In this document: piece by piece, positions 1 through 64,000 of the stretch
Layout: each line of letters opens with the position of its first letter
How positions within the stretch are numbered: the first letter of the stretch is position 1
From: Parafrankia elaeagni
GTDB taxonomy: Bacteria > Actinomycetota > Actinomycetes > Frankiales > Frankiaceae
Assembly (NCBI RefSeq): GCF_000374165.1
Contig: NZ_KB893783.1
Location: 1-64,000 of the forward strand
DNA length: 64,000 nt
Reading direction: 5' to 3'
Program-made: the position numbers and the translations under genes
The notes under the pieces: generated by a model
Database searches by the model: none
Told to the model about the DNA's origin: nothing
The model's input: the letters and a program-made list of their open reading frames with translations, nothing else

Positions 1-225
1 GGCCGCACCGTCATCGCGATCGACCGGTTCTACCCGTCATCGAAGACCTGTTCGGTGTGCGGGTCGAGGGTGGGGAAGCTGCCGCTCGACGTCCGGGAAT
101 GGTCCTGCCATCGCTGTGGCACGGTCCACGATCGGGAGGTGAACGCGGCGACGAACATTCTGGCCGCGGGGCTCGCGGTTGCTGCCTGTGGAGAGGGAGT
201 GAGACCACCTCGCTCCCAGGAGTGA
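1..225 (+). CDS. tnpB: TnpB (OrfB) of IS200/IS605 family, C-terminal fragment
   Basis: Frame 1 is open from the window edge to TGA at 223-225, so only about 74 C-terminal residues are seen. They contain the TnpB zinc ribbon (CSVCG followed by CHRCG) and the closing RuvC-like motif DREVNAATNIL, whose Asp is the last catalytic acidic residue of the family. TnpB is an RNA-guided nuclease encoded by IS200/IS605 elements. No TnpA transposase is visible; it may lie upstream or be absent. Whether the full protein is intact cannot be judged. Confidence 0.9.
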   Translation, partial: GRTVIAIDRFYPSSKTCSVCGSRVGKLPLDVREWSCHRCGTVHDREVNAATNILAAGLAVAACGEGVRPPRSQE

Positions 226-303
226 GAGGCGTCCGTTGGTGAAGCAGGAACCTGTGTCGCGAGGTACAGGAATCTCCGGCCTTCAGGCCGGAGAGGATGT
301 CAA
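226..303 (+). ncRNA. Candidate 3' scaffold of TnpB guide RNA (omegaRNA/reRNA)
   Basis: The 78 bases after the tnpB stop carry a GC-rich perfect hairpin (273-294) and the putative cleavage end at 303. In known TnpB systems the guide RNA spans the 3' part of tnpB and the right end. This assignment rests on position and the hairpin only; no promoter or 5' boundary can be defined from the sequence. Confidence 0.4.
288..303 (+). repeat. 16-bp direct repeat, copy 1 (IS right terminus)
   Basis: CCGGAGAGGATGTCAA forms the last 16 bases of the proposed element. An exact second copy lies at 2611-2626 in a gene-free stretch. Confidence 0.8.
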
Positions 304-319
304 GGACAGGAGAGGGCCC

Positions 320-1378
320 ATGGTCGACACCGTCGTACGCCTCACGGAGCAGGACGCCCGCGCGATCGTCGAACTGGCCGCGCTCGCGCCGTCCATCCAC
401 AACACCCAGCCCTGGCGGTGGCGGCTGGACGGCACCGGCCTGCACCTTTTCGCCGATCCCGAACGGCTGCTGCAGGTGGCCGACCACGAGGGACGCCAGC
501 TGCTGATCAGCTGCGGCGCGGCGCTGGCCTTCGCCCGCTTCGCGGTGCGGTCCCGCGGCCTGGTGCCCGAGGTGACGTACGGGCCGCTCGAGGAGACCGG
601 CCCGCCGACAGCCCGCGACCCGCTCGCCACGATCACGGTGACCGGCCGCCAGCCGGCGACCGCCGCCGAGACGGACCTGGCGCAGGCCATCGCCGTGCGG
701 CACACCGACCGGCGCCCGTTCCTGGCGGGGGAACGCGGCCGGCTCGGCCCGGACGACGTGTCCGCGCTGCGCCGTGCCGCCGAGACCGAGGCGGCCTGGG
801 CCTGGTTCGTCGAGGACACGGACTCGCGGATCACGGCGTCGGTCCTGCTCTCCCGCGCCGACTGGCAGGAGACCCACGACCCCGCCTACGCCGAGGAGCT
901 GCTGCGCTGGCGCCGGGACTCGACCACCGCGGCGGACGGCCTGCCCGCCGAGGTGGTCGGGGGTGTGGCGGAGTCCCGCCAGTCGGAGTTCGTGCTGCGC
1001 GACTTCGACGTGGCCCGCGGCGACACCTCCTCGGTGGCTCCGTCCCGTGGCACGCCAGCCGGCGGGGGAGCGGCGCCGGCGCCGGTCGAGCATCCGGTGC
1101 TGCTGGCCGTCGGCACCGACAGCGACCGGCCCGTCGACCGGTTGCTCGGCGGGGCCGCCACCGGCAGGGTGCTTCTCACCGCGACCGAACGGGGCCTGGC
1201 AGCCTCGCCGCTCGGCCAGGTCCTGGACCTCCCCGCGCTCCGCGAGCAGCTGCGTGCGTCCTTCGGCCTTGCCGGGCACGTGCAGATGCTGCTGCGGGTG
1301 GGCCGCCCCGATCCGGACCTGCCGCCACTGGCCGCAACCCCGCGCCGCCCCGTCGACGAGATCCTGGACGTCGCCTGA
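320..1378 (+). CDS. Acg-family FMN-binding nitroreductase-like protein
   Basis: 352-residue protein related to mycobacterial Acg (Rv2032), a nitroreductase-fold family that binds FMN; several members are thought to sequester flavin rather than catalyse efficiently. The N-terminus has the typical LAPSIHNTQPWRW segment (near residues 15-27), and a second nitroreductase-like half follows, with RHTDRRPF near 130. The ATG at 320 is preceded by an AGGACAGGAGAGG ribosome-binding region at 303-316. An upstream in-frame start at 236 lies inside the IS end and is unlikely to be native. The IS ends only 16 bases before the start, so the gene's original promoter has probably been displaced. Molecular function beyond flavin binding is not shown by the sequence. 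Confidence 0.85.
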   Translation: MVDTVVRLTEQDARAIVELAALAPSIHNTQPWRWRLDGTGLHLFADPERLLQVADHEGRQLLISCGAALAFARFAVRSRGLVPEVTYGPLEETGPPTARDPLATITVTGRQPATAAETDLAQAIAVRHTDRRPFLAGERGRLGPDDVSALRRAAETEAAWAWFVEDTDSRITASVLLSRADWQETHDPAYAEELLRWRRDSTTAADGLPAEVVGGVAESRQSEFVLRDFDVARGDTSSVAPSRGTPAGGGAAPAPVEHPVLLAVGTDSDRPVDRLLGGAATGRVLLTATERGLAASPLGQVLDLPALREQLRASFGLAGHVQMLLRVGRPDPDLPPLAATPRRPVDEILDVA

Positions 1379-1635
1379 GCGCAGGCGCGCGGGCCAGGAT
1401 GGCCCCATGGACGTAACTGTTGTCGACAACGCCGCCGCCCGCAGATTCGAGGCCCGCACTCCGACCGGTGAGGTGGCGGGCTTCGCCGCCTACACCCGCT
1501 CGGACCGGGCGGTGACCTTCACCCACACCGTGGTCGAACCGGCCTTCGAGGGGACCGGGGTCGGCTCCGCGCTGGCCGCCGCCGCGCTGGCCGCGGTGCG
1601 CGCCGAGGGCCTCGCGGTCATCCCGCAGTGCCCGT

Positions 1636-2508
<873 letters not shown>

Positions 2509-2610
2509 CTGTGATCCTTTCGGCTCCGCCGCACCGGCGGGCGGACTGCCGCGGGTCAGAGGCGGTGACCGGACGGCTCCGCGGGAGCGCGGAGCCGGGT
2601 GACCGTGAAA

Positions 2611-2626
2611 CCGGAGAGGATGTCAA
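2611..2626 (+). repeat. 16-bp direct repeat, copy 2 (solo IS-end-like sequence)
   Basis: Exact match to the last 16 bases of the IS end at 288-303, again finishing in GATGTCAA. A different perfect hairpin lies just upstream (9-bp stem, 2574-2582 with 2589-2597), at a spacing comparable to the subterminal hairpin of the element. The rest of the 2509-2739 gap shows no gene. It may be the remnant of a related element. Confidence 0.55.
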
Positions 2627-2739
2627 TGGGACGGCAGTCTGCGACTCCACGTGCCCGCGGGCAACGCTCCACGCCGCCACCGCCACCGCCGCCACCACCG
2701 GCGGCTCCGCGGAGCAGCGGGCGGTGACGGACGGCCGCC

Positions 2740-3519
2740 TCAGGCGGAAACGGCCAGGCCGGCGTGCATCTCCCAGACCAGCACCTCGGCCGGCTCGACG
2801 GCGGTGACCCGCTGGCCGCCGACCGCGGTGAACCGCACCGCGTCCCCCTCCCTCAGGGGGCCGGCCCCTTCCAGCACGACCTCGCCGCGGGCGACGAACA
2901 GGTGCAGGTAAGGCGCGTCGGGGAGCTCCACGCTCTGCCCCGGCGTGAGCCGGGCGACGTGCAGCGCCGCGTGCCGGTTCCTGATCCGGATGGCGGTGGC
3001 GCCGTCGTGCCGGTCCATCCCGGAGGCGACGGTGACGAGTCCGCCGCGGAGCAGTTCGTCGTCGATCTCGAGCTGCTCGTACCCCGGGTCGATGCCGTGC
3101 TCGTCGGGGAGGACCCACATCTGGACGAAGTGCACCGGGTCGTCGTGCGGGTCGCCGCCTCCCGTGAGCCGCCAGGCGTCGTTCTTCTCGGAGTGCAGGA
3201 TGCCCCGCCCGGCGCTCATCCGCTGCGCGAGACCCGGGTAGATCACCCCGGAGGTCCCGGTCGAGTCCTGGTGGACCAGCGAGCCCTGCAGAACCCAGGT
3301 GACGATCTCCATGTCGGTGTGCGGGTGGGTCTCGAAGCCCGTTCCGGCGCGGACGTTGTCGTCGTTGTTGACCAGCAGCAGCCCGTGATGGGTGTTCGAC
3401 GGGTCGTAGTGATGGCCGAACGAGAACGAGTGCTTGGAGTCGAGCCAGTGCAGCCTCGTCTTCGCCCGGTCGTCCGCCCGGCGGATGTCGACCCGCGGCC
3501 TCGTTGTCGCGCCGGTCAT
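2740..3519 (-). CDS. Pirin-family protein (YhaK-type bicupin)
   Basis: 259-residue pirin-like bicupin. The N-terminal cupin has the metal-site pattern THHGLLLVNND, then HPHTDMEIVTWVLQG and SAGRGILHSE, supplying three His and one Glu. The C-terminal cupin (from about 170) is degenerate, as usual in YhaK-like members. Some family members are quercetin dioxygenases or redox-sensing cytosolic proteins; the substrate here is unknown. The start at 3519 has GGGAAGGGG upstream; another in-frame ATG at 3540 lacks a site. It is divergent from a MarR gene with a shared 12-bp inverted repeat, so MarR control is likely. Confidence 0.87.
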   Translation of the reverse strand: MTGATTRPRVDIRRADDRAKTRLHWLDSKHSFSFGHHYDPSNTHHGLLLVNNDDNVRAGTGFETHPHTDMEIVTWVLQGSLVHQDSTGTSGVIYPGLAQRMSAGRGILHSEKNDAWRLTGGGDPHDDPVHFVQMWVLPDEHGIDPGYEQLEIDDELLRGGLVTVASGMDRHDGATAIRIRNRHAALHVARLTPGQSVELPDAPYLHLFVARGEVVLEGAGPLREGDAVRFTAVGGQRVTAVEPAEVLVWEMHAGLAVSA

Positions 3520-3538
3520 GGCTGCCCCTTCCCATTTC

Positions 3539-3550
3539 ATGACGTGTCAT
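3539..3550. promoter_or_regulatory. Inverted repeat between pirin and MarR genes
   Basis: ATGAC-GT-GTCAT is a perfect 5-bp inverted repeat between two divergent starts (pirin at 3519, MarR at 3557). MarR regulators typically bind such repeats in their own divergent promoter. The assignment is by position and symmetry only. Confidence 0.45.
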
Positions 3551-3556
3551 TAAGAT

Positions 3557-4096
3557 ATGTGCGTGTCAACCAGAGGCGGGGACGGGGCATTCCAGGGTCC
3601 GGCGGGTGGGCGTGGGCAGGGCGATCCGCGCTGGCTCGACCCGCGTGAGCAGCAGGCCTGGCGCCGTTACCTGCTGATGGCGAGCCGGCTGTCCGCGCGG
3701 ATGGGCCGCGAGCTCACCGCGGACGCCGGGATCTCGCTGGCCGACTACGACATCCTGGTCCACCTGAGCGAGGCGCCGGGCAGCCGCCTGCGGGTGACCC
3801 GGCTCGCCCGGGAGCTGTCCTGGGAGCAGAGTCGCCTGTCCCATCAGGTGGCGCGGATGACGCGGCGCGGGCTGGTCGCCCGCGAGGAGTGCGCCGAGGA
3901 CGGCCGCGGGGCCCTCGTCGTGCTGACCGCGCAGGGCCGCGCCGTGATCGAGCGGGCCGCCCCCGCCCACGTCGCCTTCGTCCGCGAGCGGGTGTTCGAC
4001 GCCCTCACCGACGCGCAGGTAGACGCCCTCGAGGCGATCGCGACCGCCGTCCTGGACAGCCTCGCCGCCGACGGGTACCCGCCCGCCGCCGACTGA
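3557..4096 (+). CDS. MarR-family transcriptional regulator
   Basis: 179-residue winged-helix regulator. The recognition region is RVTRLARELSWEQSRLSHQV (about 84-103), followed by the wing (ARMTRRGLVAREECAEDGRG), then a C-terminal dimerisation helix. A Gly-rich N-terminal extension of about 25 residues suggests the true start could be a later codon. Adjacent and divergent to the pirin gene, it is probably its local repressor; the ligand is unknown. Confidence 0.88.
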   Translation: MCVSTRGGDGAFQGPAGGRGQGDPRWLDPREQQAWRRYLLMASRLSARMGRELTADAGISLADYDILVHLSEAPGSRLRVTRLARELSWEQSRLSHQVARMTRRGLVAREECAEDGRGALVVLTAQGRAVIERAAPAHVAFVRERVFDALTDAQVDALEAIATAVLDSLAADGYPPAAD

Positions 4097-4099
4097 GCC

Positions 4100-4402
4100 C
4101 TACGAGGCCAACCGCTCGCGTGCGCCGCGGCCTGAGTCCGTGGGTTCGACCTCGCTGCCGGGCTGCTTGATCTCGGCCCACACGTCGTCGAGGGAGAGCC
4201 CGAGGACATCGGCGATCGCCGCGATGGTCGGGAAGGCGGGGGTGGCCACGCGACCGGACTCGATCTTTCGAAGAGTCTCTGGTGAGACACCTGCGTCCAG
4301 CGCGGTGTCGAGTATCGAGCGCTCGCCCCTGGTCCGGCGTAGGAGGGCGCCGAGGCGCTTCCCACGCTCGACCTCTGCGGGGGTGAGCGGCAACCTGACC
4401 AT
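4100..4402 (-). CDS. XRE-family helix-turn-helix regulator
   Basis: 100-residue single-domain HTH_XRE (Cro/CI-type) protein. The HTH is TALDAGVSPETLRKIESGR (about 33-51), followed by AFPTIAAIADVLGLSLDD, the usual fourth and fifth helices. A perfect TATAAT (minus strand, 4415-4410) sits 7 bases upstream of the ATG, so the transcript may be leaderless. It is divergent from the methionine aminopeptidase gene and 3 bp from the convergent MarR stop. It probably regulates itself and the peptidase through the AT-rich intergenic repeats. Confidence 0.85.
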   Translation of the reverse strand: MVRLPLTPAEVERGKRLGALLRRTRGERSILDTALDAGVSPETLRKIESGRVATPAFPTIAAIADVLGLSLDDVWAEIKQPGSEVEPTDSGRGARERLAS

Positions 4403-4468
4403 GGTTCCAATTATAGTACCGGTATAATATGGCCGGGATAATTATTGGTAGCGCGAGAGGGGTGCCGC
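4403..4468. promoter_or_regulatory. AT-rich divergent promoter with direct repeats
   Basis: This island is strikingly AT-rich for the window. It holds TATAAT on the plus strand (4423-4428) and on the minus strand (4415-4410). Two near-identical 10-mers, CCGGTATAAT (4419-4428) and CCGGGATAAT (4433-4442), are spaced 14 bp apart and overlap the plus-strand -10 region. They are candidate operator sites for the XRE protein. A GAGAGGGG ribosome-binding site at 4455-4462 serves the peptidase ATG at 4469. Confidence 0.55.
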
Positions 4469-5251
4469 ATGATCGAGATCCTGAGCCCCGCCAAAGTGGC
4501 CCGAGCGAAGGACACGGGTGCCCTCGTCGCCGACATTCTGCAGACGCTGAGAAGCCGTAGCGCGGTCGGCACGAGCCTCCTGGACATCGATCGGTGGACC
4601 AAGGTCATGATCGCGCAGGCCGGAGCGGAGTCCTGCTACGTCGACTACGCGCCGTCCTTCGGCCGCGGGCCGTTCGGCCACTACATCTGCACGGCCGTCA
4701 ACGACGCCGTGCTCCACGGGCTGCCCCACGACTACGCGCTTGCCGACGGCGACCTGCTGACACTCGATCTCGCCGTGTCCAGGGGCGGAGTCGCCGCGGA
4801 CTCCGCCATCAGCTTCGTCGTGGGCGAGTCAAGGCCCCCGGAGAGCATCGCGATGATCGACGCGACCGAACGCGCGCTGGGCGCGGGGATAGCCGCCGCC
4901 GGGCCCGGGGCTCGCATCGGCGACATCTCCCATGCCATCGGCTCCGTCCTGCGCGCGGCGGGGTACCCGATCAACACCGACTTCGGCGGCCATGGCATCG
5001 GATCGACGATGCACCAGGACCCGCATGTCGCCAACACCGGGCGGCCCGGCCGTGGCTACAGACTGCGCCCCGGGCTGCTGCTCGCACTGGAGCCGTGGGT
5101 CATGGCGGACACCGCGGAACTCGTCACCGACGCCGACGGCTGGACCCTGCGCAGTGCGACAGGCTGCCGGACAGCACACAGTGAGCACACGATCGCCATC
5201 ACCGAGGACGGAGTCGACATCCTGACCCTGCCGACGGGGGCGCACACCTGA
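4469..5251 (+). CDS. map: Type I methionine aminopeptidase
   Basis: 260-residue M24A peptidase that removes the initiator Met from nascent proteins in the cytosol. All five dinuclear-metal ligands are visible: Asp in LTLDLAVS, Asp in AADSA, His in GGHGIGSTMHQDPHV, Glu in LALEPWV and Glu in SEHTIAI. The ATG at 4469 has a GAGAGGGG site; an earlier TTG at 4445 is less likely. Its location next to an XRE regulator rather than in a ribosomal operon suggests a second, conditionally expressed paralogue; that a housekeeping copy exists elsewhere is an inference. Confidence 0.9.
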   Translation: MIEILSPAKVARAKDTGALVADILQTLRSRSAVGTSLLDIDRWTKVMIAQAGAESCYVDYAPSFGRGPFGHYICTAVNDAVLHGLPHDYALADGDLLTLDLAVSRGGVAADSAISFVVGESRPPESIAMIDATERALGAGIAAAGPGARIGDISHAIGSVLRAAGYPINTDFGGHGIGSTMHQDPHVANTGRPGRGYRLRPGLLLALEPWVMADTAELVTDADGWTLRSATGCRTAHSEHTIAITEDGVDILTLPTGAHT

Positions 5252-6283
5252 GATCGGCGGCGCTCCGTACGCGGGGCAGGCCCGAGGTCTCCATCCCGAA
5301 CGCGTCGCCACGAGCTCCATCACGCCACTCACGGTCGTGCTGACCCGGGCGTTCCCGGTGGCTGCGGTGGCTGCGGTGGCTGCGGTGGGTGTGGTGGGTG
5401 TGGTGGGTGCCGTGGGTGCCCGCAGCTCGTAACCAGCCATGGCCTCGGTCGCGTTCAGGAAGACGACGGGTCTGACCTGCGCGACGACGAGACCATCGGC
5501 CCCACCGATGTCGCGGATTCCTCCCCCCGCGCCGAGGCAGGCCCGCACCGCGACTTCGGCCGACGTCCCCGCCGCGGCCACGTCGGCCGGTCCCGGTGGC
5601 ACCGGGTTGAGCAGGAGGCTGGCCGCGATCCGGGCAACGTCGTCCGCCCGGCCGCCGCCGACGCTGAGCACAAGACCGGGACCGGGGCTCCACCGCAGTG
5701 AGTAGGACGGGTGGCCGTCGATCTCGGCGCGCAGGAGGACGGCGTCGTGAGCTCCGACAGCCGCCGGCCGTACGGTCTCCCAACCGGCGGCCGGTGCCAT
5801 CGCGGCCTCCGCGGCCAGGTCGACGGACGGGCCGCGCCGAACAGCGATCCCGTACGTGGCCGGTGCGGCGTTGCCGGAGCGGTCGATGACGGGAACGGCG
5901 GCCTGCTCGGCGGTATAGACCACCCGGACCTCGAAATGGTCCCGCCGTGGGTCTCGGCTGTTCCGGAAGTACTCGCCCTCGCGGGTCCGCCGGTGAAAGC
6001 CCGCGGGCATCCACCCGACGTCCACACCCCAGATCTGGTCCAGGGCCTCGCGGGCAGTCCCGGGGTGGCTTCCCGCTTCGCGGGCGGAGCGGTGCTGCGT
6101 CACCATGACCGTGCTGGACGCCAGAACGACGGCCAGTGCCGCGGTGACGGCCAGTGCCGCGGTGACGGCCCCGACCGTTGGGAGTCCCCCGTGCCGGCAG
6201 GTGCCGGGGACGAGGGTGGCGTCCGGCGGCACGCGGCCGAAGCGCTTGAGCGTCACCGTCTTCGAGGCGGACTGTTCCGCCAT
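4829..6283 (-). CDS. Membrane-anchored protein of unknown function; 3' end uncertain
   Basis: From the ATG at 6283 (GGGGGTG upstream) the protein has a basic cytosolic N-terminus, one transmembrane segment (about residues 36-61) and an extracytoplasmic domain with no recognised motif. A Thr/Ala/Pro tandem repeat around nucleotides 5358-5418 (9-bp units) precedes a plausible C-terminal segment ending near 5255. The frame then runs on antisense through 420 bases of the methionine aminopeptidase gene. That part (4829-5251) looks like a shadow, so the genuine stop has probably been lost or lies in a shifted frame. Confidence 0.5.
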   Translation of the reverse strand: MAEQSASKTVTLKRFGRVPPDATLVPGTCRHGGLPTVGAVTAALAVTAALAVVLASSTVMVTQHRSAREAGSHPGTAREALDQIWGVDVGWMPAGFHRRTREGEYFRNSRDPRRDHFEVRVVYTAEQAAVPVIDRSGNAAPATYGIAVRRGPSVDLAAEAAMAPAAGWETVRPAAVGAHDAVLLRAEIDGHPSYSLRWSPGPGLVLSVGGGRADDVARIAASLLLNPVPPGPADVAAAGTSAEVAVRACLGAGGGIRDIGGADGLVVAQVRPVVFLNATEAMAGYELRAPTAPTTPTTPTAATAATAATGNARVSTTVSGVMELVATRSGWRPRACPAYGAPPISGVRPRRQGQDVDSVLGDGDRVLTVCCPAACRTAQGPAVGVGDEFRGVRHDPRLQCEQQPGAQSVATAGPPGVGDMRVLVHRRSDAMAAEVGVDRVPRRAQDGADGMGDVADASPGPGGGYPRAQRAFGRVDHRDALRGP

Positions 6284-6428
6284 CCACATCACCCCCAGCC
6301 GCCGCCGACGATTTCCCGAGATGAGGTCGCCGGAGGAACGGTCACCTGTAAAGAGCCCAGAGGTGGGAGTTCGGTTGACATCCGAGCGCAGGAAAAGCGA
6401 GATGTCCGCGGTCAGCCCGGAGCGCGGG

Positions 6429-7736
6429 TCAGAACCTGCGCGGGCTTCCCGCCGTGGGGTCGCGCAGGGCGGGCAGGTCGCCGCCGGTGGGGCGTCCCGG
6501 CGTTTCGGGCCGGATACCGATCCCGACGATGCGGGCGAGGGCTCCCTGCGCGGCCGGGCTCGCGGCGACACGCCGGATCAGCGCCGGTGCCGGCGGCGGG
6601 GTGGCGGCCCGCAGCACCGGGCCGAGGAAGGCGCGCTGGGCTGCGCGTTGCATCAGCTGGGTGAGGACCGTGGGCACCGTCCGTCGGCGCTGCACCGCGG
6701 CGAGCTGGCCGGGCGTCGGTGCCGACCCGTCCGCGCGGCCGGCCAACAGCGGCCCGGCGAGCAGGCGCGCCGCCGCGACGGCGTCCTGGATCGCGAGATT
6801 GATGCCCACACCTCCGATGGGGCTCATGGCATGGGCGGCGTCGCCGATGAGCAGGGCGCCGGGCGCGTGCCAGTGCCGGGCCCGGTCGACCTGGACGGTC
6901 AGCAGCCGGACGTCCGTCCAGCTTTCGATCTCACCGACCCGGTCGGTGAACACCGGCGCGATCTCCGTGACCCGGCGGCGCAGCGCGGCGAGGCCGTCGG
7001 CCCGCACCGTGCCGTAGCCCCCCTTCGGGATCAGGAAGGCCACCTGCCAGTAGCCGCCCCGGTCGATCCGGATGAGCAGCTCGCCCGCGCCGACCAGGCC
7101 ACCGAGCCCGTCCCCGTCGGCCGGGCGCCGGGAGAGGCGGAACCAGAGGACGTCCATGGGGGCGCCGAACCGCCGGGTCCGCAGGCCGAGCCGTGCGCGG
7201 ACGACGGAGCCGCGGCCGTCGGCGCCGATCGTCAGCCGGGCTCGCACGGTCTCCGGGCCGTCGGGGCCGCGTGCCTCGACGCCCGCGACCCGCGCCCCGT
7301 CCCGGAGCAGGCCGGTCACCTCACGGCCGCGCAGGAGGGTGAAGGTGGGCAGCTCGGCGCCGGCGCGGGCCAGCATCTCCAGCAGGTCCCACTGCGGCAC
7401 GAAGTACAGGTACGGGTGATCGCCGCGCAGCCGGGTGAAGTCGGCGACCTGGAACGTCCCGTCGGCGAACGTGAACCGCAGGCTGGTCACCCGCCGCCCC
7501 GGCAGCGCCCGGGTGGCGTCGCCCAGGCCGATCCGGTCGAGCAGCGTCAGCGTGGACGGATGCACCGTGTCGCCGCGGAAGTCACGCAGGAAGTCGTCGT
7601 GCTTCTCCAGCACGCAGGTGCGCAGGCCGCTGCGGGCGAGCAGCAGGCCGGCCATGATCCCGGCCGGCCCGCCGCCGACGACGCACACCTCCGCGGTGTG
7701 GTGGTTCCCGCCGCCGCTGGCTTCGTCCCCCGTCAT
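6429..7736 (-). CDS. FAD-dependent aromatic-ring-type monooxygenase (PHBH/UbiH fold)
   Basis: 435 residues. The FAD-binding GxGxxG is VVGGGPAGIMAG (about 19-30), the DG motif is IGADGRGS (about 171-178), and the second flavin motif GDAAHAMSPIGGVGINLA lies near 295. These three motifs define the group A flavoprotein hydroxylases. It would hydroxylate an aromatic or polyketide-like substrate using NAD(P)H and O2; the substrate is unknown. The hydrophobic Pro/Ala-rich C-terminus (about 375-420) is typical of family members of this length. The gap to the neighbouring aldehyde dehydrogenase is 64 bp in the same direction, so they may be cotranscribed. Confidence 0.88.
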   Translation of the reverse strand: MTGDEASGGGNHHTAEVCVVGGGPAGIMAGLLLARSGLRTCVLEKHDDFLRDFRGDTVHPSTLTLLDRIGLGDATRALPGRRVTSLRFTFADGTFQVADFTRLRGDHPYLYFVPQWDLLEMLARAGAELPTFTLLRGREVTGLLRDGARVAGVEARGPDGPETVRARLTIGADGRGSVVRARLGLRTRRFGAPMDVLWFRLSRRPADGDGLGGLVGAGELLIRIDRGGYWQVAFLIPKGGYGTVRADGLAALRRRVTEIAPVFTDRVGEIESWTDVRLLTVQVDRARHWHAPGALLIGDAAHAMSPIGGVGINLAIQDAVAAARLLAGPLLAGRADGSAPTPGQLAAVQRRRTVPTVLTQLMQRAAQRAFLGPVLRAATPPPAPALIRRVAASPAAQGALARIVGIGIRPETPGRPTGGDLPALRDPTAGSPRRF

Positions 7737-7800
7737 GCGGACTGCCTACCCGCCCAGCCCCGCCCGAGTCGTTGCCGGCGCCGCCGGGTGCCGCCGGGTG

Positions 7801-9213
7801 TCAGGACCGGGCGCGGTAGCGGACCTGGGTCTCGGTGTAGCTCGCGAGGCCCCAGGGGCCGTTCTCGACGCCGATGCCGCTCCACTTGGACCCGCCGAAG
7901 GGCTGGTGCGGCCCGAGGGCGACATGGGCGTTCACCCAGGCGGTGCCGCACTCGAGGCGGTCGGCGACCGCGCCGGCACGGTCGGGGTCGGCGGACCAGA
8001 CCGAGCCGGACAGCCCGAAACTGGTCGCGTTCGCCCGGCTGACCGCCTCGTCGACATCCCGGTAGGGCAGGACCGGCAGCGCCGGGCCGAACTGCTCCTC
8101 GTCGACGATCCGGCTGCCCTCGGTGGCCCCGACGAGCACGGTCGGCTGGTAGAAGAACCCGGGACCCTCGACGGGGGCGCCGCCGGTGGCGGCCTTCGCC
8201 CCGCCGGCGATCGCGTCGGCGACGAGCCCGCCGACCCGTTCGAACTGGGGCCGGTTCTGGATGGGGCCGAGCTCGGTGCCGGGCTCCATGCCGTCACCGA
8301 GCTTCGCCGCCGCGGCGCGGGCCGCGAGTGCCTCGACGACGTCGTCGTGCAGCGCCTCGGGAACATAGAGGCGCTTGATCGCCGAGCAGACCTGGCCGCT
8401 GTTGTCGAAGGCACCCAGGAAGATCTTCTCGGTCACCGCGGCCGGGTCGACGTCGTCGAGCAGGATCGCGGCGTCGTTGCCGCCGAGCTCCAGGGTGACC
8501 CGCTTGAGGTCCGGGGCGGCGGCCGCGGCGATGTGCTTGCCCGTCGGCACCGATCCGGTAAAGCTGATCTTGCGCGGGACCGGGTGGGACGTCATCCACC
8601 GGCCCAGTTCGTCGCCGCCGGAGACCACGTTGAGCACACCGGGCGGGAGGGCCTCGGCGAGGACCTCGGCCAGCAGCAGCGTGCTGCGCGGCGTGTAGGG
8701 AGAAGGCTTGAGGACCATCGTGTTGCCGGCGAGCAGCGCGGGGCCGATCTTCCAGCTCGCCAGCATGACGGGGAAGTTCCACGGTGTGATCGCGGCCACG
8801 ACGCCCATCGGGCGGTGGACCACCTCGGCGAACGCGCGGTCGTCGTCCTGGATGACCTCACGCGGCAGCTCGAGCCGGGAGAAGTACTTCAGCCAGTAGC
8901 TCGCGCCGCGCACCTCCATCGTCGCCGCGGCGAGGGGCTTGCCCTGCTCGGCGACCAGGACGGGGGCGATGCGGTCCGCCGCCGCCCGCACCCGTGCCGA
9001 GGCGTCGGCCAGGGCGGCGCGCCGGGCGGCCTCGTCCCGGCTCCAGGTGGTGCCGGAGTAGGCCTTCGCGGCGGCGTCGAAGGCCGCGTCCAGCTGGGCG
9101 CGGGAGCAGTCCGGCGCCTGCGCGTGCACCGCGCCCGTCGCCGGATTCACCACCGCGAACGTCGCGGGAGCGGTGCGGCGCTCCCCATTGATGATCATCG
9201 AGACGTCGGTCAT
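7801..9213 (-). CDS. Aldehyde dehydrogenase (NAD(P)+-dependent, ALDH superfamily)
   Basis: 470 residues covering a full ALDH domain. ITPWNFPVML begins the cofactor site, SFTGSVPTGK is the Rossmann loop, ELGGNDAAIL carries the general-base Glu, and NSGQVCSAIKR contains the catalytic Cys. It oxidises an aldehyde to the acid; the C-terminal GPHQPFGGSKWSGIG is also canonical. The ATG at 9213 has GAAGGGG upstream; the ATG at 9246 is less likely. It is divergent from the amidohydrolase. The substrate cannot be told from sequence. Confidence 0.92.
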   Translation of the reverse strand: MTDVSMIINGERRTAPATFAVVNPATGAVHAQAPDCSRAQLDAAFDAAAKAYSGTTWSRDEAARRAALADASARVRAAADRIAPVLVAEQGKPLAAATMEVRGASYWLKYFSRLELPREVIQDDDRAFAEVVHRPMGVVAAITPWNFPVMLASWKIGPALLAGNTMVLKPSPYTPRSTLLLAEVLAEALPPGVLNVVSGGDELGRWMTSHPVPRKISFTGSVPTGKHIAAAAAPDLKRVTLELGGNDAAILLDDVDPAAVTEKIFLGAFDNSGQVCSAIKRLYVPEALHDDVVEALAARAAAAKLGDGMEPGTELGPIQNRPQFERVGGLVADAIAGGAKAATGGAPVEGPGFFYQPTVLVGATEGSRIVDEEQFGPALPVLPYRDVDEAVSRANATSFGLSGSVWSADPDRAGAVADRLECGTAWVNAHVALGPHQPFGGSKWSGIGVENGPWGLASYTETQVRYRARS

Positions 9214-9396
9214 CGTGCCCCTTCGCGTCCGTGCTGGGCGTGACATGTCTCTGAACGGGTGTTTAATGCCAGAGGCGTCGGAGCGTCAAGGTTCCCACGA
9301 TCGGCGCGGCGAGGGGGCTCCGGAACGCCCCTCCGCCCAGCCTGGCCAGCGTCTTGATCCGATGGATGCGGTCATGCGCGGCGCGGCGTTCTCCGC

Positions 9397-9427
9397 TAGA
9401 CATAGCGACATTCTCAGTTAGACATAG
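9397..9427. promoter_or_regulatory. Paired TAGACATAG boxes upstream of the amidohydrolase
   Basis: TAGACATAG occurs at 9397-9405 and 9419-9427, 22 bp (about two helical turns) apart, within the 281-bp gap between the divergent aldehyde dehydrogenase and amidohydrolase genes. The arrangement suits a tandem activator or repressor site. No local regulator gene is adjacent. The rest of the gap shows no gene. Confidence 0.35.
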
Positions 9428-9494
9428 AGGGGTACACCTGGCGCGCGGGGCACACCGCGGTCGGGTACGCGATCACCCACCAGGAGGATGCGGG

Positions 9495-10706
9495 ATGCTG
9501 ACGCTCAAGGCCGCGGGCCTGCTCGACGTCGACACGGGCGAGATCACCCGGCCCGGCGTGCTGAAGATCGAGGGCGATCGGATCGTCGGCCTGGGCGGCC
9601 AGCCCGAGGGCGAGGTCATGGACCTCGGCGACCTGATCCTGATGCCCGGGATGATGGACATGGAGCTCAACCTGCTCATGGGCGGGCCCGGCGAGCACCA
9701 CCTGACCGGGCAGATGCGTGACGATCCGCCGCTGCGGATGATGCGTGCGACCCAGAATGCCCGCCGCACCCTGCGGGCCGGCTTCACCACGGTGCGCAAC
9801 CTCGGCCTGTTCTGCAAGACCAGCGGCTACCTGCTGGACGTCGCGCTGATGAAGGCGATCGACGCGGGCTGGATCGACGGTCCGCGGATCGTCCCGGCCG
9901 GCCACGCGATCACGCCGACCGGCGGGCACCTCGACCCGACGATGTTCGGCGCGTTCGCGCCGCACGTGCTGAAGCTGACCGTCGAGGAGGGCCTGGCCAA
10001 CGGGGTCGACGAGGTCCGCAAGGCGGTCCGTTACCAGATCAAGCACGGGGCGCAGGTCATCAAGATGTGCGGCTCCGGCGGGGCGATGACCAACACCGGC
10101 TCCTCCGGCGCGCGGCACTACTCCGACGCCGAGGTGACGGCGATCACGGACGAGGCGCACCGGCGGGGCCTGCGGGTGGCGGCACACACCCACGGCTCGG
10201 TCGCGGTGCGGCAGATGGTCGAGTGCGGGGTCGACTGCATCGAGCACGCCTTCATGATCGACGATGACACGATCAACCTGCTGGTCAAGAACGATGTCTG
10301 GGTGGTCGCCACCCAGGCACTGATCGACGACATGCCGATCCTGCGCAGCTCCGAGCCGGAGATCCAGGCGAAGGCCGCGCTCATCTTCCCGAAGGCGAAG
10401 GCCTCGATCCGCAACGCGATCGAGGCCGGTGTGAAGATCGCGGTCGGCAGTGACGCGCCGGCCATCCCGCACGGCAAGAACGCGCTCGAGCTGGTCGCGC
10501 TCGTCGACCGGGGGATGACGCCGCTGCAGGCGATCCAGGCCGCGACGATCGTCGGCGCCGACCTGATCGACGTGACCGACCGGGGCCGGCTGGCCGAGGG
10601 CCTGCTCGCCGACGTGATCGGCGTGCGCGGCAACCCGCTCGAGGACATCCGGGTCCTGCAGCGGGTGCCGTTCGTCATGAAGGGCGGCAAGCAGTTCGTC
10701 TACTGA
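9495..10706 (+). CDS. Amidohydrolase-superfamily protein lacking the canonical HxH motif
   Basis: 403 residues with the two-lobed amidohydrolase architecture: an N-terminal beta-sandwich, then LILMPGMMDMELNLLMGGP where most homologues have PG-x-D-x-HxH. The HxH is replaced by ELN (57-59). The remaining metal-site candidates are present: Lys190 (VIKMCGSGGAMTNTG), His231/His233 (AAHTHG), His251 (CIEHAF) and Asp320 (VGSDAP). It resembles the imidazolonepropionase/Xaa-Pro dipeptidase-like subgroup. The ATG at 9495 follows CAGGAGG. Either a mononuclear variant enzyme or a non-metal function is possible; the substrate is unknown. Confidence 0.83.
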   Translation: MLTLKAAGLLDVDTGEITRPGVLKIEGDRIVGLGGQPEGEVMDLGDLILMPGMMDMELNLLMGGPGEHHLTGQMRDDPPLRMMRATQNARRTLRAGFTTVRNLGLFCKTSGYLLDVALMKAIDAGWIDGPRIVPAGHAITPTGGHLDPTMFGAFAPHVLKLTVEEGLANGVDEVRKAVRYQIKHGAQVIKMCGSGGAMTNTGSSGARHYSDAEVTAITDEAHRRGLRVAAHTHGSVAVRQMVECGVDCIEHAFMIDDDTINLLVKNDVWVVATQALIDDMPILRSSEPEIQAKAALIFPKAKASIRNAIEAGVKIAVGSDAPAIPHGKNALELVALVDRGMTPLQAIQAATIVGADLIDVTDRGRLAEGLLADVIGVRGNPLEDIRVLQRVPFVMKGGKQFVY

Positions 10707-10723
10707 CCTGCCGCTGATCCACC

Positions 10724-10757
10724 CGCACCGGTGATCTGCCCGCACCGGTGATCTGCC
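10724..10757. repeat. 17-bp tandem duplication
   Basis: CGCACCGGTGATCTGCC is present twice without a gap, just after the amidohydrolase stop. No gene is seen in 10707-10983. Confidence 0.7.
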
Positions 10758-10983
10758 CGCGCCGCGGCAGCGGCGGCGCGGGGATCAGATCCCGCGGGGA
10801 TGGATCAGGTCTGCAGCGAGATCTGCGGCGGGATGCCGCCGTCGGGGCCGTCGGGGCCGTCGCCGTGCGGCCCGGTGCCACCCGGGGTGCGGGCGAAACG
10901 GCCACCGAGGCCGCGGCGATCGCCTCGCGGTGCCTGCGGACAGGCAGCATCCCCGCCACTATGCCCGGCTATGGTCCTCTCAC

Positions 10984-11265
10984 TCATGGCGTTTCCGGCG
11001 CCCTTGCCCGGATACGGGCCGCCACCTCCGGCCGGCGCAGCGGTGGCACCGTGCCGGGTGGCTGACGGCGCTCGGGCAGCTCGCCCAGCAGGCGGCGCAC
11101 GCTGGCGGCGACCTCCGCCACCGTGGCCTCGAACGCGCCGGCTGCCGCGGGCGGTGGCTGGCGGAGCCCACTGACCTTGCGGACGAACTGCCGGGCGGCA
11201 GCCTCGACCTCGTCGTCGGTGGCGGGCGGCTGCAGCCCGCGCAGCTCGGTGATGTTGCGGCACAT
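10984..11265 (-). CDS. DUF2277 family protein
   Basis: 93 residues beginning MCRNITELRGLQPPATDDE, the signature N-terminus of DUF2277, followed by AAARQFVRKVSGLRQP. The family is small and cytosolic, with no known function. Length is typical. It lies 85 bp downstream of, and on the same strand as, the PhzF-like gene. Confidence 0.85.
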   Translation of the reverse strand: MCRNITELRGLQPPATDDEVEAAARQFVRKVSGLRQPPPAAAGAFEATVAEVAASVRRLLGELPERRQPPGTVPPLRRPEVAARIRARAPETP

Positions 11266-11350
11266 GCGTCCACGGTAGGCGCCCGGTCCGACAGGACCGG
11301 TTCCCGGCGCGGGCGGCTGGCCCGGGTCCCCGCGGGGCTGGTTCCGGTCG

Positions 11351-12181
11351 TCAGAGTGCGACGTCGCCGCGGATGCAGGTCACCGTGTCGCCGCCGACCC
11401 ACACCGTCCCGTCCGCGGTGCGGGAGAGCCGCACCCGCCCCTCGCGGCCGAGGACCGTGCCCTGCCGCGCCGTGTAGGCGTCCTGCACGCCGCCGGTGTC
11501 GAACAGCCAGGTCGCGAGGGAGGCGTTCAGGCTGCCGGTCACCGGGTCCTCGACCGTCGCGATCTGGGGGGTGAACGCCCGTACCTCGAAGGCGGCCGCC
11601 GCTCCGGGCGGGTGTGGCCCGATCACCCCGACAGCGAGGTCGACCGCCCCCGGGCGCAGCGCCAGCACCGCGTCGGCCGAGTCCAGCAGGACCGCCACCC
11701 AGCCGGGCCCGTTGTCCACCCACTGGGCGGCGACGATGTCGGTGGGGGCCAGTCGGAGCACCTCGGCGAGGTGCAGCAGCAGCTCGGCGTCCGCCGGTTC
11801 GTAGCGCAGCAGCGGCGGCGCGGCGAAGGCCAGCCCCGACGGCTCGTCGCGGCGCACGGTGATCAGGCCGGCGTCGCACTCCTGGACGATCCGTCCACCG
11901 TCACGGGGCAGCCCGCCCGTGGCGAGCCAGGCGTGGCAGGTGCCCAGCGTCGGATGGCCGGCGAACGGCAGCTCGGCGGTCGGGGTGAAGATGCGGACCC
12001 GGTAGTCGGCGGCCGGAGTCGTCGGCGGCAGGACGAAGGTCGTCTCGGAGAGGTTCGTCCAGGCCGCGAACCGCCGCATCGACGCGGTCGACAACCCGTC
12101 GGCGTCCAGGACGACCGCGACCGGGTTGCCGAGGTAGGGCCGGGCGGTGAAGACGTCGACCTGCTGGAAGGCGCGCCGCAT
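11351..12181 (-). CDS. PhzF-family isomerase/epimerase-like protein
   Basis: 276 residues with the duplicated diaminopimelate-epimerase-like fold of PhzF. Visible motifs are the N-terminal QQVDVFTARPYLGNPVAVV, the general-acid Glu in NLSETTFVLP, GHPTLGTCHAWL, and DPVTGSLNASLATWL in the second half. PhzF acts in phenazine synthesis, but most family members have unknown isomerase substrates and no phenazine cluster is seen here. It starts 6 bp after the pheA stop, so the two are probably cotranscribed. A role in aromatic metabolism is possible but is an inference from the neighbour. Confidence 0.88.
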   Translation of the reverse strand: MRRAFQQVDVFTARPYLGNPVAVVLDADGLSTASMRRFAAWTNLSETTFVLPPTTPAADYRVRIFTPTAELPFAGHPTLGTCHAWLATGGLPRDGGRIVQECDAGLITVRRDEPSGLAFAAPPLLRYEPADAELLLHLAEVLRLAPTDIVAAQWVDNGPGWVAVLLDSADAVLALRPGAVDLAVGVIGPHPPGAAAAFEVRAFTPQIATVEDPVTGSLNASLATWLFDTGGVQDAYTARQGTVLGREGRVRLSRTADGTVWVGGDTVTCIRGDVAL

Positions 12182-12187
12182 GCCGGG

Positions 12188-13051
12188 TCAGGAACCCTGC
12201 GGGAGCTGGCTGTACCGCTCGCGGTACCGGCTGGCCCGGTAGACCCCGAGAATGCGGTAGTCGGCGAAGAAGGCGAGCTCGGCGAACGCCCGCTCGACCG
12301 CGGGATCCTCCGGGCTGCCCTCGATGTCGGCGAGGAACTGTGTCGCGACGAACTCGCCGCTGATCATGCAACTTTCCAGTTTCGTCATGTTGACACCGTT
12401 CGTGGCGAACCCACCCAGCGCCTTGTAGAGCGCCGCGGGCATGTTCCGCACCTTGAACACGAGGGTGGTGACGATCGGCCCGACGCCGGACGCGGCGCGC
12501 AGCCGCTCGTTGGAGAGGATGAGGAAGCGGGTGGTGTTGTGCTCCTCGTCCTCGAGGTCGGCGTGCAGCACCCGCAGGCCGTACTCCTCGGCGGCCAGCC
12601 GGGAGGCGACCGCGGCCTTCGTCACGTCACCCCACTCGGCCACCTCGCGCGCGCTGCCGGCGGTGTCCGCCGCGGGAACCGCGGTGAGCCCCAGGCCGCG
12701 GATCGCGTTCCGGCACTGCGCCAGCGCCTGCGGGTGGCTGTGCACCGTCTTGAGGTCGTCCATGGTCGCCTGCGGCAGGCCGAGAAGCTGGTGGCGCACC
12801 GGCAGGAAGTACTCGCCGATGATGTGCACGGCCGAGTTCGGCAGCAGATGGTGGATGTCGGCCACCCGCCCGGCGGTCGAGTTCTCCACCGGGATCATCG
12901 CCAGCCCGACGGTGCCGTCCTCCAGCGCGCTGAAGCACTCCTCGAAGGTCCGGAACGGTACCGCCTCGAAATCCGGGTAGACGTCGCGGCAGGCGATGTG
13001 GGAGTTCGCCCCCGGCTCGCCCTGATATGCGATCTTCTGGCGCCCGGTCAT
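12188..13051 (-). CDS. pheA: Prephenate dehydratase
   Basis: 287-residue monofunctional prephenate dehydratase that converts prephenate to phenylpyruvate in phenylalanine synthesis. The periplasmic-binding-like catalytic domain starts IAYQGEPGANSH and ends with the diagnostic NTTRF. The C-terminal ACT domain has LESCMISGEFVATQF where many homologues read ESRP, so allosteric Phe binding may be altered. The sequence resembles the variant common in alphaproteobacteria more than the textbook actinobacterial enzyme. It leads a likely two-gene unit with the PhzF-like gene. Confidence 0.93.
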   Translation of the reverse strand: MTGRQKIAYQGEPGANSHIACRDVYPDFEAVPFRTFEECFSALEDGTVGLAMIPVENSTAGRVADIHHLLPNSAVHIIGEYFLPVRHQLLGLPQATMDDLKTVHSHPQALAQCRNAIRGLGLTAVPAADTAGSAREVAEWGDVTKAAVASRLAAEEYGLRVLHADLEDEEHNTTRFLILSNERLRAASGVGPIVTTLVFKVRNMPAALYKALGGFATNGVNMTKLESCMISGEFVATQFLADIEGSPEDPAVERAFAELAFFADYRILGVYRASRYRERYSQLPQGS

Positions 13052-13183
13052 CGCGGCTTCCTGCCTTCGGTCGGTTCTCGTCGGGCGGTCCTCCCGCCGC
13101 CCCCGACGGTACCGGGCCGCGCACCGGCGCCCAGTAGGCCCGAAGCCGACGCGGGCCGACGCGGGCCCGAGCCTCGGGCCGGC

Positions 13184-16100
13184 TCAGGCGGGGTGGGCCG
13201 CCTCGAACGCCTCGACGATCTCCCGGGGGATACGGCCGCGGTCGCCCACGTCATAGCCGTTGCGCCGGGCCCAGACCCGGATTCTGCCCGCGTCGCGGCC
13301 GGCTGGGCCGCTGCCCGGGCCGCCCCCCTCCGCCGGCACGGGCGGCGCCAGGGCGGCGGGCCCGGCTGACACCGGGCCGCCGGTAGCGGCCCGGATCTGC
13401 TCCGGCGGGCGCGTGGCGGTGAGTGCGTTCGCACCCGGCAGACAGGTGATCGTGACGAGGCTCTCACCGGACGGCGGGTCGTCGCGGAGCTGGTCGACCA
13501 CCGTCCGGGCCAGGTCGGTGAGGTGCTCGTGATGGGTCAGCAGGATGATCTGCCAGCGCGGGGCGAACCCGGCCAGCACCCGCAGCGCCGCCTGTGCCCG
13601 CTCGTCGTCGAAGGTCATCAGGATGTCGTCCAGGACGACCGGCAGCGTCGGTTCCCCACGGTCCACCCGCTCCTGCTGGAGCTGGTCGATGGCTGCCAGG
13701 CGCAGGGCCAGGAAGACCTGGTCGGCCGTCCCCTCGGACAGCTCGCCCGACCCGAGTTCCTGCTCGTCCGCGCGGACGACCCGCAGCGTCCGGGCGCCGT
13801 CCCCGCGGTCGACGGCCCGCAGCGCCACATACCGGCTGCCGGTGAGCCGTTCGAGCAGACGCCCGGCGTCCGCGAGCAGCGGGGAGGCGTGGCGGCGCTC
13901 GTACGCCTCCAGCTCGCGGCCGAGGGTCTCGTGCTGGATCCGGGCGATGAGGTAGCGCTCGGCTGTCTCGGCGACCAGGGCCAGTGACTCCTGGGCCCGG
14001 GCGTGCAGCTCCCCGGCGCTCGCGCCGCCCTCTAGGTCGCGCAGGTGTTTCTCGACCGTGCCGACCGACGTCCAGGCGTCCTTGTCGGCGGCGGCCGCCC
14101 GCTCGTGGTCGTCGCGGGCGCGGGCGAGGTCCGCCTCGAGATCGGCGTCCGTCCGTCCCGCCAGCTCGGAGACAAGATCGTCGGGCTCGTCGGCGGGCGC
14201 CGTGGCGCGCAGGAGGACATCGACGGAGGCCAGCTCGACGGCGACGGCGGCGAGGTCACGGTGGCGGGCCGCCGCGTCGGCGAGGGTCTGGCCCGGCGCC
14301 AGCACCACCTGGGCGCCCAGCGCGTCGAGCCGGGCCGCGGCGTCGTCACGAGTCCGGGCGGCCTCGTCGGCGCGGGTGGCGAGCCCGGTGACGGCCTGGT
14401 CGATCTCGGCGGCCCGGGCCTGGTCCTGCGCGCTGGCCCGGAACCGGGAGCTGAGCTGGTCGACCAGATCGGCCAGTGCTTCGGCCCCGCGGTCCGGATG
14501 CAGGCCCTGGCGGGCGGCGAGGCCGAGGACCTCGGCGGCGAACTCGTCGTAGCGCCCGGCGGCCTGCGCGGAGTCACGCAGCGCCCGCTGCGCCTGGTCG
14601 TGCAGGGCGGAGGCCTCGGCGAGCACAGCGCGCCGCTCCGTCCAGCCCCGCGGGTCGGTGACATCGGCCAGCCCGGCCCGCCGGACGAGGACATGCCACT
14701 CCTCCTCGGCACCGCGCAGCTCCTCCCGGCGTTTCTCCCGGTCCCGCTCCTTCTCCTCGACGACCCGCCCGAGGTGCAGCGCGGCGGCCCGCTGTTCCCG
14801 GGCCCGGTCGTCCTCCGCGAGCGCGGCGGCCGCCGCCCCGAGCAGGCTGTCCAGGTCGGCGGCGGGCGCCGGCGCGCCGACCTGGGCGAGCGCCTCGGCG
14901 AGCGCGACCGCCTGGGCCCGTGCCTGGTCACCCAGCCCGGCGAGGCGCTCCTGCGCGGCGAGCAGGTCGGCGTGCGCACGGTGGGCCTCCTCCGCCGCCT
15001 GCTGGACGTCGTCGACGTCCTCCCGGTCGGGAACGGCGAGGGCGGCGCCGGCCCAGAGACTTGCCCAGCCGGCACGCGTCTCCTCGGCCCGGTCGGCCGC
15101 CGTGGCGGTCGCGGTCAGCGCGGCCGCCACCCGGTCGCGGGCGACGGCGGCCTCCCGCCGCAGCTGCCCCCGCCGGGCGGCGAGGTCCGCGTGCCGGATG
15201 AGCTGGTCGGCGACCTCGTCAGCCCGGGCGATCCCCGCGGCGAGCACCGGGAGGAGCTCCCGGGCCCGTTGCGGTGCCGGCACTGCGCCCCCTGCGCCCC
15301 CCGTGCCCCCTGCGTCGGCCGCGTCCGCCCCCGCGTCGGCCGCGGCGACGAGAAGCTCCCAGAGCTGGGCGCGGACGGTGCGAGCCTGCTCCAGCGTGGC
15401 CTGGTCCGGCAGGTCCTGCTGGTCGGCCTCGGCCAGCCGGCTCTCGGCGAGGTCGAGGCCGCGGGTCGCCTCGGCCAGCTCCTCCTCGCGCCGGGCCAGT
15501 TCCGCCTCGGCCGCGTCGAGCCGCCTGCCCGCCGCGCGCACCTCGGTCCGGCTCGGCAGCACCGGCGGCGCGCCGTCCAGGTCGCGGGCGCCCGCCCGGC
15601 GCAGCGCCTCCCGCCGGCTTCGGACCGCCTCGGCCGCCGCGCCGACGGCCTCCCTGGTCAGCACGGATGCAGACCCTTCGCTGCCGACCGCGGCCAGGAC
15701 GGCCTTGAGCTGCCCGACGGCGGCCGGATCCGGCCCGGGAGCGAGGTCGGTGGCCGCGCCGTGGCTGCGGCGAGCGGCGGTCAGCGCCTCCTCGGCGCGG
15801 CGCAGCTCGTCGGAGACATCGGTGATCGTGGCGGCGAGCGCGTCGATCTGGGCGGCGACGTCCCGCGGGACATGCAGATGATCGAGAAGCCCGGCGGTGT
15901 CCCGTTCGTCGTTCGGCCCGACCAGCCCCAGCAGGAGCGAGCGGGCCTGGTCCGACTGGCGGCCCGCCCCGTCGGCCAGCTCGCGGGCCCGGCGGTCGTC
16001 GTCCAGCCGGGTGAGGCAGACACGGTCGAGCCGGGTGATGGCGTCGCCGTCGGCGAGGACCCGCCCGTCGACCGTCAACGTGGCGCGGGTGGCCTCGCGG

Positions 16101-17038
16101 TCGTGCAGCTCGGCGGTCAGCCGGTCCAGTTCCGCCGTCGCCGCTGTCATCTCCCCGGTGACCGTGTCGAAGGCCGCCGCCTGGTCGGCGGTGAGCGCGG
16201 GGCCGGCGGCCAGCAGCGTGGCCTGCCGCTCGCGCAGTGCCCTGAGAGTCCGCACGTGCGCGGCGGCACGGACCCGCTGTTCCAGGCGGTCGCGGTGCGC
16301 GGCGGCGGTCCGGGCCGCTCTGGCGGCCGCCTCGGCGTCGCGGTGGCGCAGCGCCAGCTCGCGGCGGGCATCCTCCACATGCGCCGCGCGGGTCATCGAC
16401 GACGCGGCCTGCTCGGCGCGCTGCTCGTAGTCCGCCAGCGCGGTGCGTACCTTCACCGTCCGGCTGTTGCGGTGCGCCTTGTACAGGGCGTCCATCTCGG
16501 CACCGAGTGCGTCGAGCAGACCGCGGACGGCCCGGCCGCTGCGCGCGGTGAAGACGAGCTCGGCGAGATCGCCGCTGCCCTCGAAGACACGGGCGCCGCC
16601 GTCACGCAGCTCGGCGTGGGAGAGCCCGAACGCCCGGCGCCACCGGCGGCGCTCCTCCGCGCCGCCGGTGCCCCAGGGGGAGGTGAACGCCGCGCCGTCC
16701 GCGACCGTCTGCAGGCCGGCGTTGCGCCGCCTGATCTCAAGCCGTGCCGTCCCGGCTGCCGTTCCGGCCGCCGCCCCCGCTGACCCCGCCGGCTTCGTCA
16801 GCCCTGCCGGGGGAGCCTCGGGCAGTTCGAGATCGGCGGTCAGGCTCAGCGCGCCCAGGCCGTAGTGGAAGCTCTGGCGGGTGCCGCGGAAGGTCCACAG
16901 CAGGTCGGACAGAGCCTCGAGGGTGGTGGACTTGCCGGCCTCGTTCGCGCCGACGACCAGCGTCAGCCCGGGGCCGAACTCGATCCGCCGGTCCTCGAAC
17001 GCGCCGTACCGTTCCAGGCCCAGGGCACGGATGCGCAT
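13184..17038 (-). CDS. SbcC/Rad50-like (YhaN-type) ATPase with C-terminal Lsr2-like DNA-binding tail
   Basis: 1284 residues. The N-terminal ABC half has Walker A GANEAGKST (about 30-38). A very long Ala/Arg/Glu-rich coiled coil follows, with no CxxC zinc hook visible. The C-terminal ABC half has the signature LSEGTADQVF at about 1100, Walker B LPVVLDDILMTFDD near 1133 and the H-loop LLTHHEHL near 1168. After a Pro/Gly/Ala linker, residues 1252-1284 read IRVWARRNGYDV then DRGRIPREIVEAF, closely matching the C-terminal DNA-binding domain of Lsr2 with its RGR clamp. The start overlaps the SbcD-like stop (ATGA), so the pair should form a DNA end-processing complex. The tail may steer it to AT-rich DNA. 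Confidence 0.88.
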   Translation of the reverse strand: MRIRALGLERYGAFEDRRIEFGPGLTLVVGANEAGKSTTLEALSDLLWTFRGTRQSFHYGLGALSLTADLELPEAPPAGLTKPAGSAGAAAGTAAGTARLEIRRRNAGLQTVADGAAFTSPWGTGGAEERRRWRRAFGLSHAELRDGGARVFEGSGDLAELVFTARSGRAVRGLLDALGAEMDALYKAHRNSRTVKVRTALADYEQRAEQAASSMTRAAHVEDARRELALRHRDAEAAARAARTAAAHRDRLEQRVRAAAHVRTLRALRERQATLLAAGPALTADQAAAFDTVTGEMTAATAELDRLTAELHDREATRATLTVDGRVLADGDAITRLDRVCLTRLDDDRRARELADGAGRQSDQARSLLLGLVGPNDERDTAGLLDHLHVPRDVAAQIDALAATITDVSDELRRAEEALTAARRSHGAATDLAPGPDPAAVGQLKAVLAAVGSEGSASVLTREAVGAAAEAVRSRREALRRAGARDLDGAPPVLPSRTEVRAAGRRLDAAEAELARREEELAEATRGLDLAESRLAEADQQDLPDQATLEQARTVRAQLWELLVAAADAGADAADAGGTGGAGGAVPAPQRARELLPVLAAGIARADEVADQLIRHADLAARRGQLRREAAVARDRVAAALTATATAADRAEETRAGWASLWAGAALAVPDREDVDDVQQAAEEAHRAHADLLAAQERLAGLGDQARAQAVALAEALAQVGAPAPAADLDSLLGAAAAALAEDDRAREQRAAALHLGRVVEEKERDREKRREELRGAEEEWHVLVRRAGLADVTDPRGWTERRAVLAEASALHDQAQRALRDSAQAAGRYDEFAAEVLGLAARQGLHPDRGAEALADLVDQLSSRFRASAQDQARAAEIDQAVTGLATRADEAARTRDDAAARLDALGAQVVLAPGQTLADAAARHRDLAAVAVELASVDVLLRATAPADEPDDLVSELAGRTDADLEADLARARDDHERAAAADKDAWTSVGTVEKHLRDLEGGASAGELHARAQESLALVAETAERYLIARIQHETLGRELEAYERRHASPLLADAGRLLERLTGSRYVALRAVDRGDGARTLRVVRADEQELGSGELSEGTADQVFLALRLAAIDQLQQERVDRGEPTLPVVLDDILMTFDDERAQAALRVLAGFAPRWQIILLTHHEHLTDLARTVVDQLRDDPPSGESLVTITCLPGANALTATRPPEQIRAATGGPVSAGPAALAPPVPAEGGGPGSGPAGRDAGRIRVWARRNGYDVGDRGRIPREIVEAFEAAHPA

Positions 17039-18270
17039 CAGGCGTCACCTCCGGCGAGCCTGGCGAGCAGGCCGGCGCCGGCCCGCTGGACGAGGTCGGC
17101 GCGCGTACCGGGATCACCGAGGTCAAGCAGGCCGGCGCCGCGCAGCAGCCGTCCGACCTCACGGTCGAGCGGGGTGATCCACGGCGTGAGCTGGTCGGGC
17201 CGGGCGCCGAGTGCCTCGGTGGCAGCCCGCACCGCGGCGACCAGCTCCGGGTCGACGCCGCCGCCGGACGCCGGGTCGGTCACCCGGGCGGCGATCTTCT
17301 CCAGGCAGACCTGCATGCCGTCGGCGATGGTCCGCAGCTCCTCGCGAAGCCGCTCGGCGTCGGCGAGCTCGGCGGCGGCCCGCGACGCCCCGGTGAGCAC
17401 CACCCGCGCGACCACGGGGCGGTCACCGGCGGACGCCCGCGCCGCCCGCAGCTCCCGCCCCAGCAGCGCCAGCACGTCGTCGAGGCTGTCCGACCCAGTG
17501 ACGTCCACGGCGATCCGCTCCCAGCGCGCGACGTCGCAGGGAACATGCTCGACCTGGGCCGGCCCGCCCCCGGTGATCTCGACGACGAGTGCGCCCTTCG
17601 GGCCGGTCTCCCGCGGCGTGCGGCCCTGCAGGTTCCCGCTGAACGCGGCGACGTGCTCGCCGGCCGCGACCACGCGGTGCGTGTGGACGTGCCCGAGCGC
17701 GAAATAGTCGTAGCCGGTACCGGTGAGGTCGTCTGTCGAGCACGGAGCGTAGTTGTCGTGGCCCTCGGCCCCGTCGGCCGCCGTGTGCAGCAGGCCGACG
17801 TTGACCAGGCCCGGCCGGGCGTCCGGATAGCGGCGGACCAGGTTGTCGTGCACGGCGACGGTCGGGTAGCTCTGGCCGTGCACGGCCAGGCCGAGGTCGG
17901 CCATCTCATGGGTGCCCGGCTCGTCGGAGGGGAACACGGTGACGTTCGGTGGGAGCGTCAGAGTGCGGGTGATCTCGCTCTCGGCGTCGTGGTTGCCGGA
18001 GATCATGAACACCGGGACCTCCGCGTCCCGCAGCCGGCCCATCTGCTCGACGAAGAACCGACCGGTCGCGTAGTCACGCCAGGTGCCGTCGTAGATGTCG
18101 CCGGCGAGCAGCAGCGCGTCCGCCCGCCGGGCGAGCGTCAGATCCACCAGGTTGGCCAGCGCGCGCCGGGTCGCCTGCCGGAGCAGGTGGGCGAGGTCGC
18201 TGTCGCCGAGCCGGGTCAGCCCGCGCAGCGGGCTGTCGAGATGGATGTCAGCGGCGTGAACGAGGCGCAT
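17038..18270 (-). CDS. sbcD: SbcD/Mre11-like DNA repair exonuclease
   Basis: 410-residue calcineurin-like metallophosphoesterase. Metal and catalytic motifs appear in order: HAADIHLDSP (about 5-14), LLAGDIYDG (about 55), ISGNHDAES (about 96), and later LLHT and GHVHTH. Mre11-type proteins use two Mn ions for endo/exonuclease cleavage at DNA ends. The C-terminal region (about 270-410) is the capping and coiled-coil-contact part. It overlaps the ATPase gene by ATGA, indicating translational coupling. The 257-bp gap upstream has repeated CGAACGTC and CGGACATC octamers but no convincing LexA box. Confidence 0.9.
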   Translation of the reverse strand: MRLVHAADIHLDSPLRGLTRLGDSDLAHLLRQATRRALANLVDLTLARRADALLLAGDIYDGTWRDYATGRFFVEQMGRLRDAEVPVFMISGNHDAESEITRTLTLPPNVTVFPSDEPGTHEMADLGLAVHGQSYPTVAVHDNLVRRYPDARPGLVNVGLLHTAADGAEGHDNYAPCSTDDLTGTGYDYFALGHVHTHRVVAAGEHVAAFSGNLQGRTPRETGPKGALVVEITGGGPAQVEHVPCDVARWERIAVDVTGSDSLDDVLALLGRELRAARASAGDRPVVARVVLTGASRAAAELADAERLREELRTIADGMQVCLEKIAARVTDPASGGGVDPELVAAVRAATEALGARPDQLTPWITPLDREVGRLLRGAGLLDLGDPGTRADLVQRAGAGLLARLAGGDA

Positions 18271-18527
18271 CTTCCCTCGGGCGTCGGGAGGCCCCCGCGC
18301 AGCGGGTGATGCGCGGTTCCGGTCGAGTGGCGCGGATCGCCGTCGGGCGCGAGCCGCGGTCGGCCGCCAGCTCCGTCAGCACGGCCGAACGTCCAGAACC
18401 TAGTACTGCAATCGGACATCTAGAACTGTCCACGCCGGACGAACGTCGGACATCGGGGAATTTCCGTGTCGTTGGCTGACCGGAGCGGCACGGGAGATGC
18501 GGCCCGTGCCGGCCGGACGCCGTGCCG

Positions 18528-18713
18528 TCAGCGTCCGGCGGTGGAACCCGAGCGGCGGGCGCGGGAACGGGTGCCCACGTCGACCTGCCGGGCCGGGCCC
18601 GCGCCGGCGGCCACGTTCTCCAGATCCGCGGCGATGTTGGTCTTGATCAGCCCGACGGTCCGCTCGCGGTCGTTGGCGTCGAGTCCTTCGAGCAGGCTGT
18701 TGATCAGGCTCAC
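18528..18713 (-). CDS. Small helical protein of unknown function
   Basis: 61 residues from a GTG at 18713, placed 6 bases after a GGAGG ribosome-binding site. The ATG two codons earlier abuts that site, so GTG is preferred. The N-terminal half (SLINSLLEGLDANDRERTVG) is amphipathic helix-like and the C-terminus is Arg/Ser-rich. No family is recognised. The upstream region contains a perfect ACGACGTCGT palindrome (18801-18810) in an AT-richer patch that could be a promoter or operator. Confidence 0.5.
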   Translation of the reverse strand: MSLINSLLEGLDANDRERTVGLIKTNIAADLENVAAGAGPARQVDVGTRSRARRSGSTAGR

Positions 18714-18902
18714 TGTCATCCTCCGGGGGAGTCGTGTGATCGCGTAGCTCGCTTCCTCCTGCTTCCCGGGTGGGTTCGTGTTAAGCATGCGAATTTCGTG
18801 ACGACGTCGTTTATGCAGGTCAGAGCCCCATACCCACGCATCCGGGCCAATCCGCCGGCGCCGCGCGGCAGCCGCGCGGCAGCTGCGCGGGACGCGCCCG
18901 GG

Positions 18903-19691
18903 TCAGTGGACGGGGGACAGCCCGCCGTCCAGGTTGATGCCGGTGCCGGAGATGTAGGCGGACCGCGGCGACAGCAGGAAGGCGACCAGATCGGCGAACT
19001 CCTGCGCGCGGCCGACCCGGCCGAGCGGGATGCCGGAGCTCCGGCCGAGATCGGCGTAGAGGTCGCCGACGCCGACGCCGAGGTCGGCCGCCCGCCGCTC
19101 CCACTGGTGGCTCTCCACCAGGCCGACGAGCACCGCGTTCACCCGGATGCCGTCCGGGCCCAGCTCCCTGGAGAGCGCCTTCGTCAGGGCCAGCCCGGCC
19201 GCCCGGGACACCGAGGTCGGTGTCGACCCCGCGCCGGGGGCCTTCCCCGCGATCGCGAGCGTGTTGACGACGCTGCCGCCGCCCGCGGCCACCAGGTGCG
19301 GCAGCACCAGGCGGGTCAGCCGGACGGCGCTGTGCACCTTGAGCTCGATGTCCGCCTCCCAGACCTCGTCGCTCTGCGCCGCGAACGGGCCGGCGGCACT
19401 GCGCCCGGCGTTGTTCACCAGGCCGTCGACGCGGCCCCAGCGGCCGACCGCGAGCCCGGTGAAGCGTTCCAGGTCATCCGGGCGGGTCACGTCCGCGGCG
19501 ACCGGGAGGAGGTTCGCCTCGTCGGCGCCGGCCTTCGTGAGCTCGGCGGCCAGCTGGTCGAGCCCGTCGGCTCGGCGGGCGCAGAACGCCACCCGCGCGC
19601 CCTCGGCCGCCAGCAGGCGGACGAGTGCCGCGCCGAGGCCCTCGGACCCGCCGGTGACCAGCACGACCCGGCCCGCAAGTTCGAGATCCAT
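18903..19691 (-). CDS. Short-chain dehydrogenase/reductase-like protein with altered catalytic residues
   Basis: 262 residues with a clear SDR Rossmann core: TGGSEGLG (13-20), ADVT (67-70) and NNAG (93-96). The usual Ser-Tyr-x3-Lys is not present. The region that normally reads YxxSK is PTSVSRAAG, with Thr159 in place of Tyr and Arg163 in place of Lys, and the preceding NTLAIAG lacks the usual Ser. Cofactor binding is likely but classical oxidoreductase chemistry is doubtful. The C-terminal SGTGINLDGG is normal. The ATG at 19691 has GGAGGAAAAC upstream. Confidence 0.85.
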   Translation of the reverse strand: MDLELAGRVVLVTGGSEGLGAALVRLLAAEGARVAFCARRADGLDQLAAELTKAGADEANLLPVAADVTRPDDLERFTGLAVGRWGRVDGLVNNAGRSAAGPFAAQSDEVWEADIELKVHSAVRLTRLVLPHLVAAGGGSVVNTLAIAGKAPGAGSTPTSVSRAAGLALTKALSRELGPDGIRVNAVLVGLVESHQWERRAADLGVGVGDLYADLGRSSGIPLGRVGRAQEFADLVAFLLSPRSAYISGTGINLDGGLSPVH

Positions 19692-19777
19692 GTTTTCCTC
19701 CGTTGCCACACGGCCGGTCGCCGGCTGATCCGGCCACCAGCATGGCGGGTGACGGAGCCGGGTGGCGGCAGCGGGTG

Positions 19778-22417
19778 TCAGCGGAAATAGTCGACACCGG
19801 CTCCCGTCATCCGGCGGGGCAGGGAGTCCGGGTCGGTCTCCGGCGGCAGCAGGCGGACGCCGGCATGGAGCACCACCACCCCGGAGCGCCCGACGAGAAC
19901 CGGGTCGAGGAGCACTTCCGCGACCGCTGGCACCTCCTCGGCGAGCCTGGCCAGCCGGTGCAGCAGATCCTCCAGCGCGGCGATGTCGGCCGGAGCGCTC
20001 CCGCCCCCGCCGACGAGCAGGACCGAACCGCGGATGCCCCGCACGAGTTCGGCGGCGTCCCGGTCGGTCAGCGGCAGCGCCCGCGCCAGCGGGTCGACCA
20101 GCAGGCCGGCTACCGCCCCGCCGAGCCGGAGCGACAGCAACGGCCCGATCGCCGGGTCCTGCGTCATGCGGACCACAGTCGAGACACCGGCCGGGGCCAT
20201 CGGCTGCACCAGCATGTCACCCGGCCCGACCGCCAGCCGGATCGTGCGCCACGCCTGGCCGAGCGCCCCCGGCCCCGCGAGCCCGAGACGCACCGCGCCG
20301 ACGTCCAGCCGACCGCGGAACCGTTCGTCGGCGATCTTGAGAGCCACCGGCCAGCCGATCCGCTCGGCGGCGGCCAGCGCCTCCTGCTCGGACGTCACCC
20401 GCTCGCTCCGCCAGACCGCCAGGCCGGCGCCGGCGAGGACCTCGTCCACCCGCTCCGACGGCAGCCAGCTGCCGTCCATCGCCGCGCCCGCCAGCGCCGC
20501 GCGGCTGCGATCCAGGTCGAGCCGATCGAGGGCGGGGACGGTGCCCTGCTCCCGGTCGCGCCACGCCGCGTGGTCGGCGGCGCGGGCGATCGCCCAGGCC
20601 GCCGACTCGGGGGAGGTGAACGAGGGCACCGAGCCGCGGCCGGGCGCCGCTGTGTCCCCGGCGGCCAGCGCGGCCGGAATCCCGTCCTGGCCGAGGAACG
20701 AGGCAGCCACCGGAACCCGGCCGGCGGCGGCCACCCCGCGCACGGCGCGGGCCAGCTCGTCCACGGCGGGATGCGGTGTGACCAGCACCAGGACGGCATC
20801 GACATCATCGGACCCGGCGACGGCCCGCAGCGCCCCCGCGAACCGCTCCGGGGCGGCCATGGCACCGAGGTCCACCGGGTTGGCCGGCTCCGGATCGCTG
20901 CCGAGGACCTCCCGCAGTGCGGCGGCTGTCGCCGGGCCGAAGGCGGGGACCTCCAGCCCGGCCGTGTGGCAGGCGTCCACGGCGAGCGCCGCCAGCGCGC
21001 TGGACGTCCCGACGACGCCGACGCGCCGCCCGGCGGGCAGCGGCTGGGTGACCAGCAGCGCCGCCAGGTCGAACAGCTGCCCCAGCGTGCCGACGCGGAT
21101 GACGCCGGCGCTGGTGAACAGGGCGTCCAGCGCCGGGTCGGCCGAGCGGCCGCCGCTCTTGAGCGCCACCACCGGCTTTCTCCGCCCCAGCCGCCGGGCG
21201 ATCCGGGCGAACTTGCGCGGGTTGCCGAAACTCTGCAGGTGCAGCAGGGCGACGTCGGTGCGCGGATCCGACTGCCAGAACTGCAGGACGTCGTTGGCGG
21301 AGACATCCGAACGGTCCCCGGTCGAGACGAAGGTCGACAGCCCGATCGCCCGTCGCGCCGACTCGGTGAGGAACGTGCCGGCCAGCGCGCCCGACTGGGT
21401 GAACGCACCGACCCGGCCCGCCGCCGGCTCACCGACGGCGAAGGTGGCGTGCAGCCGGACCGCCGGATCGGTGTTGATGACGCCCATCGCGTTCGGGCCG
21501 ATCAGGCGCATCCCGGACACCCTGGCCAGCCGGGTCACCTCCGCGAGTCGGGCACGGCCCTCCGGGCCCGCCTCGGCGAAACCGGCAGACACGACGATCA
21601 GACTCCGGACGTCCTTCTCCGCGCAGGCGCGGACCGCGTCGACGACCTGCGGGGCGGGCACCGCGATCACCGCGAGGTCGACCGCGTCCGGGATCTCCCG
21701 CACATCGGGATAGGCATACACGGAGGCCACCTGCCGGGCCGCGGGGTTGACCGGATAGGCCGGACCATGGAAGTCGCTGGACAGCAACCGGCGGAACACC
21801 TCGTGACCGGCGGCGCCGGGCTCGCGGCTCGCGCCGAGCACCGCGACCGTCCGCGGCGCCAGCAGCCGGGCGATGCTCCGCGCCTCGGCCCGCTGCTCCA
21901 GCGCCCGTGACATCCCACGGGCCCGCGGCGCCTGTGCCGTCGAGAACATCATCCGGACGGGTCCGGTGGTACCGGCGGCGTGGACGAAACCGGCCGCACG
22001 GAAGGCCTCCAGCGCCTGCGTGTTGTCCACCGGCAGGTCGGCGACCAGCTGGCGGACACCCTGGTCGTGGGCCGCGGCGGTCAGGTGCTCGAGCAGCAGC
22101 GGCCCGAGGCCGCGCCGCCGGTGCGCCCGCTCCACGAGCAGGCCGACCCGGGCCTGGTCCGTCCCGGCGAGGCGTTCGTACTCGGCCACGCCGACCAGGC
22201 ATCCCCGGAGCAGGGCCATCACGGCAAACCGGCCCGGACGGGCCTGGTCCTGGTCCTGGGCCTGGGCCGGGTTGTCGGCCCAGGGCAGGCCCGCGGCCTC
22301 CGCCGCGGACAGGCCGGCGCGCAGCGCGGCGAGGCTGGCGAGATCAGCATCCGACACCGGCCGGAGCTGCACGGTCGCACCGTCGGCGAGGACGGCGTCG
22401 GCCTCCCAGTCGTTCAT
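19778..22417 (-). CDS. GNAT acetyltransferase fused to NDP-forming acyl-CoA synthetase (protein acetyltransferase-like)
   Basis: 879 residues. An N-terminal GNAT domain (about 1-165, VGLLVERAHRRRGLGPLLL as acetyl-CoA loop) is followed by a CoA-binding Rossmann domain (TVAVLGASREPGAAG near 190), the succinyl-CoA-ligase-like lobes and a C-terminal ATP-grasp half (from about 660). This is the architecture of Pat-type protein lysine acetyltransferases of actinomycetes, in which the synthetase part senses acetyl-CoA and the GNAT part acetylates targets such as acetyl-CoA synthetase. The ATG at 22417 has GGAGGAGCG upstream. It lies 32 bp after the Ser/Thr kinase stop, suggesting co-expression of two protein-modifying enzymes. 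Confidence 0.88.
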   Translation of the reverse strand: MNDWEADAVLADGATVQLRPVSDADLASLAALRAGLSAAEAAGLPWADNPAQAQDQDQARPGRFAVMALLRGCLVGVAEYERLAGTDQARVGLLVERAHRRRGLGPLLLEHLTAAAHDQGVRQLVADLPVDNTQALEAFRAAGFVHAAGTTGPVRMMFSTAQAPRARGMSRALEQRAEARSIARLLAPRTVAVLGASREPGAAGHEVFRRLLSSDFHGPAYPVNPAARQVASVYAYPDVREIPDAVDLAVIAVPAPQVVDAVRACAEKDVRSLIVVSAGFAEAGPEGRARLAEVTRLARVSGMRLIGPNAMGVINTDPAVRLHATFAVGEPAAGRVGAFTQSGALAGTFLTESARRAIGLSTFVSTGDRSDVSANDVLQFWQSDPRTDVALLHLQSFGNPRKFARIARRLGRRKPVVALKSGGRSADPALDALFTSAGVIRVGTLGQLFDLAALLVTQPLPAGRRVGVVGTSSALAALAVDACHTAGLEVPAFGPATAAALREVLGSDPEPANPVDLGAMAAPERFAGALRAVAGSDDVDAVLVLVTPHPAVDELARAVRGVAAAGRVPVAASFLGQDGIPAALAAGDTAAPGRGSVPSFTSPESAAWAIARAADHAAWRDREQGTVPALDRLDLDRSRAALAGAAMDGSWLPSERVDEVLAGAGLAVWRSERVTSEQEALAAAERIGWPVALKIADERFRGRLDVGAVRLGLAGPGALGQAWRTIRLAVGPGDMLVQPMAPAGVSTVVRMTQDPAIGPLLSLRLGGAVAGLLVDPLARALPLTDRDAAELVRGIRGSVLLVGGGGSAPADIAALEDLLHRLARLAEEVPAVAEVLLDPVLVGRSGVVVLHAGVRLLPPETDPDSLPRRMTGAGVDYFR

Positions 22418-22449
22418 CGCTCCTCCTGCCGAACGGCGTTCTCCCGTGA

Positions 22450-24036
22450 TCAGCCCCGCCGGCGCAGCGTGCCGGTCGGCCGGCCCGCGTCGTCCTCCTC
22501 CGACTGGAAAACCAGCTCTCCGGCAGCGGACAACGACAGCCGGCTCGTCCCCCCGCTCGTGCACAGCGAGACACCGGGCAGCAGAGTCGGATTGTCGCCC
22601 GTGCCGGGGATGTCCCGCAGCACGACCGCCGGTGGGGCGCCGGCCGACGGGGGCTCACTCAGACCGACAAGTTCCTGGTCGCCGACACACCGGATCCCGG
22701 TGCTGCCCGCACCGCCCGCGCCGCCCAGGGCCTCGAGGCCGAGGAGCGTGGTCTCCGAGTGCCCGATGGTCTGGCCGGTGCCACCGGGCTGCAGCGTGAT
22801 CACCATGTTCTGGGCGACGCCCAGGCGGGAGACGATGCGCCCCTCCCACGACCCGGCGTAGCCGTCGGGCAGCTCCCCGGGTCGGGTCGTGGTGGCGCCT
22901 GAGTCGTCGATGGGAGCACGAGGGGCGGAGCTCGCCAGCCCGGTTCCTTCCGCGGCGCCGTCCCCGGAACCCCGCGAACCCCGCGAACCGAGAAGAACGA
23001 CGGCCGCGACGATGATCGTCAGGCACAGTGCGCCCACCGCGGCGACGACGGCCAGCGCCCGCCGGTCACCGCCGGCCCTCGTCGGGACGGGCGGCGGGCT
23101 GTAGGCGGTGACACCGGTGACACCGGTGACGCCGGTGTCACCGGTGTCGAGGTCGAGGACGTCCACTGCCTGCCGGACCAGCCCACTGACCAGGTCCGGC
23201 GGCAGCCAGTCCGCCCACAACGCCGCCGCCCCGGTGCCGTCCGGGGCAAGTGCCCGGCGGATCTCGGCGGGCCGGGGACGTCCCTGCGGTGCCTTGTGCA
23301 GGCAGGCCTCGACCGTTCCGCGCAGGTCGGGTGGGACGGCGGTTAGCTGGGGCTCGGCGGTGAGAATCCCGTACATCACCGCCGGTGTTCCGGCTCCGGC
23401 GAACGGGCCGGCCCCGGTGGCGGCGAACGCGAGGACCGAGCCGAGCGCGAACACGTCACTGGCCGGCCCGACCTCCCCACCGGTGATCTGCTCGGGCGAC
23501 ACGAACGCCGGCGAGCCGATCAGGGCTCCCGCCTGGGTGAGCACGGTCGCGTCGACCGCCCGCGCTATCCCGAAGTCGATCACGGTGGGGCCGTCCACGG
23601 TGATCAGCACGTTGGACGGCTTCAGATCCCGGTGGACCACACCCGCGGCGTGCACGGCCTCCAGAGCCTCGGCCAGGCCCGCGCCGAGCGCCCGTACCGT
23701 CCGCGGGGGCAACGGCCCGTGCCGACGCACCGCGTCCAGCAGCGACGGCCCCGGAATGTAGGCCGTGACCAGGTACGGAGGGTCAGCGTCGGCATCCGCG
23801 TCGAGCACCCGCGCCGTCCACCGGCCACTGACCCGCCGGGCCGCCTCGACCTCGCGGCGGAACCGGGCGCGGAACGCCGGGTCGCTCGCGAACTCCGGCC
23901 GGATCACTTTCACGGCGACCGTGCGCCCACCCGGGCTGCGGGCGAGATACACCCGGCCCATCCCGCCGGACCCGAGGATGCCGAGCAGTCGATAGGCGCC
24001 GGCGGCCCGCGGGTCGTCGGAGCCGAGGGATTTCAT
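22450..24036 (-). CDS. Transmembrane serine/threonine protein kinase (PknB-like)
   Basis: 528 residues. The kinase domain (about 14-265) has the glycine loop LGSGGMGRVYLAR, Lys43 in VAVKVI, HRDLKPSN (135-142) and DFG (154-156). A juxtamembrane linker with a Thr-Gly-Val repeat (9-bp DNA repeat, 23107-23133) leads to one transmembrane helix (about 329-350). The extracytoplasmic part is a roughly 180-residue Ser/Gly/Thr-rich domain with no PASTA repeat. It is probably an envelope sensor phosphorylating cytosolic targets; ligand and substrates are unknown. The gene is divergent from a MarR regulator. Confidence 0.9.
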   Translation of the reverse strand: MKSLGSDDPRAAGAYRLLGILGSGGMGRVYLARSPGGRTVAVKVIRPEFASDPAFRARFRREVEAARRVSGRWTARVLDADADADPPYLVTAYIPGPSLLDAVRRHGPLPPRTVRALGAGLAEALEAVHAAGVVHRDLKPSNVLITVDGPTVIDFGIARAVDATVLTQAGALIGSPAFVSPEQITGGEVGPASDVFALGSVLAFAATGAGPFAGAGTPAVMYGILTAEPQLTAVPPDLRGTVEACLHKAPQGRPRPAEIRRALAPDGTGAAALWADWLPPDLVSGLVRQAVDVLDLDTGDTGVTGVTGVTAYSPPPVPTRAGGDRRALAVVAAVGALCLTIIVAAVVLLGSRGSRGSGDGAAEGTGLASSAPRAPIDDSGATTTRPGELPDGYAGSWEGRIVSRLGVAQNMVITLQPGGTGQTIGHSETTLLGLEALGGAGGAGSTGIRCVGDQELVGLSEPPSAGAPPAVVLRDIPGTGDNPTLLPGVSLCTSGGTSRLSLSAAGELVFQSEEDDAGRPTGTLRRRG

Positions 24037-24130
24037 ACGTGCCTGCTCCTCTCGGATCTCCGGCGGTCGGGTTCAGCCGAAAGGTACTGGCAAATCGCGG
24101 GAATGCCGACGGGAATCATAGGCTGCCCGT

Positions 24131-24646
24131 ATGGATGGCGGCAGAGACCCGGGGCGCGACGGCCGGCCGGTCACGGCGGAGCCGCGATGGCTGCAGGCCA
24201 GTGAACGTACCGCGTGGCGTGGGCTCATCGGAGTGATGACCCGGCTGCCGGCCGCGCTGGACGCCCAGCTACGCCAGGACGCGGGCCTGAGTCATTTCGA
24301 GTACTCGGTCCTCGTCGGCCTGTCCGAAGCGCCGCACCGGACGCTGGCCATGGCCCGGCTCGCCGACTTCACCTGCGGATCGCTTTCCCGACTGTCGCAC
24401 GCCGTCAAACGCCTGGAGGGCAAGGGCTGGGTGCGCCGCACCCCATGCCCGGCCGACGGCCGGGTCACCAACGCCACCCTCACCGACCTGGGTTTCGAGA
24501 AACTCGCGGCATCCGCCCCCGGCCACGTCGAGACCGTGCGGGACCTGGTGATCGAGGCGCTGTCCCGCGACCAGCTCGATCAGCTCGGCGCCATCTGCGG
24601 CCAGATCCTCAACCGGCTCGACACCGCTCCGCCCCGGCCCCGCTGA
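24131..24646 (+). CDS. MarR-family transcriptional regulator
   Basis: 171 residues. The winged helix has TLAMARLADFTCGSLSRLSH as recognition region and a wing KRLEGKGWVRRTPCPADGRV. The PADGR pattern is typical of MarR proteins that respond to small phenolic or lipophilic ligands. The Arg/Gly-rich first 15 residues may be untranslated, and a later start is possible. It is convergent with the following membrane-protein gene (11 bp between stops). Confidence 0.87.
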   Translation: MDGGRDPGRDGRPVTAEPRWLQASERTAWRGLIGVMTRLPAALDAQLRQDAGLSHFEYSVLVGLSEAPHRTLAMARLADFTCGSLSRLSHAVKRLEGKGWVRRTPCPADGRVTNATLTDLGFEKLAASAPGHVETVRDLVIEALSRDQLDQLGAICGQILNRLDTAPPRPR

Positions 24647-24656
24647 GCCCTCGCGC

Positions 24657-25115
24657 TCAGACGCCGGTGGTCGAGCCCGGGCGGACGATCATCAGAACCG
24701 TGACCACGGTCCACAACAGGCTGAACAGCCCACTGGCGACAGCCACGTTGCGGGCGCTCACCGCGGCGGCCCGGGTGCCGATCACGTTGAGGAGCTGCTG
24801 CTGACCCGGCAGCACCGCGAGGGCGAGAACACCTGCCGCCACGCCCGTCAGCACGATCGAGGTGAGCAGCCAGGGGTCCCCGAGCACCCCCATGCTCGCC
24901 GCGGTGGCGAAGCCCAGGATCGGCACAGTGATGCCGATGGCCGCGTACACGTTGCAGATGCGATGCAGCGTGCTCACCACGCCCACCGCCCGGGCGTCGT
25001 CAGGGTCGCGCAGGGCAGCCCGGACCGCGGGGGCGAACATGCTCGCGGCGACGGTCACCGGGCCGACCGCGATGATCGCGACGACGACGTGGGCACTCAG
25101 CAGAAAGGTGGTCAC
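24657..25115 (-). CDS. Four-helix membrane protein (DUF2269-like)
   Basis: 152 residues with four hydrophobic segments (about 3-26, 54-74, 80-103, 122-144). The N-terminal LLSAHVVVAIIAVGPV with a conserved His is typical of DUF2269-like integral membrane proteins. Function unknown. Confidence 0.7.
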   Translation of the reverse strand: MTTFLLSAHVVVAIIAVGPVTVAASMFAPAVRAALRDPDDARAVGVVSTLHRICNVYAAIGITVPILGFATAASMGVLGDPWLLTSIVLTGVAAGVLALAVLPGQQQLLNVIGTRAAAVSARNVAVASGLFSLLWTVVTVLMIVRPGSTTGV

Positions 25116-25215
25116 GTGTCCGTCCTGGGATGCGGGGATACCTCACGGTAGGCCCCGGGACATCCCGGCCGGCTGTGACGGGAGTGCCGCCGGCCCGCGC
25201 CCTCCGGCTCCGCTG

Positions 25216-26046
25216 CTACCGGACCTCGGACCCTTGACCGAGCGCGTCGAACACCGCTGGTCGCTTCTCCGCCCGCGCGGTCAGCGCCTCCGCGAGTCCG
25301 GGACCCTCGAACGCGATGTCCATCTGACGCAGTGTGTCCGTCAGCGCGTCATCGCGGGAACGATCGAGGTCGTCGTAGACCTGCTTCTTGATCGTCGCCA
25401 GGGAGAACGGCGAGCAGTTCGTCACCAGGTCCGCGGCGTAGGCGAGTGCGGCGTCCAGAACCGCGCCATCCGGGACCACCCTGTGCACGAGACCGATCTG
25501 CGCGGCCTCCTCGGCGCTGACGGTGCGCCCGGTCAGGAGAAGATCCATCGCCGCCGGCAGGCCGATGAGACGGGGCAGCAGCCAGGACACCCCGTACTCG
25601 GCCGCGAGGCCGAGCCTGGAGAACGCGGTCGCGAGCTTCGCCGACTCGGCGGCGATCCGGATGTCACTGCCGAGCATGTAGGCGAATCCGATACCCACCG
25701 CCGCCCCGTTGATGGCAGCAATCACTGGCTTGCGCAGGCGCAGCGTCAGCGAGGGCAGGTCATCCCGGGCCGGGACGAACTTCTTGATCGTCTCGGCGCC
25801 GCCGCGCAGCACCTCCAGGTCGGCACCGGAGCAGAAGCCGGGGCCTGCTCCGGTGACCACGATCGCCCGGACCTGCGGGTCGTCATCCGCGGCGCGAAGC
25901 GCCCTGGCGTAGGCAAGGGCCATCGTCGCGGTGATCGCGTTGCGTGCCTTCGGACGGTTGAAGGTGATGACAGCGATCCCGTCACGGACCTCGGTCAGGA
26001 TCTCGCTGTCATCCGTGTCCGTCGTCACGCTGCCCGCCTCCGTCAT
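25216..26046 (-). CDS. Enoyl-CoA hydratase/isomerase (crotonase) family protein
   Basis: 276-residue crotonase. The oxyanion-hole segments are GFCSGADLEVL (about 72-82) and NGAAVGIGFAYMLGSD (about 115-130). LGLAAEYGVSWLLPRLIG supplies one acidic residue at the position of the first catalytic Glu, while the second canonical Glu is not obvious. The enzyme acts on acyl-CoA in fatty acid or related degradation; hydration versus isomerisation cannot be decided. It stands alone, with a 100-bp gap to the DUF2269-like gene. Confidence 0.88.
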   Translation of the reverse strand: MTEAGSVTTDTDDSEILTEVRDGIAVITFNRPKARNAITATMALAYARALRAADDDPQVRAIVVTGAGPGFCSGADLEVLRGGAETIKKFVPARDDLPSLTLRLRKPVIAAINGAAVGIGFAYMLGSDIRIAAESAKLATAFSRLGLAAEYGVSWLLPRLIGLPAAMDLLLTGRTVSAEEAAQIGLVHRVVPDGAVLDAALAYAADLVTNCSPFSLATIKKQVYDDLDRSRDDALTDTLRQMDIAFEGPGLAEALTARAEKRPAVFDALGQGSEVR

Positions 26047-26165
26047 CGAGTCGCCCTCATGCCCTGCGTCGTCCAGCAGCCTAGGCGACCGTCTCGAGCC
26101 GGCGCGCAGACATGTGACGCGGAGCGGGGCAACCTGGACGGGGCGCCCTGCTCCCCGTCACCAGG

Positions 26166-26843
26166 TCACATGCGGCCACGTGTCGAGGCCTCCTCACGCT
26201 GCTGTCCTCGTGCCTGCCCCCGTGCGGCCTCTGTGGCGGCCCGGCCGCTGAAACCGGTGCGGGTGAGGGCGTCCATCCGCGGCTCCTCGCCGCCAGCGGA
26301 CCGCAGCTTGGTGGCGAACTTGGTCAGGCCGATGACCAGCGCGGTCAGCGCAACCCACAGAACCGCCAGCGGGTAGCTCGGACGGTGCTGCGCCGACGCC
26401 CAGAAGGCGATGCCGAGCGAGAACGTGCCGATCGCCAGCGGAACCCACCACGTCCCGGTCCGTGCCGCGTCGCGCTGGGAGAAGGCCGTGGCCAGCGCGT
26501 GGATCCCCAGCGCCAGCAGCGCCCACGCGGCGATGCGGGAGACGACCGTCACTGTGGGCCCGGGCCACGCGAGCGCCACGATTCCGCCCGCGACGAGCAT
26601 CACGGCGAGGAGCGCATGTGTGGGGCGCCAGCCGGTGCCGGAGGCCATTGCCGCCACCAGCTCGCTCAGACCTCCCAGGAGGAGTGTGATCCCGAGAAGG
26701 ATGGCGATCGAGGTGCCTGTCGTCAGCCCGAACATCGGGATGGCCAGTGCCAGCAGGACCCAGGCAGCACCCAGGACGAGCAGCGCCGGGCCGGCCTTCG
26801 CCTCGACCGCGGCGATCCCGCCTGCGTCGCTTGATGCAGTCAT
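26166..26843 (-). CDS. HdeD/DUF308-type membrane protein
   Basis: 225 residues with six hydrophobic helices between about residues 15 and 190, arranged as the repeated helix pairs of the HdeD (DUF308) family, and a polar Arg/Gly-rich cytosolic tail. HdeD in E. coli is linked to acid resistance, but most members are uncharacterised. Confidence 0.75.
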   Translation of the reverse strand: MTASSDAGGIAAVEAKAGPALLVLGAAWVLLALAIPMFGLTTGTSIAILLGITLLLGGLSELVAAMASGTGWRPTHALLAVMLVAGGIVALAWPGPTVTVVSRIAAWALLALGIHALATAFSQRDAARTGTWWVPLAIGTFSLGIAFWASAQHRPSYPLAVLWVALTALVIGLTKFATKLRSAGGEEPRMDALTRTGFSGRAATEAARGQARGQQREEASTRGRM

Positions 26844-27039
26844 GAACTCATCCCTTCAGCGGGTGGTTGACTGTCCTCCTCAGGACTGCCCTGGTAGCGG
26901 GAATCTCATACCCTGCGTCACTAGATCAACCCATTCTGTCGTCCTGGTTCCGGCGGGGCTGCGAACGGTTGCCCCCATCGGCCGGCTGGCGCCAACCTGG
27001 GGACCGTAGGTCTGCTGGAGGCCGCGGCGAGGAGATGCG

Positions 27040-28047
27040 TTGAAAATCGATTACACCCTGTCGGACGACATCGCCGTGACGCCGACCGACGCTGCCCGGG
27101 TCGAGAAGGAGGGCTACGGCGGCGCCTGGGTCGGAGAGACCCGGCACGACCCCTTCATGCAGTGCCTGCAGGCCGCGACCGCCACTGCGTCGATCACTGT
27201 CGGAACCTCGATCGCCATCGCCTTCGCGCGGACCCCGATGACCCTCGCCAACCTCGGCTACGACCTGGCGCAGTACAGCGAGGGACGTTTTGTCCTGGGT
27301 CTCGGCTCCCAGATCAAGCCGCACATCGAGAAGCGCTTCTCCATGCCCTGGTCTCACCCCGCACCGCGGATGCGCGAACTCCTTCTCGGTATCCGGGCGA
27401 TCTGGGACTCCTGGCAGAACGGCACCAAGCTAGACTTTCGGGGCGACTTCTACACGCACACCCTCATGACGCCCTTCTTCACCCCGAAGCCCCAGGCCTT
27501 CGGCCCCCCGCCGATCTACCTCGCCGGGGTCGGCCCGGGCATGACCGAAGTCGCCGGCGAAGCCGCCGACGGATTTATCGTGCATCCTTTCACCACCGTC
27601 CGTTACATCGAGGAAGTGACGATTCCGGCGCTGCTGCGTGGTCGGGCCCGAGCCGGAAAAGCTGATCTCGAGGGCTTCACGATCTGTGGTCCCTCCTTCG
27701 TGACGCTCGGCCGGACGGAGGCCGAGATGGAACGCTCGGTCGCGGCGACCAGGAAGCAGATCGCCTTCTACGGATCCACCCCGGCCTACCGCCCCGTCTT
27801 CGAGATGCACGGCTGGGGTGAGGTCCAGCCGGAGCTCACCACGCTGTCCAAGCAGGGCCGGTGGGACGACATGGCCAACCTGATCACGGATGACATTCTG
27901 GAAGAGTTCTCCGTCGTCGGCACACCCGAAGAGGTCGGTCGGGGACTTCGCGCCAAGATCGGAAACATCTACGCTCGCACGACGCTCTACGACTCGGGTG
28001 GCTCGGACCAGGCGCACTGGCCCGCTGTCCTCGACGCCGCGAGCTGA
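27040..28047 (+). CDS. LLM-class F420-dependent oxidoreductase
   Basis: 335-residue luciferase-like (beta/alpha)8 protein. Recognisable features are GGAWVGETRHDPF, TVGTSIAIAFARTPM, the GRFVLGLGSQIKPHIEKRF segment typical of the actinobacterial F420-dependent group, and AGVGPGMTEVAGEAADGF. The TTG start follows GAGGAG. It begins a same-strand run with the DUF2889 gene (2 bp after its stop) and a crotonase, so it likely supplies a redox step in degradation of a CoA-linked or cyclic compound. Confidence 0.88.
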   Translation: MKIDYTLSDDIAVTPTDAARVEKEGYGGAWVGETRHDPFMQCLQAATATASITVGTSIAIAFARTPMTLANLGYDLAQYSEGRFVLGLGSQIKPHIEKRFSMPWSHPAPRMRELLLGIRAIWDSWQNGTKLDFRGDFYTHTLMTPFFTPKPQAFGPPPIYLAGVGPGMTEVAGEAADGFIVHPFTTVRYIEEVTIPALLRGRARAGKADLEGFTICGPSFVTLGRTEAEMERSVAATRKQIAFYGSTPAYRPVFEMHGWGEVQPELTTLSKQGRWDDMANLITDDILEEFSVVGTPEEVGRGLRAKIGNIYARTTLYDSGGSDQAHWPAVLDAAS

Positions 28048-28049
28048 CA

Positions 28050-29108
28050 ATGACGTCCGGCTGGCAGTTCGTCGATCCACCGCCGGCTGAGCCGCCATTG
28101 CACCCGCGGCACGGTATCCACGAGCCGACCGCCGGCAGTCCTGCCCGCCCTCGAGGCTCGGTCCGGCGCACGATCACGATCGATGCGCTGCGTCCGGACG
28201 GTGCGCAGGGGAACCTGAGGCTGGTCGGAAAGGGCCGCGATCTGGTCACGGGCGTCGACGGGACATCCGAGGTGGCCGCCGAAGCACGTTTCACCCTGGA
28301 GATCGCGCCCGACGGGCAGCGAAACCTTCTGCGTATCGAGACCGATCCTGCCGTCCCCGAGCTCCGGAGTCTGGTCGGTACGGGCACCATCTCGGGGCTA
28401 CGGCGCCGCATCGCACAGGCCGCGCCCGATCTCCGCGCGGCCCAGCCGCTCCTCGAAGCCATGCTGGACGACGCGCCGGTGAGCGCCCTCGTCTCCGGTT
28501 ATGCCCTTGGCCGGATGGGGCTCGTTCCCCGTGCCACAGGCATGCTCCTGGCTCAGACGGACCAGTGCGCCGGGTGGGCACGGGGCGCGACGCTCGTCTC
28601 GGCCATAGAACAGGACGGCATGGTGCCCACGGTCACCGGCCCGATCGCACCTCCTCTCACTCGACCAGACGATCCCCTGGCATGGCACGAGACCTCCCAG
28701 CTGCCCCCGCACGGCATGCGCCGGCACCGGCGCCTCGACGTCACGCGCGGCACGGAAAGGGGCAGCTGCGACCTGGATCTCCTCTTCCGGGACAGTTACC
28801 AGGCCGCCGGTGGACCCGAGACCGTCATCCACGAGTACACCGTCGCCGGCCGACTGGACCTCACCACCATGACTCTCACCGAGGTTTCCTCACTACCTCG
28901 TGCGCTGCCCTGGGTGGAATGCCCGTTGGCGGCTGCCAGCGCATCCCGGCTTACTGGCACACCTGTGGCCGACGCCCGAAAGATGGTCCGGACGGATCTG
29001 CGGGGGACCAGCACCTGCACCCATCTCAACGACACGCTCCGGTCGCTCGTCGGTGTTCCCGAACTTGTGTCCCTACTACCTCCCGCCCAGCGGGACGCGC
29101 CCCGATAG
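28050..29108 (+). CDS. DUF2889 domain protein
   Basis: 352 residues. The C-terminal half carries the DUF2889 hallmark region ending in CTHLNDTLRSLV (about 323-334), preceded by HRRLDVTR and a beta-rich stretch. Members are often found beside acyl-CoA or steroid-degradation genes but have no defined activity. It starts 2 bp after the LLM stop, indicating cotranscription. Confidence 0.8.
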   Translation: MTSGWQFVDPPPAEPPLHPRHGIHEPTAGSPARPRGSVRRTITIDALRPDGAQGNLRLVGKGRDLVTGVDGTSEVAAEARFTLEIAPDGQRNLLRIETDPAVPELRSLVGTGTISGLRRRIAQAAPDLRAAQPLLEAMLDDAPVSALVSGYALGRMGLVPRATGMLLAQTDQCAGWARGATLVSAIEQDGMVPTVTGPIAPPLTRPDDPLAWHETSQLPPHGMRRHRRLDVTRGTERGSCDLDLLFRDSYQAAGGPETVIHEYTVAGRLDLTTMTLTEVSSLPRALPWVECPLAAASASRLTGTPVADARKMVRTDLRGTSTCTHLNDTLRSLVGVPELVSLLPPAQRDAPR

Positions 29109-29158
29109 GGGAGAGTGGGACACGCTCCGCTCGTGCCCACTGTCCTCGGGAGTACCTT

Positions 29159-29992
29159 GTGGCAAGCCGAAACTTCGAGATAGACGTAGTCGACAACGTC
29201 GCCTGGCTCGTGCTGTCTCGTCCCGACGAGCTCAACACCCTCCGGCGCGACTTCTGGGACGAGTTTCCTGCCGCTGTCGCTGACCTCAGCACGGACGGCG
29301 GTGTCCGCGCACTCGTCATAGCATCAACCGGACGGCACTTCACCGCCGGTCTCGACCTTTCCGCGTTCGGCGACACCGAGCTCTTCGCGGCCGGGGAACC
29401 GGCCCGCGTCAACCTTGCCCGCCGCTCTCTGGTCCTCAGGATGCAGGACGCCCTCACGGTACTCGAACGGACTCGATTTCCTGTGCTCGCCGCCGTGCAG
29501 GGCGGATGCATCGGAGGCGGACTCGACCTGGTGACCGCCTGCGACATGAGATACGCGACCGAGGACGCCTTCTTCACTGTTCAGGAGACAAAGATCGGAA
29601 TTACCGCTGATCTTGGGACGCTGCAGCGTCTTCCCAAGCTGATTCCGGCCGGGGTCGCCCGGGAGCTTGCCTACACGGGGCGTCGGTTCCCCGCCGCCCG
29701 GGCTCTGGCCGTGGGCCTTGTGAACGAGGTCTTCCCGGATCAGGAATCCATGCTTCGCGGCGTGGGGGAGATCGCGGCAGAGATCGCGGCCAACAGCCCC
29801 CTCGCTGTGTGGGGCAGCAAGGAGATGCTGTTGTACGCGCGTGACCATGCAGTGTCGGACGCGCTGACCCACATGGCCACGTGGCAGGCCGGCGCACTCC
29901 AGTCCGGCGAGGTCAACGAGTCGATCACGGCTCGGGTGGAGAAGCGGTCACCGGTCTATCCGGACCTTCCTTCGACGACAACACCGGGATAG
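29159..29992 (+). CDS. Crotonase-family protein, probable delta(3,5)-delta(2,4)-dienoyl-CoA isomerase
   Basis: 277 residues from GTG at 29159 (GGGAG upstream). RHFTAGLDLSAF and QGGCIGGGLDLVTACDMRYA form the oxyanion hole and active-site loop. ETKIGITADLGTLQRLPK matches the dienoyl-CoA isomerase (ECH1) signature with its Glu and Asp, rather than the hydratase Glu pair. It would shift double bonds of unsaturated acyl-CoA during beta-oxidation. It lies 50 bp after the DUF2889 gene. Confidence 0.86.
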   Translation: MASRNFEIDVVDNVAWLVLSRPDELNTLRRDFWDEFPAAVADLSTDGGVRALVIASTGRHFTAGLDLSAFGDTELFAAGEPARVNLARRSLVLRMQDALTVLERTRFPVLAAVQGGCIGGGLDLVTACDMRYATEDAFFTVQETKIGITADLGTLQRLPKLIPAGVARELAYTGRRFPAARALAVGLVNEVFPDQESMLRGVGEIAAEIAANSPLAVWGSKEMLLYARDHAVSDALTHMATWQAGALQSGEVNESITARVEKRSPVYPDLPSTTTPG

Positions 29993-30081
29993 AGCGTCTC
30001 CGTCGAGGTCGCAGGAGACTGCGGGCCGGTGGCAACCGGGGTGACGGCAGGTCTGGTCGCGTGCCCGTACATGGCGAACCT

Positions 30082-30249
30082 GAGCCGGGGACGGGTGCCG
30101 GCGGTCAGCAACCTCAGCTCGGCCTCGTCGGCTGGCATGACGGTGGTCAGCCTGCCGATGCCATCCTCACCCGTCGAAACCCGTACGCGCCTCTCAGCTC
30201 TACGTACCTGGGAGCGGGTGGCCGCCCCCTCGGGGTCCAGCGCGTGCAC
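30082..30249 (-). pseudogene. DUF222 (HNH-endonuclease/13E12-type) fragment
   Basis: In the minus-strand frame this stretch reads HALDPEGAATRSQVRRAERR, then a VRVSTGEDGIGRLTTVMPAD segment. That matches the DUF222 region that precedes the HNH nuclease in the actinobacterial 13E12-type family. No start, upstream domain or HNH motif is found, so it is a relic. It occupies the 427-bp gap between convergent genes (29993-30419), which otherwise shows nothing. Confidence 0.5.
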
Positions 30250-30419
30250 GATCTGTCGACAGGGCCCGCGTCCTCCCGAAAAGTTGAAGCGGGCGCTGGG
30301 CGTCGACGTCGGTGCCCACGTCAAAATTCGGCAGGCCGGCGATCGGCCTGCTCTCGGAACTCGCGTGCTGAACCACCCGGCCGGCGCCGCTGACAACGGG
30401 TCCCTGTCAGTGGCCGGAC

Positions 30420-31736
30420 TCACAGTGAGATTCTGCCGTCCACCGCGTGGGAATTCTGGGTGAACCCACGAAGCATGGCATCCACAGTGAACGAGGCGAT
30501 CAGCGTTTTCGTCTCGTCGTATACCCGGCATTCGGAGTGGGTCATTCCGTCGCCGGCGAAGGTGGAAAGGTGGTGATAACGCAGCCAGTGGTCGGCGTGG
30601 ACCACGGAGTGGAAGGAGATGCCGATCGCGTTTATGCCCATCGACAGAGTGCGGTGAGCCTGGCGCTGGCCGACGCCGTCATGCGGACGAAGCGCAGCGG
30701 CGATGGAAACGTGGCCCGTGAACTGAGCGAGCAGACCTGCGTGAAGGTGCGGGTCGTCGGGAACGTCGCGGAACCTGACCCAGGCGTCAATGACCGGTGG
30801 CCCCACCGGCGCGGCCGGGTCATCTGTGTACGCCGCGTCGACCATGCGGATGTCCCGACCGGTCACCGACATGTCGCACGGCTCACTGTCGTAGGGCCCC
30901 GCGCATGCTTCCGGCGGGGCCGAGTGGCGCACAACGTCCGGTGCCGTGACATCGAGGAGCAGGGTGCCGCTGGCGCGCCGTTTTCCACCCTGCGACACAT
31001 GCACTGCGAGGGTGGAGAAACTCCGCCCTGCGCTGAGTTCGTCGATCTCGAACTCCAGGGGCTCCCGAGCGTCCGCAGCTCGGTAGAACACCATGTGGGC
31101 GGACACGACACGTCGGTCGGGTGCGTGCCGACCCGCTGCGACCACGGCCTGTCCGAGCATCTGACTGCCCTCGACGACGGGGCGTCGAGGATCCGCGAGG
31201 GCAGTACTCACGTATCTGCGGTCGCCGGCCGGCCGCACGTTCATGATGTCGATGAGATCCGCGGCGTCACCCCACGTGGGGAACCGCTTGATCGTGATGT
31301 CGCCGTCGGCCCCGCCGGGAACGGTATCCATCAGCTCAACCCGGACGCGGTCGTGGTCGAAGGCGATCAGCCCGCCCAGCCAGTCGAGGCCAGAACGAGG
31401 CTGGGTGAACTCCCATACAGCGTCCTGGCCGTCTACGGCTGATGCCCCCGCGGGATCATGCCAGTCGGTGGATCCGGCAGTGGTCTTTCCCTCGAGTGTC
31501 CACAGCCGGGCCTCGCCCTTGACCGGGCAGACGGTCGTGTGGCCCTCCTCCAGGAGGAGGTCGGTCCGTACGTCGGCGCGAGGAAAGTAGAGGACCGGCA
31601 CATCGGCCGCCTCCTGAACCCGGACGGCGGACGCCGATTCGGCTACCAGGGTTTCGCCCCACCACGCCCGTGCCAGGTAGCGGCAGGACTCGTGTGTTAA
31701 GGCCGGTTCGTTATCCGACGCGACGTCGGAGGTCAC
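30420..31736 (-). CDS. DUF427 domain fused to TesB-type acyl-CoA thioesterase
   Basis: About 438 residues. Residues about 18-125 are DUF427 (RYLARAWWGETLVAESASAV, then VLYFPRADVRTDLL and HTTVCPVKGEARLW). Residues about 150-438 are a double-hotdog TesB thioesterase, with EGSQMLGQAVVAAGRHAPDR and VSAHMVFYRAADA in the first hotdog and the C-terminal hotdog ending SECRVYDETKTLIASF. It should hydrolyse acyl-CoAs; the DUF427 part may bind a small ligand. The GTG at 31736 lies 10 bp after the hydrolase stop and has no strong ribosome-binding site, so the start is uncertain. It is in an operon with the alpha/beta hydrolase. Confidence 0.83.
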   Translation of the reverse strand: MTSDVASDNEPALTHESCRYLARAWWGETLVAESASAVRVQEAADVPVLYFPRADVRTDLLLEEGHTTVCPVKGEARLWTLEGKTTAGSTDWHDPAGASAVDGQDAVWEFTQPRSGLDWLGGLIAFDHDRVRVELMDTVPGGADGDITIKRFPTWGDAADLIDIMNVRPAGDRRYVSTALADPRRPVVEGSQMLGQAVVAAGRHAPDRRVVSAHMVFYRAADAREPLEFEIDELSAGRSFSTLAVHVSQGGKRRASGTLLLDVTAPDVVRHSAPPEACAGPYDSEPCDMSVTGRDIRMVDAAYTDDPAAPVGPPVIDAWVRFRDVPDDPHLHAGLLAQFTGHVSIAAALRPHDGVGQRQAHRTLSMGINAIGISFHSVVHADHWLRYHHLSTFAGDGMTHSECRVYDETKTLIASFTVDAMLRGFTQNSHAVDGRISL

Positions 31737-31746
31737 AGGCTGCACG

Positions 31747-32616
31747 TCACAGGAAGCTAACACCTGGTCGTGGCCGAGACGAGAGGTCGGCGGGTGACAG
31801 TCGGGCGATCCAGTCGAGAACGAGGGCGTTGAAGGCCTCTGGTCGCTCCTGATGCAGCCAGTGACCTCCGGATAGCTGACGGATCTCGTCGAACGGGCCC
31901 GTGACGACACCTCGCTCCCACGCGGCACGTTCGGCCTGCCGCTCGGAGTAGACGGACAGGACCGGACAGGTGCGCCTGCCCAGATAGTCGGTGCTCTGCT
32001 CCCTTCGACCGAACTGGTCCGCATCGAGCCACATCCCGAAGAGCGCGGCCCGTGCCACAGCGGCCGGAACGGCCAGGGCACGCCGGCGATGCCAGGTGGT
32101 GAGATGGGCGGGTGAGTCGGGGCCGGCAAGTGCGTGCAGGTACCGCAGGAGGCGTTCCTGAGTGCCTGGAGCGCCGAGATCGCCGAAGGACTGCTCGGAT
32201 CGGGCAGCTTCGGTGTCGGTGATGCCGTACGCGGGTTCGACCGCGACGACGGCGCGCACAAGCCCGGGATCCTCGACGGCGAGCGCGCTGGCGACCATGG
32301 CGCCCAGCGAGTGTCCGACCGCGACGACACCGCCGGTGCTCTGAGTGATGCCCAGCTGCCTGAGCAGGGCGGCGAGGTCGGCGGCGAGCACGCGCGGTCG
32401 CAGGCCCTTCGAACCGGACGATCGTCCGTGGCCGCGCAGGTCCACCGCGATCACGCGATGCCGAGTGACGAAGTCCGGGATCTGGTAGTTCCAGTCGTGC
32501 GAGTCGCAGCACCAACCGTGGATCAGAACCAGCGGCGGTTGCTCACCGGCGCTGTCCCCCGCGGGGTCATCGGTGAAGAACAGCCTGGTCTCGACCCCAA
32601 GGTCGAAGTACGGCAT
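31747..32616 (-). CDS. Alpha/beta-fold hydrolase
   Basis: 289 residues. LVLIHGWCCDSHDW (oxyanion hole), DLRGHGRS, the nucleophile elbow GHSLGAM (Ser near 104) and the catalytic His in SGGHWLHQERP define an esterase/lactonase-like enzyme. The substrate is unknown; context with a thioesterase and beta-oxidation genes suggests ester or ring-product hydrolysis. It is the first gene of a two-gene minus-strand unit driven by a clear promoter at 32737-32765. Confidence 0.88.
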   Translation of the reverse strand: MPYFDLGVETRLFFTDDPAGDSAGEQPPLVLIHGWCCDSHDWNYQIPDFVTRHRVIAVDLRGHGRSSGSKGLRPRVLAADLAALLRQLGITQSTGGVVAVGHSLGAMVASALAVEDPGLVRAVVAVEPAYGITDTEAARSEQSFGDLGAPGTQERLLRYLHALAGPDSPAHLTTWHRRRALAVPAAVARAALFGMWLDADQFGRREQSTDYLGRRTCPVLSVYSERQAERAAWERGVVTGPFDEIRQLSGGHWLHQERPEAFNALVLDWIARLSPADLSSRPRPGVSFL

Positions 32617-32736
32617 CGATGATCCCCGCTTCGTGGACGACGTTTGCTCACTGAACGACGATCCGTATCCGTCCGGTGTTCCCAGTGCCGCAGGGCTGCG
32701 GGACTGGACGTCGAACGCTCCTGATCATAAGGTCAC

Positions 32737-32765
32737 TATTTAGATGAACAAAGTGTAATTGTCAA
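32737..32765 (-). promoter_or_regulatory. Predicted sigma70-type promoter for the hydrolase-thioesterase unit
   Basis: On the minus strand a perfect TTGACA (32765-32760) is followed after 17 bp by TAAATA (32742-32737). The surrounding DNA is AT-rich, unusual for the window. The predicted start point lies about 115 bases upstream of the hydrolase ATG. Confidence 0.5.
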
Positions 32766-32771
32766 GGGTGG

Positions 32772-33310
32772 TTGAAGGGCGGTGGCCCGTTGTCCTCACC
32801 TGGCCCTGTTCCGCTTTCCGCGTTGGATCTGGCGCCGCTTGCCTCCGGTGCATCGGCGCCCGAGGCCCTGTGTAACACGATTGATCTGGCGCGCCGCGCG
32901 GAGAGCTTCGGCTACAGCCGGTACTGGCTGGCCGAGCATCACCTGACACCGCGGGTGGTCGACGGCCTGCTGATCCCCGCGCCGCCAGCGGTTGCCTACG
33001 ACATCGAGCGGCTGGGCCGGCAACTCCAGCTGGTCGGCGTCCGAGACGCTCCGACGACGGTCATGACGATCTCGTCCGGGATATCCAGGCCTTTCTGGCG
33101 GGTACCTATCAGGAGGCGGACGGAACGAGGGTGTCCGCGCCGGCTGCGGCCGGTGCCGATCTTCAGGTCTGGGTCCTCGTCGCCAGTGCGGGGGAGAGCG
33201 CACGTACCGCTGGTCAGCTCGGGCTGCCGCTGGGAGTCAACTACCACGTGGTGCCCTCGACCGTGCTTGACACGGTCGAGGCCTACCGGAGGGCCTCCCG
33301 GCCGGCGTAG
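32772..33310 (+). pseudogene. Decayed LLM-class flavin-dependent oxidoreductase gene
   Basis: The first frame gives an MsnO8-type start (SALDLAPLASG, then FGYSRYWLAEHH), and breaks near 33060. A second frame from about 33065 gives the late region, reading LVASAGESARTAGQLGLPLG and NYHVVPSTVLDTVEAYRRAS before TAG at 33308-33310. The whole middle barrel (roughly 200 residues) is missing, so there is both an internal deletion and a frameshift. It is non-functional. Confidence 0.78.
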
Positions 33311-33581
33311 CTGCCGTCCGCCAGTTCCGAAGATTGGCTGCGGGTCGGCGGGGTATCTATCACGGTGCACACGTCGTGTGTGCGCGTACCGTTTTTCCGT
33401 GCACCTGACCGACCCGGGATCTGACGCTGAGTGGCAGGAGCCGGCAAAGGGATGCGGGAGGGCGATCACCTCGATGGCCAGTTAACGGGAATGTCACCTC
33501 ACGGCAGGTATATTCGGACATCCTGTTGTTGTCGTGAGGGGACGGTCCGCGGCGTGCTGCGGATCCGGCGGTTGGAGGAAC

Positions 33582-33743
33582 ATGGCCGCGATTGTCGAGT
33601 TGGCGGCGTCGATCGATGGCATCCCGACCCTTGAGGAGACGGACGCGATGCTTGAGGAGCTGCGTCAGCTTCCACGGGATGCGACCACGAGCGAGCTGAT
33701 TGACGGGCTTCTCGAGATCCGGGTGCTGCTCGGCGCGACGTGA
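33582..33743 (+). CDS. Small acidic helical protein of unknown function
   Basis: 53 residues from an ATG preceded by GGAGGAAC. The sequence is rich in Leu, Glu and Ile (LEETDAMLEELRQL, ELIDGLLEIRVLL) and looks like a two-helix hairpin. No family is recognised. The strong ribosome-binding site supports translation. The preceding 271 bp show no gene. Confidence 0.5.
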   Translation: MAAIVELAASIDGIPTLEETDAMLEELRQLPRDATTSELIDGLLEIRVLLGAT

Positions 33744-34061
33744 CCTGCGGCTACCGGGTTCCGTAGGGGCGAGTGGGCCGGCGTCCGCAGCGGCGCCGGC
33801 CAGCTCCTGGAGACGGTTTCGTTCGACGTGCCGGCGGGGGGAACGCTACTTCAGATCTGCCCGCAGCTCCCGACGACCAGCTGGAGAAACTTCTTCGCTC
33901 TTTTGTCCGACTTCCTGGTGCCTCTTCGGTAGAAACTGGAGAACATTCCAGGGGCCTTGCCTTACAAAGCGATCAGCCAAGTGCTGCGGTAACGTTCGCC
34001 GCGCTGTCCGGCGCGTTCGGAAGCAATCTTGGAAATGAATCGCTGACAGGAAGGCAGGAAC
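33744..34061. other. Gene-free stretch with lower GC
   Basis: No ORF with recognisable content or a ribosome-binding site was found in these 318 bases. The central part is clearly less GC-rich than the surroundings. It leads into the AGGAAC ribosome-binding site of the CsbD-like gene and may hold its promoter. Confidence 0.4.
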
Positions 34062-34367
34062 ATGACGCAGGTGCAGGACCGGCAGGAGCAGCAGCAGGAG
34101 CGGCAGCGTCGCGAGCAGCAGATCGAGCGTCAGCTGCGCCAGAACTGGCGCCAGATCCGTTACAGCATCCTGGACCAGTTCGGGCAGGTCAGCACCGCTG
34201 ACCTCGACGCCGCCACCAACGTGAACGACCTGGTCGCGCGCATCGCGGACAAGACCCACCACAGCGAGCGCTACGTCCAGAACCGCCTTCAGGAGCTGGC
34301 TGGCGTCGGCGCCGGGCAGGGCATCCAGAACCTCCAGGGGATCCAGGGGCAGCGCTTCGGCGCATAG
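34062..34367 (+). CDS. CsbD-like stress protein
   Basis: 101 residues. After a Gln/Glu/Arg-rich helical N-terminus (about 1-28), the segment NWRQIRYSILDQFGQVSTAD and the following NDLVARIADKTHHSERYVQ resemble the CsbD fold, a four-helix general-stress family of unknown mechanism. The C-terminus is a short Gln/Gly tail. A GGCAGGAAC site precedes the ATG. Confidence 0.55.
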   Translation: MTQVQDRQEQQQERQRREQQIERQLRQNWRQIRYSILDQFGQVSTADLDAATNVNDLVARIADKTHHSERYVQNRLQELAGVGAGQGIQNLQGIQGQRFGA

Positions 34368-34469
34368 CCTCTCTCCAGCCACACCGCTTGTACTGAGCGT
34401 GTGACAGGGCCGGTGGCCACCCGCGGCGAGCGAGTCGTGCTGCGGGTGGCCACCTGGTCCGGCCGGGAC

Positions 34470-35846
34470 CTACGGGCCGTGTCCGGGTGCGAGGATCCCG
34501 GCCGGATCGAACACGCGGCGCAGTCGGCGCTGCAGATGCAGGTTCGTCTCGCCGAGCTCGGTTCCGAGCCACTGGCGCTTGAGCACGCCGATCCCGTGCT
34601 CGCCGGTCACGGTGCCGCCGAGCTCCAGCGCGGTCCTGAAGATCCGCTCGGCGGCGTACCAGGCCGCCGCGGGAATCGCTGCCGACCCGGATCCGGGCCC
34701 ATCGACGTCCGGTCGGCCCACCACGATGATCGGGTGCAGGTTGCCGTCGGCCGCGTGCGCGATGGTGAAGATCTGCACGCCGGTGTCCGCGCCGATCTCC
34801 GCGACGCGGGCCGCGGCCCGCGCCAGCTGGGAGCGGGGGACCGCGATGTCCTCGATCAGGACCCGGCCGAGGCGCTCGAGGGACGGCAGAGCGGCCCGCC
34901 GCGCGGCCAGCAGCTGCCGGGTGGTCCTCTCATCGGCCGAGCGCTGCACGTCCCGGGCGCTGCCGCGCAGGATCTCCTCGGCGGCGTCGCCCTCACGGCC
35001 CGCCCCGGGACCGTCGGTCTGGACCAGCAGGAGGGTCTCCCCGCGAAGGGCGAGGTTTCCGCCGGTCGCGGCGTCGACGGCGCGGACGGTCGGGCCGTCG
35101 AGCAGCTCCGCCATGGCCACGACGATTCCCGCCGCCGCGATGCCGGTGACGGCGTCGACCGCCGTGCCGAAGGAGTCGAAGAACGCGGCCAGGGTGACCG
35201 TCCCGACCGGCGCCGGCCGCAGCCGCAGAGTGGCGCCGACCACCACCCCGAGGGTTCCCTCCGACCCGACGAACAGGCTGGTCAGGTCGTAGCCGGCGAC
35301 CCCCTTGACGGAGCGTTGGCCGGTACGGATGATCTCGCCGTCGGCGAGCACCACCTCCAGGCCCAGCACCGACTCACGGGTCACGCCGTACTTGGCGCAC
35401 CGCAGCCCACCGGCATTGGTCGCGATGTTGCCGCCGATCGTGGAGATCGCGGAACTCGCGGGGTCGGGGGCGTAGGTCAGCCCCACCGCGCGGGCGGCGC
35501 GGTCGAGGTCGTCGGTGATCACCCCGGGCTCGACCACGGCGACCTGGTCGGTCCTGGAGAGCTCGCGGATGTGGTTCATCCGGTGCAGGTCGAGGATCAG
35601 CGCGCCGTCCGGCGCGGCCGCGCCGCCGGCGAGACCGGTACCGGCCCCGCGGACCGTCACCGGGATGCCGTACCTGGAGGCGTGGCGCAGCACGGCGCGC
35701 ACGTCGTCGGCGCTGTGGGCGAAGGCGACGCCGAGCGGGCGCCCTTCCGGCTGCCAGCCGGAGCGGTCGAGCCGGTGTGCGTCGACGACCGCGTCCTGCC
35801 GGCTCCACTGCCCGTCCGGCAGCGGTGGCGGCCGGACGTCCGTCAC
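34470..35846 (-). CDS. FAD-linked oxidase, glycolate oxidase GlcD/D-lactate dehydrogenase type
   Basis: 458 residues. The FAD-binding PCMH domain has VRGAGTGLAGGAA (near 68-80), EPGVITDDLDR and PASSAISTIGGNIATNAGG. The C-terminal FAD-oxidase domain ends with the typical HAADGNLHPIIV and TGEHGIGVLKRQWL. It would oxidise a 2-hydroxy acid. GTG at 35846 overlaps the stop of the upstream fusion gene (GTGA), showing translational coupling; a further upstream GTG is less likely. Confidence 0.9.
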   Translation of the reverse strand: MTDVRPPPLPDGQWSRQDAVVDAHRLDRSGWQPEGRPLGVAFAHSADDVRAVLRHASRYGIPVTVRGAGTGLAGGAAAPDGALILDLHRMNHIRELSRTDQVAVVEPGVITDDLDRAARAVGLTYAPDPASSAISTIGGNIATNAGGLRCAKYGVTRESVLGLEVVLADGEIIRTGQRSVKGVAGYDLTSLFVGSEGTLGVVVGATLRLRPAPVGTVTLAAFFDSFGTAVDAVTGIAAAGIVVAMAELLDGPTVRAVDAATGGNLALRGETLLLVQTDGPGAGREGDAAEEILRGSARDVQRSADERTTRQLLAARRAALPSLERLGRVLIEDIAVPRSQLARAAARVAEIGADTGVQIFTIAHAADGNLHPIIVVGRPDVDGPGSGSAAIPAAAWYAAERIFRTALELGGTVTGEHGIGVLKRQWLGTELGETNLHLQRRLRRVFDPAGILAPGHGP

Positions 35847-37708
35847 GGCCCGGTGGCCACGGGACGGCCCGGGTCGGACGACCAGGCTGACCACGAACCC
35901 GGGTAGAGGGCGGCCGAGATCCCGGCGATGGCGAGGGCGGCGACCTCGTGCGCCGCGGTGACGCCCGAGCCGCAGTAGACCCCGACCGGCCGGTCGCCCG
36001 TGGCCGTCCCCAGCGCAGCGAAGCGTTCCCGCAGCTCGTCCGGGGTGCGGAACCGACCGCGGGTGTCCAGGTTGTCACCGGTCGACGCGCTCACCGCGCC
36101 GGGGATGTGGCCAGCGCGGGGGTCGACCGGTTCCACCTCGCCGCGGAAGCGCTCGGGGGCGCGGGCGTCGAGCAGCACGCCGTCGTCGGCGACCCGGGCC
36201 GCGGTGTCAGCGTCGAGGGTGGGCAGGTGACCGGAGCCGAGCACCACGTCACCCGGCGCGGGTGTGACAGCACCGGGTTCCAGGGCGTACCCGGCCTCGC
36301 GCCATGCGGTGAGCGCACCGTCGAGGATGCGGACGTCGGTGAGTCCGGCCCAGCGCAGCAGCCACCAGGCACGGGCCGCGGACAGCCCGCCGTTGTCGTC
36401 GTAGACGACGACCGGCCGGCCGTTGCGCAGGCCCCACCGCCGTGCCGCGCCCTGCAGGTCCGCGACGGTCGGCAGGGGGTGGCGCCCGGCCTGCGGGGTC
36501 GGCGGGGAGGCCAGCTCGGTGTCCAAGTCGACGTAGACGGCGCCGGGCAGGTGCCCGGCCAGGTAGTGGTCCTGCCCGTGCGGGTCGCCGAGAGCCCATC
36601 GGACGTCCAGCAGGACCGGCGGCTGTTCCGCGGCGAGTTCGGCGTGCAGCGTGGCCGCGTCGACGAGGACGACGTCGGAGCCGGAGCCGGAGCCGACGCC
36701 GACGGCCGGCCGCGCCGAGGCGAGCAGGCGGTGGACGGCGTCCTCGCCGAGCAGACCCGGGCCGGCCGCCTCCTGGGCGGCCCGGGCGATGTCGCGCTGC
36801 ACACCGGCGTTGAGTGGGGCCGAGGTGCCGTGCAGGCGGGCGAGCAGCGCGATCTCCCCGTTCAGGAAGTCCGACTCGACGGAGGCGCCGCGCGCCAGGC
36901 TCTGCCAGGTCGAGCTGCCCTGCCGGTCGTGGCCGGCGATCTCGTGATGGACGAGGCCGGACAGGTCGAGCGCGCCTCTGTTGCCGATCACCTCCGTGAC
37001 CTCGACGCCCGCCTCGGCGAGCACCTGGCGGGCCTCTGCCACGAGCGCCTCGGCGAGGGCGTCCCGGGCCGGGCCGGGCCGGTAGACGGCGTCCAGGTTG
37101 TAGCCGAGGTTCCCGAGCAGCTTGCCGGCCTTCCAGCGGTCGACGTCCGGGACGACCTGCACCGCGAAGGCGGCGAGGCGCAGGTCGGCGGCGATGCGGT
37201 CGACCACCGGGCTTGTGCCGCGGGGGGCGAGCCCGAGGTAGAAGGCTCCGACGAGCGGCGCGGACGGGCTGACCACCTCGCCGGGCGTCGAGTAGGAGGA
37301 GGGAATGATCACCACGGCGTCGACGACGGTGTGGAAGCGGCGCAGCGCGGTGCGGGCGTTCTCCAGGCCGTTCTGCAGGAGGACGACGGGAAGGGCCTCG
37401 GCGGCGGTTCCCGCCGGGGCGACGGGGCGCCAGGCCCATGCCGCCAGCAGCGCCTCCGAATCCTGTGACTTCGTCGCCAGAACCAGGACGTCGCCCGCCC
37501 GCAGGTCGATGTCCTCCGGGCCGCCGGCGACGGGGACGGGGATCTTCCGGTCGGAGTCGGGACGGACGTAACGGAGCCCGCTGGCCCGCAGTGCCTCCAG
37601 GTGGGCGCCGCGGGCGACCAGGACGACGTCCGTGCCGGCCTCGTACAGCTGGGCGGCGACCGTGGCACCGACGGCGCCCGCGCCGATGATGACGTACCTG
37701 CTGGTCAT
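35843..37708 (-). CDS. Ketopantoate-reductase-like domain fused to tandem rhodanese (mercaptopyruvate-sulfurtransferase-like)
   Basis: 621 residues. Residues 1 to about 310 are an ApbA/PanE-type 2-dehydropantoate reductase with IGAGAVGATVA, VLVLATKSQD and the substrate Lys region WKAGKLLGNLGYN. Residues from about 345 are two rhodanese domains, the first ending with SAARAWWLLRWAG and the second with the active loop CGSGVTA (Cys579), as in 3-mercaptopyruvate/thiosulfate sulfurtransferases. ATGA overlap upstream and GTGA overlap downstream make it the middle of a three-gene coupled operon. The fusion suggests a linked 2-oxoacid and sulfur step; the substrate is unknown. Confidence 0.87.
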   Translation of the reverse strand: MTSRYVIIGAGAVGATVAAQLYEAGTDVVLVARGAHLEALRASGLRYVRPDSDRKIPVPVAGGPEDIDLRAGDVLVLATKSQDSEALLAAWAWRPVAPAGTAAEALPVVLLQNGLENARTALRRFHTVVDAVVIIPSSYSTPGEVVSPSAPLVGAFYLGLAPRGTSPVVDRIAADLRLAAFAVQVVPDVDRWKAGKLLGNLGYNLDAVYRPGPARDALAEALVAEARQVLAEAGVEVTEVIGNRGALDLSGLVHHEIAGHDRQGSSTWQSLARGASVESDFLNGEIALLARLHGTSAPLNAGVQRDIARAAQEAAGPGLLGEDAVHRLLASARPAVGVGSGSGSDVVLVDAATLHAELAAEQPPVLLDVRWALGDPHGQDHYLAGHLPGAVYVDLDTELASPPTPQAGRHPLPTVADLQGAARRWGLRNGRPVVVYDDNGGLSAARAWWLLRWAGLTDVRILDGALTAWREAGYALEPGAVTPAPGDVVLGSGHLPTLDADTAARVADDGVLLDARAPERFRGEVEPVDPRAGHIPGAVSASTGDNLDTRGRFRTPDELRERFAALGTATGDRPVGVYCGSGVTAAHEVAALAIAGISAALYPGSWSAWSSDPGRPVATGP

Positions 37709-38535
37709 GCGGTCGCCCAGGCGGCGATCGCCGGAAGCTTCCGGTCAGTCACCCCGGTCACCCCGGTCACCCCGGCCGGCACGCCCTGCTCGCGGGTGGC
37801 GAGGGCGAGGTCGCGCAGCCGTTCCAGGAAGAGGACGACGACCGCGGCGGCGGTGCGGTGGGTGGCGTCGTTGAGCGCGTCGTGCCGGCCGCCGGCGATG
37901 GTCACGAACTCGGCGGACGGGGCTTTCGCGACGCTCTCCCTCGCCACGCGGACCGGGCTGACCAGGTCGGCCGCGCCGTGGACTGCGAGCACCGGCACCT
38001 GGACCCGCCCGAGGTCGGCGGCCGCGAACCAGCCGGCCGGGACGGGGGTGAGCAGCGAGCCGCGCCGGACCTGCGGGTCGTTGCTGAGCCGGGACTGGTG
38101 GGTGGGGCAGGCAGTGCGCTCGGCGAGCTCGCTGTCCCAGCCGCTGGCGGAGGCGGCGTGCTCCCCGGCCGGGAGGCCGGCCAGGACGAGGCCGTCGACG
38201 GGGTTCTGCGTGCCGGTGCCGGCGGTGGCCAGCGCGGCGACGAAGGTCGCACCCGCGTCGGAGCCGGCCAGCACCCGTGGGCCCGGCAGGTCGGGGTCGT
38301 CGAGCAGCTCGCGGACCCGGGCCCGGACACCGGCCTCGTCCGCGGTGGGGTCGCCGACCACGCGGACCTTGTAACCGTCGGAGGCGATGCGGGTACCGAA
38401 CCGCTCGTACACACCGGGGTGCTCCCCGCGGCCGGCGACGAGGATCACCGTTCCGCGCGGGGCGACCGCGGGCGGATTGTCCCACGCGCTGACCGCGGCG
38501 GAGGGAGCTTCCTGGACAAACGGAGAGGAGGTCAT
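37705..38535 (-). CDS. Alpha/beta-hydrolase-fold protein with Asp at the nucleophile elbow
   Basis: 276 residues. GTVILVAGRGEHPGVYERFG is an oxyanion-type start, VPVLAVHGAADLVSP holds the acid, and GGRHDALND the His. The elbow reads LAGSDAGATF, i.e. G-S-D-A-G, with Asp where esterases have Ser, as in haloalkane dehalogenases and epoxide hydrolases. A Gly-Val-Thr repeat near the C-terminus comes from three 9-bp DNA units (37748-37774). It is the first gene of the coupled operon, and divergent from the LysR gene. Confidence 0.82.
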   Translation of the reverse strand: MTSSPFVQEAPSAAVSAWDNPPAVAPRGTVILVAGRGEHPGVYERFGTRIASDGYKVRVVGDPTADEAGVRARVRELLDDPDLPGPRVLAGSDAGATFVAALATAGTGTQNPVDGLVLAGLPAGEHAASASGWDSELAERTACPTHQSRLSNDPQVRRGSLLTPVPAGWFAAADLGRVQVPVLAVHGAADLVSPVRVARESVAKAPSAEFVTIAGGRHDALNDATHRTAAAVVVLFLERLRDLALATREQGVPAGVTGVTGVTDRKLPAIAAWATA

Positions 38536-38874
38536 CGGTGCCTGTCCTGTCGTGGGGAGAGATCGGGCGTCGCCGGGCAGGCGGCAGCATCCCGGACCGG
38601 CCGGGCCCGGGAACAGGGAGAGCGGCAGCGGCGTCGAGGGCTGTCGCAGTCGGGTGCGCGGAGCTCTTCAGGAGCGGAGCACTCAGGAAACGCGACAGGA
38701 GGTCGAGCTGACACGACCGAAGTCGACGGTCCGGCGGCGGGTCAGGTGGGTGACGGGGTTCCCCGCCAGCAGCCCGCTCCTGCTCCGGTGGGCTCTTCCC
38801 GGCATGTCTACCAGAATGGTTGGAAATATTGCGGCTGTAAAGCGCGGCTTCGCGATCAAAACGATCAGTAATCG

Positions 38875-38891
38875 TGATAGATCATCTATCA
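38875..38891. promoter_or_regulatory. Perfect 17-bp palindrome, candidate LysR operator
   Basis: TGATAGAT-C-ATCTATCA overlaps the first base of the LysR ATG. It contains ATA-N7-TAT, the kind of dyad LysR proteins bind, and lies between the LysR gene and the divergent hydrolase/fusion/oxidase operon. Confidence 0.6.
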
Positions 38892-39772
38892 TGGCTGCCG
38901 TGTCCCCTGTGCTCGACCTGGTTGCGCTGCGCAGCCTGGTGGCGATCGCCGACTGCGGCGGATTCCGCCGCGCCGCGGAGGCGCTCAGCGTGTCGCAGTC
39001 CGCCGTCAGCCAGCATGTGCGCCGGTTGGAGAAGGTCGTGGGCAGGCCCCTGGTCGAGCCGGCCGGCCGGGGCGCCCGCCTCACGCCGGAGGGCGAGCTG
39101 CTGCTCTCCGCCGGGCGGCGGATCCTCGCCGTGCACGACGACGCCCTCGACCTGCTGGGGGTCGGCGCCCCCGTCCCGCAGGCCGCCCTCGCCGTCGGTT
39201 CCACCGAGCACGCCGCCGACCACCTGATCCCCCGGGTGATGGAGACCCTCGCGGAGGGCTTCCCGGGGGCGGAGGTCAGGTTCCGCATCGACCGCGGCGC
39301 GCGGCTCGTCCAGGCACTCGAGCGGGGCACGCTCGACGTCGCCGTCCTGGTCGGCACGGCCAGCGGCCCGGCGGGCCAGGTGGCGGGCGAGCTGCCGCTG
39401 GCGTGGTACTCGGCGCCTGGCTGGGACGTGCCGCCCCCGGAACGCCCGTTGCCCCTGGTCGCGGTGGACGAGCCGTGCACCATCCGCACGCAGGCCCTGA
39501 CCTCCCTCGCCCGGGCCGGCCGCGCCGCGTCGGTGGTGGGAGAGGCGGGGTATCTCGCCGGGGTGCTGCACGCGGCCCGGGCCGGGGTGGGGGTGGCCCT
39601 GCTCGCGGACGTCGGCCCGCCGCCGCAGGGCCTGGAGCGGCGGGCGGACCTGCCGGCGGTCGCCCCGGAGCCGATGCAGGTCCGCCTTCGCCGCGGGGCC
39701 TCGCCGCGGCTGGCGCGCCTGGTCGCCGCGGCGGTCGCCGGCACGCTCGCGGCGAGTCGGGTGCCGGCCTGA
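38891..39772 (+). CDS. LysR-family transcriptional regulator
   Basis: 293 residues. The N-terminal winged helix (about 9-65) has CGGFRRAAEALSVSQSAVSQ and LEKVVGRPLVEPAGRG; the C-terminal part is a LysR effector-binding domain. It is divergent from the alpha/beta-hydrolase operon and probably controls it through the palindrome at 38875-38891. No ribosome-binding site is evident before the ATG, so translation may be leaderless or start elsewhere. Confidence 0.88.
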   Translation: MAAVSPVLDLVALRSLVAIADCGGFRRAAEALSVSQSAVSQHVRRLEKVVGRPLVEPAGRGARLTPEGELLLSAGRRILAVHDDALDLLGVGAPVPQAALAVGSTEHAADHLIPRVMETLAEGFPGAEVRFRIDRGARLVQALERGTLDVAVLVGTASGPAGQVAGELPLAWYSAPGWDVPPPERPLPLVAVDEPCTIRTQALTSLARAGRAASVVGEAGYLAGVLHAARAGVGVALLADVGPPPQGLERRADLPAVAPEPMQVRLRRGASPRLARLVAAAVAGTLAASRVPA

Positions 39773-39788
39773 CCGTCTCCGCCGGGTG

Positions 39789-40232
39789 TCAGCCGCCGCT
39801 GGCGGGCTCCAGCACGAAGACGGGAATGACCCGGTCGGTCTTCTTCTGGTACTCGGCGTAGTCGGGCCAGGCCGCGACGGCGCGCTCCCACCAGAGAGCC
39901 TTCTCCTCCCCGGTCACCTCGCGCGCGGTCATGTCCTGCCGGGTCGGGCCGTCCTGCAGCTCGACCAGGGGCTGGGCGAGGACGTTGTGGTACCAGACCG
40001 GGTGTTGCGGAGCGCCGCCCAGGGACGCCACGATCGCGTAGCGGCCGTCGTGCTCCACCCGCATCAACGGGCTTTTGCGGATCTTGCCCGACTTCGCGCC
40101 GACCGTGGTCAGGATGATCACGGGGACGCCGCGCAGCTCCGTCCCACGGGTCCCACCGGAGCTCTCGTACTCCTCGACCTGCTTGCGCACCCACTCGCTC
40201 GGGCTCGGTTCGTATTCACCAGTCAACGGCAT
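39789..40232 (-). CDS. Deazaflavin (F420)-dependent nitroreductase, Ddn family
   Basis: 147 residues. [36 protein letters not shown] and the C-terminal [10 protein letters not shown] are the hallmarks of the Ddn/Rv3547 split-barrel family that uses reduced F420. Substrates are commonly quinones. The ATG at 40232 is favoured over 40247. It is convergent with the LysR gene. A second paralogue is at 47223-47648. Confidence 0.9.
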
Positions 40233-40247
40233 GCAGTGAGTCAACAC

Positions 40248-40759
40248 CGCTGGTAGAAACTCCCTTCCCGTCCGGAGCGGAAAACCCGTGGAGTGTCGGC
40301 TTCGTGCGCTGCTGTGATCGCCGTGTTGCCGTCGGGAAACTCTCGGGTGATGCGCGTCGCATTACGCCCGGCCTGCGTCGGGTGCTGATCGGGCGGTGGG
40401 GCCGTTGCGGGAGTTCCGCTGGTTGGCGTTGAGATGCCAACGCGGCGATGAGGTTTATGAGTAATGGTGTTTCTTGTGATCTTTTAGTGAGTTCTGGGTG
40501 GGGTCGAGGGGGTCGCCCGGGTGGGTGTCGTGGTTCTGCCGGCCTGCCGGTCGGCTAGGTGAGGCCATCCGGTCGAGGGCGGTCGGGTGGTCGGTATGTT
40601 CGTTCTGCCAGCTGTTGGCGGCCTCGGTCGACAAGGCCTCGGGGCCTGCCCGGACGCGCACCTTCCCGCTCTGTCACCCGTATCTGGCGCGGGCTGGCGC
40701 GCGGGTGAGGGCAACGCTGTCCGTTTTCCTGGGTGACGCGGAATCTGGAAGGTGGATCT
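40248..40759. other. Gene-free stretch upstream of the orphan binding protein
   Basis: About 510 bases with no supportable gene. There is a 6-bp-stem hairpin around GTTGGC/GCCAAC near 40422-40441 and a locally AT-richer patch at about 40450-40490 that may hold a promoter for the binding-protein gene. Confidence 0.4.
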
Positions 40760-42016
40760 GTGCTGGTGTTGGGGAAGAGGTTCGGCCGGCGGCAGTCGGC
40801 CGGCGCGGCGGTGGTGACGGCCGTGATGACGACCGTCATGGCCACCGCCTGCGGCTCCGGGGGGTCCACCAGCGTCGAGGCGACGGCGGACACCTGCTCG
40901 CCGGGGGTCACGGACGACCAGGTCACGGTGGGGATCCTGTACCCGGACACCGGCCTGCTCTCGTCGGAGTTCACCGGCTACCGGTTCGGCGTCGAGGCCC
41001 GCCTGAAGGCGGCGAACGCCGCTGGTGGCGTCGACGGCCGGGAGATCACGGCGGTCTGGCGCGACGACAAGTTCACCCCGGCCGGCAACGTGCAGGCCGC
41101 TCGTGACCTGCTCCGCGACAACGTGTTCGCCGTCCTGGAGTACACGGCGTACTCCCAGGAGTCCGCCGGGCTGCTCCACGAGGAGGGCGTTCCCGTCCTG
41201 GGGGTCGCGGACGAGCCGATCTGGGCGGACAACAGCAACATGTTCCCGCTCGCCTACCTGCTGGACGACTCCGACGCGACGACGACGCTGGGTGCCTTCG
41301 TCAGCGCCCAGGGCGGCACCAGCGCGGCGGTCGTCGCCACGTCGATCACGACGTCGGCCCGGCTGTACGCCGAGGCGGCACGCAGGAGCCTGGAGGCGGC
41401 CGGCGTCCGGGTGGCGTACATGGACACTGACGCCACGACCTACAGCCCCCAGCTGGTGGACCGGATCGTCCGCAGCGGCGCGGACTCGATCATCTCGCTC
41501 ACCCCCTTCGACATCTACACGGCCGCGCTGGCCGAGGCGTCGGAGGCGGGGCGCCCGTTCACCGTGGCAGTCTCGCCCATGGCCTACAACGCGAGCCTGC
41601 TCGGCACGGAGACCGCCCGCGCGCTGGCCGGCACCTACGCCCCGGTGGGGTTCACCGCGATCGAGCGGAAGCTGCCCGCCCAGACCGACTACCTGTCGGC
41701 GATGAGCACCTACGCGCCGGAGATGCAGCCGGCCACCCAGCTCAGCTCGATCTACGGCTACATCGCCGCGGACATGTTCGTACGCGGCCTGGAGACACAG
41801 GACGGGTGCCCGACGCGGGCGTCGTTCATCCAGGGCATGCGTGGGATCACCTCCTACGACGGTGCCGGCCTGCTCAACCAGAAGATCGACTTCTCGGCAC
41901 CCGAGCGGGCGATGGACCCGTGCACCGACTTCGTCCGGCTCTCAGCCGGCGGTGACGCCTTCGAGCCGGTCGGTACCGGGCCGGTCTGCGGGCAGCCGCT
42001 GCGCGCGGCGGGCTGA
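40760..42016 (+). CDS. ABC-transporter substrate-binding protein, branched-chain amino acid/amide type
   Basis: 418 residues from GTG at 40760 with GGAAGGTGG upstream. A signal sequence with a candidate lipobox Cys (VMATAC) is followed by the two-lobe type I binding fold: VGILYPDTGLLSSEF, RDDKFTPAGNVQAARDLL and IISLTPFDIYTAALAEA. Such proteins deliver amino acids, urea or amides to ABC permeases. No permease or ATPase is adjacent, so it may share the liv system or act as a sensor. Confidence 0.85.
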   Translation: MLVLGKRFGRRQSAGAAVVTAVMTTVMATACGSGGSTSVEATADTCSPGVTDDQVTVGILYPDTGLLSSEFTGYRFGVEARLKAANAAGGVDGREITAVWRDDKFTPAGNVQAARDLLRDNVFAVLEYTAYSQESAGLLHEEGVPVLGVADEPIWADNSNMFPLAYLLDDSDATTTLGAFVSAQGGTSAAVVATSITTSARLYAEAARRSLEAAGVRVAYMDTDATTYSPQLVDRIVRSGADSIISLTPFDIYTAALAEASEAGRPFTVAVSPMAYNASLLGTETARALAGTYAPVGFTAIERKLPAQTDYLSAMSTYAPEMQPATQLSSIYGYIAADMFVRGLETQDGCPTRASFIQGMRGITSYDGAGLLNQKIDFSAPERAMDPCTDFVRLSAGGDAFEPVGTGPVCGQPLRAAG

Positions 42017-42140
42017 GCCCCGGCGCGGCCAGCGTCAGCGGGAGACGGTGAGGGCCGGCCAGGCCGCGCGCAGTGCCGGCAGCAGCGGCCGAGCTCCTCC
42101 TCCTGCCCAGCTTCCGCCGGCCGACGCGCACAGGTGGCCG

Positions 42141-44642
42141 TCATCGGTGGAGGCCGCGCCGGCCGCGCCGGCCGAACCGGCCGCGCCGGCCGAACCGGCC
42201 GCGCCGGCCGAACCGGCCGCGCCGGCCGAACCGGCCGAGAAGGCCGCGCCGCTCGCGCCGGTGGAACACCTGGACGGCGAGGGTGGGCAGGTCGAGTCGG
42301 ACGGTGTCCCCGCGGGGTGACAGTGCCCGCCTGCCTGTGACGGCGGCCCGCCCGCCGAACGGCGCGGCGTCGGTGGTCAGCACCGGGCGCCAGCGCGGGC
42401 CGGACAGTGCCGGGTGGGACAGGACGAACCCAGGGGTCGGCTCGTCCCGCAGGCTCGCCACCACGAGGAACTCCTCGTCCCCGGCCCAGCGCCGGAACGC
42501 CACGACCCGGGCCGCGTCGTCGGTGCCGACGATCTGCACGGCCCGGGAGCGCAGCGCCGGCTGACACAGTCGCAGCGTGACCAGGGCCTGGTAGCAGGCG
42601 AACAGCCCGGCGCCGGGGCCGGCCCGCAGCCCGGCGAGATCCTCCTTGGCCTCGGTGAACCGGTCATGCAGGTAGGGCTTGGCCGCGCCCAGCTCGTCGC
42701 CCATCAGGAACATCGGGGTCCCGGGGGAGAGCAGGGCCAGTGCGGCGACGCAGCGCAGGCGGGCGTACGCGTACCAGGCGGTCTCGCCGTGCAGGGGAGC
42801 GTGGTCGACGGCGACGAGGATGTTGCGGGCCGACTGCTCGGCGTTCCCGGCCTCGTCGTGGCTCTCCGTGTAGACCACCGTGTGGTCTGCCGCTGCGGTG
42901 AGTGCGGTGGCGAACTGGCCCATCGCCAGCGGGCCGCCCTGGCCGCGGCCGGCGGTGTGCAACAGCCGGGCGTGGCCGTGCCCGTTCCTGCCGTCGCCGA
43001 TCAGGTGATGGTAGAAGCCGGCGTACCAGCGGGCGTCGAAGCCGAGCCCGCCAGCCTCGGCGGGCCTGGTCACCTCCGCCCAGCCGGAGTGGTCCTCGGC
43101 GACGAGGATCACCCGCGGGTCGATGATGCGCAGCGTCTGGCACAGCTCGCGCAGGAACTTGCGGCCGGCGATGTTCGCCGCCGGAACGGTGGTGCCGTCC
43201 GCATGCAGACTGTTGTAGGCGTGGATCGAGGTGGTCTGGTCCACCCGCAGCCCGTCGATGTGGAACTCGTCGAGCAGCGCCGCCGCGCTCGCGATGAACA
43301 GCGCCCGGACGTTCTCGTCGTGGTAACGCGGCGCCCAGCCGGAGGAGATGTTGTCCAGATAGCCGCCGTCCGGGTGTGGATGGTCGGCCTCGGTGCCCTC
43401 GTACCAGTAGTAGATGTTGCGGCTCGGCGCCACGCTGTCGACCTGCCAGGCGCTGCGCTGCGCGTTCGGGCTGTAGTGGTTGTAGACGACGTCCATCAGG
43501 ACGGCGATGCCGCGCTGGTGGCAGGCCCGGACGAATCCGCGCAGGGCCTCGCGCCCCCCGGCGCTCTGCTTGACGGCCAGCAGGTGCGAGCTGCCGTAGC
43601 CCCAGGACCGCGTCCCGCTGAACTCGGCCATCGGGAGCAGTTCGACGGCGTTGACACCCAGCTCGGTGAGGTGGTCCAGGAACGCCAGCGCATCGGCGAA
43701 GGTGCCGGCACCGGTGTGCCCGAAGCCGAGCGCGCCCACGTGCAGCTCGTAGACGACCAGGTCCTCGACCCGGCGTGGGACAGGCCGGGCCGGGTCGAAC
43801 TCGTCCGCCCAGAACCGCGCGTCCTCACGGTTGTCGACGACGACCGAGCAGCTCACGGCCCCGTCGAGGTCCGCTGCCAGTCCGCCGTAGCGGGCACCGC
43901 ACGGGTCGACGTCGCCGGTGCCGCGCTGGCGCAGCGAGTACATGTCGGACCGCCAGGCCACCGACCCGTCGTCACGTACGACCCGGTAGGCGTAGCAGCG
44001 CCCGACCCAGTCGGCGAAGCCGGGGGCGGCGGCCTCCCACCAGCCGTCCGGCAGCCGGCGCATCGGCAGCCGGGTGAGGAGCTCGTCCTCGCCGTGGCCG
44101 TCGTCGGCGATGTAGCCGCCCGGCCCGGCGAAGGCCACCTCCACGGAGCGGGCATGCGGCGCCCACATCCGGAAGCGGATCCGTTCCTCGGCGCCGGGCC
44201 CCTGAACGACGCGGCGCGCCCCGTTGTGCCGGTGGCTCGCCAGCCGGAACTCGGCCCGCGCCACCGGCCCGCCGTCCGGCGCGATCATGATCTGGCGGAC
44301 CTGGGCGGTGGCCTGCGGGTCCGCGACCTCGGCGGGGACACCCCACACCCGCGAGCCGTCGGGACGGTGCAGCGACACACCCCAGTCGGCCGTCCACGCG
44401 GTGGTGGCGTCGAGGGTGACCGAGGCACGGAAGGCGGCGCAGCCGTCCTCGGCGGTGAAGCGCTCCATCGGGGTGGACGACCAGTCGGCGGCGGGGCGGC
44501 CGGCCTGGTCCCAGCTGCCGACCAGCTCCGCCTCGGCCGCGATCGGCCGCCCGGTTCCCGTCAGGTAGACGAAGTCGACGCGGACGGTGCCCGGTGTGTG
44601 GGAGGCCGACGCGTGCGGGTCGGTACTGTGCTCTGTCGTCAT
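42141..44642 (-). CDS. GH13 alpha-glucan enzyme (branching enzyme/alpha-amylase type)
   Basis: 833 residues. An N-terminal CBM48-like region (around 120-200) precedes the GH13 barrel: DVVYNHYSP (region I), GLRVDQTTSI (nucleophile Asp), LVAEDHSGW (acid Glu) and VYTESHDEAGN (region IV). The order and spacing fit glucan branching or trehalose-hydrolase-like enzymes. A C-terminal Arg/Gly/Phe tail of four RFGRRG-type units comes from 18-bp DNA repeats (42159-42230). The start is ambiguous: ATG at 44642 is used, but GTG at 44660 overlaps the upstream stop as GTGA. Confidence 0.85.
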   Translation of the reverse strand: MTTEHSTDPHASASHTPGTVRVDFVYLTGTGRPIAAEAELVGSWDQAGRPAADWSSTPMERFTAEDGCAAFRASVTLDATTAWTADWGVSLHRPDGSRVWGVPAEVADPQATAQVRQIMIAPDGGPVARAEFRLASHRHNGARRVVQGPGAEERIRFRMWAPHARSVEVAFAGPGGYIADDGHGEDELLTRLPMRRLPDGWWEAAAPGFADWVGRCYAYRVVRDDGSVAWRSDMYSLRQRGTGDVDPCGARYGGLAADLDGAVSCSVVVDNREDARFWADEFDPARPVPRRVEDLVVYELHVGALGFGHTGAGTFADALAFLDHLTELGVNAVELLPMAEFSGTRSWGYGSSHLLAVKQSAGGREALRGFVRACHQRGIAVLMDVVYNHYSPNAQRSAWQVDSVAPSRNIYYWYEGTEADHPHPDGGYLDNISSGWAPRYHDENVRALFIASAAALLDEFHIDGLRVDQTTSIHAYNSLHADGTTVPAANIAGRKFLRELCQTLRIIDPRVILVAEDHSGWAEVTRPAEAGGLGFDARWYAGFYHHLIGDGRNGHGHARLLHTAGRGQGGPLAMGQFATALTAAADHTVVYTESHDEAGNAEQSARNILVAVDHAPLHGETAWYAYARLRCVAALALLSPGTPMFLMGDELGAAKPYLHDRFTEAKEDLAGLRAGPGAGLFACYQALVTLRLCQPALRSRAVQIVGTDDAARVVAFRRWAGDEEFLVVASLRDEPTPGFVLSHPALSGPRWRPVLTTDAAPFGGRAAVTGRRALSPRGDTVRLDLPTLAVQVFHRRERRGLLGRFGRRGRFGRRGRFGRRGRFGRRGRRGLHR
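42159..42230. repeat. Four 18-bp tandem repeats in the GH13 3' end
   Basis: The unit CCGGCCGCGCCGGCCGAA is repeated four times exactly, encoding a basic hexapeptide repeat in the minus-strand gene. Confidence 0.85.
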
Positions 44643-44656
44643 CTTTGTCCAGGATG

Positions 44657-45334
44657 TCACCTCTCCGCGAGGTTGGGACGCGCGGGAGCGCCAGCCCGGG
44701 CACGCAGGTGCCAGGCGATCGACACGCTGGTCGCCGCGGCCCACAGGCACCACAGCGAGGTCACGGCGGCCGTCGACACCCAGGCGAGGGCGGCGACCGC
44801 GACCAGGTTCACCGCGCCGAACCGGCGCAGGAACAGCTGGCTGGAGAGCAGGAGCACCCCGCAGGTGCTCACCAGGTACAGCGCGATCGGGACGGCGCCC
44901 GCCCACAGATCCACCGTGTAGGTGATGTGGTGCTCGTCGGCACGGGCCCGCACCGGCCCGGTCACCAGCGCGGCCGCGAGCCAGGCGGCGCACACCGCGC
45001 CCGCGGCCAGCAGCGCCGCCCCGGCCCGCCGCCTGGACGGGGAGCGCTCCAGCGCCAGCATTACCACCGGTACGTACACCGGGAGGATCACGAGGGCGAA
45101 GGTCAGGTAGACCGCGGTGGCAGCGGATCTCGCCGCCGCGCTGGCCCCGGGATCAACGAAGTCCCCGCGCACGCCCCACCAGACGAACGCCTCGGTCAGT
45201 GAGTGCGCCGCGAACAGGACCGGGAGCGCCGCGAGCGGCAGGGAGGCGCGGTCGTGGACGTGGCGCAGCGCGTCCACCCCCACCGCGCCGATCGCGACGG
45301 CCGCGACGACATCCACCTCGGGTGCGAAGCACAT
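44657..45334 (-). CDS. Membrane protein of the DUF6629 type
   Basis: 225 residues from ATG at 45334 (GGAGGGAC upstream). MCFAPEVDVVAAVAIGAVGV with the VDALRHV motif is characteristic of this family. Seven or so hydrophobic helices follow, with HSLTEAFVWWG after the second. The stop overlaps a possible GTG start of the GH13 gene, so the two are cotranscribed. Function unknown. Confidence 0.75.
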   Translation of the reverse strand: MCFAPEVDVVAAVAIGAVGVDALRHVHDRASLPLAALPVLFAAHSLTEAFVWWGVRGDFVDPGASAAARSAATAVYLTFALVILPVYVPVVMLALERSPSRRRAGAALLAAGAVCAAWLAAALVTGPVRARADEHHITYTVDLWAGAVPIALYLVSTCGVLLLSSQLFLRRFGAVNLVAVAALAWVSTAAVTSLWCLWAAATSVSIAWHLRARAGAPARPNLAER

Positions 45335-45489
45335 CGTCCCTCCGGGCAGCAGCAGGCGGCGGCGGGGCGGCGGGCGGCATGCGTGTCGGCGCCGTCCCCC
45401 GTGGACATCCACAGGGAACGACGCCGACAGACGATCTTATTTCATGCGATGTTCATTTCTGGTCGGTCACTCGCTGGTCGGTCGTTCGG

Positions 45490-47019
45490 TCACTCGCTCA
45501 GCGACGCGGTGGTGTCCAGCGGTGCGCCGGAACCGGAGGAGCCTCCGGCCACGTAGACGTGGCCGTCGCCACCGGTGGCGGCACCATGACCGGTCCGGGT
45601 CGCCAGCGCGCTGCTCGGGCCGGCGGACCACCTGTCGTCGTCCGGGGTGAACACCTGGGTGTTGCCGACAGCGTCCCCGTCACCGTCCTGACCGCCGACG
45701 ATGTAGACACGACCGTCAGGACCGGTCGCGCCGGCGGCGTCGGCGACAGCGGTCGGCAGGCTGGCGACCTCCGCCCAGGAGCCGCCGCCCGACCCACCGG
45801 AGCCCGGCGTGTAGGCGTAGGCGTCGGAGGAGGCCTCCTTGCCGGAGCCGTTACCGGCCTCCAGGCCGCCCGCGGCGAGGATCCGCCCGTCCGGCAGGCC
45901 GGCCAGGACGGGAGCGGCGTTCGCCGACGGCGGGGCGGCGGCCGTCGACCAGTCCCTGCTGTCGGGGTCGTAGATCGCCAGCGTCGTGGCGTCCAGCACG
46001 TAGATCTTCCCGTCGGTGCCGCGGGTGGCGCTGGGGTCGGCCATCGGCTTCGGCAGCGACGGAGCGGTCGTCCAGTCGCCGGTCGACGGCGTGTAGACCT
46101 CGACGGTGTCCGTCGCGCCGCCACTGTTTCCGCCGTTACCGGCGGTACGGCCACCGATGGCGTAGATCCGGCCGTCCGGGTCGGTCGCGGCGGCCAGGTG
46201 GCTGCGTGCCGTCGGCAGGTCCGGTGCGTCCGACCAGGTGCCGGCCTTCGGGTCGAAGACCTGGACGGTGCTCACCGGTGCGCCCGCGCCGCCGTTCGGA
46301 CTCGCCGACGCGGAGCTGGTCGGGCTGGCTGAGCTGGTGGGACTGGCGGTGCTGGTGGGGCTGGCGGTGCTGGTGGGGGAGGTCCCGCCCGGCAGGCCGG
46401 GGGAGAGGTCGTCGGGCGTCTCGGTCGGCAGGCCGCCGTTGTACGCGGCCGGCGTCAGACGCACGCCGGGGGTTTCGTCCGGGCTGGCGGAGCCGGTGGG
46501 CGTCATGGGGGTGGCCGTCGGGGTATAGGTGGCCGTGGGGGTCGCGGTGGAGGAGGTCGCGGTCGGGCTCCCCGACGGAGTGGCCGATGGTGTCGCCGTC
46601 GTGCCGGCACCGCCACCCGCGCCGCCGGCACCGGCGGCGGTCTCGCCGCCGAGGGCGAAGATGCGGCCGTCGCAGGCGGTGGTCGTTGCCAGGTGCGTGC
46701 GCGCCTCCGGGAGGTCTGCGACAGCCTCCCAGCTGCGTAGCGGCCCGGAGACGTCCGGCAGCGTGGGGCACTTGCCGGCCGCGCCGCCAGGAGTGCTGCC
46801 GGCGGCGCCGCCGGGGGCGGGAGTTCCCGACTGTGTCGGGCTGCCGGTCGGGCTGGTGGTCGGCGATGCCGTCGGGGTCGCCGACCGGGTGGGTGTGGCG
46901 TCTGGGGCGGCGCCCGCGCCCGGGGCGAGCAGCGCCGGCGTCGCCAGGGCTGCTGTCAGTGTGGCGGTCAGCACGAACGCGCGTGAGGCACAGCGCTGGG
47001 ACGTTCGTGACCAGCTCAT
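45490..47019 (-). CDS. Secreted Kelch-repeat protein
   Basis: 509 residues from ATG at 47019 (GGAGGGGGAAACCC upstream). A signal peptide (about 1-36, ending PGAGA) is followed by a Pro/Ser/Thr/Ala linker, then Kelch motifs (GRIFALGGE, GRIYAIGGR, GRILAAGGLEAG, GRVYIVGGQDG and GHVYVAGGSSG) that should form a beta-propeller. A low-complexity Thr/Ser/Pro segment (about 145-240) interrupts the first blades and is built from 9- and 18-bp DNA repeats (around 46312-46380). It is probably an extracellular binding protein. Confidence 0.83.
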   Translation of the reverse strand: MSWSRTSQRCASRAFVLTATLTAALATPALLAPGAGAAPDATPTRSATPTASPTTSPTGSPTQSGTPAPGGAAGSTPGGAAGKCPTLPDVSGPLRSWEAVADLPEARTHLATTTACDGRIFALGGETAAGAGGAGGGAGTTATPSATPSGSPTATSSTATPTATYTPTATPMTPTGSASPDETPGVRLTPAAYNGGLPTETPDDLSPGLPGGTSPTSTASPTSTASPTSSASPTSSASASPNGGAGAPVSTVQVFDPKAGTWSDAPDLPTARSHLAAATDPDGRIYAIGGRTAGNGGNSGGATDTVEVYTPSTGDWTTAPSLPKPMADPSATRGTDGKIYVLDATTLAIYDPDSRDWSTAAAPPSANAAPVLAGLPDGRILAAGGLEAGNGSGKEASSDAYAYTPGSGGSGGGSWAEVASLPTAVADAAGATGPDGRVYIVGGQDGDGDAVGNTQVFTPDDDRWSAGPSSALATRTGHGAATGGDGHVYVAGGSSGSGAPLDTTASLSE

Positions 47020-47222
47020 GGGTTTCCCCCTCCGAGGCCCCGAGCGGGACCGGACCGTTGGGTGGACGTTGTCGCGATGGCACTCGTGACGGGCACGCAC
47101 GGTCTTCCCGGTACTCCGGAGAGTAGTCATATCTGTGCGTGACTTCGGTGGGTCACCCGAGGCGGGTGCCAGCGACGGCCAGGCGACAATCGGTGCTCCC
47201 ACCTGCGCCGTAGGCTCCAGGC

Positions 47223-47648
47223 ATGGTGAGCGAGCGCGGGTTCAAGGCCCTCAACGCGACGCACAGACTCCTGACGAAGGCGACCCGGGGCCGGCTCGGC
47301 TGGCGCGCCGGCGGCATGCCCGTCCTGGAGCTCACGACGACCGGGCGCCGCAGCGGCAACCGGCACACGATCATGCTCACCTCGCCGTTGCGGGATGGCG
47401 GAGCGATCGTTCTCGTCGCGTCGCGTGCCGGTGATGACCGGCACCCTGACTGGTACCACAACGTCTGCGCCCATCCGGACGTCGACGTCCGGCTCCGGGG
47501 TGGTGCGTGGCAGCCGATGCACGCCCGGGTCGCCACGCCGGCGGAGCGGGAGCGGCTCTGGCCGCGGGTGGCCGACACCCGCTGGTACGAGAACTATCAG
47601 GCCAGGTCCAAGCGGGTGATCCCGCTGGTTCTGGTCGAGCCGCGTTGA
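47223..47648 (+). CDS. Deazaflavin (F420)-dependent nitroreductase, Ddn family
   Basis: 141 residues. LELTTTGRRSGNRHTIMLT, HPDWYHNVCAHPDVDV and RVIPLVLVEP place it in the Ddn family. It ends with TGATG shared with the next gene, an SDR, so they are translationally coupled. It may reduce quinones or related compounds with F420H2. Confidence 0.9.
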   Translation: MVSERGFKALNATHRLLTKATRGRLGWRAGGMPVLELTTTGRRSGNRHTIMLTSPLRDGGAIVLVASRAGDDRHPDWYHNVCAHPDVDVRLRGGAWQPMHARVATPAERERLWPRVADTRWYENYQARSKRVIPLVLVEPR

Positions 47649-48814
47649 TGCGTGCCCAGGCCGGCTGGGGACTCGCCGACGTGCCGGACCAGCGGGGGCG
47701 CACGGCCGTCATCACCGGCGGGAACTCCGGCCTCGGCTACGAGACGGCGGCGGTCCTCGCCGAGCGCGGCGCGACGGTCGTGTTGGCCTGCCGTGACCTG
47801 GCGAAGGCCGAGCAGGCAGCCGCACGGATCAGGAAGGGCGCGCCGGATGCCGACGTCCGGCTCGAGGAGCTGGACCTCCTCTCGCCGGCGTCGGTGCGGG
47901 CCGCCGCCGGGCGGCTCCGCGCGGCCCACCCCCGCCTCGACCTGCTGATCAACAACGCCGGACTGATGCGGCCGCCGCGGGATCTCTCAGCGGCTGCCGC
48001 TGTCGCCGCCGGCATCGAGCCGACGTTCTACGTCAACCACCTGGGGCATTTCGCGCTGACCGGTCTCCTGCTCGACCGGCTGCTGGCCAGTCCGGGGTCC
48101 CGGATCATCACGGTGAGCAGCCTGGTCCACCTCGTCGGCCGGGCCGATGTGGAGGGGCTGGCCCGCCTGCCGGCTCCGCGGGTCTCCCCGGAGGCGCTCC
48201 GGCCCGCGGCGCCGGGTGGCCGGCTCCCGTCGCGGCCGCGGCTGCACTATCCGTGGTCGAAGCTGGCGAATCTCATGTTCACCTTCGAGCTGCACCGCCG
48301 GCTGGCCGCCGCCGGTGCCCCGACCCTCGCGGTGGCAGCCCATCCCGGCATCGCCCGGACGGATCTCACCCGCAACCTCACCCCGCCGGCCCGCGTGTTC
48401 CTCGGTGTCCGCGCCGCGCCCGTGATGTCGTGGCTGATCCAGAGTCCCCAGATGGGGGCGCTGGCCACGCTTCGCGCCGCCACCGACACCGCGGCCCGCG
48501 GCGGGGACTACTACGGCCCGTCCGGCTGGTTCGGGAGCACCGGCCTGCCCGCCGCCGCGCGGACCAGCCCCCGGGCCCGCGACGCCGAGCAGCAGCGCCG
48601 GCTGTGGCGGGAGTCCGAGCGCCTCAGCGGCGTGACCTACGACTTCGGCGTCGGCCCGGCCGCGGAGGGAGCCCAGGCTCCGGCGCCGGTCACGGCACCC
48701 GGCATCCGGCCTCCGGCGAGAAACCGGCCCGCCGAGCCCGACGCCCGGCCGGCATACTGGGAAATGGCTGACCACGGCGGATCTGACTCCGGCGGACAAG
48801 GTGGGGAGCGTTGA
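47648..48814 (+). CDS. Short-chain dehydrogenase, protochlorophyllide reductase/retinol-dehydrogenase-like
   Basis: 388 residues. TGGNSGLG (24-31), NNAG near 101, SSLVHLV and the catalytic HYPWSKLAN (Tyr and Lys intact) define an active classical-type SDR of the protochlorophyllide-reductase-like group. The C-terminal 50 residues (Pro/Ala/Gly-rich) are an extension. The stop overlaps the ATG of the kinase relic (TGATG). Confidence 0.87.
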   Translation: MRAQAGWGLADVPDQRGRTAVITGGNSGLGYETAAVLAERGATVVLACRDLAKAEQAAARIRKGAPDADVRLEELDLLSPASVRAAAGRLRAAHPRLDLLINNAGLMRPPRDLSAAAAVAAGIEPTFYVNHLGHFALTGLLLDRLLASPGSRIITVSSLVHLVGRADVEGLARLPAPRVSPEALRPAAPGGRLPSRPRLHYPWSKLANLMFTFELHRRLAAAGAPTLAVAAHPGIARTDLTRNLTPPARVFLGVRAAPVMSWLIQSPQMGALATLRAATDTAARGGDYYGPSGWFGSTGLPAAARTSPRARDAEQQRRLWRESERLSGVTYDFGVGPAAEGAQAPAPVTAPGIRPPARNRPAEPDARPAYWEMADHGGSDSGGQGGER

Positions 48815-49247
48815 TGGCGGATGTCCCTGCCCAGACGGCGCCGCTGGAGGCCGCCGACCCGGCCCGGATCGGCGGATACGAGCTCGTGGGCCGCCTCGGC
48901 ACCGGCGGGATGGGCACGGTCTACCTCGGCCGCGGCGGCGACGGGCGCCAGGTCGCGGTGAAGACCATCCGGCCGGAGTTCGCCCGGGATCCGGAGTTCC
49001 GTGCCCGGTTCCTGCGCGAGGCGCAGGCGGCGCGGCGGGTCACCCGGTTCTGCACCGCCGAGGTGCTCGACGTCGACCGGGATCTCAAACCGGGCAACAT
49101 CCTGCTGTCCTCGTCCGGGACACCGGGCACGCCGACTTCTACGCGGCGTCCGGCCCGGTCTGGGTGATGAACCCGGACCGCACGGGCGAACGCGAACTCG
49201 ACCAGGGACCTGCCAGCGGGCCCGTCCACTGGGCCGCCGGTCCGTGA
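48814..49247 (+). pseudogene. Collapsed Ser/Thr kinase gene (N-lobe plus remnants)
   Basis: The frame begins with a normal kinase N-lobe (LGTGGMGTVYLGR, VAVKTI). It jumps from AEVLDVD straight to RDLKPGNILL, with about 50 residues missing, and loses the rest of the domain. Near 49130 a second frame gives VWVMNPDRTGERELD, like the end of a PD40-type propeller, to the stop at 49247. At least two deletions and a frameshift are present. A short N-lobe protein could still be made, ending at 49167. Confidence 0.75.
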
Positions 49248-49273
49248 CGACGAGGAAGGCCGGGAGGGCGGGG

Positions 49274-50323
49274 ATGGCGGTGCGGGTTCCGGTGATCGCG
49301 CTTACCGGGTACCTGGGCGCGGGCAAGACGACGGTGCTCAACCGGCTGCTCCAGGCACCCGGAGCACGCCTCGGGGTGGTCATCAACGATTTCGGGGCGA
49401 TCAACGTCGACGCCCTGCTGGTCAGCGGCCAGGTGGACGAGCCGGCCTCGATCGCGGGTGGCTGCCTGTGCTGTCTGACGGACACGGACGGCCTGGACGC
49501 GGCGCTGGAGAAACTGACCCACCCGCGGCTGCGGCTGGACGCGGTGATCGTGGAGGCCAGCGGCGTGGCCGACCCGCCGGCGCTGGCCAGACTCATCGGC
49601 TACAGCGGTGTGAGCCGGGTGCGTCCCGGTGGTCTCGTCGACGTGGTCGACGCCGCCCACTACTTCGAGACGGTCGACACCGGCGGCCTGCCGCCCGCCC
49701 GGTTCGCCTCCGCCTCGCTCGTTGTGATCAACAAGACCGACCGGCTCCCGGCGGCGGATCGCACCACCATGGTCGCGCGGATCACCGCCCGGGTGCGCGA
49801 GAGCAACCCGCACGTGCACGTGGTCGACACCGCGCACGGCCGCGTCGACCCGCAGCTCGTCTTCGACGCCGCCACCCCGCACGACCCGGTCGACGAGCTG
49901 CCGCTCGCCGCGCTGGCCCGCGAGGACCACGATCACAACGACGACCACGACCACGGGCCGCATCCGCGTGTCGACGCCGTGACAGTGCCGGCCACGGGGC
50001 CGGTCGATCCCGGTCGGCTCGCCGATCTGATCGAGGACCCGCCCGCGGGCGTCTACCGGCTCAAGGGCACCGTGATCGTGAACACCGGGCGGAGCCTGCG
50101 CGGCCATGTGGTCAACATCGTCGGGCGGCAGGTCCACGTCATGGCCGCGACCATGCGGTCCGGCGCCGCGGCGACCGGTTCCGAGGGCCTGGTCGCGATC
50201 GGCATGCATCTCGACCAGACCGCTGTCCGTGCCCGCCTCGAGACGGCCCTGCATCCCTGCGCCGACCGCCCCGCGACGGAGGGCGTCCGCCGGCTCGCCC
50301 GGCACCGGCGTCTGAGCGTCTGA
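49274..50323 (+). CDS. COG0523 (CobW/G3E) GTPase, probable metal chaperone
   Basis: 349 residues. GYLGAGKTT (12-20) is Walker A, GGCLCC contains the CxCC metal site (64-67), NKTD is the base-recognition motif, and DHDHNDDHDHGPH is a metal-binding His loop. The CobW C-terminal domain follows. It would insert or deliver zinc or a related metal with GTP hydrolysis. The ATG at 49274 follows GGGAGGGCGGGG. No Zur box was found nearby. Confidence 0.9.
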   Translation: MAVRVPVIALTGYLGAGKTTVLNRLLQAPGARLGVVINDFGAINVDALLVSGQVDEPASIAGGCLCCLTDTDGLDAALEKLTHPRLRLDAVIVEASGVADPPALARLIGYSGVSRVRPGGLVDVVDAAHYFETVDTGGLPPARFASASLVVINKTDRLPAADRTTMVARITARVRESNPHVHVVDTAHGRVDPQLVFDAATPHDPVDELPLAALAREDHDHNDDHDHGPHPRVDAVTVPATGPVDPGRLADLIEDPPAGVYRLKGTVIVNTGRSLRGHVVNIVGRQVHVMAATMRSGAAATGSEGLVAIGMHLDQTAVRARLETALHPCADRPATEGVRRLARHRRLSV

Positions 50324-50543
50324 GCGCCCAGAGCGTCGGGCCGGGTATTGCCGGCGGTTCGTGAACACAGACCGTCCGGCCCGGTCGGACCAGCCCGGTC
50401 GGCAGCGAACTGGTCGGTGTGGCCGACCGCTCGGCGAGTCGTCACCCTAAGTAATGCCTGTGGCCTGATAATGCCCGTCCCGGGACTTCTCCGAAGGACG
50501 TCCCGGCGCAGGTGCGCCACCAGCGGATCCTAAGGAGCACTGG

Positions 50544-50648
50544 ATGAGCGGGACATCGGCGCGGCGCCGTCGACCGCGGTCCTCGGTACTCACCGTCACC
50601 GTGGTGGCGGCAGGCCCCGCCGGCCTCCCCAACGTGCAGTTCGACTGA
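50544..50648 (+). CDS. 34-residue peptide ORF with strong ribosome-binding site
   Basis: AAGGAG lies 7 bases upstream of ATG at 50544. The peptide is Arg-rich at its N-terminus (SARRRRPRSS), then has a short hydrophobic run (VLTVTVVAAG) and ends PNVQFD before TGA. It precedes the L,D-transpeptidase GTG by 16 bp. A translated leader peptide, small membrane peptide or coincidental ORF are all possible. Confidence 0.4.
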   Translation: MSGTSARRRRPRSSVLTVTVVAAGPAGLPNVQFD

Positions 50649-50664
50649 AACCGGCGGACCAGCC

Positions 50665-51576
50665 GTGCATGACGCAGGTGCCGAGTCCGGCTCCGGTCCC
50701 GAGTCCGGCTCCGGTCCCGAGTCCGGCTCCGCGGAGTCCCTCGGCCCGGCGGGACCGTCCAACCCGGCGCGGCCGCGGGGCCCGGCGGTGACCCGTCGGG
50801 TGGTCGTGCTCGGCGGCGCGGCCGCGGTGACACTGGGATCCGGCGTGGCCGCGCTCGTCCTCGCCGTGACCAGGGGCGGGGCGGACGGCCCCGCGTCACC
50901 GCGCGGCGGCGCAGCCGTCCCCACCGGCGGGCCTGGCCAGGCGACCGGCGGTGTCGGGCTGGCGGCCGGGCTGACCCCCATCGCGCAGCTGCGTGGGGAC
51001 AGCGCCGCGTTCGATGTCCCCGGCGGGCCGCGCCGCGGGACGGTGCCCGGACGCTGGCGCGGCGCACCGTCCGCGCTGCCGGTGCTGGAGAGCCAGCCCG
51101 GCTGGCTGCGGGTGCGGCTGGCACAGCGGCCCAACGAGTCGGCGGCCTGGATCCGCTCCACCGACGCCGCGCTCGTCACCAGCTCCCACCGCATCGAGAT
51201 CGACCTCACCGAGCGTCGTCTGCGGCTCTACGACCGCGAGGTACAGGTGCTCGACGCACCGGCCGGGATCGGGGTCGACGACCATCCGACCCCGGCCGGC
51301 GAGTACTTCGTCGCGCTCTTCGCCCCGCCGCCCGACCCCGGCTACGGCGACTTCGTCCTGGTCACCTCGGCCCACTCGACCACGATCACCGACTGGGACT
51401 CGTCCGGCGACGCCATCGTCGGCATTCACGGCCCGCTCGGCAGCGAGGTGGCGATCGGCCGGGACGGTGCCCAGGTCTCCCACGGCTGCGTCCGCCTGCA
51501 GCGCGCCGACCTCGCCCGCCTGCGCGTCGTCCCGGCCGGATCCCCCATCAAGATCCGCTCCGGGTCAACCATCTGA
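50665..51576 (+). CDS. L,D-transpeptidase (YkuD) with N-terminal membrane anchor
   Basis: 303 residues from GTG at 50665. The cytosolic tail contains a Ser-Gly-Pro-Glu repeat built from 18-bp DNA units (50683-50733). One transmembrane segment (about 46-68) is followed by a linker, then the YkuD domain starting EIDLTERRLRLYDRE and ending with IHGPLG and SHGCVRLQ, which give the catalytic His and Cys. It would form 3-3 cross-links in peptidoglycan outside the membrane. Its ribosome-binding site is weak, which fits coupling to the small ORF just upstream. Confidence 0.88.
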   Translation: MHDAGAESGSGPESGSGPESGSAESLGPAGPSNPARPRGPAVTRRVVVLGGAAAVTLGSGVAALVLAVTRGGADGPASPRGGAAVPTGGPGQATGGVGLAAGLTPIAQLRGDSAAFDVPGGPRRGTVPGRWRGAPSALPVLESQPGWLRVRLAQRPNESAAWIRSTDAALVTSSHRIEIDLTERRLRLYDREVQVLDAPAGIGVDDHPTPAGEYFVALFAPPPDPGYGDFVLVTSAHSTTITDWDSSGDAIVGIHGPLGSEVAIGRDGAQVSHGCVRLQRADLARLRVVPAGSPIKIRSGSTI

Positions 51577-51753
51577 CCGGCACGCTGCTACCGACGAGTG
51601 ACGGGTGGACCCAGGTCGAACGTCCCGCCTCGGCGGTGCCCTTCGCCGTTCGAGAAACCGCTGGTCACGACGGACGATGAGACTGGCCACATCGGGTTCT
51701 TCCGATGGGCGGGTGGGCGAGCAGGCGAGTGACGCGGACTGGAGGTCCCGAAG

Positions 51754-52641
51754 GTGATGACCGAGGACAGACGGGCGATTCTTGTCGGTATCGACGGTTC
51801 GGTGGGATCCGAGGCCGCCCTGAGCTGGGCCTATGCAGCGGCTCAGGTGGAGGACCGCCCCGTCACCGCGTTGCTGGGCTGGACGGCGGACGGGTTGCCC
51901 CGGCCGGTCTACGAGGCCGCGCTCGCCGCCGACCGACACGGGCTGGCGACCGCCGCCGCGCAGCTGCTGGACCAGACCATCGCCCGGGTCCCGATGCCGG
52001 ATCCTCCGGTCGAGCTTCACCGGGTCGTCGTCGACCACGACCCGGTCGAGGCCCTCCTCGCCGAGGCCAAGAACGCCGCCGTGACGGTGGTCGGCGCCCG
52101 CGGGCCGGGCCTGGCACACCGTGTCCTGGCCGGATCCGTCGCGCAACGGCTCCTGCACCACTGCACAGGCCCGGTTGTCGTGATCCGCGGCGCCGCGAGC
52201 TCCGTCCGGCCCGACCGACGGCCCATAGTCGTCGGTGTCGACGGCTCCGGGCCCTCGCAGGCGGCCGTGCGCTGGGCGGCGGCACAGGCCGCGGCACGCA
52301 GCGCCCCGCTGCACCTGGTCCACGCCTATCGGATCAACCTCGCTCCGTCCGGCGTCCCTCTCGACGACTACTTCTACCCGACGCTGCGCAGAGACGCGGA
52401 ACGGCTGCTGGCCGACGTCGTGACCGCCGAGATCGACGACGAGGCCGACATCGACGTCCGCCAGGCCGCCGTTGACGACTCGGCGAGCCGCGCGTTGCTG
52501 CACGCTTCGCAGGACGCGCAGCTTCTGGTGGTGGGCACGCGGGGGCGCGGTGGTTTCGCGGAACTGCTGCTCGGCTCGACGGCGCACCAGTGCGTGCTGC
52601 ACGCGGCCTGCCCCGTCGCCGTCATCCACGGCCGAGCGTGA
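51754..52641 (+). CDS. Tandem universal stress protein (UspA family)
   Basis: 295 residues with two Usp domains (about 8-147 and 157-293). Each has the ATP-binding pattern: VGARGPGLAHRVLAGS and VGTRGRGGFAELLLGS. Such proteins in actinobacteria respond to hypoxia or stress. GTG at 51754 with GGAGG upstream is used; ATG at 51757 is equivalent. Confidence 0.9.
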   Translation: MMTEDRRAILVGIDGSVGSEAALSWAYAAAQVEDRPVTALLGWTADGLPRPVYEAALAADRHGLATAAAQLLDQTIARVPMPDPPVELHRVVVDHDPVEALLAEAKNAAVTVVGARGPGLAHRVLAGSVAQRLLHHCTGPVVVIRGAASSVRPDRRPIVVGVDGSGPSQAAVRWAAAQAAARSAPLHLVHAYRINLAPSGVPLDDYFYPTLRRDAERLLADVVTAEIDDEADIDVRQAAVDDSASRALLHASQDAQLLVVGTRGRGGFAELLLGSTAHQCVLHAACPVAVIHGRA

Positions 52642-52671
52642 CATGCGCCGACGGCCTCGACCCGGGCCGCA

Positions 52672-52719
52672 CGGTCCTCGGGTCGCGCCGTCCTCGGGTC
52701 GCGCGGCCCTCGAGTCGAG
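52672..52719. repeat. Three imperfect 16-bp tandem repeats
   Basis: Units beginning CGGTCCTCGGGTCGCG at 52672, 52688 and 52704 lie between the stress-protein stop and the tRNA terminator; the third is diverged. Confidence 0.65.
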
Positions 52720-52753
52720 AACCCACGGAGCTCGCGCACCCAGGATCGAGAAT

Positions 52754-52776
52754 TCGGGGCCAGGTCGAGGCCCCGA
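52754..52776 (-). terminator. Hairpin terminator downstream of the tRNA
   Basis: TCGGGGCC and GGCCCCGA form an 8-bp stem with a 7-base loop, starting 12 bases after the tRNA 3' end on the minus strand. There is no U-tract, as is common in high-GC actinobacteria. Confidence 0.6.
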
Positions 52777-52788
52777 GACGTCACAACG

Positions 52789-52861
52789 TACCCCGGGTGG
52801 GATTCGAACCCACACTGTCGGTGGTTTGAGCACCGTCTCTCTGCCGTTGGAGTACCGGGGC
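52789..52861 (-). tRNA. tRNA with anticodon CAA (Leu by anticodon) but short variable loop
   Basis: The 73-base minus-strand sequence folds as a full cloverleaf. The acceptor stem is GCCCCGG/CCGGGGT with a G-U first pair. The D arm is short (CTC/GAG). The anticodon stem CGGTG/CACCG has loop CTCAAAC, giving CAA. The variable loop is 5 bases (ACAGT). The T arm is GTGGG-TTCGAAT-CCCAC, and the discriminator is A. Bacterial tRNA-Leu normally has a long variable arm, so identity is uncertain though the tRNA call is firm. CCA is not encoded. Confidence 0.85.
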
Positions 52862-53027
52862 GGGTCGGCGAGGTCCGCGGCGCTGAACGTCGCGGAACGT
52901 CTCGTGCACGACTCTAGCCGGGTAGGGTGCGATTCGACCGCTCGACCCGGACAGATTACGGGCGAGCGGGCCGCACCCCACGCCCGCCGCCCGATCGTGA
53001 CGACCGCACAACCAGGAGTTCACCTCG

Positions 53028-53627
53028 ATGAGCCAGCCTTCTTCGACGCCGCGTCGGGTGTTGATCGCTGAGGACGAAGCGTTGATCCGGCTGGATCTCA
53101 GGGAGATGCTCCAGGAGGAGGGCTACGAGGTCGTCGGCGAGGCCGGCGACGGCGAGACGGCGGTCGCACTCGCCGGGAAGCTGCGCCCCGACCTGGTGAT
53201 CCTGGACGTCAAGATGCCGAAGATGGACGGTATCGACGCCGGAGCCAAGATTGCCAAGGAGCGGATCGCGCCGGTCGTGATCCTCACCGCCTTCAGCCAG
53301 CGGGAGCTCGTCGAGCGGGCCCGCGAGGCGGGGGCGATGGCCTACGTGGTCAAGCCGTTCCAGAAGAAGGACCTGCTGCCGACCATCGAGATGGCGATGA
53401 GCCGGTTCACCGAGATCGTGAGTCTTGAGGCCGAGGTCGAGGACCTGCAGGGTCGCCTGGAGGCCCGTAAGATCATCGAGCGGGCGAAGGGTGTGCTGCA
53501 GACCGAGCACGCGATGACCGAGCCTGATGCCTTCCGCTGGATCCAGCGGACGTCGATGAACCAGCGCCGGACCATGCGGGCTGTCGCCGAGGCTGTGCTG
53601 TCGGGCGAGGCGCTGCCAGGCTCGTGA
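53028..53627 (+). CDS. ANTAR-domain response regulator (PdtaR/AmiR-NasR type)
   Basis: 199 residues. The receiver domain (about 10-125) has Asp60 in LVILDVKMP and TAF and KPF for the switch residues. The C-terminal ANTAR RNA-binding domain follows (about 135-190, KIIERAKGVLQTEHAMTEPD and QRTSMNQRRTMRAVAEAV). Such proteins bind RNA hairpins and act as antiterminators. The stop overlaps the next gene's GTG (GTGA), so it is coupled to a binding-protein-like gene. Confidence 0.93.
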   Translation: MSQPSSTPRRVLIAEDEALIRLDLREMLQEEGYEVVGEAGDGETAVALAGKLRPDLVILDVKMPKMDGIDAGAKIAKERIAPVVILTAFSQRELVERAREAGAMAYVVKPFQKKDLLPTIEMAMSRFTEIVSLEAEVEDLQGRLEARKIIERAKGVLQTEHAMTEPDAFRWIQRTSMNQRRTMRAVAEAVLSGEALPGS

Positions 53628-55294
53628 CCGGGCAGGACCCTGGCGCGGCCTCCGGCCCGGCCACCGGCCCGGTTCGTGCGCGGGCGGTGTCGCGCCTCGT
53701 CGGCGGTGCCGCGCGCGCGGCCCGCGCGGTGCGGGGCTGGGTCGGCCGGTCCGTCCTGACGACCCGCGGCCGGGTGCTGCTCGCGGCGGTCCTCGTGGTG
53801 GCGCTGGCTCTGCCCGGTGGGCTGGGCCTGCTCCTCGCCTCCGAGCTCGGCGGTGACGGCGGTGGCCCGGGCGAGGACAGGATCGCGACGATCGGGGTGC
53901 TGGCGCCCCTCTCCGGGGCGTCCGCGGACGCGGGTGTGAGCGTGCGCAACGCGGTCACGCTCGCCGTCGAGGAGGCGAACCGGCAGGGGATGATCCCTGG
54001 CTGGAAGCTGCAGGTCGTGGCACACGACGACCTGTCCCGGCCGGACGGCGGCGCGGCCGGCGCGGACCTGTTCGCCGACGACGACCGGATGATCGGGGTC
54101 GTCGGCCCCCTCAGCTCCAGCGTGGCGATGGTGTCGCTGGGCCGGCTGAGCGAGGCCGGGCTTCCCGTGGTCTCGCCGTCCAACGCCGAGCCGACGCTGA
54201 CCTCGGCGCCGGCCTCGCCGGACGTCCGCCCCTTCCCCACCTACTTCCGGCTCTCCGGGACGGACGCACAGCTCGCCGGGGTCGCGGCCGACTACGCGCT
54301 CGACACTCTCGGCCGGTCGCGCATCAGCGTGATCGACGGCGGTCCGGACTACGGCACGATCACGCTCGCCGAGCGCTTCGCCCGGGATGTCCGCGACGCC
54401 GGCGCCACCGTGCCGACGGTGCACCGGGTGGACGGCGGCGCGATCGACGACGAGCAGATCGAGGAGACGGCGAGGGCCGTCCGGGACGAGGCTCCGGACC
54501 TGGTCTACCTGGCGACCGGCGCCGACGTCGCGGGGAAGCTGCGCCAGGCGCTCGTCGACGAGGGTGTCACGGTGCAGGTGCTCGGCGCGGACGGGCTCCT
54601 CGACCGTGACTACCTCGACCGCGCGGGTGCTCTCACCGAGGGTGATCTGGTCACGGATCTGTCGGTTCCGCTGTCCCGGCTGCCGTCGGCCGGCGCGTTC
54701 GTCACCGCCTACGCCAAGCGGTTCGGTGAGCTCGAGACCGTCGCCAGCCTGCTCCCGGAGGGGCGCGGGGACGTGCCCGCCGCCGAGTCCGCCGCCGAGT
54801 CCGCCATCGCGGACACATCCGCGGCCCGGTCGGGTTCACCGGACACGACGCGGCCCGACGGGGGAGCCGCCGCGCGCCTCGGCGACCCCGGTGATGGCGG
54901 TGACGGCGGTGCCGGCGGTGACAACGCCGCCGGCACCTCGGGCGTCACAGGGGCAGGCGTCGACGAGGAGGACGCCCGGAAGCGGGAGCTGGAGCTGGCC
55001 CAGTCCACGGAGCTGGCCGCCCTGTGGGCGGACGCGATCCCGCCGGTGGCGGCGTCGGCCCACGACGCGGCGCGGGCCCTGATCCGGGCGGCGTCGGCCA
55101 CCCTGCCGGGGCGTTCGGCGGTGGACGCGGACCTGCGCGCGGCGATGGTCCGCGCCGTCGGGGCCGGGGAGTTCGTCGGTGTCACCGGTCAGATCGCCTT
55201 CGATCCGAAGGGCGATCTCCGTGACCCTCGGGTCACGTTGTACTCGGTCCTGAGTGGCCGGTTCGTCCCGTTGCGGGTCGAGTCGACGCGCTAA
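53624..55294 (+). CDS. Membrane-anchored type I periplasmic-binding-fold protein (Leu/Ile/Val or amide type)
   Basis: 556 residues. A roughly 45-residue Arg-rich cytosolic leader and one transmembrane helix (VLLAAVLVVALALPGGLGLL) replace a lipoprotein signal. Then IGVLAPLSGASADAG begins a two-lobe binding fold with MIGVVGPLSSSVAM, VVSPSNAEPTLT and GPDYGTITLAERFA. A low-complexity Gly/Ala/Asp insert (about 385-440) breaks the C-lobe. GTG at 53624 overlaps the regulator stop. It may be a ligand sensor for the regulator, or an extra subunit of the transporter that follows. Confidence 0.83.
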   Translation: MTGQDPGAASGPATGPVRARAVSRLVGGAARAARAVRGWVGRSVLTTRGRVLLAAVLVVALALPGGLGLLLASELGGDGGGPGEDRIATIGVLAPLSGASADAGVSVRNAVTLAVEEANRQGMIPGWKLQVVAHDDLSRPDGGAAGADLFADDDRMIGVVGPLSSSVAMVSLGRLSEAGLPVVSPSNAEPTLTSAPASPDVRPFPTYFRLSGTDAQLAGVAADYALDTLGRSRISVIDGGPDYGTITLAERFARDVRDAGATVPTVHRVDGGAIDDEQIEETARAVRDEAPDLVYLATGADVAGKLRQALVDEGVTVQVLGADGLLDRDYLDRAGALTEGDLVTDLSVPLSRLPSAGAFVTAYAKRFGELETVASLLPEGRGDVPAAESAAESAIADTSAARSGSPDTTRPDGGAAARLGDPGDGGDGGAGGDNAAGTSGVTGAGVDEEDARKRELELAQSTELAALWADAIPPVAASAHDAARALIRAASATLPGRSAVDADLRAAMVRAVGAGEFVGVTGQIAFDPKGDLRDPRVTLYSVLSGRFVPLRVESTR

Positions 55295-55321
55295 CGCTCC
55301 GCCCCCAGATGGATTCCCAAA

Positions 55322-55374
55322 GCACTCAAGTGCCACGGGAAGTCGTGACACGCTCACTTTGAGCTTTCATAGCT
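55322..55374 (+). promoter_or_regulatory. Array of short hairpins in the livK leader
   Basis: The 150-bp gap before livK has successive small stems: GCAC/GTGC (55322-55333), CACG-GGAAGT-CGTG with a hexaloop (55334-55347), GCTCA/TGAGC (55352-55364) and AGCT/AGCT (55362-55374), then a CGCTCCGCGGAGCG palindrome (55395-55408). It lies downstream of an ANTAR regulator gene and could be its RNA target. The hexaloop does not match the A1/G4 consensus exactly. Confidence 0.35.
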
Positions 55375-55444
55375 GGGGAGGAGCGACTAGTTTCCGCTCC
55401 GCGGAGCGCGCCCGCGCGCCGGTGAGGCAGCGGAAGGACGTTGC

Positions 55445-56653
55445 ATGACGGCCACCCCACGGACCCTTCGGCCCCGATCGACGCGGACGTCTGCGTGGCG
55501 TCCCGTCGCCGCGATGGTCGCCGGTCTCGCGATGGTCGGCGGGCTGCTCGCCGCCTGCGGAGGCGACTCGGACGACGGCGGCAAGAAGGAGTACCTGATC
55601 GGCTTCCAGGGGCCGCTCTCCGGCGAGAGCCAGCAGCTCGGCATCAACGCCTACAACGGCGTGCTGACCGCCGTCGAGCTCGCCAACCAGGACAGCAGCC
55701 TGCCGTTCACCCTTCGCATCGTTGCCTCCGACGACCAGGGACAGCCCGAGCAGGGGCCGACCGCCGCGCAGAAGCTGATCGACAACTCCGACCTGATGGC
55801 GGTCGTCGGCCCGGTCTTCTCCGGGGCGACGAAGGCCAGCGAACCGCTCTACAGCCAGGCCGGGCTGCTGTCGGTGAGCCCGTCCGCGACGAACCCGACC
55901 CTGACCGATCTCAACTTCACCAGCTTCTACCGGGTGATCGCCCCGGACACGGTGCAGGGCGCCGGCGCGGCCGAGTACCTGGCGAAGGCGGTCAGGGCCA
56001 AGCGGGTCTACTCGCTCGACGACCGCAGCGAGTACGGGACGGGCCTGTCCGGCGCGATCGAGCGCGGCCTGGAGCGAGCCGGGGTGCCGTTCACGCACGA
56101 CGGGATCAACCCGACCAAGGACTACACCTCGCAGGCCACCAAGATCATGGCGGACGGTGCCGACGCCGTCTACTACTCGGGCTACTACCCCGAGTTCGCG
56201 CTGCTCACCAAGGCGCTGCGCGGCAAGGGCTACGACGGGGTGATCCTCAGCGGCGACGGCTCGAACGACGACCAGTTCATCCGCCAGGCCGGCGCGGCGA
56301 ACGCCGAGGGCGCGCTCATCACCTGCCCCTGCTCGGACGCCAACTCCGACCCGGCCGCCGCCGGCTTCGTCGCGGACTACAAGAAGGTCAACAGCGGCCT
56401 GAAGCCCGGCACCTACTCCGGCGAGGCCTACGACGCCACCAACGCCGTCATCTCGGTGCTGCGCGAGCAGGGCACCGGGGCGAGCCGGGAGTCGGTGCTC
56501 TCCGCGTTCGGCAAGGTCGACCTGCCCGGTGTCACCAAGCGGATCAAATTCCAGCGCAACGGTGACGTCGAGGGCTCGACGGTCTACGTGTACCAGGTGA
56601 AGGACGGCCAGCGCACCGTGCTCGGGCCGGTCAGCACGCTCGTGAAGCCTTGA
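55445..56653 (+). CDS. livK: Branched-chain amino acid-type ABC transporter binding lipoprotein
   Basis: 402 residues with a signal and lipobox LLAAC. The type I binding fold reads IGFQGPLSGESQQLG, DDQGQPEQGPTAAQKLID, VVGPVFSGATKASEPLYSQ, VSPSATNPTLT and YSGYYPEFALLTKAL. It heads a livKHMGF cluster, so it is the transporter's own receptor, probably for branched-chain amino acids or amides. The ATG follows GGAAGGACG. Confidence 0.9.
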   Translation: MTATPRTLRPRSTRTSAWRPVAAMVAGLAMVGGLLAACGGDSDDGGKKEYLIGFQGPLSGESQQLGINAYNGVLTAVELANQDSSLPFTLRIVASDDQGQPEQGPTAAQKLIDNSDLMAVVGPVFSGATKASEPLYSQAGLLSVSPSATNPTLTDLNFTSFYRVIAPDTVQGAGAAEYLAKAVRAKRVYSLDDRSEYGTGLSGAIERGLERAGVPFTHDGINPTKDYTSQATKIMADGADAVYYSGYYPEFALLTKALRGKGYDGVILSGDGSNDDQFIRQAGAANAEGALITCPCSDANSDPAAAGFVADYKKVNSGLKPGTYSGEAYDATNAVISVLREQGTGASRESVLSAFGKVDLPGVTKRIKFQRNGDVEGSTVYVYQVKDGQRTVLGPVSTLVKP

Positions 56654-56692
56654 CCCGGCGCGCCGGGCGGCGCCGGGCCCGGAGGGAGATCC

Positions 56693-57625
56693 ATGGGCTC
56701 GGCTGAGCAGATCAGTCAGCTCACGATCGACGGGCTGATGGTCGGCGCGCTCTACGCGGTGATCGCCCTCGGGTACACGCTGGTCTACGGAGTCCTGCAG
56801 CTCATCAACTTCGCGCACAGCGAGGTGTTCATGCTCGGGGCGTTCGGCGGGCTGTTCGCCAGCCGGGCGCTGGTGCCGGACGGCGGGGCGACGCCGTCCG
56901 GCCTGGCCTCGGCCGGGCTGGTGCTGTTCGGGCTCGGAGTGGGCGCGCTGGCCGGGGCGACCGCCGCCTATGCCCTGGAACGCTGCGCCTACCGGCCGCT
57001 GCGCCGCCGCGGCGCCCCGCGGCTGGCGTACCTGATCAGTGCGATCGGGGCGTCGCTGTTCGCCTTCAACCTGGCCGGCAAGGAGTTCGGCCGGCAGAGC
57101 GTCCCGGTGCCGGAGCTGTTCACCAACGGCACGGTGCTGACGGTGTTCGGCGCCGAGATCTCCACCCAGTCGCTGGTGATCGCCGCGTCGGCGCTCATGA
57201 TGCTGCTCGCGGTCGACCACCTGGTCGCCGGCACCCGGCTCGGGCAGTCCATCCGCGCCGTCGCCCAGGACGCCGAGTGCGCCGGCCTGATGGGCGTGGA
57301 CGTCCAGAAGATCATCGTCGCGACGTTCGTGCTCGGTGGGCTGCTCGCCGGGGCGGGGGGGTTCCTCTACGCGATGACGTTCAACGCGTCCTACACGATG
57401 GGGTTCGTCCCCGGGATCAAGGCCTTCACCGCGGCGGTGCTCGGCGGTATCGGCAACGTCCGCGGGGCGGTGATCGGCGGCCTGCTGCTCGGGCTGGTCG
57501 AGAGCTTCGGCGGGTACCTGTTCGACGCCTCGTACAAGAACGTCATCGCGTTCGCGGTGCTCGTCGCGGTGCTGCTGGTACGGCCGTCGGGTCTGCTCGG
57601 GACGCGGCTGGGCCGGCCGGCGTGA
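56693..57625 (+). CDS. livH: Branched-chain amino acid ABC transporter permease LivH
   Basis: 310 residues, eight or so transmembrane helices. VYGVLQLINFAHSEVFMLGA is the LivH signature, with GVDVQKIIVATFVLGGLLAG and VLGGIGNVRGAVIGG as the EAA-like coupling loop. The ATG follows GGAGGGAG. The stop overlaps livM GTG (GTGA). Confidence 0.93.
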   Translation: MGSAEQISQLTIDGLMVGALYAVIALGYTLVYGVLQLINFAHSEVFMLGAFGGLFASRALVPDGGATPSGLASAGLVLFGLGVGALAGATAAYALERCAYRPLRRRGAPRLAYLISAIGASLFAFNLAGKEFGRQSVPVPELFTNGTVLTVFGAEISTQSLVIAASALMMLLAVDHLVAGTRLGQSIRAVAQDAECAGLMGVDVQKIIVATFVLGGLLAGAGGFLYAMTFNASYTMGFVPGIKAFTAAVLGGIGNVRGAVIGGLLLGLVESFGGYLFDASYKNVIAFAVLVAVLLVRPSGLLGTRLGRPA

Positions 57626-59268
57626 GCGGTCTCCCGCACCAGCCGCGGCTGCCGTGGCTGGGCCGACTACCTTGGTTGACCCGGTTGACCCGGTTGACCC
57701 GGTTGACGCGGCTGACGCGGTCGCGCCGGGTACGCAGCCTGGGCATCGCCTGCTTCCTGTCGGCGCTGGCCGCCGTGATCACGGGGCCGTCCGGGGACGC
57801 GGACCATCCGCTCGCCGGTATCACCGGCTCCTTCGCCTGGCCGCGGGTGATCATCTTTGTGGCCGCGGCGCTGGGCCTGTGGGTCGCGCTGCTCGGCGGC
57901 GGCCATCTCGCCAGCCGGGTGCGGGCGCTGACCTCCCGGGCCCGCGCCGCGGTGATGCCCCCCGCCTCCATGCCTCTCGCCCCGGGCGGCGGGGACGGTG
58001 CCGGCCCGCCGGCTTCGGCCGGCCCGTTCCGGCGGATCGCGGCGCCGGTCACCGGCCGGCACGGGGCGCGGCTCGGTCACCTGGCGCTCCTCGCGGTGGC
58101 CCTCGCCGTGCCGCCGGCGCTGTCCACGGCGGCCCAGCAGGCGCTGGTGGGCGAGATCGGCGTCTACGCCCTGCTCGCGCTCGGCCTGAACGTCGTCGTC
58201 GGGTACGCGGGCCTGCTGGACCTCGGCTACATCGCCTTCTTCGCGATCGGTGCCTACACGACGGCCTACGTGACGTCCGCGGAGGCGATGCCCTGGCACG
58301 CCCCCTGGCAGATCAACCCGTTCTTCGCGCTGCCGGTGGCGCTGGTCGTGGCGGCGGTGGCCGGAGTGGTCCTCGGCGGGCCGACCCTGCGGCTGCGCGG
58401 TGACTACCTGGCGATCGTCACCCTCGGCTTCGGTGAGATCGTCCAGCTGCTGGCGAACAACGCCGACGGGGTGACCGGCGGGCCGCGCGGTGTCTTCGGG
58501 CTGCCGCCGCTGTCGGTCGACCTGCCCGGCGTGCGCTACTCGTGGGGTCTGAACCCGCTGCCGTACTACTACCTCCTGGTCGTGCTGATCGTGCTGGTGA
58601 TGGTGGTGTTCGGGCGCTGGGAGCGCTCGCGGACCGGCCGGGCCTGGACGGCGATCCGCCAGGACGAGATCGCGGCCGAGGCCACCGGGGTCGCCACCAT
58701 CCGGATGAAGCTGCTGGCGTTCGCCGTGGGGGCGTCCGTCTCCGGCTTCGCCGGGGTGGTGCTCGCGACCAAGCAGTTCTTCAACCCGCAGTCCTTCGGC
58801 CTGCAGGCCTCGCTGCTGGTCCTGACCATCGTCATCTTCGGCGGGATGGGTTCGCGCCTCGGTGTGGTGCTCGGCGCCCTCGTCCTGCAGGGAACCGCGT
58901 TCCTGCTCCGGGACACGGTTCCCCCCGCGGACCGGTTCATCTACTTCGGCGCCGTGGTGGTCCTCATGATGATCTTCCGGCCGAGCGGCCTGTTGCCGCC
59001 GCGCCGGCACCGGGCCCTGCCCCGTCAGGACGTGCCCGGTGCTCCCCCCGTCCCCGCCGCCGCGGGCGCTGGGCTGGTCGGCGCCGCGGTGGGGGCGACC
59101 GCGGGGGCTGGCCAGGACTCGGTGATCGCCCCGGGCGCAGCTCCAGGACCAGGCCCCCTGCCGGCACCGGGCGCATCATCGGGATCCGGCACGGTGCCGG
59201 TGCCGGGACCGGGACCGGGGGCCGGAACGGGACCGGGCGTCGGCCCGGGAACGGAGCCGGCGCCGTGA
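57622..59268 (+). CDS. livM: Branched-chain amino acid ABC transporter permease LivM
   Basis: 548 residues. The core has LDLGYIAFFAIGAYTTAYVT, LRGDYLAIVTLGFGEIVQL and IFGGMGSRLGVVLGALVLQG. It is longer than typical LivM because of an N-terminal region with five Leu-Thr-Arg units (9-bp DNA repeat, 57676-57720) and a Pro/Gly/Ala-rich C-terminal tail of about 95 residues. GTG at 57622 overlaps the livH stop and its own stop overlaps livG (GTGA). Confidence 0.92.
   Translation: MSGLPHQPRLPWLGRLPWLTRLTRLTRLTRLTRSRRVRSLGIACFLSALAAVITGPSGDADHPLAGITGSFAWPRVIIFVAAALGLWVALLGGGHLASRVRALTSRARAAVMPPASMPLAPGGGDGAGPPASAGPFRRIAAPVTGRHGARLGHLALLAVALAVPPALSTAAQQALVGEIGVYALLALGLNVVVGYAGLLDLGYIAFFAIGAYTTAYVTSAEAMPWHAPWQINPFFALPVALVVAAVAGVVLGGPTLRLRGDYLAIVTLGFGEIVQLLANNADGVTGGPRGVFGLPPLSVDLPGVRYSWGLNPLPYYYLLVVLIVLVMVVFGRWERSRTGRAWTAIRQDEIAAEATGVATIRMKLLAFAVGASVSGFAGVVLATKQFFNPQSFGLQASLLVLTIVIFGGMGSRLGVVLGALVLQGTAFLLRDTVPPADRFIYFGAVVVLMMIFRPSGLLPPRRHRALPRQDVPGAPPVPAAAGAGLVGAAVGATAGAGQDSVIAPGAAPGPGPLPAPGASSGSGTVPVPGPGPGAGTGPGVGPGTEPAP
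57676..57720. repeat. Five 9-bp tandem units in livM
   Basis: TTGACCCGG is repeated three times exactly, followed by two variants (TTGACGCGG, CTGACGCGG), encoding Leu-Thr-Arg repeats. Confidence 0.85.
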
Positions 59269-60101
59269 CCGCCCGGGTCATTCCCGATCCGCGGCCGTCG
59301 ACCGCGGTCGGACCGATCCTCGAGGTACGTGACGTGACCCTGCGTTTCGGTGGGCTGACCAGCCTGGACGGGGTGTCCCTGCGGCAGGAGCGGGGCAGTG
59401 TCCTCGCTGTCATCGGCCCGAACGGGGCCGGCAAGACCTCGCTGTTCAACTGCCTCACGGGCGCCTACCGGCCGCAGCAGGGCAGCGCCCGGTTCTGGGC
59501 GGGGGAGGACGCGGTCGAGCTCGTCGGCCGGTCCCCGCACCGGGTCGCCCGTCTGGGAATCGCCCGCACGTTCCAGAACATCCGCCTCTTCCCCGAGATG
59601 TCGGCGGTGGAGAACGTCCAGGTCGGCGTCGAGGTGCGGGCCCGGGCGGGCGCACTGCGCGGACTGCTGCCCACCCCGGCCGTGCGGCGGGAGGAACGGG
59701 AGGTGCTGGAACGCTCCCACCACCTGCTGGACTTCGTCGGGCTGGGACGTAGGGCCGCACTGCCGGCCGGCAGCCTGCCCTACGGGGAGCAGCGGCGGCT
59801 GGAGATCGCGCGGGCGCTGGGCACCGCCCCGTCCCTGCTGCTGCTCGACGAGCCGGCCGCCGGAGCCACCGCGGCCGAGCGGCGTGACCTGGTCACGCTG
59901 ATCCGGGCCATCGCGGAACAAGGTGTCTCGGTGTTGCTCATCGAGCACGACATCCGGTTGGTGGCCGCGGTCGCCGGCTCGATCTCCGTGCTCAACTTCG
60001 GCCGGGTGATCGCCGCCGGCCACCCGGACCAGATCCGCTCCGACCCCGCCGTCATCGAGGCGTACCTGGGGGACACCGACGACGAGCGGAGCCGGCAATG
60101 A
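59265..60101 (+). CDS. livG: Branched-chain amino acid ABC transporter ATP-binding protein LivG
   Basis: 278 residues. Walker A IGPNGAGKTS, Q-loop IARTFQNIRLF, signature-like LPYGEQRRLEIARAL (YGEQ replaces SGGQ, normal in LivG) and Walker B LLLLDEPAAG, then IEHDIRLV. It pairs with LivF to energise LivHM. GTG at 59265 overlaps livM; the stop overlaps livF (ATGA). Confidence 0.93.
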   Translation: MTARVIPDPRPSTAVGPILEVRDVTLRFGGLTSLDGVSLRQERGSVLAVIGPNGAGKTSLFNCLTGAYRPQQGSARFWAGEDAVELVGRSPHRVARLGIARTFQNIRLFPEMSAVENVQVGVEVRARAGALRGLLPTPAVRREEREVLERSHHLLDFVGLGRRAALPAGSLPYGEQRRLEIARALGTAPSLLLLDEPAAGATAAERRDLVTLIRAIAEQGVSVLLIEHDIRLVAAVAGSISVLNFGRVIAAGHPDQIRSDPAVIEAYLGDTDDERSRQ

Positions 60102-61081
60102 CCGACCCGGCCACGACCAACCCGGCCGGAAGCGGGGGCGTGTCCGACGGCCCGCTGCTGGAGGTGCGTGACGCCGAGGTCGCCTACGGGGCGGTGACGG
60201 CCGTCCGCGGGATCTCGCTGCGGGTCGAGGCCGGCGAGGTGGTCGCCCTGCTCGGGGCGAACGGCGCGGGGAAGACCACGACGCTGCGCATGATCTCCGG
60301 GTTGCTGCCACCCGCCCGCGGTGCCGTCTGGTTCGACGGCACGTGCATCGCGGGAGCACCCCTGCCGGGGCCGGCTCCGGCTGCGTCGTCGGTGCGGGCC
60401 GCGCGATCGGTGCCTCCGGTGCTGCCGGTGCGGACCGCATCGGCGAAGCGGACGGGCCGCGTCTCCCGCGGTCGGCACCGGGACGCAGCCAGGCACCAGG
60501 ACGCAGCCAGGCAGCGGGACGTCCCCGGCCTGCCCGTGCACCGGGTAACCGCGCTCGGCATCAGCCACGTCCCGGAAGGCAGGCGGATCTTCCCGGCGAT
60601 GACGGTCGCGGAGAACCTGGCGATGGGCGCCTACCTGGACCGCCGCCGCGACCGCGCCGAGACCCGCCGGGGCCTGGATCGGGTCAACACGCTGTTCCCC
60701 CGGCTCGCGGAGCGTTCCCGGCAGCCGGCGGGGACACTCTCCGGCGGGGAGCAGCAGATGCTGGCGATCGGGCGGGCGCTGATGGCACGGCCCCGCCTGA
60801 TCCTGCTGGACGAGCCCTCGCTCGGTCTCGCCCCTCTCCTGGTGGCGACGATCTTCGAGGTGATCCGGGAGATCAACGCGGGTGGGACGACCGTTCTGCT
60901 GGTGGAGCAGAACGCCGCGGCCGCCCTGCGGATCGCCCATCGCGGTTACGTCCTCGACACCGGCGAGGTGGTGCTGGCGGGCAGCGCCGACGCTCTCGCG
61001 CGGGACGCCCGCGTCCGCGACGCATATCTAGGCAGCTCGGACGAACCTCACGACACCCGCGACAGACAGGTCACCGGCTGA
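60098..61081 (+). CDS. livF: Branched-chain amino acid ABC transporter ATP-binding protein LivF, with large insertion
   Basis: 327 residues against a usual length of about 235-240. Walker A LGANGAGKTT (52-61), LGISHVPEGRRIFPAMTV (153-170), signature LSGGEQQMLAIGRAL and Walker B LILLDEPSLGL are intact. Residues about 84-147 are an extra Pro/Ala/Arg-rich stretch between Walker A and the Q-loop region, with internal repeats (RDAARHQDAARQRD). A further N-terminal extension of about 18 residues is present. ATPase activity is expected. Confidence 0.92.
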   Translation: MTDPATTNPAGSGGVSDGPLLEVRDAEVAYGAVTAVRGISLRVEAGEVVALLGANGAGKTTTLRMISGLLPPARGAVWFDGTCIAGAPLPGPAPAASSVRAARSVPPVLPVRTASAKRTGRVSRGRHRDAARHQDAARQRDVPGLPVHRVTALGISHVPEGRRIFPAMTVAENLAMGAYLDRRRDRAETRRGLDRVNTLFPRLAERSRQPAGTLSGGEQQMLAIGRALMARPRLILLDEPSLGLAPLLVATIFEVIREINAGGTTVLLVEQNAAAALRIAHRGYVLDTGEVVLAGSADALARDARVRDAYLGSSDEPHDTRDRQVTG

Positions 61082-61181
61082 CCGACACAGTCACGGCCTC
61101 GCCAGGCGACGCCCCTCGCCGACATCGGTCCGCGCGAACTCCTGCGACAAAGCTCCAGAAACTGCAGTCAGACTTTGTCCG

Positions 61182-61210
61182 GGTTCATCCAGCGTGGGTT
61201 CATCCAGCGC
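61182..61210. repeat. 14-bp direct repeat downstream of livF
   Basis: GGGTTCATCCAGCG occurs at 61182-61195 and 61197-61210, one base apart, in the gap between convergent livF and the thioesterase gene. No gene is seen in 61082-61343. Confidence 0.75.
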
Positions 61211-61343
61211 ACTGGCGGTCTTCTGATGGGTGCCCGGGACGGGCTTTGGTACCGCCCGAACCTTCCCCGTGCCCGGCGTTTTCTACTCGCCCGTCCCGGG
61301 CGCCCACCTGGGATGACGGTAGCAGTACGGACGAGCGTGCAGG

Positions 61344-61832
61344 TCACTGTGCGTTGGCCGAAGTGGCCTGGGTGTTTCGCGGGGGAACCTGCCCACCGGC
61401 GGGTGGATTGTCGCGCAGCAGACAACTCAGTCGGCAGGTGCACACCGGACGGCCCGCCTCGTCCGTGATCCGGATGTCGTAGGTGGCCAGCGTGGCACCG
61501 GCGCGGATCTGGGTCGCGACGGCGGTCACCATCCCGTCGACGGCCGCGCGGTGGTGGGTCGCGTTGATCTCGATGCCGACCGCGGAGCGGGACGGGCCGG
61601 CGGCGAGCATCGAGGCGACCGAGCCGACGGTCTCCGCGAGCGCGACCGAGGCGCCGCCGTGCAGGAGGCCGTAGGGCTGCCGGTTGCCGGCGACGGGCAT
61701 CGTCGCGACGACGCGCTGCGCGCTGGCCTCCGTCAGCACGATCCCGAGGCGCTCGCCGAGCTCGCCGCGGTGTTCGTTCAGTTCGTTGAGCAGTTCGGTC
61801 TGATCCGACGCCGTAGAGGGCACAACCAGCAC
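61344..61832 (-). CDS. PaaI-type hotdog thioesterase
   Basis: About 162 residues. NRQPYGLLHGGASVALAETV is the PaaI/YbgC hotdog signature with the HGG motif and general-base Glu/Asp position; GIEINATHHRAAVDG and the final CRLSCLL are family-typical. It should hydrolyse an acyl-CoA, perhaps an aromatic one. The start is uncertain: GTG at 61832 or 61823, neither with a good ribosome-binding site. It is divergent from polA. Confidence 0.88.
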   Translation of the reverse strand: MLVVPSTASDQTELLNELNEHRGELGERLGIVLTEASAQRVVATMPVAGNRQPYGLLHGGASVALAETVGSVASMLAAGPSRSAVGIEINATHHRAAVDGMVTAVATQIRAGATLATYDIRITDEAGRPVCTCRLSCLLRDNPPAGGQVPPRNTQATSANAQ

Positions 61833-61968
61833 ATTAGCGCCGCGGCGGGGCTCACGCCGTCCAGGCCCTGCGGCCTCTGCGGGCCTCCGCGGATCTTCTT
61901 CGCCGCGGGGAGCCCGTGGTCCTGCCGCCCTTCCGCCGCACACGCGCGGAGCTGTCGTACCCACGTCC

Positions 61969-61974
61969 TAGACT
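61969..61974 (+). promoter_or_regulatory. Candidate -10 element for a leaderless polA transcript
   Basis: TAGACT lies 6 bases before the polA GTG, a spacing that puts the transcription start at or near the start codon. No ribosome-binding site is seen. The -35 is not clear. Confidence 0.45.
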
Positions 61975-61980
61975 CGCCGC

Positions 61981-64000
61981 GTGCCTGCGACTACTTCGTC
62001 CCCGTCCGGCAGTACCTCGGTTCCCGCGGCGGACCGCCCCCGGCTGCTGTTGCTCGACGGGCATTCGCTGGCCTACCGCGCCTTCTTCGCGCTGCCGGTG
62101 GAGAACTTCTCGACGACGACCGGCCAGCCGACGAACGCCGTCTACGGCTTCACCTCCATGCTGATCAACGCGCTGCGCGACGAGAAGCCCACCCACGTCG
62201 CCGTCGCGTGGGATCTGCCGACGCCGACGTTCCGGCACACCCAGTACGCGGAGTACAAGGCCGGCCGGTCCGAGACCCCGGCGGACTTCGTCGGCCAGGT
62301 CGCGCTGATCCACCAGGTCTGCGAGGCGCTCGCGGTGCCCGGCGTCAGCGCCGCCGGCTTCGAGGCCGACGACGTGATCGCCACCCTCGCCACCCAGGCC
62401 GCGGCCGACGGCATGGACGTCCTGATCGTCACCGGTGACCGCGACGCGCTGCAGCTCGTCGACGACCGCGTCACCGTGCTGATGACCCGCAAGGGCATCA
62501 GCGACATGACCCGCTTCACTCCGGACGAGGTGCAGGCGAAGTACGGCCTGTCGCCGGTGCAGTACCCCGACTTCGCGGCGCTGCGCGGCGACCCGTCCGA
62601 CAACCTGCCGTCGGTGCCGGGGGTGGGGGAGAAGACCGCCACCAAGTGGATCCAGCAGTTCGGCTCGCTGGCCGACCTGGTCGACCGGGCCGACGAGATC
62701 GGCGGCAAGACGGGTGCCTCGCTGCGGGCCCATCTGGCCAACGTCATCCGCAACCGGTCGCTGACGGAGCTCGCCCGGGAGGTGCCGTTGGAGGTCGCCC
62801 CGGTCGACCTGCGTCTGCACCCGTGGGATCGCGAGGCCGTCCACCAGCTGTTCGACACGCTGCAGTTCCGGGTGCTGCGGGAGCGGCTGTACGCCGCCCT
62901 GGCGGTGGCACCGCCGTCCGCCGACGAGGGCTTCGAGATCGAGCTGACCATGCTCGGTCCGGACGAGGTCGCCTCCTGGCTGGCCGAGCACGCCTCCGGC
63001 GCCGGCCGCACCGGCCTGCACCTGCGCGGCACGTGGGGCCGCGGCACCGGGGTGATCGTGTCGCTGTCGCTGGCGTCGACCGACGGCGCGGCCGCCTGGC
63101 TCGACCCGACCCAGCTCACCGCCGGTGACTCGGCCGCCCTCGGCGCCTGGCTGGCGGATCCGGACCGGCCGAAGGCCGGGCACGACCTCAAGGGCCCGAT
63201 GCTGGCGCTGGCCGAGGCGGGCTTCGACCTCGCCGGCGTGACCAGCGACACCGCGCTCGCCGCCTACCTGGCCCTGCCCGGCCAGCGTTCGTTCGACCTG
63301 GCTGACCTGACGCTGCGCTACCTGCAGCGCGAGCTGCGGTCGGAGGGGGAGACGAGCGGCCAGCTCACCCTCGACGGCTCCGGCGAGGCCGACGAGGCCG
63401 AGGCGGACGCGATCCGCGCCCGCGCCGCCCTCGAGCTTGCCGGCGTGCTCGACGGCGACCTCGAGCGCAGGTCCGCGGCCCGGCTGCTGCGGGAGATGGA
63501 GCTGCCCCTGGTCGGCGTCCTGGCCCGCATGGAACGGGCCGGTATCGCCGCCGACTCCGATCACCTCACCGAGCTGCAGAAGCACTACAGCGCCGAGGTC
63601 ACGGACGTCGCCGCGCAGGCCCACGGCATCGTCGGGCGGCAGTTCAACCTGGGCTCGCCCAAACAGCTCCAGCAGATCCTCTTCGAGGAGCTGGCGCTGC
63701 CCAAGACGAAGCGCATCAAGACCGGCTACACCACCGACGCGGACGCGCTGGCCTGGCTGGCGACACAGTCCGACCACCCGCTGATCCCGGTGCTGCTGCA
63801 CCACCGCGACGTGGCCCGCCTCAAGACCGTGGTCGACTCGCTCATCCCGATGATCGACGACGCCGGGCGGATCCACACCACCTTCAACCAGATGATCGCG
63901 GCCACCGGCCGGCTGTCGTCCACGGACCCGAACCTGCAGAACATCCCGATCCGCACGGTGCAGGGCCGGCAGATCCGGCAGGCGTTCATCGTCGGCCAGG
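61981..64000 (+). CDS. polA: DNA polymerase I, N-terminal part (runs off the window)
   Basis: From GTG at 61981 about 673 residues are seen and the frame stays open. The 5'-nuclease domain begins LLLLDGHSLAYRAFF, with AGFEADDVIATLA, TGDRDALQLVD and GDPSDNLPSVPGVGEKTA. The middle domain lacks the D-x-E of an active proofreading exonuclease (GLHLRGTWGRGTG where FDTET is usual), as in other actinobacterial PolA. The polymerase domain starts around 500, with RHIHTTF-like RIHTTFNQMIAATGRLSS near the end of the window. It serves in repair and Okazaki-fragment processing. Confidence 0.96.
   Translation, partial: MPATTSSPSGSTSVPAADRPRLLLLDGHSLAYRAFFALPVENFSTTTGQPTNAVYGFTSMLINALRDEKPTHVAVAWDLPTPTFRHTQYAEYKAGRSETPADFVGQVALIHQVCEALAVPGVSAAGFEADDVIATLATQAAADGMDVLIVTGDRDALQLVDDRVTVLMTRKGISDMTRFTPDEVQAKYGLSPVQYPDFAALRGDPSDNLPSVPGVGEKTATKWIQQFGSLADLVDRADEIGGKTGASLRAHLANVIRNRSLTELAREVPLEVAPVDLRLHPWDREAVHQLFDTLQFRVLRERLYAALAVAPPSADEGFEIELTMLGPDEVASWLAEHASGAGRTGLHLRGTWGRGTGVIVSLSLASTDGAAAWLDPTQLTAGDSAALGAWLADPDRPKAGHDLKGPMLALAEAGFDLAGVTSDTALAAYLALPGQRSFDLADLTLRYLQRELRSEGETSGQLTLDGSGEADEAEADAIRARAALELAGVLDGDLERRSAARLLREMELPLVGVLARMERAGIAADSDHLTELQKHYSAEVTDVAAQAHGIVGRQFNLGSPKQLQQILFEELALPKTKRIKTGYTTDADALAWLATQSDHPLIPVLLHHRDVARLKTVVDSLIPMIDDAGRIHTTFNQMIAATGRLSSTDPNLQNIPIRTVQGRQIRQAFIVGQ

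Follow-up and report, generated by a model that had tools for sequence, protein, structure and literature searches.

An Lsr2-type DNA-binding domain at the end of the ATPase of a YhaO-YhaN (SbcEF)-like gene pair in Parafrankia elaeagni

Introduction

Why would an ATPase of the Mre11-Rad50 kind end in the DNA-reading domain of a gene silencer? The question is raised by a gene in the window, as the analysed stretch of 64,000 nucleotides of Parafrankia elaeagni DNA is called here, which has a GC content of ~73 % (mean of the composition table). A first-pass annotation of the sequence described the gene product as an SbcC/Rad50-like ATPase fused to the C-terminal DNA-binding domain of Lsr2, and suggested that it recognises, or defends against, AT-rich foreign DNA. 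Lsr2 is a known silencer of Actinobacteria that coats AT-rich DNA. Both H-NS and Lsr2 read the minor groove via an AT-hook-like Q/RGR motif, and in the C-terminal domain of Lsr2 it is the RGR motif that recognises the AT-rich minor groove (PMC6936261). No description of an Lsr2 fusion to YhaN, SbcC or Rad50 was found in the open literature, that is, outside subscription papers and preprints, and the available part of a review on horizontally acquired homologues of silencers makes no mention of an enzyme fusion (PMC7074111).

The yhaO-yhaN gene pair

The gene in question (13184..17038, minus strand) is one open frame encoding a YhaN-type protein of 1284 aa, the translation of which ends in ...GRIRVWARRNGYDVGDRGRIPREIVEAFEAAHPA*. 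Residues 1-218 form the N-terminal ATPase lobe (PF13514 AAA_27, E 8.7e-36). A long middle part, probably coiled coil, separates it from the C-terminal ATPase lobe, which displays an ABC signature (LSEGTADQ at residue 1100), a Walker B motif (LPVVLDDIL at 1132) and an H-loop (LLTHH at 1166). The protein contains two cysteines in total and no CxxC, and a zinc hook is therefore absent. An SbcC/Rad50-like ATPase was correctly recognised in the first-pass annotation, but it is of the YhaN type and not a standard SbcC. The protein scores far under the NCBIfam Rad50 cut-offs, and no SbcC model is listed among its NCBIfam matches. The YhaN of Parafrankia colletiae, also a member of the Frankiaceae, is 94 % identical.

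The nuclease partner that had been expected for this ATPase is encoded next to it. The yhaO-type gene (17038..18270, minus strand) encodes an Mre11/SbcD-like metallophosphoesterase of 410 aa (PF00149, E 9.9e-12); the two genes share one base, which ends yhaO and begins yhaN. YhaO carries the motifs DxH, GDxxD, GNHD and GHxH, and its relatives in the PDB are SbcD/Mre11 chains. With 58.9 bits it remains under the cut-off of the SbcD model TIGR00619 (77.65). Nuclease and ABC ATPase layout and metallophosphoesterase motifs are thus shared with SbcCD/Mre11-Rad50, while the low SbcD and Rad50 scores and the lack of a CxxC set the pair apart.

An AAA_27-type N-terminal lobe and a C-terminal lobe with ABC signature and Walker B in one long protein, adjoined by an Mre11-like nuclease gene with catalytic motifs, characterise the YhaO-YhaN systems of Firmicutes and other bacteria, which likewise show no CxxC hook. 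Judged by these features the gene pair is a two-gene Mre11-Rad50-like machine of this type, with a predicted ATP-controlled nuclease activity. We take YhaO-YhaN to be the system named SbcEF. One published source implicates SbcEF in double-strand-break repair and describes its role as poorly characterised (PMC6452273). The window YhaN differs from these systems in the Lsr2 domain that follows its C-terminal lobe.

Identity and structure of the C-terminal domain

The last residues of YhaN (1251-1284 and the stop codon; 13184..13288, minus strand) were confirmed as an Lsr2 DNA-binding domain by an HMM search, in which PF23359 (Lsr2_DNA-bd) matched residues 1247-1281 with 51.1 bits and E 8e-14, against a cut-off of 26.9 bits. 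A search of all PDB sequences with the 38-residue tail (E up to 0.1) returned three matches, 6qkp, 6qkq and 2kng, all of them Lsr2 DNA-binding domains (E 2.4e-8 to 2.6e-8). The RGR triplet, the AT-hook-like minor-groove element of Lsr2, is present at residues 1267-1269 (13232..13240, minus strand). The tail is preceded by the linker that had been noticed before as Pro/Gly-rich, a Pro/Gly/Ala-rich segment of 72 residues (1179-1250; 13289..13504, minus strand). The Lsr2 dimerisation domain PF11774 was not found in YhaN at E 0.1; the tail is therefore a domain of Lsr2 and not an Lsr2 protein, and in contrast to the silencer it forms the end of an enzyme.

An AlphaFold2 model was computed with 10 aligned relatives as input (pTM 0.58, mean pLDDT 75.8). 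The C-terminal ATPase lobe is predicted confidently and the linker blocks have a pLDDT of 32-58. The tail itself consists of two helices flanking the RGR loop (block pLDDT 80-89), at protein residues 1246-1259 and 1272-1281 (model residues 210-223 and 236-245). By homology to Lsr2, the YhaN tail is predicted to bind AT-rich DNA. It shares 65 % identity with the Lsr2 of the same genome (over 31 residues), 77-94 % with two other tails of the genus, and 52-61 % with the tails of G022, G017, G048 and Arthrobacter echini. The tail may have originated as a copy of the host's own Lsr2, although it is too short for these identities to settle the matter.

Conservation of the tail

The order was sampled with 36 genomes, comprising the genus of the window (seven genomes, G000-G006), a genus designated g5 that is probably Frankia (13 genomes), a genus g2 (five genomes) and others. 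Tailed YhaN proteins are encoded in 10 of the 36: all seven members of the genus, G017 and G048 of g5, and G022 of g2. Inspection of the C-termini revealed the tail on every YhaN found in the order (10/10) and in the genus (7/7). Outside the order, the YhaN of A. echini (Micrococcales, two strains), with 35 % identity to the window protein, is tailed as well. RGR is retained in all 11 tails, those of the order and that of A. echini. As a positive control, the Lsr2-domain profile recovered 13 of 13 loci, namely the 10 of the order, two A. echini records and a relic in G047 (see below).

When the seven genus members are compared, the tail shows a dN/dS of 0.20, much as the C-terminal ATPase lobe does (0.21), and the linker reaches 0.72. 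With all 10 carriers included, the values are 0.38 (tail), 0.25 (lobe) and 0.81 (linker). Constraint on the tail thus matches that on the catalytic lobe inside the genus and is weaker across the full set of carriers. Since every YhaN of the order is tailed and the tail is under purifying selection in the genus, the fusion is neither chance nor the product of a frameshift. It is real and is maintained by purifying selection in the genus. A frameshift, which the first-pass annotation had named as a possible undoing of the fusion, or an assembly artefact is ruled out by this selection and by the tails of the 10 order proteins and A. echini.

In G001, yhaN (L039:7050-11053, minus strand) is split into two overlapping frames of 842 and 524 aa, due to a frameshift or an assembly error.

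YhaN proteins without a tail

Beyond the order and A. echini, the survey of homologues did not extend the tail. The YhaN of Pseudonocardia parietis, which falls in the same subclade as the tailed set in both YhaO and YhaN trees, has no tail, nor is one encoded in any frame just downstream. In a class sample of 394 genomes, with six candidates scored per genome, five further YhaN proteins (G103, G139, G194, G202, G114) carry none; this check covered strong ATPase-lobe matches, leaving weaker ATPase-only ones (e.g. G057, G355, G341, G064, G222) outside. A phylum sample of 396 genomes yielded YhaN at E 1e-20 or better in 22, and the 21 besides the window's own are without a tail (C-termini of 17 + 4). 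In total 26 untailed actinobacterial YhaN proteins were checked, plus P. parietis. The Lsr2-domain profile found no match in any frame of 28 loci, namely those of the 26 and of P. parietis together with an additional stretch of G406.

Three trees (17, 18 and 16 rows; long branches flagged) left the split between A. echini, P. parietis and the Frankiaceae without clear order. In each tree two changes are needed to explain the distribution of the tail, which may have been gained once or more than once.

An origin of tailed YhaN from a mobile element or phage was considered and rejected on the strength of the plasmid matches listed and a two-pattern search of viral contigs. None of 222 matching plasmid records covers 80 % of the window protein, and the tail region is never reached among the 25 of these matches listed. 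A search of viral contigs with two peptide patterns revealed no YhaN relative. Searched by itself, the tail matched 329 plasmid and 544 phage records; among those listed (60 each) nearly all are annotated as Lsr2 or Lsr2-like, some being unannotated or hypothetical, and these matches are therefore uninformative on fusions.

Genomic setting

In all seven members of the genus yhaO-yhaN is flanked by a prephenate dehydratase/PhzF pair and, at the opposite end, by a short-chain dehydrogenase gene. An acyl-CoA-ligase-like gene lies beyond in six of seven, sometimes with other genes between; in G004 this region falls outside the fetched stretch. The neighbourhood is thus inherited and conserved in the genus, and with the same metabolic neighbours in seven genomes the locus is unlike a defence island. 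A PADLOC search gave no fit to a defence-system model beyond ATPase-lobe similarity among the matches listed (25 of 41; best LmuB, E 3.3e-11), and neither a model match over most of the length nor a defence setting, as expected of a known anti-phage system, was found.

The setting differs outside the genus. A Gp49-like/HTH pair resembling type II toxin-antitoxin systems comes after the operon in G017. In A. echini it is located between IS110 and Mutator transposase genes, with a separate full-length lsr2 gene (L006:9576-9968, plus strand) less than 1 kb downstream of the tailed yhaN. Furthermore, YhaON is patchy in the other genera of the family; in g5, intact copies occur in 2 of 13 genomes, besides one relic tail.

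The relic occurs in G047, where a methyltransferase frame (L088:4237-5211, minus strand) ends in a YhaN-type linker and Lsr2 tail that is 63 % identical to the linker and tail of the G017 YhaN over 93 positions. No YhaN ATPase was found in G047, and the stretch is apparently what remains of a lost or recombined yhaN.

Canonical SbcD in the order

SbcD (TIGR00619) scored above cut-off in 33 of the 36 order genomes. None was found above cut-off in G000 (the window genome), G002 and G006, all of which are draft assemblies carrying tailed YhaON. SbcD is thus present in 26 of 26 genomes without YhaON and in 7 of 10 with it (Fisher p 0.017, relatedness of the genomes uncorrected), which hints that YhaON can take the place of SbcCD. 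The three genomes are related, and the contrast may therefore represent one or two events. YhaON is dispensable for repair in the family, given that 26 of the 36 genomes do without it and that SbcD is present in seven of its 10 carriers.

Lsr2 DNA-binding domains on other proteins

Scans of 10 loci with long frames showed that five encode ordinary Lsr2 read together with an upstream frame, that four combine the domain with another, and that in one (L093) the Lsr2 DNA-binding domain alone was found. The four comprise an ERCC4-type nuclease with a C-terminal Lsr2 DNA-binding domain (L051:1464-2438, plus strand, G008), a REase_MTES_1575 protein (L091), an SMP-30-like protein (L053) and the G047 relic (L088). 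In a PF23359 search 88 of 108 genomes gave a match, and from the places listed 40 loci were retrieved, picked for long frames or low scores and not at random. According to a home-made profile 14 of these are without the Lsr2 dimerisation domain, two being frames of less than 75 aa and L170 perhaps retaining the domain in degenerate form. Scans of ten among the 14 identified a SUKH protein (L162), a DUF6461 protein (L164) and a D12 adenine methyltransferase (L172), and no other family above cut-off in the remaining seven. In L164 the Lsr2 domain is N-terminal, and L166 looks alike.

Some carriers look like defence enzymes. The D12 methyltransferase, with its C-terminal Lsr2 DNA-binding domain, belongs to a type II restriction-modification-like pair in G089 (L196:4772-6972). 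Its gene lies beside, and divergent from, a gene matching PADLOC REase_II (E 3.6e-26) and, in Pfam, DUF7687. The patch that holds them has a GC content of 53-60 % (64 % at the edge), against 66-75 % in the surroundings. In G185 the REase_MTES_1575 domain with Lsr2 tail (L091:4034-5551, minus strand) is encoded behind a helicase frame (L197:7178-12670, minus strand) that resembles the PADLOC proteins PDC-S37, Mko and Hhe; the helicase and REase parts are separated by a frame break. The last ~37 positions of the PADLOC MTase_II model PDLC03328 match Lsr2 tails; by eye, no tail was seen in the C-termini of four whole-protein matches to this model in 296 genomes. The domain is found on several unrelated proteins, and is thus a portable module. 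Like YhaN, the ERCC4 nuclease, the REase_MTES_1575 protein and the D12 methyltransferase combine a small C-terminal DNA-binding domain with the absence of a PF11774 match. They differ in having unrelated catalytic partners and, for some, in a defence-like locus, unlike yhaON of the genus.

Several other PF23359 places deserve mention in their own right. L165:1-774 (plus strand, G086) is a frame cut by a contig end in which the Lsr2 domain appears, by eye, to lie inside the zinc-ribbon-like part of a large serine recombinase; no Pfam recombinase match was obtained. In five small proteins (L158, L160, L167, L186, L187) an N-terminal segment of the form MQLTIDSxDPLxxVLxVVGxLYGVxL replaces the Lsr2 dimerisation domain and is followed by the Lsr2 DNA-binding domain; they perhaps constitute an alternative Lsr2 family. 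The third PF23359 place of the window genome (G000:C98, L198:8883-9149, plus strand) is a short lsr2-like remnant, in which tryptophan is replaced by cysteine, RGR by QGR, and the N-terminal part is missing; it adjoins genes that, by eye, resemble type I restriction-modification.

Discussion

What the tail does for YhaN may be approached through the architecture of the complex. YhaO would be the nuclease, and YhaN the ABC ATPase that dimerises over DNA and controls it. Positioned on a flexible linker behind the C-terminal ATPase lobe, the Lsr2 domain would be near the DNA-holding head, and a YhaN dimer would bring two RGR loops close to this head. These loops most likely enter the AT-rich minor groove and may hold or load the complex there, or bias its residence. 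In a GC-rich genome, candidate targets would be AT-rich islands, Lsr2-coated tracts and foreign DNA. We infer the dimer geometry, the binding to AT-rich DNA, the tethering and the repair role. Our preference, with moderate confidence, is for an SbcEF-like complex tethered to AT-rich DNA, the main task of which in the genus is the processing of DNA ends or hairpins with a bias to AT-rich regions. This is favoured for the genus because the locus is conserved and YhaO is the sole SbcD-like protein found in three genomes. Outside the genus, use in defence or in plasmid clearing is possible.

The defence role proposed in the first-pass annotation, spelled out here as the tail picking out AT-rich incoming phage or plasmid DNA for degradation by YhaO, now appears rather unlikely for this pair. 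The indirect part of its case stands, in that the same type of tail occurs on the D12 methyltransferase, encoded in a lower-GC patch beside a type II REase gene, and on the REase_MTES_1575 domain behind a broken helicase frame. The patchy occurrence of YhaON in g5, the Gp49/HTH pair in G017 and the IS110 and Mutator transposases in A. echini also agree with it; indeed, such a setting outside the genus fits an accessory or defence role equally well and counts against end or hairpin processing. Against defence are the metabolic neighbourhood in all seven genus members, the PADLOC fit limited to the ATPase lobe among the 25 of 41 matches listed, the plasmid matches that miss the tail (25 of 222 listed) and never reach 80 % coverage, the viral contigs without a relative by two peptide patterns, and the three of 10 carriers in which no canonical SbcD was found, as if YhaON performed housekeeping work at DNA ends.

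Alternatively, the tail might anchor the repair complex to the Lsr2-bound part of the nucleoid and thereby give it access to breaks or hairpins in silenced, AT-rich regions, without discrimination between self and foreign DNA. With the Lsr2 reading loop and no dimerisation domain, the tail could bind the same DNA as Lsr2 without forming a silencing filament, and the tailed operon of A. echini has lsr2 as a neighbour less than 1 kb away. This neighbour may be due to chance in a transposase-rich stretch, however, and such an anchor seems improbable. It is hardly credible that the tail has lost DNA reading and serves YhaN-YhaO contact, stability or another purpose. Such a use would be in line with fusions on proteins that have no obvious DNA role (SMP-30-like, SUKH, DUF6461), but RGR is kept in 11 of 11 tails and selection on the tail within the genus is as strong as on the ATPase lobe. 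The biased processing of ends or hairpins in the genus remains the preferred reading, with two further observations against it: P. parietis is untailed in the same subclade, and constraint on the tail falls below that on the lobe when all 10 carriers are considered.

Seen from the family of carriers, it could be speculated, tentatively and with the balance tilting against it, that the Lsr2 domain is a portable address label in Actinobacteria that steers cutting, modifying and end-processing enzymes to AT-rich DNA. Silencing, restriction and repair would then converge on one foreign-looking fraction of the genome, with tailed YhaO-YhaN as the repair or degradation arm. The fusion, together with Lsr2 readers on restriction enzymes of other actinobacteria, suggests that the cue used for silencing may also guide the cutting and repair of DNA. 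An Lsr2 reader on a repair machine could explain how repair gains access to silenced DNA, or how bacteria of high GC content might recognise AT-rich arrivals with no need for methylation or spacers.
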